A DNA stretch of 22,124 bases from a virus. This document shows positions 1 through 22,124 of the stretch, piece by piece. The stretch spans positions 1-22,124 of IMG/VR virus record IMGVR_UViG_3300035703_000429. One strand, 5' to 3'. How positions within the stretch are numbered: position 1 is the first letter of the stretch; each line of letters starts with the position of its first letter. The notes beneath the pieces were generated by a model. The model ran no database searches and had not been told where the DNA came from. It saw only the letters and a list, made by a program, of their open reading frames with translations. Both the position numbers and the translations under genes were made by a program.

Positions 1-1018
1 CCGTGTTGCTGTTCCCGTTAAACCCCTCAGCACCAATAGCGAAAAATGTTCCGGTCTTGTCGCATGCTACGGTGTATCCAAACTTGTCTTGGTTATTGTT
101 CGGGTTTGCAATGTTTGCCGTTAGAGCGTTTACGAATGCCCCGTAATAATATGCCCTGCCTGTATTACTGCCGCTAGGATTTGCGTATGCCCCAACAAGA
201 ACCCGCCCATCAGACCAACATGCCACTGAAAAACCATACCTATCATTGTTACCACCGGTAGGGTTCGTAAAAGTTACTTGGAGCGTATTACCCGTAGATA
301 CCCTATATCCGTAGGCGCGCCCTATTGCGCCACCGGCGCTAAACCCATCTGAGCCGATGACGATAAAGTCACCGGCGATTGCAACTGATCGACCAAAGGT
401 GTCTGACGCACCCCCGTTCGGATTGGTGAATGTAGCGGTCAGACTCCAAGTGGTTCCGCTTCGCGTGTACCTGTACGCCCTACCGTTATTGCTTGCCTGT
501 GTGTCGTCGTCAAACGCGCCGACGACAATGTTATCACCGCTGATGGCAACAGCGGAGCCGTAGGCAGAGTTTGGATTGTTTGCCGGGTCAGTAAGCGTTT
601 GCTGAAGTGTCCACGCGGTACCGTCATAGAAGTAAATGAGTACCTTGCCGAGAATGCCACCCACACCGTAGCCAAGAACTGCGTAATCCCCATCAAGCGC
701 AACAGCGTAGCCCAGTTGGTTATTGGAGGCGTCCCCGTTGACCGTCAGTACATTGGCCGCTGCATTGAACCCGGTTGTCGTCGGCAACAGCGCGAGATTG
801 CCTGCGTCCAGATTTTGAGTGTCGTTGATACCATCAAACGGCACTGCCGACAGGTTGACGTCATCGTTCACCAACTGATTCGATGGTAGTGCAGCCAGAG
901 CCATCGTGGAGGCGGCGTTGGCATACGCCACAGAACTGACCGTAGCCCGCTTGCCCGCAGGAACGGTGTAAACCTTCTGGTAGCCGCGCCCGGTGATTTT
1001 GGTTTTTCCAAGTGCCAT
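1..1018 (-). CDS. FG-GAP-like beta-propeller distal fibre protein, 3' end cut by window
   Basis: The frame is open without a stop from the ATG at 1018 to the window edge, giving 339 codons of a longer protein. Residues 1-85 form a separate head beginning MALGKTKITGRGYQKVYTVP, possibly the part that anchors it to the virion. From about residue 98, five blades of 45-50 residues repeat a pattern of small-residue turn, 'aromatic-G-x-[ST]-V-A', a short Asp/Gly loop, then 'I/V-V-G' (NQLGYAVALDGDYAVLGYG, AYGSAVAISGDNIVVGAF, TFGRSVAIAGDFIVIGS and two more). This is the FG-GAP/integrin-type propeller pattern, used in phages and bacteria for surface binding. AGGAGA lies 6 bases before the ATG, and the previous gene stops 14 bases upstream. 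As the last visible gene of the tail block it is a plausible receptor-binding protein; that role is inferred. Confidence 0.8.
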   Translation of the reverse strand, partial: MALGKTKITGRGYQKVYTVPAGKRATVSSVAYANAASTMALAALPSNQLVNDDVNLSAVPFDGINDTQNLDAGNLALLPTTTGFNAAANVLTVNGDASNNQLGYAVALDGDYAVLGYGVGGILGKVLIYFYDGTAWTLQQTLTDPANNPNSAYGSAVAISGDNIVVGAFDDDTQASNNGRAYRYTRSGTTWSLTATFTNPNGGASDTFGRSVAIAGDFIVIGSDGFSAGGAIGRAYGYRVSTGNTLQVTFTNPTGGNNDRYGFSVACWSDGRVLVGAYANPSGSNTGRAYYYGAFVNALTANIANPNNNQDKFGYTVACDKTGTFFAIGAEGFNGNSNT

Positions 1019-1032
1019 GTTTTATCTCCTGA

Positions 1033-1983
1033 TTAGAACGAACTAAAAAAGAACGCTTTTGCGTTATTAACTTCGGGCGTGGGCAACGTCACGTCGCCAG
1101 TGCCCAACAACGTCTGACCGTTTACGGTCTTCAAAGACGTCCAAGACGCATTCGTCCCATCTGTCGTTACCACTTTGCCTGCGTTTCCAATCTGATCCGG
1201 AAGCGCATTATTAAACGCTGCCTGCATAACAAAGGCAGTGGTTGCAATCGTTGTATTTGCTGTACCCGTTGCCTGTGTCGTAGAAAACGACGCGTTGATG
1301 GCGTTAGTGGCAGTTGATGCCGAGCCTGCCGTCGTTGCAAAGTCAGCGGTTGCTGCCGTTGTTGCAGTGGTGGCGGTTGCTGCCGATCCTGCCGTCGTTG
1401 CAAAGTTGGCGGTGGTGGCGGTTGCTGCCGTCGTTGCAGTAGCGGCATTGCCACCAATCGATAGCGCCGCTGCCGTTCCAGTAAGACCCGATCCATTGCC
1501 CGCGATTGTACCACTAAAAGTAATGTTTGCAAACGACGACGTACCGCTTGCGGCGTTTACATTACCGTTAAGCGTGCCGACGAAACTGGTTGCAGTTATT
1601 GTTGTCGCTTGAATCGTAGGAACGAAAAACGACTGAGCATAGACGTTCTTGAACGTAAAAGTGGGACTGCCGATGTCGATGTCATTCGTGGTGGTGGGCA
1701 GCAACGCACCGTCCACAATTCGCATCTGCTCAGTGGAAACACCGAGCGCATTGACCAAAAACGACAACCGATTATTAAGCGCATCGACTACAATCTTATT
1801 GCGTTGATCGGGATCGGAAATGAGCGGAATAAGACCGCCCTCTGCGGTGCTACCATCGTGTCGATGCCCCGACGCGACAACGAACGCATCGCGCAAAGCG
1901 TTGAATTCATTGTTGAGCGGCGTCGCACGAATAACGGCGGTCGGGGTGATGTTGGCAGCAGATTGTCGAACGTATCCTGACAC
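1033..1983 (-). CDS. tail fibre protein with Ala/Thr-rich repeats
   Basis: A 316-aa protein starting at GTG (1983). AGGAGA lies 8 bases before it, inside the end of the upstream gene, and no nearby ATG competes. Residues 1-110 are a non-repetitive head with 'ALRDAFVVASGHRHDGS' and 'GGLIPLISDPDQ'. Residues 135-235 are built from repeats of the type GNAATATxAxxA and NFATTAGSAATA, with a 21-residue (63-bp) period seen in the DNA at 1325-1343 and 1388-1406. The C-terminus carries VNGQTLLGTGDVTLP, a motif common near the tips of phage tail fibres. It ends in a short aromatic tail, AKAFFFSSF. Fibre function follows from the repeat class and position; the receptor is unknown. Confidence 0.8.
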   Translation of the reverse strand: MSGYVRQSAANITPTAVIRATPLNNEFNALRDAFVVASGHRHDGSTAEGGLIPLISDPDQRNKIVVDALNNRLSFLVNALGVSTEQMRIVDGALLPTTTNDIDIGSPTFTFKNVYAQSFFVPTIQATTITATSFVGTLNGNVNAASGTSSFANITFSGTIAGNGSGLTGTAAALSIGGNAATATTAATATTANFATTAGSAATATTATTAATADFATTAGSASTATNAINASFSTTQATGTANTTIATTAFVMQAAFNNALPDQIGNAGKVVTTDGTNASWTSLKTVNGQTLLGTGDVTLPTPEVNNAKAFFFSSF

Positions 1984-1985
1984 TG

Positions 1986-3542
1986 TTATCTCCTATCGTT
2001 ATAAGTGAAGTTCATCACCAATCCTTGAATATTGTGACTCAAGTTTGTATCATTTGTGACGTATGTGAACGACACCGAGTTACCCGACCCTGAAATGTTC
2101 GTCTTCACAACCGGTGAAGGGTTGCCATCGTAGACGGCAACGCTGTCATACACCGCTTTGTTATAGAACGCCGCAGAATTCCGCGTCGTTATAGCATAGT
2201 TGGAAGGATTCAATACAGAAACACTGTCTTCAAAGTCGTATGAAACACCAAATACAATGTTTGTTCCGCCTTCTGCCCGCAGAAAAGTGGTCACGTTGTA
2301 CAGGGTCTTGCGAATTGTAGGGTCTTCAAAGTAGTAGTACGGGGTCTGATACACGCTAAGGATGTCGCGCCCGTCGAAACTGCTACCCGATTCTTGCTTG
2401 TAAACCTTACCCATAGAATCGCCGTGAAGTATGATTTCATCAATACCAATAAGACCGCTTGCAGCACATGATGCGGTGATGTCAAAGAGTTGCGAAAACT
2501 CAATCATCATCCCTTGCTCCATGCGCCGACGCCCACCAAGAATGCCGAAGACGCCCTCAGTATTTGATAAAAATCTAAACTGACTCTTGCGGTTGTAGAC
2601 GACGCTCGTAAACTTTTCAACGTCGATGTTTTGTACAGCAATTTCTTCGATCAGAGAACTGATGGTGTCCTGAATCTGTTTCGACAAATTTTCAAGCTCT
2701 ACGTCACCGATCCTGTCGGTTCCGGCGATTGGGCGAAAACCGTCATAGCTCAAAAACACCAAATTACCCGTAAACTCAACCACGCTGTCGGGCACAATGC
2801 ATCCGAGGTTGTTCGTTACTTCTTGAACGTCAAAGTTGGCAATGCTAGTTCCAGTAAGCCGCTTGATGGAGTTTTTACCAAAGATATATAGAACATCGCG
2901 GAAGGACTTGATTTGTACAATCGGGAAACCAACATTGATGACACCGGCACCGGATGCGGGGGTGAAATCAGTTTCAGCAAGCGGTGCAGAGAAATACAAG
3001 TTTTGCGGTGATGCGCTATCGCCCGCAAGAAACAAATGATTGGCAAACTGCGTTACATATTTCGGAGCAGTTGGAGCGGTGGCGGCAGCGATTTGGGTGT
3101 AGGTGGTACCGTCATAGACGGCTGCGCGATTAACTCCGTCCACCAACACCATCTTGTTGATTCCCCACGACAAGTTCTCAAATCGTACCTTTTTAACACC
3201 AACCATGCTGACGCTACCGGGTGTTGTAATGGCAACCCAGTTAGACGTAGCCGTATTCCAACGATAGAAATAGTTTGTACCCGTCAAAGGGCGACGGCAG
3301 GCAAAGATGCCGTCATTAAGCGACTCAAAGATGTTGATCCCGAGAACGTCGCCTTGACCCGGCACAACACCGTATTGATTGGCATAACCGCTAATGCGAC
3401 GATAGCCACCCGCAATAGATGGCTCGTAGTTGATAAGCTGCAATGCGCCACCGGGAACGCGCTCGCCCTGTGACAGCAAATCTCGGTTGGTGTCTAGACC
3501 GCCAAGACAACTAATCTTTAGCGCCTGAATACGATCAGCCAT
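1986..3542 (-). CDS. large neck/tail-hub protein, possibly P22 gp10-like DNA stabilisation protein
   Basis: A 518-aa protein with a conserved-looking N-terminus: 'GGLDTNRDLLSQGERVPGGA' then 'INYEPSIAGGYRRISGY'. This resembles the opening of phage packaged-DNA-stabilisation or tail-hub proteins. The body has regularly spaced beta-type segments such as 'NKMVLVDGVNRAAVYDG', 'NHLFLAGD', 'DVLYIFGKNSIKRLTG' and 'NLVFLSYDGFRPI', consistent with a beta-propeller like P22 gp10. The C-terminal 120 residues look like a beta-sandwich. Its ATG (3542) lies 8 bases inside the end of the upstream adaptor gene, so the two are probably co-translated. Such proteins close the portal channel after packaging and hold the tail fibres. 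The assignment is by pattern and position, so a tubular or hub protein of another family is possible. Confidence 0.65.
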   Translation of the reverse strand: MADRIQALKISCLGGLDTNRDLLSQGERVPGGALQLINYEPSIAGGYRRISGYANQYGVVPGQGDVLGINIFESLNDGIFACRRPLTGTNYFYRWNTATSNWVAITTPGSVSMVGVKKVRFENLSWGINKMVLVDGVNRAAVYDGTTYTQIAAATAPTAPKYVTQFANHLFLAGDSASPQNLYFSAPLAETDFTPASGAGVINVGFPIVQIKSFRDVLYIFGKNSIKRLTGTSIANFDVQEVTNNLGCIVPDSVVEFTGNLVFLSYDGFRPIAGTDRIGDVELENLSKQIQDTISSLIEEIAVQNIDVEKFTSVVYNRKSQFRFLSNTEGVFGILGGRRRMEQGMMIEFSQLFDITASCAASGLIGIDEIILHGDSMGKVYKQESGSSFDGRDILSVYQTPYYYFEDPTIRKTLYNVTTFLRAEGGTNIVFGVSYDFEDSVSVLNPSNYAITTRNSAAFYNKAVYDSVAVYDGNPSPVVKTNISGSGNSVSFTYVTNDTNLSHNIQGLVMNFTYNDRR

Positions 3543-4266
3543 TTGTCACCCTTGGGCCAACAATGTTGCGACGATGCGAGTCGGCAATGTACGTTGATTT
3601 AATATATTGGAAGGCGCTGTCATTCATCAACATAATTCGCATCCGCTTAATGCCTTCTTCAAACTTGTTCTTCGCAAGCGTTGCTGCTTGTTCATTGCTT
3701 CGAAACATGTATGCGTGATACATCGCACCATCAACAATGATGTGGCGAAATCGCTCCGGTACCGTAGGTACATCGGTCGCATTTACAAGATCGACAGGGA
3801 CGCGATAGTATTCGTAGACAACTTCATAATCGTTGTCAGGCTTCGGGTAGAAGCCGATTTCGCGATTAGGCGTCAAGAATACATGCGTCGGCAAATCGGA
3901 GTGGTCGTCGTTATACTCTTGATTAACAAAGCTGTCGAGATAGTCCTGATACAGCATCACCCTCAACTTCACTGTTTCATTACCATACGTCGCGTCTTCT
4001 TTGATGCGAAAGGTTTCCATGTCAACGGTAGACAAGTCATTAGGCAATGCGTATCGGGTGACTCCAGTGGTCATTACAAACTCATCGGTGGCGTGATTAA
4101 AAGGCCACTCGTAGTGCGTTTGATGAATGTCACGAACGGCAGCATTAACTGCATCTTTCGTCTGAGCGTGAAACCCCGGAGCCGTTGGGAAGGTGCCAGT
4201 ATCCAACTCGACTTCGTTAAGTCGGCGGTTTACTTCGTTCACCAGTGCCAAATAGTTGTAAGACAT
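3535..4266 (-). CDS. head-tail adaptor / neck protein
   Basis: A 243-aa soluble protein with a helical N-terminus (YLALVNEVNRRLNEVELD, then AVNAAVRDIHQTHYEWPF) and a mixed centre containing 'TRYALPNDLSTVDMETFRI' and 'REIGFYPKPDNDYEVVYEYY'. A C-terminal helical segment, 'FRHIIVDGAMYHAYMFR', follows. The combination of helical N-terminus, 'YALPxD' turn and late 'P-x-x-F/Y' helix is typical of podoviral adaptor proteins (gp4/gp11-like) that bind beneath the portal ring. It overlaps the next gene by 8 bases. Its own start overlaps the stop of the 107-aa gene in TAATG form, so this set looks like one translationally coupled neck module. It is longer than P22 gp4 (166 aa). Confidence 0.7.
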   Translation of the reverse strand: MSYNYLALVNEVNRRLNEVELDTGTFPTAPGFHAQTKDAVNAAVRDIHQTHYEWPFNHATDEFVMTTGVTRYALPNDLSTVDMETFRIKEDATYGNETVKLRVMLYQDYLDSFVNQEYNDDHSDLPTHVFLTPNREIGFYPKPDNDYEVVYEYYRVPVDLVNATDVPTVPERFRHIIVDGAMYHAYMFRSNEQAATLAKNKFEEGIKRMRIMLMNDSAFQYIKSTYIADSHRRNIVGPRVTNG

Positions 4267-4589
4267 TACTGTTCCTTAATCCTAATCTTAATGTTGCGTT
4301 CTGTCGAAATCTGAGGTGACGAATCGTAATTGATTCGACATGTGATGACGTATTCCTTATTCAGAGTGCCTTCGTCCAGATAAATGGTGGCAACGGTTGA
4401 GGTGTTGGTAAACGACACAACTTGAAGACCGCTAACTGTCTGACCGACCGTAACGGGCGTCTTTACACCACTGTCGTCAAGAACAAACCATTCGACAGAA
4501 CCGAGAGTTTTACCGTTAAGAAATCGTGACCAATCTACGCTGTAGTCAAGAGTTTCGTTAGGGTCTTTAGGGGGCCAACGGAATGCCAT
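4266..4589 (-). CDS. small beta-sandwich virion protein (fibre-tail adaptor-like)
   Basis: A 107-aa protein beginning MAFRWPPKDPNETLDYSVDW, followed by strands ending in 'EYVITCRINYDSS' and 'RNIKIRIKEQ'. The 'WPPKDP-x-E-x-LDY-x-VDW' opening plus Ig-like strands recurs in small phage structural proteins that I recall being annotated as fibre-tail adaptors. AGGAAA lies 6 bases upstream of the ATG. The gene follows a 67-bp gap holding a weak stem (CCCCT...AGGGG on the minus strand, without a T tract). It is coupled to the neck adaptor by a TAATG overlap. A virion role is likely; the exact partner is inferred. Confidence 0.6.
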   Translation of the reverse strand: MAFRWPPKDPNETLDYSVDWSRFLNGKTLGSVEWFVLDDSGVKTPVTVGQTVSGLQVVSFTNTSTVATIYLDEGTLNKEYVITCRINYDSSPQISTERNIKIRIKEQ

Positions 4590-4656
4590 ACTGTTTCCTG
4601 TCTTTTCTATGTTATATCATCTCAGCCCCTCTATCAACAGGGGTAACCGACACCGT

Positions 4657-5943
4657 TTAATTTATTTCTTCTAATGTTAGCGGTGTCGCTCTAACTACGG
4701 GTGTTACTGACTGTTGATGGGGTGTCTGCACAGCATCGACCTGAACAGACCGATCAAGGAACAAGACGTTGACCGTTCTGTACTCGTCTTTGTTGTCTAC
4801 ATAGACAATACGGTCTTGCTGCTCAACGAAGACAGTGTTATCTTTTTGTCTTTCTCCCACGGTAACAGTGCGGATAAGAGCTTCAACACCCACCGTCCGA
4901 TCCAAAGACGGATCTAGCGCATCAACGTACACGGTGCGAAGACGGGAATACTCATCCGCGATAGCACCGAAGTCAAAGATGACACCGGTTGCAGTAATAA
5001 TGCCGTCGTCAGAAAGAACAGCACTACCTACGATGGAAGTCAACGACCCACCGGAGCCTTCAACAATACCGGCAGCAAGGGGTGCTACAGCCCCGCTAAC
5101 GCTCGCTGTGGCGTTTCCAATGGCAACCACTGTGTCGACGCTTACAAACGCTTCAGCGCCTGTTACGTCGATATTAGCGCTACCGGTTGCCAATACACTG
5201 CCGCCTGTTGCCGTTGCTTGCGCTCCGACAACGACAGCGGTGTCGTCCTTTGGCGAATATGCCAATACGTCGTCAACGCTGTATGTGGCAACATTTCCAA
5301 AGGGTGATGCCACAGCGGTGCCGGTTGCGGCGATAATCCCTGCGCTGTATGTACCGGAAACGCCAAAGACAGTTGCGACGGACGAACCAGATGCTTGAAC
5401 GACGCCTGTGCTCTGTACAAACGAAGCGCCGAGGACAGACGTGTTAGCGTCTGCGCTTAGCGCTATCTCGCCAATGGACAGTGCGACTACTTTGCCAACA
5501 ACGTTAACTGTAACGTCACTGTATGCAAACAAGTCGTCGTTGGATACAACGACATCGTCGCCCGTGACGGACGCTGAAGCATCGATTCTAACGGCAACGA
5601 TGCCCGCATCGGTATCAATCGAAGCAGACGGTGCGACCGCTGTAGCCGAGCCGGTGGCGGTAATAACACCGTGCGCCACAACAGCAGAGGCACCGACAAT
5701 GATACCGGTGGCGTCTACCCTTGCAACAACAATGCCCGGTGTTGACTGTACCGCTTCTCCGACAACTGTCGATGTTGCAGATCCTGTAGCGACAATGCTG
5801 CCGGGTGCTAAAGACGACGATTGTCCGAGTACGGACGCTGTAGCACTGGCACGGGCAGCGACAATCCCCTCATCAACGACTACGTCCGCGCCATTGACAT
5901 ATGCGATGGCGCGGTCGATGTTGAGTAGGAGGGTAAGAAGCAT
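4657..5943 (-). CDS. two-module repeat fibre protein
   Basis: A 428-aa protein with two kinds of repeat. Residues 25 to about 315 hold a dozen or so units of 22-28 residues reading 'G-I-[VI]-x-A-x-[GV]-x-A-x-A-x-V-x-G-x-[ASD]' (examples GIVAARASATASVLGQ, GVITATGSATAVAPS, GIIAATGTAVASPFG), suggesting a beta-solenoid or trimeric shaft. Residues 330-405 change to units of roughly 10 residues rich in 'R-T-V-x-V-[DE]': RLRTVYVDA, LDRTVGVEA, NTVFVEQQDRIVYVDNK, EYRTVNV, LDRSVQVDA. The protein has no cysteine and few aromatics in the shaft. The start overlaps the upstream stop as TAATG, indicating coupling to the 56-aa gene. It is likely a virion fibre or spacer. I recognise the repeat style but no named family. 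Confidence 0.7.
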   Translation of the reverse strand: MLLTLLLNIDRAIAYVNGADVVVDEGIVAARASATASVLGQSSSLAPGSIVATGSATSTVVGEAVQSTPGIVVARVDATGIIVGASAVVAHGVITATGSATAVAPSASIDTDAGIVAVRIDASASVTGDDVVVSNDDLFAYSDVTVNVVGKVVALSIGEIALSADANTSVLGASFVQSTGVVQASGSSVATVFGVSGTYSAGIIAATGTAVASPFGNVATYSVDDVLAYSPKDDTAVVVGAQATATGGSVLATGSANIDVTGAEAFVSVDTVVAIGNATASVSGAVAPLAAGIVEGSGGSLTSIVGSAVLSDDGIITATGVIFDFGAIADEYSRLRTVYVDALDPSLDRTVGVEALIRTVTVGERQKDNTVFVEQQDRIVYVDNKDEYRTVNVLFLDRSVQVDAVQTPHQQSVTPVVRATPLTLEEIN

Positions 5944-6113
5944 TACAGAGAGTCGACTTCTTCTACTTTAATTGCGGTGATTCTATTAACCAAAGGTTCG
6001 TAATGCAGATTCCATCCCGGAAAACTCTGTGTAAGCGATTCAAGGTGAGTTTTAATCTGTTCGTATTCTTCTTTGGTTTTACCGTCAATGGTGATTGTAC
6101 GAGTTATTTTCAT
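5943..6113 (-). CDS. 56-aa small protein, unknown function
   Basis: A short gene found by direct reading, running from ATG at 6113 to TAA at 5945-5943. The product begins MKITRTITIDGKTKEEYEQI and ends AIKVEEVDSL. It is mostly helical after a short beta start, with one Trp (FPGWNLHYEP) and no membrane segment or cysteine. Support comes from its fit: it starts two bases past the TAG of the 63-aa gene, and its TAA shares a base with the ATG of the fibre gene (TAATG), so it fills the gap completely. Its ribosome site is weak (AGG close to the ATG), so translation may depend on coupling. A chaperone or assembly factor for the adjacent fibre is only a guess. Confidence 0.65.
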   Translation of the reverse strand: MKITRTITIDGKTKEEYEQIKTHLESLTQSFPGWNLHYEPLVNRITAIKVEEVDSL

Positions 6114-6115
6114 AC

Positions 6116-6307
6116 CTATGCCACAATGTCCGTTATTTCAAGCGCATCCAAATCTTGCCATTCTGACCAAGCACTTAGACTTACTCCTAAAACGCTGATG
6201 ATTACGTCTTTTGTGCGAAACTGAACACGCAGATCGTTAAGAACTGTCTTAGAAGCATCGTTCCACTTCTGAACAACTCTAAATTCAATGATGTTACTTC
6301 CTGCCAT
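6116..6307 (-). CDS. 63-aa small protein, unknown function
   Basis: Starts MAGSNIIEFRVVQKWNDASK, with 'TVLNDLRVQFRTKDVIISV' in the middle and an acidic end (EWQDLDALEITDIVA). It is soluble, with two or three predicted strands and two tryptophans. AAAGGT lies about 9 bases before the ATG, just upstream of the stop of the collagen-like fibre gene. It sits in an unbroken series of fibre genes and tiny genes with gaps of 2-4 bases, which supports it being real. I recognise no family. It may be a minor virion or fibre-assembly protein (inference). Confidence 0.6.
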   Translation of the reverse strand: MAGSNIIEFRVVQKWNDASKTVLNDLRVQFRTKDVIISVLGVSLSAWSEWQDLDALEITDIVA

Positions 6308-6311
6308 TTAA

Positions 6312-7601
6312 TTACACCTTTCTAATTGTTGCCTGACGACAGATAAATGTAGCTGTTGTACCGGAAGTGTTAACTTTCAAATCAATCGTGGTGTTTGCTG
6401 CGGTTACGACAGTAACAGGTGCGGAAGTGTTAAGAACAGCGTTGTAAGCAACTGCTTGGGATTTACCTGCATGGATAAACGCCTCCGCAGAAGTGGCTGA
6501 AGAAAAAGTTAACCTTCCACGAATAAACACGGGAGCACCCGGAGAAGCCGCTGCTGTTGTTCCGTTTGCTTGTGTAAGAACCAATACGTTAGTAGCCCCT
6601 ACCGACAAAGTAACTACAAGGTTGGTCGCCGTGGTTGTGTTAATAACACGTAAACTAGCTTCAAACTCGTATTCGTGTCCTGCAACAGTTGCTCCCCCTG
6701 TTAATGGGAATGACTGGACTGTGGTTAAGACAGTAGAAGCAGAAGCAGTTGGTGCTGTTCGTGTCACTGCGGGACTAGTAGGGACCGTAACAGCGCCGGT
6801 TTGTCCGTTGACGCTAGTAACGCCTGTATTGCTGATAGTCACGCCACCCGTGGCTGCACTAACACCAATGCCCGTTCCTGCTGCTACTGAAGTAACCCCA
6901 GTGTTGGTAATAACCAAACCGTCAGGCGTGTCTGTCGCCGCAGTGCTAATGCCTGTTCCGCCCGTAATAGCAAGTGTGTCTGACGGAGCATCAGCAGTTG
7001 CCGTGCCGGTGTTGCCGGTAACAACAGCAAATGTGTTTTGTGCTACGGCCGTGCTGCTGATAGTAACGCTATCCGTAACATCGTTTGTAGTAATACTGAT
7101 GTTAGCGCCTGCTACTAGAGTAAGAGTGTCGTTGGCTTGTTCAGCAACTACGTTATTCTGTCCTGCAACAGCAATGACGTTAAAAGCGTTGGCGGCAGGG
7201 CCGGTAGCTCCTGTAGCTCCGGTAGCGCCCTGAGCGCCACGAATATCCACAGCCTGTGCTGCGGTGGCTACAAAACCCGTAGAACCGATAAATTGACCAG
7301 AGGCGGGCTTAGTACCTTCTCCACCAACCCAATCTGCTACTTGCAAGACCCTGCGCTCACCGTCAGTAACAACTGCAAGGACAGGCGACCATCCTTTAGC
7401 GCCGGTAGCTCCCGTTGCGCCTGTAGCCCCCTGTGGGCCTGTTTCACCTTGAATACCTTGAGGCCCACGGAAGTCAACCAAATTACCTTGGGAGTCCTTG
7501 AGCTTAGGCATTCCGTTCTCATCAGCAAAGAAACGGATATGCGTGGAAGCCAGTGCTTCGATGCCTACTGAGGCTGCTGTGCGTTTTTTAAGATCAAACA
7601 T
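6312..7601 (-). CDS. collagen-like tail fibre protein
   Basis: A 429-aa protein. Residues 46-70 form a Gly-X-Y run ([20 protein letters not shown] and onward) and residues 122-136 a second ([15 protein letters not shown]), marking a trimeric collagen-like shaft. Between them is a small domain with '[21 protein letters not shown]'. Residues 140-290 hold beta-repeats ([33 protein letters not shown]-like turns), a pattern of fibre shafts. Residues about 300-429 look like a jelly-roll head ('[12 protein letters not shown]', '[10 protein letters not shown]', '[11 protein letters not shown]'), reminiscent of C1q/TNF-type or carbohydrate-binding tips. Its ATG lies 8 bases inside the upstream 57-aa gene; only a weak GAGAG site precedes it, so coupling is likely. 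Receptor binding is inferred from architecture. Confidence 0.82.
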
Positions 7602-7767
7602 CAGTTTCTCTCACAATATTATCTAAGACTACAAGCCCATCTACGACACAGATTCCTCCCTGTGAAATAGTAGGCTCTCGCGGCGTATACGTTTTGTTGT
7701 CGGGAACGTGAGAAGGAAAACTCAGTTCTTCTTGTTGAGGTTGTGCGTAATAACGAAAACCACTCAT
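7594..7767 (-). CDS. 57-aa small protein between two fibre genes
   Basis: A short gene found by direct reading, from ATG at 7767 to TGA at 7596-7594. The product begins [20 protein letters not shown] and ends [14 protein letters not shown]. It is Pro/Gln/Tyr-rich at the start, with a short hydrophobic '[14 protein letters not shown]' segment near the end. Both ends lock into neighbours: the start overlaps the previous stop as ATGA (7767-7764), and the last 8 bases overlap the ATG of the collagen-like fibre. This leaves no non-coding base and strongly supports translation. The function is unknown. By position it could be a connector or assembly partner for one of the adjacent fibres. Confidence 0.7.
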
Positions 7768-8621
7768 TCTACGAACTCCACAAAATATGTTGCGGTGCTA
7801 GTAAAAACAATCGTCGGTGCTACAAGATTCGCTTTGGGAGTGATCGTTACGCTTGCCCCGGCAGGAATCGTGATTGTTTGTCCACCATTGATAGTCATAG
7901 ACGCGGCAAGCAATGGTTGAGCAGCAGCAGTTATTTGTAGAATTCGTTTATTTGCTGCAACAGACACCGTTCCACTTGTGCCTGCTAGATACCCCCACGT
8001 TCCGGAAACATCCGGCAGTTTACCATCAATACTGCTAAGGCTATTATTTGTAGTGGTTTGATTGGCAGCAGTAGCAGCGCCGTTAAGTGTTCCTAAGTTT
8101 GCTGTGACAGTGCCAGATACGGCTTGAGTGGCGGGAAAATTGTTTACGCTAACAGTTCCGCTAACTGCCTGTGTAGCAGGAAAGTTGCTGACAGAAACAG
8201 ATCCGCTTACGTTAGCGTTGACTGTTTCGAGCGCTGCCAAAGAAGCTGAATCAAGCGCAACCGTACCGGATACCGCAACGCTGTCTTGTGCAGAAGACAA
8301 GTTGCGAATGTCCAAATCGGTAGCTGACACAACCTGTGTTGCAGGAAAGTTACCAACGTTTACGGTACCGCTTACTGTTGCCGTAATTGACTCAAGCGCG
8401 GCAAGCGTTGCAGAATCAAGAGCAATCGTTCCAGATACCGCCTGAGTTGTTGGGAAATTTCCTACACTAACCGGGACAGGATTACCGGAGTGTACATCGC
8501 CACCATTAACGCCATCGCTGCCCAACACCAACTTAACACGTTGGTATTTAACGCCACCAATGTCGTCGGTGGCGACAACGTCGCCGCCTGTACCGGGGTT
8601 AAGAGTGGTATTGTCAGCCAT
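7764..8621 (-). CDS. virion protein with VSGTVxVxNFPATQ repeats
   Basis: A 285-aa protein whose head (GGDVVATDDIGGVKYQRVKL, then 'VLGSDGVNGGDV') is shared, from memory, by many phage structural proteins. Residues 50-160 repeat 'V-S-G-T-V-x-V-x-N-F-P-A-T-Q-x-V-S' at least five times, alternating with 'ALDS-A-x-LAALE' units. The final 110 residues form a beta-domain with 'GGQTITIPAGASVTITPKAN'. The repeats can form an extended beta fibre. It begins 3 bases after the stop of the 158-aa gene and ends in an ATGA overlap with the 57-aa gene. It is probably a fibre or surface decoration. Whether it sits on head or tail cannot be told from sequence. Confidence 0.72.
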   Translation of the reverse strand: MADNTTLNPGTGGDVVATDDIGGVKYQRVKLVLGSDGVNGGDVHSGNPVPVSVGNFPTTQAVSGTIALDSATLAALESITATVSGTVNVGNFPATQVVSATDLDIRNLSSAQDSVAVSGTVALDSASLAALETVNANVSGSVSVSNFPATQAVSGTVSVNNFPATQAVSGTVTANLGTLNGAATAANQTTTNNSLSSIDGKLPDVSGTWGYLAGTSGTVSVAANKRILQITAAAQPLLAASMTINGGQTITIPAGASVTITPKANLVAPTIVFTSTATYFVEFVE

Positions 8622-8624
8622 TTA

Positions 8625-9101
8625 TCAAGCAAAACGAATCAAGCTAGTCGTATCACTCTTCGCGGGGAAATCAATGGTGAACGTGCCGAACGTTGACGTG
8701 ATCGTCTGACCAAAGCTGTATACAGCAATTGCAGGCTTACCCGCAGTGGTGTCGTCAAAAATCACAAGCCCATCAGCAGAGATTGTCGCGTTGAGGAAAC
8801 TGGTATCGGCGGTGTCAATTACAGCCGTATCAGCAACAAGGTCAAGCTGCAAAGTAATCGTTTGACCGTTAAGAGTATAGGTTCCGCTTGCAGACACAGC
8901 GTCGGTGCCGACGTTAGTGATTGACGGCGCACCGGTGCCGGGGGTGCCGACAGAGACAAAGTTTTTGTCGTAGGTGCCGGCGTGTCCTGCCTTAATAAGC
9001 ACGAACTTATATGTATCGGCAGCGTTGAAAATAGAGGCTTGACCAGACAGCGGACGAAGAATGTCGCGCTTGAAAGAGTTGCAAATTGCCGTGGTGATCA
9101 T
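8625..9101 (-). CDS. small beta-rich virion protein
   Basis: A 158-aa protein starting MITTAICNSFKRDILRPLSG, then 'DTYKFVLIKAGHAGTYDKN' and strand-turn repeats through 'GTYTLNGQTITLQLDLVAD', 'LVIFDDTTAGKPAIAVYSFG' and 'FGTFTIDFPA'. An 'NSFKxxxL' opening followed by 'D-T-x-K-x-x-L' and 'A-V-x-F-G' strands is a pattern I recall from small phage structural proteins that follow capsid genes. AGGAA precedes the ATG by 10 bases. A strong terminator lies immediately upstream, so it needs read-through or its own initiation. It may be a head-decoration or minor tail protein. Confidence 0.6.
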   Translation of the reverse strand: MITTAICNSFKRDILRPLSGQASIFNAADTYKFVLIKAGHAGTYDKNFVSVGTPGTGAPSITNVGTDAVSASGTYTLNGQTITLQLDLVADTAVIDTADTSFLNATISADGLVIFDDTTAGKPAIAVYSFGQTITSTFGTFTIDFPAKSDTTSLIRFA

Positions 9102-9120
9102 TATTTAGATTCCTAAAACG

Positions 9121-9149
9121 ATAAAGGGAAGACCCGTTAGAGCCTTCCC
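9121..9149 (-). terminator. intrinsic terminator after the 135-aa gene
   Basis: On the minus strand GGGAAGGCTC pairs with GGGTCTTCCC (9126-9149) as a 10-bp stem with two G-U pairs and a TAAC loop, followed by TTTAT. It lies 25 bases after the stop of the 135-aa gene. The downstream gene begins only about 20 bases later, so partial termination is likely. Confidence 0.8.
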
Positions 9150-9173
9150 CCTGTTATAGCTTAGTCTTAACGA

Positions 9174-9581
9174 TTAAGCCAGTTGTTCACGATCCACGGG
9201 GCCGGGAGCGCTGAACTCGTTGTTGACGTCAGCCACAATCGCCCAGATGCGAGCACGGATGGTGCCGGGGGTACCAGAGATGGTGGTGACAGCATCAACG
9301 GTGTCGTTGACGGCAACAAGACCGGCAGTGAAACCGGCGCGGATGGTGCCTGCGGTAGCAGCGTTGACGTTCAGAGCAGAACCAAAGGTGGTCGTGCCAT
9401 CAGTGATGTTCACCGTGTAGGTGGTCACAGACGGAACGGTTTGCAGCACTTCGATACCGGCAGACAGAACAACGGTTCCTGCGGGGATCACAGGGCCGAC
9501 AGCGGTGCCAGAGGTGGCGGCGAGGGTAACAACCTTCTCCACAACCTTAGCATGATTTTTGAGAGACTGAGAAGCAGCCAT
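9174..9581 (-). CDS. candidate head decoration protein
   Basis: A 135-aa beta-rich protein beginning MAASQSLKNHAKVVEKVVTL, with 'AVGPVIPAGTVVLSAGIEVL', 'TYTVNITDGTTTFGSAL' and a final 'GTIRARIWAIVADVN'. Strong and weak intrinsic signals surround it: a UUCG-loop terminator just upstream (after the capsid gene), a good AAGGA ribosome site 7-8 bases before the ATG, and another terminator just downstream. A single gene bounded like this directly after the major capsid protein suggests a product needed in large amounts, as capsid decoration or cement proteins are. The fold itself does not identify it; a tail-tube or other structural role remains possible. Confidence 0.55.
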   Translation of the reverse strand: MAASQSLKNHAKVVEKVVTLAATSGTAVGPVIPAGTVVLSAGIEVLQTVPSVTTYTVNITDGTTTFGSALNVNAATAGTIRAGFTAGLVAVNDTVDAVTTISGTPGTIRARIWAIVADVNNEFSAPGPVDREQLA

Positions 9582-9595
9582 TATTTTTTCCTTTC

Positions 9596-9620
9596 AAAAG
9601 GAGGGAGCCGAAGCCCCCTC
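9596..9620 (-). terminator. intrinsic terminator after the major capsid gene
   Basis: On the minus strand GAGGGGGC and GCTCCCTC (9601-9620) form an 8-bp stem with one G-U pair, capped by a C(UUCG)G tetraloop and followed by CTTTT. It begins 7 bases after the capsid stop codon. The stable UUCG loop would also protect the 3' end of the capsid mRNA. Confidence 0.85.
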
Positions 9621-9627
9621 TTTAACA

Positions 9628-10698
9628 TCAAGCGACGTTGTACTTGGCGGTGACGATGGCTTCCGGACGCAGAATCTTGCGACCATAGACATGCATACCA
9701 CGCACGATGTCGGCAAAGCTGTCGGGATCGCGATACGTTTCCGTCTTCGTGATCGTTTCGGCAGTAGCAACCGAAGCTTCGTGACCGGCGACCAGAACAC
9801 CGAAGTTGGCGTTTTGGTTGGCGGTACCGGCAGTGCCTGCACCCGTACCCACGGCGGGGAGGTTGTTGGACACATACACCTTGAAGCCGTGCAGATTGTT
9901 CAGCACCAGACCGTTTTGCAGACCGGAACCACCGAAATCGCTGTTCAGCAGACGGCTGTCCTCATCCTTCAGCATTTCGATGAAGATGGGATCAAGCACA
10001 ATGAAGCGACCGTTGGTGTCAACGTTCTGCTGATCAAGCAGACGACCCATACGGGCAATCAGCATCAGCGGAGAGATACGATCCGTGGGGATCGAAGACG
10101 AACCCGGCAGACGCGGAGCGATGGGGATCGAATGATCACCGGCAGAAGCCGTGGTGATGTTAGCGAACGAACCCTTCTTCAGCTTCATCGTCGGCAGCAG
10201 TTCGTCGGCGTCGGCTTCAGCCAGAGCCTTCGTACCGGCAGCGGCGGTGCGAGCAACGGTGGCGACTTCGTTCAGGTTAGCCTGACGGAAACCTGCCATG
10301 TAGCCGAGCACGTCTTGGTCGTAGTTGTCCTTCAGACGATAGGCAGCACGGTCAGACGCCAGAGACATCCAGTTGATGTGCGATTGCGACGACTCAATGT
10401 CGTCCACCTTGAAGGCGAAATACGCCGACTTGTCCACCACAAGGGTGAAGTCGCTGTCGTCAAGATCTTGAGCCGTGACTTGCGTACCACGGGCATAGTT
10501 CTTAACAGCGATTTCGGGTTCCTTGATGATCTTCACCGAGTCGCCCACGTTGGCGATTTCGCCAAAGTAGTCGTTGTTGGTGATGGCTTCAACCACCGAA
10601 GACTTACGGAAAGCAAGCTGAACTTGCTTAGAATAGATGACCGGCGAGAAATTACCGGCAGGAAGGTTGCCCCAACCCGGAGCAGCAGCAAATGCCAT
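9628..10698 (-). CDS. major capsid protein, P22 coat-like
   Basis: A 356-aa shell protein of HK97 fold, inferred from family resemblance. It opens 'GNLPAGNFSPVIYSKQVQL', then 'RKSSVVEAITNNDYFGEI', 'GDSVKIIKEPEIAVKNY' (the usual N-arm and E-loop region), 'FKVDDIESSQSHINW', 'RFIVLDPIFIEMLKDEDSRL' and the closing 'LHGFKVYVSNNLP'. This order matches P22-like coat proteins of marine and freshwater podoviruses as I recall them. AGGAGA lies 8 bases before the ATG. The gene stands alone between two terminators with a 212-bp leader containing a large palindrome, and its codons look more strongly biased to C-ending forms than its neighbours. It assembles on the scaffold encoded just upstream. Confidence 0.9.
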   Translation of the reverse strand: MAFAAAPGWGNLPAGNFSPVIYSKQVQLAFRKSSVVEAITNNDYFGEIANVGDSVKIIKEPEIAVKNYARGTQVTAQDLDDSDFTLVVDKSAYFAFKVDDIESSQSHINWMSLASDRAAYRLKDNYDQDVLGYMAGFRQANLNEVATVARTAAAGTKALAEADADELLPTMKLKKGSFANITTASAGDHSIPIAPRLPGSSSIPTDRISPLMLIARMGRLLDQQNVDTNGRFIVLDPIFIEMLKDEDSRLLNSDFGGSGLQNGLVLNNLHGFKVYVSNNLPAVGTGAGTAGTANQNANFGVLVAGHEASVATAETITKTETYRDPDSFADIVRGMHVYGRKILRPEAIVTAKYNVA

Positions 10699-10766
10699 TT
10701 TAGATTCTCCTATTTAGCATTTAAGACTGTCGTGGTTCTTTATCGGGCCTTGCAGACTGTAGGTGG

Positions 10767-10802
10767 TTAATGCTAATTGCTCTAGAGTTCAATTAGGATT
10801 AA
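10767..10802. repeat. 36-bp imperfect palindrome in the capsid gene leader
   Basis: TTAATGCTAATTG (10767-10779) and CAATTAGGATTAA (10790-10802) are inverted copies matching at 12 of 13 positions. The ten bases between them begin with the 8-bp palindrome CTCTAGAG. It lies 69-104 bases before the capsid ATG and 42 bases past the scaffold terminator. It could be an RNA hairpin stabilising capsid mRNA, a processing site, or a protein-binding site. No convincing promoter was found beside it. Confidence 0.8.
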
Positions 10803-10844
10803 CGGCTACGCGCTTGGGTTATCGACGCGACACTTGACAGGAAC

Positions 10845-10876
10845 AAAAAAGAGCGTTGCCATTTCTGACAACGCCC
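10845..10876 (-). terminator. intrinsic terminator after the scaffold gene
   Basis: On the minus strand GGGCGTTGTCA pairs with TGGCAACGCTC (10851-10876) as an 11-bp stem with two G-U pairs and a GAAA loop, followed by six Ts (10850-10845). It lies about 35 bases after the scaffold stop and separates scaffold from capsid transcription. Confidence 0.9.
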
Positions 10877-10910
10877 CCGTTAGAACAGACTTTTCAGCCT
10901 GTGTCAAGCT

Positions 10911-11780
10911 TTACCGTGCATTTCCGGTAATGTCGTATACAAATTTACCAGAACGCATCGATTTGATGATACTTTCCTGATTTTTTTCATACTCCTGCAC
11001 CGACATTTTCTGCACCTGACTTTCATAGAAAACACCTTCCTGATCAGCAGTTGCATTCGGAGCAGCGCGACCACGGGTGTTCACCGCTTGTGCCGCCGCC
11101 TTGTCTTCGCTGACGCGAGTCTTCTTCGTCATGTTGCGGTCAGCCTTGTACAGATCAATTGCGCGTGCGGCAGAACGATAGTCATCGTCGTTCTCATACA
11201 GCGCATCCTGTACCCACTTCGGTTGCTCTTCCGCCCAATCGTGGAAATCATCGCTATCTTCGATCTTGTCGAAGTCGGGATGCATCTTCAACAACTCCAC
11301 TCGCGCCTTCTCTCGGGCAGTTTCACGCTCAGTCTCATCCACCTTACGCATGCGCTCTTCAAGCGTCTTTTGCGTTTCCTTAGCCTTCTTTACTGCGATG
11401 CTTTCGACAATACGATAGACGTCGGGGTACTGCTTCGCCCATGCGTCAATGTCTTCATCACGGGCAGGAAGCTTCATCTGCTTTTCAGTAGACTGCTCAA
11501 CCAACTTCTTCAGGTCGTCAATTTCCTTACGGAGATCATTTTCGACCTTCTGCGAATGACGACGCAAATCACCATAGCGCTTCTTGAACGTCTTTTCTTC
11601 AGCAGAAAGAGTTTCGTCAGAAGGCTCATCTTCATTCTTACCTTCTTCAGCGGGTTGAACTTGAGACTGCTTCATTGCCTCAAGCTCTTCCTCGTCTTTC
11701 TTAATGCGATCCTCAAGCGCGTTTCGACGCATAGAGAATGGGGCGACACGGGTTTGTGTCGGAATCACTGCTTCAGCCAT
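10911..11780 (-). CDS. capsid scaffolding protein
   Basis: A 289-aa, highly charged, mostly helical protein without cysteine. Residues 18-75 are acidic (EELEAMKQSQVQPAEEGKNE). Residues 65-165 are coiled-coil-like with dense Lys/Glu (VENDLRKEIDDLKKLVEQS, KKAKETQKTLEERMRKVDE). A conserved-looking block 'MHPDFDKIEDSDDFHDWAEE' plus 'QPKWVQDALYEND' follows, and the C-terminus is basic (SIIKSMRSGKFVYDITGNAR). This composition, and the place immediately before the major capsid gene, define podoviral scaffolds: temporary core proteins that bind the coat through a basic C-terminus and leave during maturation. AAGGAAA lies 6 bases before the ATG. No protease motif was seen. Confidence 0.85.
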   Translation of the reverse strand: MAEAVIPTQTRVAPFSMRRNALEDRIKKDEEELEAMKQSQVQPAEEGKNEDEPSDETLSAEEKTFKKRYGDLRRHSQKVENDLRKEIDDLKKLVEQSTEKQMKLPARDEDIDAWAKQYPDVYRIVESIAVKKAKETQKTLEERMRKVDETERETAREKARVELLKMHPDFDKIEDSDDFHDWAEEQPKWVQDALYENDDDYRSAARAIDLYKADRNMTKKTRVSEDKAAAQAVNTRGRAAPNATADQEGVFYESQVQKMSVQEYEKNQESIIKSMRSGKFVYDITGNAR

Positions 11781-11828
11781 TTGGTTTCCTTTCTATGGGG
11801 CTATTTGTGGCCGCTATTTGCGGGGAAA

Positions 11829-11846
11829 TAGGTTGCCGTCAACCTA
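11829..11846. other. short perfect hairpin in the gap before the scaffold gene
   Basis: TAGGTTG and CAACCTA form a 7-bp stem around a four-base loop, in the 94-bp gap between the 571-aa gene and the scaffold gene. A second small stem (AGTGT/ACACT) lies next to it near 11856-11871. On the minus strand the larger stem is followed by only TTT, so it would be a weak terminator or an RNA-processing hairpin. Confidence 0.5.
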
Positions 11847-11874
11847 AGTCTGTAGTGTATCACAACACTATTGA

Positions 11875-13590
11875 TTATTGGCGTGAATTTTGTTTGCGCT
11901 TCAACATTTCTTCAGTTTGCTCAAGCAAGGTTTGAGTGCGATAGGAATCGTCGTAGTAGCTGTTCTCTTGACGCCCAGAAGACGACGCCGCCGGTTTAAC
12001 ATTAGCAGTATCTTCTTTGAAGTTTCCGCCGCCGCTACTGCCGAAATCACCCATCATGCTCCAATCAAAACCAATGTCAGAAGCATTTCCGCCGAAGTTG
12101 CCGGTGACGCCAGTGTCAAAGTCCATGTCGCTTGTCAAAACTCCGAACGAACTGCCGAAGTCGCTCTCTGGCGCACTGTCCATGTCTGACAAACGAACAC
12201 CGAAACTACCGGCAGCGGGATCATACTTTGCCACAGTCTCACTAACAGCATCGTTCATACTCTTGCCGCCGATCACCGCATTAACTGCCTCTTGCGACGC
12301 CGCAGCAATTTGTGAGTCGCTAAGTCCAGTGTCTTTCAATTGCTCATACACATACGAACCAACGTCTGCCGCACGACCGCCTGTACCGGTTGCACCGGCA
12401 GTGGCTGCAAAGTTACCACCGTTACCCGGAAGCTGTCCAAGTTGGTCAATCTGCGACATTGCTCCTGCACGACCCTCGGTTGTCGAGACATCAAGACCAC
12501 CGGCACGCCCAACCATTTCTTGATTCAGGCGTCCAAGGTATTCGTTAACTGCGTTCTGTCCATACTTGTTGACCGCCCAACGAACGCCACTCGTCAGAAT
12601 GCCGGGAACGCCCATCGCAGCAGCAAGTCCGGTCACAACAGCACTACCGAGTTGCGTTTCGAACTTGTTAAGTCCGCCATACAAATCATCACCGACAATT
12701 TCGCCGCCTGCGCCACTACCACCCGGATTGTAAATTAGATCCGAACGACCAAAATCTTTGATATTGCTACCATCATAGGTACCGGCAACGCCGAGTCCAG
12801 TACCGTCAGTAGTCTTGTCAGTATCTTTTGTTTTGTCGGTTGTAACAACGGTGTTAATGTCCGAAGTGCCGCCGCCTGTCAAGAGAGTGTTCGTATCTAC
12901 AACTTGACCGCCGCCAACTTTAACGCCCGTGTTACCGCTTGTGTTGTTGTTAGTGGTTGAAGAAGTTCCGGTGGGCATACCCGTTTGCGTAGCATTGTTG
13001 GGCATCGGCTTCATCGGCTTGCCGTTGATGAACGGCATATAGAAGGTCTTGCCTTCAGCGTCATTGAAGTATCGAATATCGAGCGCAGGATTCTTCGGAG
13101 CCTTCGTAATATCGTAGTAGGAAGGATTGACGAAACCGCCTGCGTTAAATGCCATCTCAGTCTGACGCTCAGTTTCTTCAGAGTCAACTTCCTTCATAAT
13201 ACCGTCAATCTCGCTCTCGAAATCGTCGTCTTCTTCCTCACCCGTAAAGGCTTCATTGGAGGCTTCACCAACCTCTTCGGCGTTACCCATCTGCCCAATG
13301 TCGTTCATGCGAGCAAGACCCTTCTTGGCCTCATCACGCATCTTCATCAGTCGCTCAAGACCAATGAAACGAACAACATCAGCCGGGATGACGAACTCAC
13401 CCGGAGACAACTTAGCGTCAACGTCGTCCCTTACTTCTTCGGCAAGTGAACCAACAGGGACGTCATTACCGCTGACGGGGTCAACACCTTTGCCATCATC
13501 CATCATGCCGCCTTCGGCAAACAACTTCTTTTGATCAGTAGTGATGGCACCAACGCCAACTTTACTGCTGCGTTTCTTTCCGAAGCCCAT
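11875..13590 (-). CDS. 571-aa virion-associated protein, Gly/Asn/Thr-rich
   Basis: The N-terminal quarter includes 'KLFAEGGMMDDGKGVDPVSG' and a motif I recall from many aquatic podovirus virion genes, 'LSPGEFVIPADVVRFIGLER' followed by 'LMKMRDEAKKGLARM'. An acidic segment (EEEDDDFESEIDGIMKE) follows, then a low-complexity Gly/Thr/Asn linker (residues about 205-275). A helical region at 310-450 has 'SAVVTGLAAAMGVPGILTSG', which could touch membrane, and the Gly/Asp-rich tail is 'DFGSSFGVLTSDMDF'. The start is set at ATG 13590: GAAGGA lies 8 bases before it, whereas the upstream ATG at 13599 has that site directly against it. It overlaps the 75-aa gene by 29 bases. It may be an internal or ejected virion protein (inference). 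Confidence 0.65.
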   Translation of the reverse strand: MGFGKKRSSKVGVGAITTDQKKLFAEGGMMDDGKGVDPVSGNDVPVGSLAEEVRDDVDAKLSPGEFVIPADVVRFIGLERLMKMRDEAKKGLARMNDIGQMGNAEEVGEASNEAFTGEEEDDDFESEIDGIMKEVDSEETERQTEMAFNAGGFVNPSYYDITKAPKNPALDIRYFNDAEGKTFYMPFINGKPMKPMPNNATQTGMPTGTSSTTNNNTSGNTGVKVGGGQVVDTNTLLTGGGTSDINTVVTTDKTKDTDKTTDGTGLGVAGTYDGSNIKDFGRSDLIYNPGGSGAGGEIVGDDLYGGLNKFETQLGSAVVTGLAAAMGVPGILTSGVRWAVNKYGQNAVNEYLGRLNQEMVGRAGGLDVSTTEGRAGAMSQIDQLGQLPGNGGNFAATAGATGTGGRAADVGSYVYEQLKDTGLSDSQIAAASQEAVNAVIGGKSMNDAVSETVAKYDPAAGSFGVRLSDMDSAPESDFGSSFGVLTSDMDFDTGVTGNFGGNASDIGFDWSMMGDFGSSGGGNFKEDTANVKPAASSSGRQENSYYDDSYRTQTLLEQTEEMLKRKQNSRQ

Positions 13591-13789
13591 TGATTTCATC
13601 CTTCAATTTCGTAAGCGCATTAAGCGCCACCACTGCGCCTTGAGCGCGATAGATTTCCTGAATGTCTGACGATTGTTCCAACTTGCGACGCTGACCGTCG
13701 ACATGATGTTCAATCATAGACACAAACGCCTCCCACGTTGGGGAGTGCGTCAACATCGTCAGTTTGTTGAGATATTCTTTGTGTTTCAT
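13562..13789 (-). CDS. 75-aa helical protein after portal
   Basis: A small, entirely helical protein (MKHKEYLNKLTMLTHSPTWE; 'YRAQGAVVALNALTKLKDEI') with balanced charge and no cysteine. Its ATG overlaps the portal stop as ATGA, and its tail overlaps the next gene's start, so it is translated as part of the portal-scaffold group. Small helical proteins of this shape after portal genes are common in related phages ('W-x-x-F-x-x-x-[IL]' then 'G-A-x-x-A-L-x-x-L'). Their role is unknown as far as I know. A portal-assembly or head-vertex partner is an inference. Confidence 0.7.
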   Translation of the reverse strand: MKHKEYLNKLTMLTHSPTWEAFVSMIEHHVDGQRRKLEQSSDIQEIYRAQGAVVALNALTKLKDEINGLRKETQQ

Positions 13790-15849
13790 TGCATCGGGGG
13801 TTGCGGTTGCGGTGCAGCACTAAAGCCCTGTTCACCCGGTGTCGGCGCAGTGCCCACGCCAATATTACCACCACCACCGCCGCTAGTGTCAGACACAGGC
13901 ATCGGCTGCGCTCCCGCTTCCGGAGCAGTCGGCGCAGGCTGCATCTTCTGCAACAGCAACGCTTGCTTCGCCGCTTCTTCCATGTCGTTAGAAACCAACT
14001 CAGGATCAAGATCCATCGACTTTGCGATTTCCCTGACAATGTAGGGCAACTTAGCAAACGGAGCCAACACCGGATTCTGTACCACTTGCAAGAACTGCAA
14101 CAGGCGCTGACTGCGAACTTCGTTAGCCATCAACGACTCAGTGCCGCGAGCATTCACTTCCAGATCGCCAACGATTTCGGGATCAGGATCAAACTGCATG
14201 TTGAAGCTAAAGAATGCTTCACCCAAAGGACGCAACAGATAGTCGTCCATGTTTTTAATCACGGTTTTGATGCTGATACTGGCTGCATTCATCAGCATTG
14301 AGATGCCGGATGAAGTGCGACCAACCCCGCTTACGCCGGTTTGTCCGTGTGCAAAAGAAGGCATGCCGGTAGATTCGTCAGCAAGCACCCGAGCCTTGTC
14401 AAACAACTGCAAGTTAGTTTGAGCGACGTTGGGGAAAGACGTACCGAACAATGCTTGACCGGGAGCACCACCTTGACGACGGAACACTTTGCCGGGATAG
14501 ACAGTCATATCTTGACCGGGGACGAGGTTAGTTTCGTCAATCTCAAAGACGAGGTTGCCCGACAGCACGGCATTATCCACAGCAAGACGCATGAATCCGT
14601 TCATCAGCGTCTGCGTATCGTCCATGTTTTCTGCGACGCCAACACCGAACATCGAATACGGATTCAGTTCATACGGCACAACATAGTACGGAATACGAGC
14701 GGGCTTAAAAGGATTGAGGACAAGACGTATGATCTTGCCACCGCTGAACCAGATGTTTGCCTGCAATTCAACGCTGTCCTCAAACTCAGCGGGGATGTCG
14801 ATTTCGTTTTCGATCAACAGATCGACGTCGACAGCACCCCAATATTCCAACACTTCCCAACGCTCAACGCCCATACTGGGTTCGTAGTCGCTAAGATCAT
14901 CTTCCCAATACTCTTTGATGTAGTTGGGGCCATCCTGAACCAAAGTGTCAATAACAGACTTGCGGAACATCGGACGACGCTTGAGTTCAAGCATCTGAGT
15001 CTTGTTCAACTTGTGACGCTCAATGAAATAAGAAGACTCTTCGACGTTGTTTGCATCGGGATCAACGTAGCTATTCCAGACGCTGACGTGCTGAGCCTTC
15101 GGCATCACCTTCATCACCGGCTTATATTTACCGTTCTCCCAACGCGGATATTCCTTGTCGACGGCGAATGGGCCTTTCATAATACCAGTACCGAACAGAG
15201 CGCATTCGAACGCGGTGGAGCGGAGATGAGTGGCGGCTTTACTTTCGTCAAGCTGATCACGAATCTTCTTATCCATCTTCCGAGCAGCAACTTGCGCCGG
15301 GGAGAAAGTGACTTGCGTGGGTGACTTGCCTGCGCCTTCTTTAACGTTCAAGCCCTTGAAAGCATTCTTCATTGATCCCAACAAGTCGCTGATGCGAGTA
15401 CCGGGAGGAAGCGGCTTGCTTACGTCAATTTGAGGCGGAACTGGTTGACCCTGTGCCTTACGCTGTTCTTCTGCAACATCGATGTGGACATGCTCCGCAA
15501 TACCAATCGGTTGCGGGGTTGGGTCAACCGAAAGCGGAAACTTGCTGCCGGAAAACAGAACATCGATGATCTGACCATACGCTGCCAACACTTTCGTCTT
15601 CGTAACCTTGATGAAGACCTTAGACTTTTCAGTCTCAGTAAACTTCATATCGGGGCCATAGATGCCGCGATAGTTGCGATAGGCGCGAAGCCAACGCTCT
15701 TCGTCGTAACGACGTGCCTGCTTGGAGCGGCTATATCGTTCCTTGACAAAACTGATCAGCGATCCACCAGAGAACGCGGTTTCCCCGCTGTCATCCGGCA
15801 GGGACATTGCTTTGTCGTCAATGAAATTTTTATCGTCACGAATTGCCAT
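13786..15849 (-). CDS. portal protein, large podoviral type
   Basis: A 687-aa protein, in the size class of P22 gp1 (725 aa). The N-terminus carries 'RYDEERWLRAYRNYRGIYGP', typical of the portal clip/wing region. Later segments include 'YFIERHKLNKTQMLELKRRP', 'YYVVPYELNPYSMFGVGVAE', 'LMNGFMRLAVDNAVLSGN' and 'GVGRTSSGISMLMNAASISI', the helical crown/stem part. The C-terminus is Pro/Gly/Gln-rich (PAPTAPEAGAQPMPVSDTSG). Twelve copies form the ring through which DNA is packed and ejected; it binds TerL outside and adaptors below. AGGA precedes the ATG by about 9 bases, and TerL ends 14 bases upstream. Confidence 0.9.
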   Translation of the reverse strand: MAIRDDKNFIDDKAMSLPDDSGETAFSGGSLISFVKERYSRSKQARRYDEERWLRAYRNYRGIYGPDMKFTETEKSKVFIKVTKTKVLAAYGQIIDVLFSGSKFPLSVDPTPQPIGIAEHVHIDVAEEQRKAQGQPVPPQIDVSKPLPPGTRISDLLGSMKNAFKGLNVKEGAGKSPTQVTFSPAQVAARKMDKKIRDQLDESKAATHLRSTAFECALFGTGIMKGPFAVDKEYPRWENGKYKPVMKVMPKAQHVSVWNSYVDPDANNVEESSYFIERHKLNKTQMLELKRRPMFRKSVIDTLVQDGPNYIKEYWEDDLSDYEPSMGVERWEVLEYWGAVDVDLLIENEIDIPAEFEDSVELQANIWFSGGKIIRLVLNPFKPARIPYYVVPYELNPYSMFGVGVAENMDDTQTLMNGFMRLAVDNAVLSGNLVFEIDETNLVPGQDMTVYPGKVFRRQGGAPGQALFGTSFPNVAQTNLQLFDKARVLADESTGMPSFAHGQTGVSGVGRTSSGISMLMNAASISIKTVIKNMDDYLLRPLGEAFFSFNMQFDPDPEIVGDLEVNARGTESLMANEVRSQRLLQFLQVVQNPVLAPFAKLPYIVREIAKSMDLDPELVSNDMEEAAKQALLLQKMQPAPTAPEAGAQPMPVSDTSGGGGGNIGVGTAPTPGEQGFSAAPQPQPPMQ

Positions 15850-15863
15850 GAGAGTGTCCTATG

Positions 15864-17441
15864 CTAGTAGCCGAAAACGGGGTCGGCAGGGGTTATACCA
15901 CGCGATTGCTTATTCGGGTCAAAATCAAAGATGCTTGCACTGCGCGGACGTGTCATTACTCCATACCGAAGAGCGTCGTAAGTATGGTCGTTTTTCACTT
16001 TGGTGTCAATATCCTCTGGATTTGATTTATCCAAAGGAATAGACGGAAGGTCTGCAATCAGTTGGGTACAGTTTTCAAAGATGGTGAGTCGGGGCTGATT
16101 AGTAAACTGATCGATTTGTAGACGTCGGTGGATTTCGTTCTTGCCGGAAATGCGACTACCGGCACTGCGATCAGAAGGTCGCCACTTACACCCCTTCAAG
16201 ATCATGCGTTCCGCGATGGACGGCCCAGTATCGCCACGTTTATGCCAACAACTACTATCCAAAACACCATAACGAATGCGCTCACCCGACTCCATATTCA
16301 AAATCAAGTCTGCCAAATCTTCGGCAAGCACCTTTGTAACATAAAGTTCCCTATAGACGACAAGAGATTCGTCAGGTGCAACAGCAAACCACAGCACAGC
16401 AGTGAAACTACCATAACCATAGTCACAAGCACGAAAACGGGGCCAGTCAGAGGGAATAGAATAAGGCTCAACAACGTGAATTGAACGCTTAAACTCCGGA
16501 AAAGCGGCACCTTCAGCAACATCCCAATCTCCTTCAAGCAATTGTCGCCGTTGATGCTCCGGTAGCGACAAAAGCATTGTCTCATAGTCACCAGATTTGG
16601 TCAAATATGGGTTGTCAACAAGTCGGGCAGGGATAAAACGACGCTTAAACAGAGGCTGACCCGCTTTACTGTGCCCTTCCGGGTACACCATAGTCTCGCC
16701 TGTATCAACGTCGGTTGCCCAAAATGACTCACCGGGTGGTGAAGGGTCGATAAACATCTTCTTCACCCACGAATGACCTTTGTTTCCGGGGTTAGTAGAC
16801 GCTCGCATGTACACCGGCAAGTCAGAGGCGGCGGTACGAAGACGGGAACGCATGTAATTCCACGCAAAAGGCGTAGCCCACTGCGTCAATTCGTCAAAAC
16901 CAATCCAACTAAACGACAAACCTTGATACCGCAACACGTCTTCGTCGCGGTCTAGATAGGACATCCACAGTCTGCCTCCGCCCGGCACTTCCCATTGAAA
17001 CTTTCGTTCGCTCCATTTGATGCCGGGAATGATTTTTGGATACATTTCCTGCGACTTCCACACCAGTTCACGAAGTTCTTCAGTGGTGTGACGCAGAAGC
17101 AGGCCAGAAAACTGCGGATGCGTTATATATCGCAACGGATCGGCAAGCATTGCATAAGACTTACCGCCACCGGCAGCACCCCCATACAACACTTCGCGCT
17201 CTGACGCAGCTAGAAACGCCGTTTGAGGGCCTGCATTGGGCTTGAAAATGACGTTTTCAATCTCTACGCTTGGGTATTGGATGTCTGTCGTAGAGACTTG
17301 TATAGGGTTCTTGGTCGAAGAAGACGGTGCGGTCTTTTTTGCCGAGGGTTTCTTCGTATACTTTCGCTTGTTCAAGCGCGGCTTTGTATCTTCCGGCAAG
17401 GGCGAGATAGAAATTGTACTTATGCTTTCGTCTTTTTTCAT
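15864..17441 (-). CDS. terL: terminase large subunit (packaging ATPase and nuclease)
   Basis: A 525-aa motor that pumps DNA through the portal and cuts it. The Walker A motif is GGAAGGGKS (residues 87-95), Walker B is FSWIGFDE ending at Glu184, and the coupling motif is ASTNPGN (about 214-220). The RNase H-like nuclease acids are Asp340 (ACDYGYG), Asp395 (GVLDSSCW) and Asp485/Asp489 (NDHTYDALRYG). The ATG at 17441 is chosen because AAAAGGA lies 6 bases before it; the ATG at 17465 has no such site. No other start codon occurs before the Walker A motif except rare ATT/ATA codons. The first 62 residues are a Lys/Pro/Ser/Thr-rich linker overlapping the upstream gene in another frame. All catalytic positions look intact. 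Confidence 0.95.
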   Translation of the reverse strand: MKKDESISTISISPLPEDTKPRLNKRKYTKKPSAKKTAPSSSTKNPIQVSTTDIQYPSVEIENVIFKPNAGPQTAFLAASEREVLYGGAAGGGKSYAMLADPLRYITHPQFSGLLLRHTTEELRELVWKSQEMYPKIIPGIKWSERKFQWEVPGGGRLWMSYLDRDEDVLRYQGLSFSWIGFDELTQWATPFAWNYMRSRLRTAASDLPVYMRASTNPGNKGHSWVKKMFIDPSPPGESFWATDVDTGETMVYPEGHSKAGQPLFKRRFIPARLVDNPYLTKSGDYETMLLSLPEHQRRQLLEGDWDVAEGAAFPEFKRSIHVVEPYSIPSDWPRFRACDYGYGSFTAVLWFAVAPDESLVVYRELYVTKVLAEDLADLILNMESGERIRYGVLDSSCWHKRGDTGPSIAERMILKGCKWRPSDRSAGSRISGKNEIHRRLQIDQFTNQPRLTIFENCTQLIADLPSIPLDKSNPEDIDTKVKNDHTYDALRYGVMTRPRSASIFDFDPNKQSRGITPADPVFGY

Positions 17442-17721
17442 CTCGTATCCTTTTTCGTAAACCATCTAGACTGATGGAGCGTCCTGTCTCCTTTGTAAGC
17501 CACGCTGCAACTTGCTTGTATGTGTAACGCTTACAATACTCTTTCGCCTTTTCAAGCGCGTCGAGTTCTTTCGGTATGGGAATATACCACGCCGGATCAT
17601 CTTCATCGACCCGGTATCCAAAAGGAATGCGTGGTTCCTTTCGCAGCCGTGGTATCTTAACGTATTCAGTACGCTCGACGGGCTGCGGTAATATCCAACT
17701 TCCTAACAGATTTCTAGACAT
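17257..17721 (-). CDS. HTH protein upstream of terL, possible terminase partner
   Basis: A 154-aa basic protein. Residues 36-57 read 'YRVDEDDPAWYIPIPKEL', followed by helix 'ALEKAKEYCKRY' and a helix-turn-helix candidate at 68-93 (TYKQVAAWLTKETGRSISLD, GLRKRI). A basic helix (RRKHKYNFYLALAGRYKAAL) and a tail with 'FFDQEPYTSLYDRHPIPKR' complete it. From memory the 'DPxWxxPIPxEL...VAAWL...TGRxIS' pattern occurs beside terL in aquatic phages, often labelled small terminase. It starts immediately after the TAA of the 122-aa gene, with GGAG 3 bases from the ATG. Residues 94-154 are also read in another frame as the start of TerL. It may recognise packaging sites on phage DNA; regulation of packaging genes is the alternative. 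Confidence 0.72.
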   Translation of the reverse strand: MSRNLLGSWILPQPVERTEYVKIPRLRKEPRIPFGYRVDEDDPAWYIPIPKELDALEKAKEYCKRYTYKQVAAWLTKETGRSISLDGLRKRIRDEKRRKHKYNFYLALAGRYKAALEQAKVYEETLGKKDRTVFFDQEPYTSLYDRHPIPKRRD

Positions 17722-18090
17722 TTACTCCGAGGTGTCTTTGGGCGGCAAAATCATAATGCCACCCGTCGATTGTACCTCAAGCTTTTCAGTCTTGACAACA
17801 CCGCTTCGATCAAGCAAATCCTTTGCAGCAGCAAGCTTTTCCTTGATACCGAGTTCTGTCGGATCATCGATGCCGCTAACAACTGCCATAGCCGCTTTCG
17901 GTGCATGCATGGCGATGTATAGCTGCGTTGCCTCAATGATGTGCTCCTTGAGACTATTCATCAAATCCTTCGTTGGGTAGTTCTTGCTGTAACCCGCCAT
18001 CTCTTTGGCGACAACGGGATTACCATTAGCTTCACCCAACAAGGCGTTGATGAATTTCTGTTGTTGTTCGTTAGGTTGTGCTTTAGACAT
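17722..18090 (-). CDS. terminase small subunit candidate
   Basis: A 122-aa protein with an N-terminal helix-rich segment 'NEQQQKFINALLGEANGNPV' then 'AKEMAGYSKNYPTKDLMNSL', typical of small terminases that bind the packaging start site. A helical middle (YIAMHAPKAAMAVVSGIDDP) for ring formation follows. The 'LLDRSGVVKTEKLEV' and 'GGIMILPPKDTSE' ending is what I recall from terminase small subunits of marine phages. It begins within the end of the 114-aa gene (8-base overlap) and ends exactly where the HTH gene starts, two genes ahead of TerL. Between this protein and the HTH protein, this one has the better match to a small terminase. They could also act together. Confidence 0.7.
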   Translation of the reverse strand: MSKAQPNEQQQKFINALLGEANGNPVVAKEMAGYSKNYPTKDLMNSLKEHIIEATQLYIAMHAPKAAMAVVSGIDDPTELGIKEKLAAAKDLLDRSGVVKTEKLEVQSTGGIMILPPKDTSE

Positions 18091-18427
18091 TATTCTGAGT
18101 GAAGTGTTCTTTAATCTTCAAGGTGACAGTTACGGCACCATGAGTATTCACCACCGCCCTAATTTTACTTCCGCGAGACAGGAACAGAAAATTCTCAAGT
18201 TGAAAATATCCGTACCCGGCAATAGGACGCAGATGCAGAATGGTATACCACTGAGCAGTGACATTATCATACCACTCAACCGTCACATCAGCGTTGGTAT
18301 TGGTGGTGTTGGTAATCAACATAGACTCTACTTCTCCGACAAACTGAGAAGGAGCTACATAGACATCAGAAGGCGTTGTTGTCAACACCTTCGATGTGCT
18401 TCTCGGATAGTAAAGTTCTTGTCTCAC
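18083..18427 (-). CDS. 114-aa beta-sandwich protein, probable minor virion protein
   Basis: Pattern of short strands: 'DVYVAPSQFVGEVESMLITN', 'NADVTVEWYDNVTAQWYTIL', 'IAGYGYFQLENFLFLSRGSK', 'IRAVVNTHGAVTVTLKIKEH'. The 'N-T-N-A-D-V-T-V-E' step and 'L-x-x-G-x-K-I-R-A' step recur in small phage proteins forming a jelly-roll or Ig-like fold and placed near terminase or neck genes. It overlaps the stop of the preceding small gene as ATGA and the start of the TerS candidate by 8 bases, so it belongs to the same translational group. Structural use in the virion is likely; location is unknown. Confidence 0.6.
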   Translation of the reverse strand: MRQELYYPRSTSKVLTTTPSDVYVAPSQFVGEVESMLITNTTNTNADVTVEWYDNVTAQWYTILHLRPIAGYGYFQLENFLFLSRGSKIRAVVNTHGAVTVTLKIKEHFTQNNV

Positions 18428-18618
18428 TTCTTCTTAGTCATCCCGCCACAAGCCATCTTCGTCTTACCCTTACCCTTCATGGGCATGGCAATCATAATGG
18501 CAACACCGGCAGCGGGCTTCTTGCCCTTGACAGCACCACCCTTAGCCATCTTCGTCATCATACACTTGCCTGCCTTCATGCAAGCAGCGGGGTTGGGACA
18601 CTTAGCACAAGTCTTCAT
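18424..18618 (-). CDS. 64-aa Cys/Lys/Met-rich small protein
   Basis: Sequence opens MKTCAKCPNPAACMKAGKCM, giving Cys4, Cys7, Cys13 and Cys19 in a C-x2-C-x5-C-x5-C arrangement able to hold one metal ion; Cys57 lies near the C-terminus. The rest is extremely basic and Met/Gly-rich, with 'MTKMAKGGAVKGKK' in the middle and 'MACGGMTKKK' at the end. The motif KMAKGGxVKGKK is repeated at the C-terminus of the neighbouring 256-aa protein. Start and stop overlap neighbours as TAATG and ATGA. DNA or RNA binding during packaging is conceivable from the charge, but no function is known to me. Confidence 0.65.
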   Translation of the reverse strand: MKTCAKCPNPAACMKAGKCMMTKMAKGGAVKGKKPAAGVAIMIAMPMKGKGKTKMACGGMTKKK

Positions 18619-19388
18619 TATTTCTTTCCTTTCACATTGCCACCCTTAGCCATCTTCGTCATCGGCTTAGCAGCGGGTTTCGCCTTCATACCTGAAGTGT
18701 TTCGACTATAAGGATTCTGAGGCTTTTTCATTCCGGCATACATTGTCGGGACGCTTCCGCCCGTCGCCATAGCCACCTTCTTCTTAACAGCACCACCCTT
18801 AGCCAACTCGACAGCCTTCTTGCGGGTGTCGTCGTCGATGTTCTCGTTCTTGCCTTCGCGCACAGACGGCTTAGGCGAAGAAGCCATCTCCGTTGTATAG
18901 CGCTTGCCTTCCCATGTAAACGTCTTCTTTTCGTCCTTACGCGCAGCAGCGAAGGCTTCCTTGAACGTCGTCTTCTTCTCGGCGGGCTTCGACTCTTCGT
19001 CATCGTCCATAGAGCGCGACGCAACGGCAACACGCTTAGGCGTCTTGTCTTCTTCGTCGTCACTCATACGACCACGGGTGCGCTCAGCTTCACCGCGTGC
19101 CATACGACCGCCTTCATAGCCTGCTGCCAACGCAGCACCACCGGCAGCAGCACGACCACCAGTGCGGATAGCAGCCCTACCACCGGCTTCCTGCACGCTT
19201 TGACGGGCAGCACCACGCACGTTGGGTTCATCATCGACGTTCAACGCACGACGCATGGAAGCAAGGTCGCTACGCTGTGCCGACACGACGTCTTCAGTCA
19301 TGTCAGGGGTCAGACGATTTTTACCTTTGTTGGAGGCGCTACCGAAGGTGCGACCCAATCCTTTGCCGACAAGTTTACTCAGAGCCAT
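18618..19388 (-). CDS. 256-aa basic low-complexity protein with 'TFTWEGKRYTTE' motif
   Basis: N-terminal 80 residues are basic and helical. Residues 67-95 are a Gly/Ala/Arg patch (GGRAAIRTGGRAAAGGAALA) that could be membrane-active. Residues 105-140 are acidic (MSDDEEDKTPKRV). Residues 141-167 carry 'TFKEAFAAARKDEKKTFTWE' followed by GKRYTTEM, a motif I recall from many phage virion-region proteins of unknown role. The C-terminal 60 residues repeat Lys/Gly units: 'VELAKGGAVKKK', 'VAMATGGSV', 'KPMTKMAKGGNVKGKK'. AGGAAG precedes the ATG by about 5 bases, and the stop shares a base with the next start (TAATG). It may be a minor head protein or an ejected DNA-binding protein (inference). Confidence 0.65.
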   Translation of the reverse strand: MALSKLVGKGLGRTFGSASNKGKNRLTPDMTEDVVSAQRSDLASMRRALNVDDEPNVRGAARQSVQEAGGRAAIRTGGRAAAGGAALAAGYEGGRMARGEAERTRGRMSDDEEDKTPKRVAVASRSMDDDEESKPAEKKTTFKEAFAAARKDEKKTFTWEGKRYTTEMASSPKPSVREGKNENIDDDTRKKAVELAKGGAVKKKVAMATGGSVPTMYAGMKKPQNPYSRNTSGMKAKPAAKPMTKMAKGGNVKGKK

Positions 19389-19389
19389 T

Positions 19390-19776
19390 TCATTTCTTCC
19401 TATATTTTGCAGCCTTAGCCGCTACAGATTTCGGTTGGGCAACGAATTGCTTACCCTCTTTGTTACCCGCCGCTTTTGCAGCGTTTGTTGCCTTCTTCTC
19501 TGCCGGGGTCAACGCAGACCATGCAGCCTTTGGCAAATATCGTTTCTTTCCCTCTGACGGCTTACCATCAGACGTCGTCCATTCCTGCTTCGTCCATTTC
19601 GTCATGGACTTCTGCGCTTCTGTCTTCTCGCCGGTGTAGCCACCGCCCTTGTCTTTGTAGATTTTGCCTGCAAGCTGCGCCTTGCGTGCGCTCCATTCAC
19701 CGGCATCACCGCCCTTTGACGAAGCCTTCACTTGACTAACAACGCGCTGCCACAGCTTTTCGTTGGAGCGTCCCAT
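19390..19776 (-). CDS. DUF5872-like basic protein
   Basis: A 128-aa protein, strongly basic. Residues 46-71 read 'GGYTGEKTEAQKSMTKWTKQ' then 'EWTTSDG', and residues 72-110 'KPSEGKKRYLPKAAWSALTP' followed by AEKKATNAAKAAGNKEGKQF. This is the layout I recall for DUF5872 (tryptophans after a KW step, 'DGKPSEG', 'RYLP-x-x-A-W', 'L-T-P-x-E-K-x-A-T-N'). The function of that family is unknown to me. The start shares a base with the stop of the HNH gene (TAATG). Given its charge and its place in the packaging group, nucleic-acid binding is possible. Confidence 0.65.
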   Translation of the reverse strand: MGRSNEKLWQRVVSQVKASSKGGDAGEWSARKAQLAGKIYKDKGGGYTGEKTEAQKSMTKWTKQEWTTSDGKPSEGKKRYLPKAAWSALTPAEKKATNAAKAAGNKEGKQFVAQPKSVAAKAAKYRKK

Positions 19777-20048
19777 TATTTTAAGCTTCCGTCTTTTTTA
19801 CGCTTGACGCTTCGATTGGTAGAGGCGGCAACAACGCGAAGATTGGAAGAAGCATTGCCACCGCCTTTCGACAAAGGGCGCTTATGATCTACGTCTTTAC
19901 CATCGCCCTTCTTCACCTTGCCTTCGTTCATCATGTCAGCACGGGCTGCATTGCGAGCAGCACGTTGTTTCACCCGCTGCGGCTTGCTGTCTTTTTCCCA
20001 TTGCAACTCGGCTTTGTAGTTGCGCTTGCCGTCTTTCATGAATGGCAT
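19776..20048 (-). CDS. small HNH endonuclease-like protein
   Basis: A 90-aa basic protein. The HNH core is in the second half: 'GKDVDHKRPLSKGGGNASSN' (Asp54-His55, Asn65, Asn69) and 'LRVVAASTNRSVKRKK' with Asn78 in the final His/Asn position. The N-terminal half is a Lys/Arg-rich helix (YKAELQWEKDSKPQRVKQRA) likely to hold DNA. No zinc-finger cysteines are present, so it is a compact type. HNH proteins beside terminase genes assist DNA cutting during packaging in several phages (for example HK97 gp74), which fits here, although a homing-type nuclease is possible. It begins one base after the upstream stop and has only a weak ribosome site. Confidence 0.72.
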   Translation of the reverse strand: MPFMKDGKRNYKAELQWEKDSKPQRVKQRAARNAARADMMNEGKVKKGDGKDVDHKRPLSKGGGNASSNLRVVAASTNRSVKRKKDGSLK

Positions 20049-20049
20049 A

Positions 20050-20301
20050 TCAGCAATTCCACGCTTTCAAAGACAACGCCTTGCGTGTCGGCTTACCTTT
20101 GTCGTCCTTCATAGGCCCCGGCATACCACTCATCCGAGCACAAAACGACTTACGACGCTTAGCGTCTTTCTCCGTCTTCGGATTTGGAGCAGGCGGCTTC
20201 AAGTTGCCACCGGTTGCTTTGTTGTACGAAGCTCTCCCTTTAGCGTTTAAGCCGCCTTTGGGGTCTTTTCCTTCCTTACGTTGCCATGCCGGTGTTTTCA
20301 T
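20050..20301 (-). CDS. DUF6321-like small protein
   Basis: An 83-aa basic protein: 'MKTPAWQRKEGKDPKGGLNA', 'KGRASYNKATGGNLKPP', then 'AKRRKSFCARMSGMPGPMKD' and a closing 'TRKALSLKAWNC' with a terminal cysteine. I recall this pattern as DUF6321, frequent in aquatic phages, function unknown. The ATG at 20301 is chosen because the family starts MKTPAW/MRTPAW. The frame stays open upstream to a GTG at 20340 preceded by AGAGGG, which is the alternative start. The chosen ATG lacks a Shine-Dalgarno site; a TACAAC box ends 7 bases before it, so a leaderless transcript is conceivable but unproven. Confidence 0.7.
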   Translation of the reverse strand: MKTPAWQRKEGKDPKGGLNAKGRASYNKATGGNLKPPAPNPKTEKDAKRRKSFCARMSGMPGPMKDDKGKPTRKALSLKAWNC

Positions 20302-20388
20302 GTGTCGCGTTGTAGCACTAACAGAAAAAACAAGCAACACACCCTCTTTTGGTTAACAGAAAATGTGTGCTGTGTTGTTTCTATAGAG

Positions 20389-20428
20389 GCTATGTAGCTG
20401 CCGTGTTTGGATCGGCAGACTACATAGC
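20389..20428. repeat. 15-bp stem-loop (element A of the GGCTRTGTAG family)
   Basis: GCTATGTAGCTGCCG (20389-20403) pairs with 20413-20428 as 9 plus 6 bp with one bulged base and a nine-base loop. It lies between the 83-aa gene and the DUF6321-like gene. No T tract follows on either strand, so it is not a standard terminator. The sequence from 20388 matches 21288-21307 at 18 of 20 positions. Confidence 0.8.
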
Positions 20429-20433
20429 TGCTA

Positions 20434-20685
20434 TCACTTACGACGTCTATTCACTACGCCTTCATACCATCCTTCTTCACGCATCGCGGCGTCGACAGCA
20501 GGAAGAGGTATCAGCAATCCCGTATGTTTTTCTAATGCTGCTCTAACATAATAAACATCAGAATGAAAACCAACAGTTTTTACTTCTTCACGGTGTTTAC
20601 TTATTTCTTTCAGTACATTCGAAGCATAACTATGAGGCGGTGAATTAACAAGTTCACCGAGTTCTGCTCTTGTTTTGAAACGCAT
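20434..20685 (-). CDS. 83-aa unknown protein, first gene of the leftward block
   Basis: Sequence MRFKTRAELGELVNSPPHSY, then 'NVLKEISKHREEVKTVGFHS', 'DVYYVRAALEKHTGLLIPLP' and 'AAMREEGWYEGVVNRRRK'. It is helical and charged, with no cysteine. The residues 'VYYVRAALEKHTG...AVDAAMREEGWYE' could form a small winged helix-like unit, but no family is recognised. The ribosome site TGAAAGGATAT lies 5 bases before the ATG and is identical over 11 bases to that of the rightward gene at 21926. A strong promoter is about 40 bases upstream. As the promoter-proximal gene it may be regulatory; that is a guess. Confidence 0.75.
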   Translation of the reverse strand: MRFKTRAELGELVNSPPHSYASNVLKEISKHREEVKTVGFHSDVYYVRAALEKHTGLLIPLPAVDAAMREEGWYEGVVNRRRK

Positions 20686-20725
20686 AGAAATATCCTTTCA
20701 ATAACGTCAACGCTATCGAAGAGGA

Positions 20726-20754
20726 ATATTAGCAATATTGAGTTGTTTTGTCAA
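20726..20754 (-). promoter_or_regulatory. leftward sigma70-like promoter
   Basis: On the minus strand TTGACA (20754-20749) is separated by 17 bases from TAATAT (20731-20726). A TG step gives an extended -10 (TGCTAATAT). Transcription would start near 20719, giving a leader of about 34 bases to the ATG at 20685. It is the best promoter in the window and presumably drives the packaging and virion genes. Confidence 0.85.
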
Positions 20755-20767
20755 GCAACATTGACAA
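20748..20767. promoter_or_regulatory. dyad over the -35 box
   Basis: TTGTCAA and TTGACAA are inverted copies separated by six bases, the left copy being the -35 box itself. A protein bound here would block the leftward promoter. A matching 12-bp inverted copy of part of it (AAGCAACATTGA at 20753-20764, TCAATGTTGCTT at 20830-20841) lies 65 bases upstream. Confidence 0.6.
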
Positions 20768-20794
20768 GTATTGATGACTATCTTAACTAATAAC

Positions 20795-20815
20795 GTTGAT
20801 GTTTACTTCATCAAC
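20795..20815. repeat. 7-bp inverted repeat upstream of the leftward promoter
   Basis: GTTGATG (20795-20801) and CATCAAC (20809-20815) are perfect inverted copies with seven bases between. It lies between the two arms of the larger AAGCAACATTGA inverted pair, so the region has nested dyads. Confidence 0.55.
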
Positions 20816-20903
20816 AAGCATCAATTATTTCAATGTTGCTTATTAACTTTCTCTAACGTCTATTAACAATGAACTTGTTCGTTAGGAATCGTTAACATGT
20901 GTT

Positions 20904-20947
20904 GCTGTGTAGACGGACTTAGCCTTCCTGCTAAGCCTTTACACAGC
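20904..20947. repeat. 44-bp stem-loop (element C)
   Basis: GCTGTGTA (20904-20911) pairs with TACACAGC (20940-20947), and CTTAGC (20918-20923) pairs with GCTAAG (20930-20935) across a six-base loop, with an internal loop between. It starts with the same GCTGTGTAG as element B. No T tract follows. A structured RNA or protein site is possible. Confidence 0.65.
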
Positions 20948-21287
20948 GGTGTTATTGTGGACACCACCACGACTCGGAAGCCTTTCGACATTAGGACGCT
21001 GCCTTCGCCATCCTGTTGCGCTGTTTCAATGTCTATCCCGTGGTAGCGCTCTAACGACTGTCGTCGTTGTTGATCACCACCGTTAGCCGTCTGATCAACA
21101 TCGCCAGTTTTACACAGATGTGGTGTCGGTGTCAACACCTTTCGGTGGCAATAAATGGGGACAGAGTCATTTTCGTTGCAACCTAGACGTCAACATCCTT
21201 TGTTTTTTAAAACACAAGCGAAACGATGTCGTTTTGGACAGGCTTTGGCGACAATGTTGCGATGTTGTCTATAAGTGGGCTATAAAG

Positions 21288-21322
21288 GGCTGTGTAGCTG
21301 ACGTGTTCAAGCGGTGCAGACT
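21288..21322. repeat. element B, diverged copy of element A
   Basis: ggctgtgtagctgacgtgtt (21288-21307) matches 20388-20407 at 18 of 20 positions, and both are followed 8-9 bases later by gcagact. Both are also preceded by ctata. Element B has lost the long self-complementary stem of element A, so sequence rather than hairpin shape is what the two share. Confidence 0.65.
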
Positions 21323-21375
21323 GTGGCGTGTGTGCGGGGTGGTGTAGAGCTAAGTTGTTGATGTTGTTGATGTAG

Positions 21376-21398
21376 TATGTTAGTGATCGCTAACTTAG
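21376..21398. promoter_or_regulatory. operator-like palindrome, copy 1
   Basis: TATGTTAGTGATCGCTAACTTAG contains the dyad GTTAGTGATCGCTAAC with a single mismatched pair. It is nearly identical (21 of 23) to the copy at 21630-21652. A TATAAA box follows at 21400-21405 but has no good -35. Confidence 0.7.
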
Positions 21399-21446
21399 TT
21401 ATAAAAACCTAATCTGTGTGCTTGGCTGTATATAGTAGCGCGCACA

Positions 21447-21472
21447 CCCCCCACTGGCCCACGCCCGCCCCC
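21447..21472 (-). other. G-quadruplex motif on the minus strand
   Basis: Reading the minus strand, runs of 5, 3, 3 and 6 guanines are separated by loops of 1, 3 and 5 bases, a canonical four-tract quadruplex pattern. The plus strand is the matching C-rich strand. It lies in non-coding DNA between the two operator-like palindromes. Confidence 0.7.
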
Positions 21473-21629
21473 TCGCTCGTAGCAGCAAAGCTGCCGTGTG
21501 TGTGCGTAGCGTGATCGCGCATAATGCGCTGCGTAGTACGATCTCGCGCACAGGGAATTCCGTTAGGAATCAACGACTTAGCTCTATGTCTATGACATAA
21601 GTCGGAGCGTCGTAAAATGGGGAAAATCA

Positions 21630-21652
21630 TATGTTAGTGGTCACTAACTTAG
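21630..21652. promoter_or_regulatory. operator-like palindrome, copy 2
   Basis: TATGTTAGTGGTCACTAACTTAG holds 7-bp perfect arms GTTAGTG/CACTAAC around GT. It lies 254 bp from copy 1. On the minus strand a TATGAT box follows the dyad directly, without a good -35. Further CGCTAAC half-sites occur at 21683, 21738 and 21898. Confidence 0.75.
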
Positions 21653-21741
21653 ACGGTGTTGCCGAACCTTCGGTTCGATGTACGCTAACGACTACGTCGT
21701 CCTACAACACACACCCCCTACGTCGCGTGTCCACATGCGCT

Positions 21742-21769
21742 AACGCATAACGTCAAACGCATAACGTCA
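21742..21769. repeat. tandem 14-bp direct repeat
   Basis: AACGCATAACGTCA occurs twice back to back without mismatch, about 70 bp upstream of the rightward promoter. The first copy begins inside a CGCTAAC half-site (21738-21744). Confidence 0.85.
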
Positions 21770-21835
21770 CGCGTCACAGCACGCGCACACGCGCAGCAGC
21801 TTCGCTGCCAACGACGTTGCCGAAAAACCCCACAG

Positions 21836-21864
21836 TTGACTCGGGTATTGTTTGTCGCTACAGT
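21836..21864 (+). promoter_or_regulatory. rightward sigma70-like promoter
   Basis: TTGACT (21836-21841), 17 bases, then TACAGT (21859-21864). The start would be near 21871, leaving about 55 bases of leader that contain a palindrome and the ribosome site. It presumably opens the rightward transcript. Confidence 0.65.
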
Positions 21865-21879
21865 CCGTTCCCATCGACA

Positions 21880-21894
21880 GCAACACGGTGTTGC
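21880..21894. promoter_or_regulatory. 15-bp perfect palindrome after the rightward promoter
   Basis: GCAACAC-G-GTGTTGC lies just downstream of the expected start site, where a repressor would block the rightward transcript. The half-site GCAACA also occurs in the dyad at the leftward promoter (20755-20760). Confidence 0.65.
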
Positions 21895-21925
21895 AGTCGC
21901 TAACGATCCTGAAAGGATATACATC

Positions 21926-22105
21926 ATGACGAACGAACACGCCAAGTCACTTCGTGAAGCTACCGCCGGTTTGCTGAAAGCAACGTTGGCTTATGCTAGG
22001 ACGGAAGATCAGAAGCATTACCATCAAATGGTAATGTGGCAGAATCGAATTTGGGTACTTGCAAAGCAAGTCGCTGAGGATGAAGCGACTGAGCTTGCCG
22101 AATAA
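21926..22105 (+). CDS. 59-aa unknown protein, first rightward gene
   Basis: The only plus-strand gene supported here. ATG at 21926 is chosen over an in-frame upstream start because TGAAAGGATAT ends 5 bases before it, matching the ribosome site of the leftward first gene. The product begins MTNEHAKSLREATAGLLKAT and continues 'LAYARTEDQKHYHQMVMWQN'; it is one long amphipathic helix pair, acidic at the C-terminus (VAEDEATELAE), with no known family. It likely begins the early region to the right. A TTGACA follows its stop at 22114-22119 and may be the -35 of another promoter cut by the window edge. Confidence 0.75.
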   Translation: MTNEHAKSLREATAGLLKATLAYARTEDQKHYHQMVMWQNRIWVLAKQVAEDEATELAE

Positions 22106-22124
22106 CCCGACACTTGACAGGGGC

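Follow-up and report, generated by a model that had tools for sequence, protein, structure and literature searches.

Perfect mini-hairpins with coevolving arms pack the early region of a group of HMO-2011-type phages

The window and its divergent non-coding region

The window, the whole 22,124-nt stretch analyzed here, is a single 22-kb IMG/VR record whose structural genes (terminase, portal, and coat) form a leftward module, in which PHROG matches identified portal, head-protein, and connector genes. Its TerL is 70-73% identical to those of the environmental phage MW202701, the Roseobacter phages CRP-345 and CRP-1, and Puniceispirillum phage HMO-2011, and its late module is oriented divergently from the early module, as in HMO-2011-type phages. 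The window is a fragment of an HMO-2011-type podophage. The genome is incomplete, and replication genes are absent from the window itself. The PolA with a DnaJ-type insert that marks HMO-2011-type phages was not seen in the nearest full relatives (G008-G010), in which no PolA was found, placing the window's lineage in a related branch of the group.

On the minus strand, positions 20972-21090 match the Betaproteobacteria-1 RNA of Rfam (RF02932; 67 bits, gathering threshold 49.4). Because the match lies upstream of the leftward operon, it is probably the leader of that operon; the relatives G008-G011 have it as well, a hint that phages carry this RNA family and that the host is a betaproteobacterium. 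Next to the match, a second hairpin is conserved (CTTAGC-CTTCCT-GCTAAG, 20905-20945, minus strand) and kept in L002 and L003. Rfam returned no match above threshold at 21400-22124.

The rightward (early) side of the divergent non-coding region is occupied by dyads that start ~10 bp past a conserved element of ~70 bp (21403-21472, plus strand; TGTATATAGTAGCGC...CACCCCCC...TGGCCCACGCCCG). This element is kept in many relatives, including HMO-2011 (53574-53638), and probably comprises the early promoter and transcript start. The dyads end ahead of a sigma-70-like promoter, TTGACT-17-TACAGT (21836-21864, plus strand), that precedes the first small early ORF; in L003 and L123, every small early ORF likewise has a TTGAC motif ahead of it. 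Upstream of the conserved element is an operator-like palindrome, GTTAGTGATCGCTAAC (21379-21394), whose outer half-sites are kept in relatives while its center varies. With a second 16-bp palindrome at 21633-21648 it forms a pair (GTTAGTNNNNRCTAAC) that flanks the element and is kept in relatives; no repressor gene for the pair was identified, and relatives do carry an integrase. Just past the presumed early transcript start, positions 21445-21475 are C-rich and G-poor, as in all relatives, and we raise only as a question whether this stretch has a rut-like or other single-strand function.

The six perfect three-base-loop dyads that the first-pass annotation reported at 21482-21808 are all present, and all are perfect. 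They fill slots A (GCAGC-AAA-GCTGC, 21482-21494), B (GCGCA-TAA-TGCGC, 21517-21529), D (TATGTC-TAT-GACATA, 21585-21599), F (CGAACC-TTC-GGTTCG, 21663-21677), G (ACGAC-TAC-GTCGT, 21688-21700), and H (GCAGC-TTC-GCTGC, 21796-21808). Missing from that list were two tetraloop stems, ATTCC-GTTA-GGAAT (slot C, 21557-21570) and ATGCG-CTAA-CGCAT (21735-21748), and the 16-bp palindrome of slot E, GTTAGTG-GT-CACTAAC (21633-21648), which doubles as the second operator-like site. The arms were said to differ in sequence, which holds for most of them but not all, because the first and last dyads have identical arms (GCAGC). A long-range closing stem in a single-sequence fold rested partly on these identical arms, was not confirmed in relatives, and was rejected. 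Beyond the six, five more triloop hairpins follow. GCAACA-CGG-TGTTGC (21880-21894) lies in the 5' UTR, and ATCCT-GAA-AGGAT (21906-21918, plus strand) holds the Shine-Dalgarno AGGA and reads TTCCT-GAA-AGGAA in relatives (L003 and L123). The other three, TTGCT-GAA-AGCAA (21971-21983), the 9-bp stem CATTACCAT-CAA-ATGGTAATG (22016-22036), and ACTTGC-AAA-GCAAGT (22057-22071), lie inside a 59-aa early ORF without a family match (21926-22105, plus strand), where synonymous shuffles averaged 0.75 (P 0.02).

Hairpin density in leaders and genes

Dinucleotide shuffles (500) of positions 21440-21840 had a mean of 0.51 triloop dyads with 5-6-bp arms and a maximum of 4, so the six observed are excessive for 330 bp, as had been argued. 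The 11 found at 21440-22124 likewise exceeded every shuffle (mean 0.75, maximum 4). The rate of about one dyad per kilobase first put forward as the chance expectation agrees with the rest of the window (1-20900), which has 19 for 21 expected, and the non-coding DNA directly upstream (20863-21480) has none. This density was equaled neither in late coding DNA nor in shuffled sequence, and the reading of a local excess held. As a separate observation, stems with loops of 4 and 6 nt are somewhat above expectation in the late region (1-20900; 46 and 34, respectively, versus 22).

Relatives of the window, including the isolates HMO-2011 and CRP-1, have the first 1-4 kb of their early regions packed with perfect 5-9-bp stems closed by 3-4-nt loops. 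Triloop stems reach up to 10 per 500 bp in the early regions of ten records (L003, L026, L030, L033, L035, L037, L048, L057, L067, and L079), which in most of them start ~4.5 kb upstream of TerL. When stems with arms of at least 6 bp and loops of 3-4 nt were counted over whole records, HMO-2011, CRP-1, and G001-G004 peaked where the early region begins, at 11-25 stems per kb, and had ~1 per kb elsewhere. Lower peaks were found in CRP-345 (6 per kb) and in N4 and RHph_N3_19 (5 in the first kb), and a comparable peak was absent from MW202701, G005, G006, CRP-3, CRP-212, HTVC033P, and T7. The arrays begin right after the early promoter-like element and then fade across 1-4 kb; perfect 7-bp stems with 3-4-nt loops numbered 110 in 35.6 kb of early DNA versus 19 in 148 kb of late DNA. 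Against a simple random-placement null, on which this signal hinges, gaps of 10-20 nt between neighboring stems were in excess (52 versus 29) and gaps below 10 nt were depleted (17 versus 36). We found no gene common to all array phages and missing from all others, and sub-clades have no first early proteins in common.

The same hairpins recur within the coding sequences of early genes, a fact beyond the reach of the first-pass annotation. Using synonymous shuffles, which hold the protein and its codon counts constant, we counted 132 hairpins in 33 early ORFs for 15.6 expected. In L048, 19 stems lie in the first early gene (236 aa; mean 1.2, maximum 5 in 400 shuffles) and 10 in GP88 (0.6 expected); late genes are at chance. 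The array therefore spans leader, UTRs, and genes, and its stems are limited to loops of at most 5 nt: enrichment of early over late DNA is 17.7-fold for loops of 3 nt, 8-fold for 4 nt, and 3-fold for 5 nt, and near background beyond. An apparent codon-phase bias in one gene was gone over the 33 ORFs. The hairpin-rich early genes include GP88 (PF17338) and L5 gp82-like genes (L003:1931-2764 and L048:2903-3619).

Coevolution of the arms and nature of the stems

The proposal that shape is conserved while sequence changes was confirmed across relatives, in which we found compensatory changes. Among four homologues of the first early gene (L048, L057, L084, and L086), 12 of 126 pairs had changed on both sides (5.7 in shuffles, 0-2 in slid structures), and 12 leaders had 26 doubly changed cells (10.4 in shuffles, 0-4 when slid); the compared sequences are related, and these counts are not of independent events. 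The same slots are refilled with different arms across 13 leaders. Slot A becomes GCAAC-TTC-GTTGC or GCACC-TTC-GGTGC; slot C, GATTTAC-GTT-GTAAATC, ATTTGC-TTT-GCAAAT, or GATTTC-CTATA-GAAATC; slot F, CTTCATC-GAA-GATGAAG or CTTCAGC-GAA-GCTGAAG; slot G, CAGAGAC-GTA-GTCTCTG in 1-4 tandem copies; and slot H, GGCGAC-GTA-GTCGCC or GGCAAC-GTA-GTTGCC. The core sequence of slot B is invariant, and slot D is 100% paired in 12 relatives, with 3 doubly changed pairs among their leaders. Loops are also inverted (TTAT/ATAA and ATGT/ACAT), and in L124 CAAAGAC-TAC-GTCTTTG sits amid copies of CAGAGAC-GTA-GTCTCTG. On the present data, the existence of the array and the coevolution of its arms are close to certain.

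Arms diverge less than their flanks both at third codon positions (0.180 versus 0.239) and in non-coding DNA (0.104 versus 0.124) when arms are defined in either sequence. This constraint is only mild, so the direct evidence of purifying selection is modest, and maintenance may owe as much to copying from arm to arm as to selection. A one-sided version of the test looked strong but was biased, because arms were defined in one sequence; the unbiased version is the mild one.

The stems could act as RNA, if early transcripts were selected to fold against RNase, Rho, ribosome-free stretches, or RNA-targeting defence. The arrays do start at the presumed transcript start and cover the leader plus genes, the Shine-Dalgarno lies in a covarying 5-bp hairpin, and in coding DNA the sense strand has more of the loops (GNA 63 versus 31), a preference that may reflect codon composition. 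The leader also folds as RNA with a z of -3.1, versus -6.5 with DNA parameters. Base pairing, however, is not that of a functional RNA leader, whose helices tolerate G.U and compensate through it. Perfect 7-bp stems are ~24-fold enriched and those with one interior mismatch only ~2-fold, with G.U no better than A.C; pairs broken between relatives are G.U in 120 cases and A.C in 110. Nor do transitions dominate the compensatory changes (62% of double changes, against 38% transversions). Stable RNA tetraloops (GNRA/UNCG) are barely enriched, whereas GNA triloops are, and in the non-coding leaders the latter are strand-symmetric (28 of 57 unique triloops are GNA on either strand, 16 versus 12), with a C-G closing pair in 45 of the 57. 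C(GNA)G is an unusually stable DNA minihairpin. The array is like the genome-scale ordered RNA structure (GORS) of RNA viruses in that structure is spread over coding sequence, and unlike it in belonging to a dsDNA phage, in being confined to the early region, and in having perfect stems without G.U preference. Selection for mRNA structure is thus unlikely, and the RNA leader among the first proposed roles is disfavored by the lack of G.U preference and the symmetric loops. Together with the loop inversions, the fold scores, and the other pairing and loop data, these two properties favor hairpins that act at the DNA level.

Origin and possible role of the array

Neither the array nor a reason for it appears to have been described before: we found no earlier description of such arrays in phages in the open-licence PMC literature, and the genome paper on HMO-2011-type phages (PMC9038755) nowhere mentions hairpin, inverted repeat, stem, or promoter. 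Perfect palindromes without an excess of imperfect ones are known from the coding sequences of mitochondrial genes of Nematomorpha, for which template switching has been discussed (PMC6649704). Like these, the phage arrays place perfect inverted repeats in coding genes with no surplus of imperfect ones, keep the two arms identical, and gain and lose repeats from one species to another. Nematomorph arms, however, reach 284 bp and have no regional limit, whereas phage arms are 5-9 bp with 3-4-nt loops, lie tens of bases apart, occur only in the immediate-early DNA of a dsDNA phage, and extend to non-coding leaders. Hairpins can be both created and maintained by template switching, which leaves inverted loops as a mark (PMC8794818). 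Compensatory pairs, inverted loops, and perfect Watson-Crick arms are common to that work, on rRNA genes, and to the phage hairpins, which differ in that they saturate entire genes within one region.

Both precedents lend weight to an array without function, as proposed for the nematomorph genes, in which the hairpins of a region left single-stranded arise and are mended through intrastrand template switching. Such neutral scars would account for arms that are perfect or nothing, for loop inversions and coupled changes, and for the mild arm constraint. Yet hairpin slots persist across wide divergence, stems have a preferred spacing, and the arrays start sharply past the early promoter with none in the neighboring non-coding DNA. 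Arrays also occur with different replication modules: HMO-2011, CRP-1, and G002-G004 share one (PolA with DnaJ insert), G001 has a different PolA plus a fused Toprim/DnaB protein, and G008-G010 yielded no PolA. We consider a purely neutral origin rather improbable and, given the three set-ups, reject a polymerase-specific mutation. Spread of a tiny mobile hairpin, also proposed at first, fits local tandem copies (CAGAGAC-GTA-GTCTCTG in L003 and L124, and copies in L150 and L155) and the dispersed TGACGA-NNNN-TCGTCA of the L048 group (with L057 and L086), ORFs included. It fits little else: most hairpins have no common arm sequence, and homologous coding hairpins differ through paired substitutions rather than insertions, which makes it a very unlikely general explanation. 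Early promoters of the N4 type, which a virion RNA polymerase reads as small hairpins extruded from supercoiled early DNA at the left end (PMC4496689), have the same geometry (5-7-bp stem, 3-base loop), location in early DNA, and DNA-level hairpin, but we regard them as highly improbable here. N4 has three such promoters, whereas these phages have dozens of hairpins, many of them every ~30-45 bp within genes, and host-type TTGACT promoters stand ahead of small genes. The T7-type RNA polymerase family (PF00940) was absent from 11 records in a search that scored the T7 and N4 positive controls, and tblastn found no significant relative of the N4 virion polymerase in array phages; this covers the relatives tested, the window's own genome being incomplete. 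Of the other roles first suggested, a single-strand origin is possible, and nothing points to a packaging signal.

We favor, with confidence just short of even, a reading in which the six dyads form the untranslated beginning of a clade-wide array of DNA mini-hairpins over the immediate-early region of a group of HMO-2011-type phages. The earlier interpretation as a whole is partly supported. The hairpins would form as DNA extruded from negatively supercoiled early DNA or, alternatively, by folding of early DNA left single-stranded as transcription or replication starts. In the folded hairpin, one arm would be copied from the other by intrastrand template switching; arms would therefore stay perfectly Watson-Crick and loops would occasionally be inverted. 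The arms would be kept identical by this copying and probably by selection, and a wealth of hairpins just past the early promoter would be favored in its own right. The likeliest benefit would be absorption of supercoils, or an early strand that stays open or protected as infection begins. Against this reading, close relatives (MW202701, CRP-3, CRP-212, and HTVC033P) do without the array. More tentatively, the array may be a genome element of a new kind: DNA mini-hairpins able to extrude, densely set across the leader and coding genes of the immediate-early region and kept by selection, with shape rather than sequence conserved and an action on the DNA level in the first minutes of infection.

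Phages with the array abound in both marine and lake waters, and HMO-2011, a published isolate, shows the pattern. About a third of the bases of the early protein-coding region lie in perfect hairpin arms that change in pairs, which makes the region a strong natural test case for three questions: do short DNA hairpins form in vivo, are they maintained by template switching, and what role do they have as infection starts? It is also a warning that DNA shape governs both the synonymous sites of these early genes and the changes in their proteins. In the early regions of L048, L057, and L086, the dispersed hairpin TGACGA-NNNN-TCGTCA occurs in both coding and non-coding DNA, and one of its loops is reverse-complemented (AACT/AGTT).
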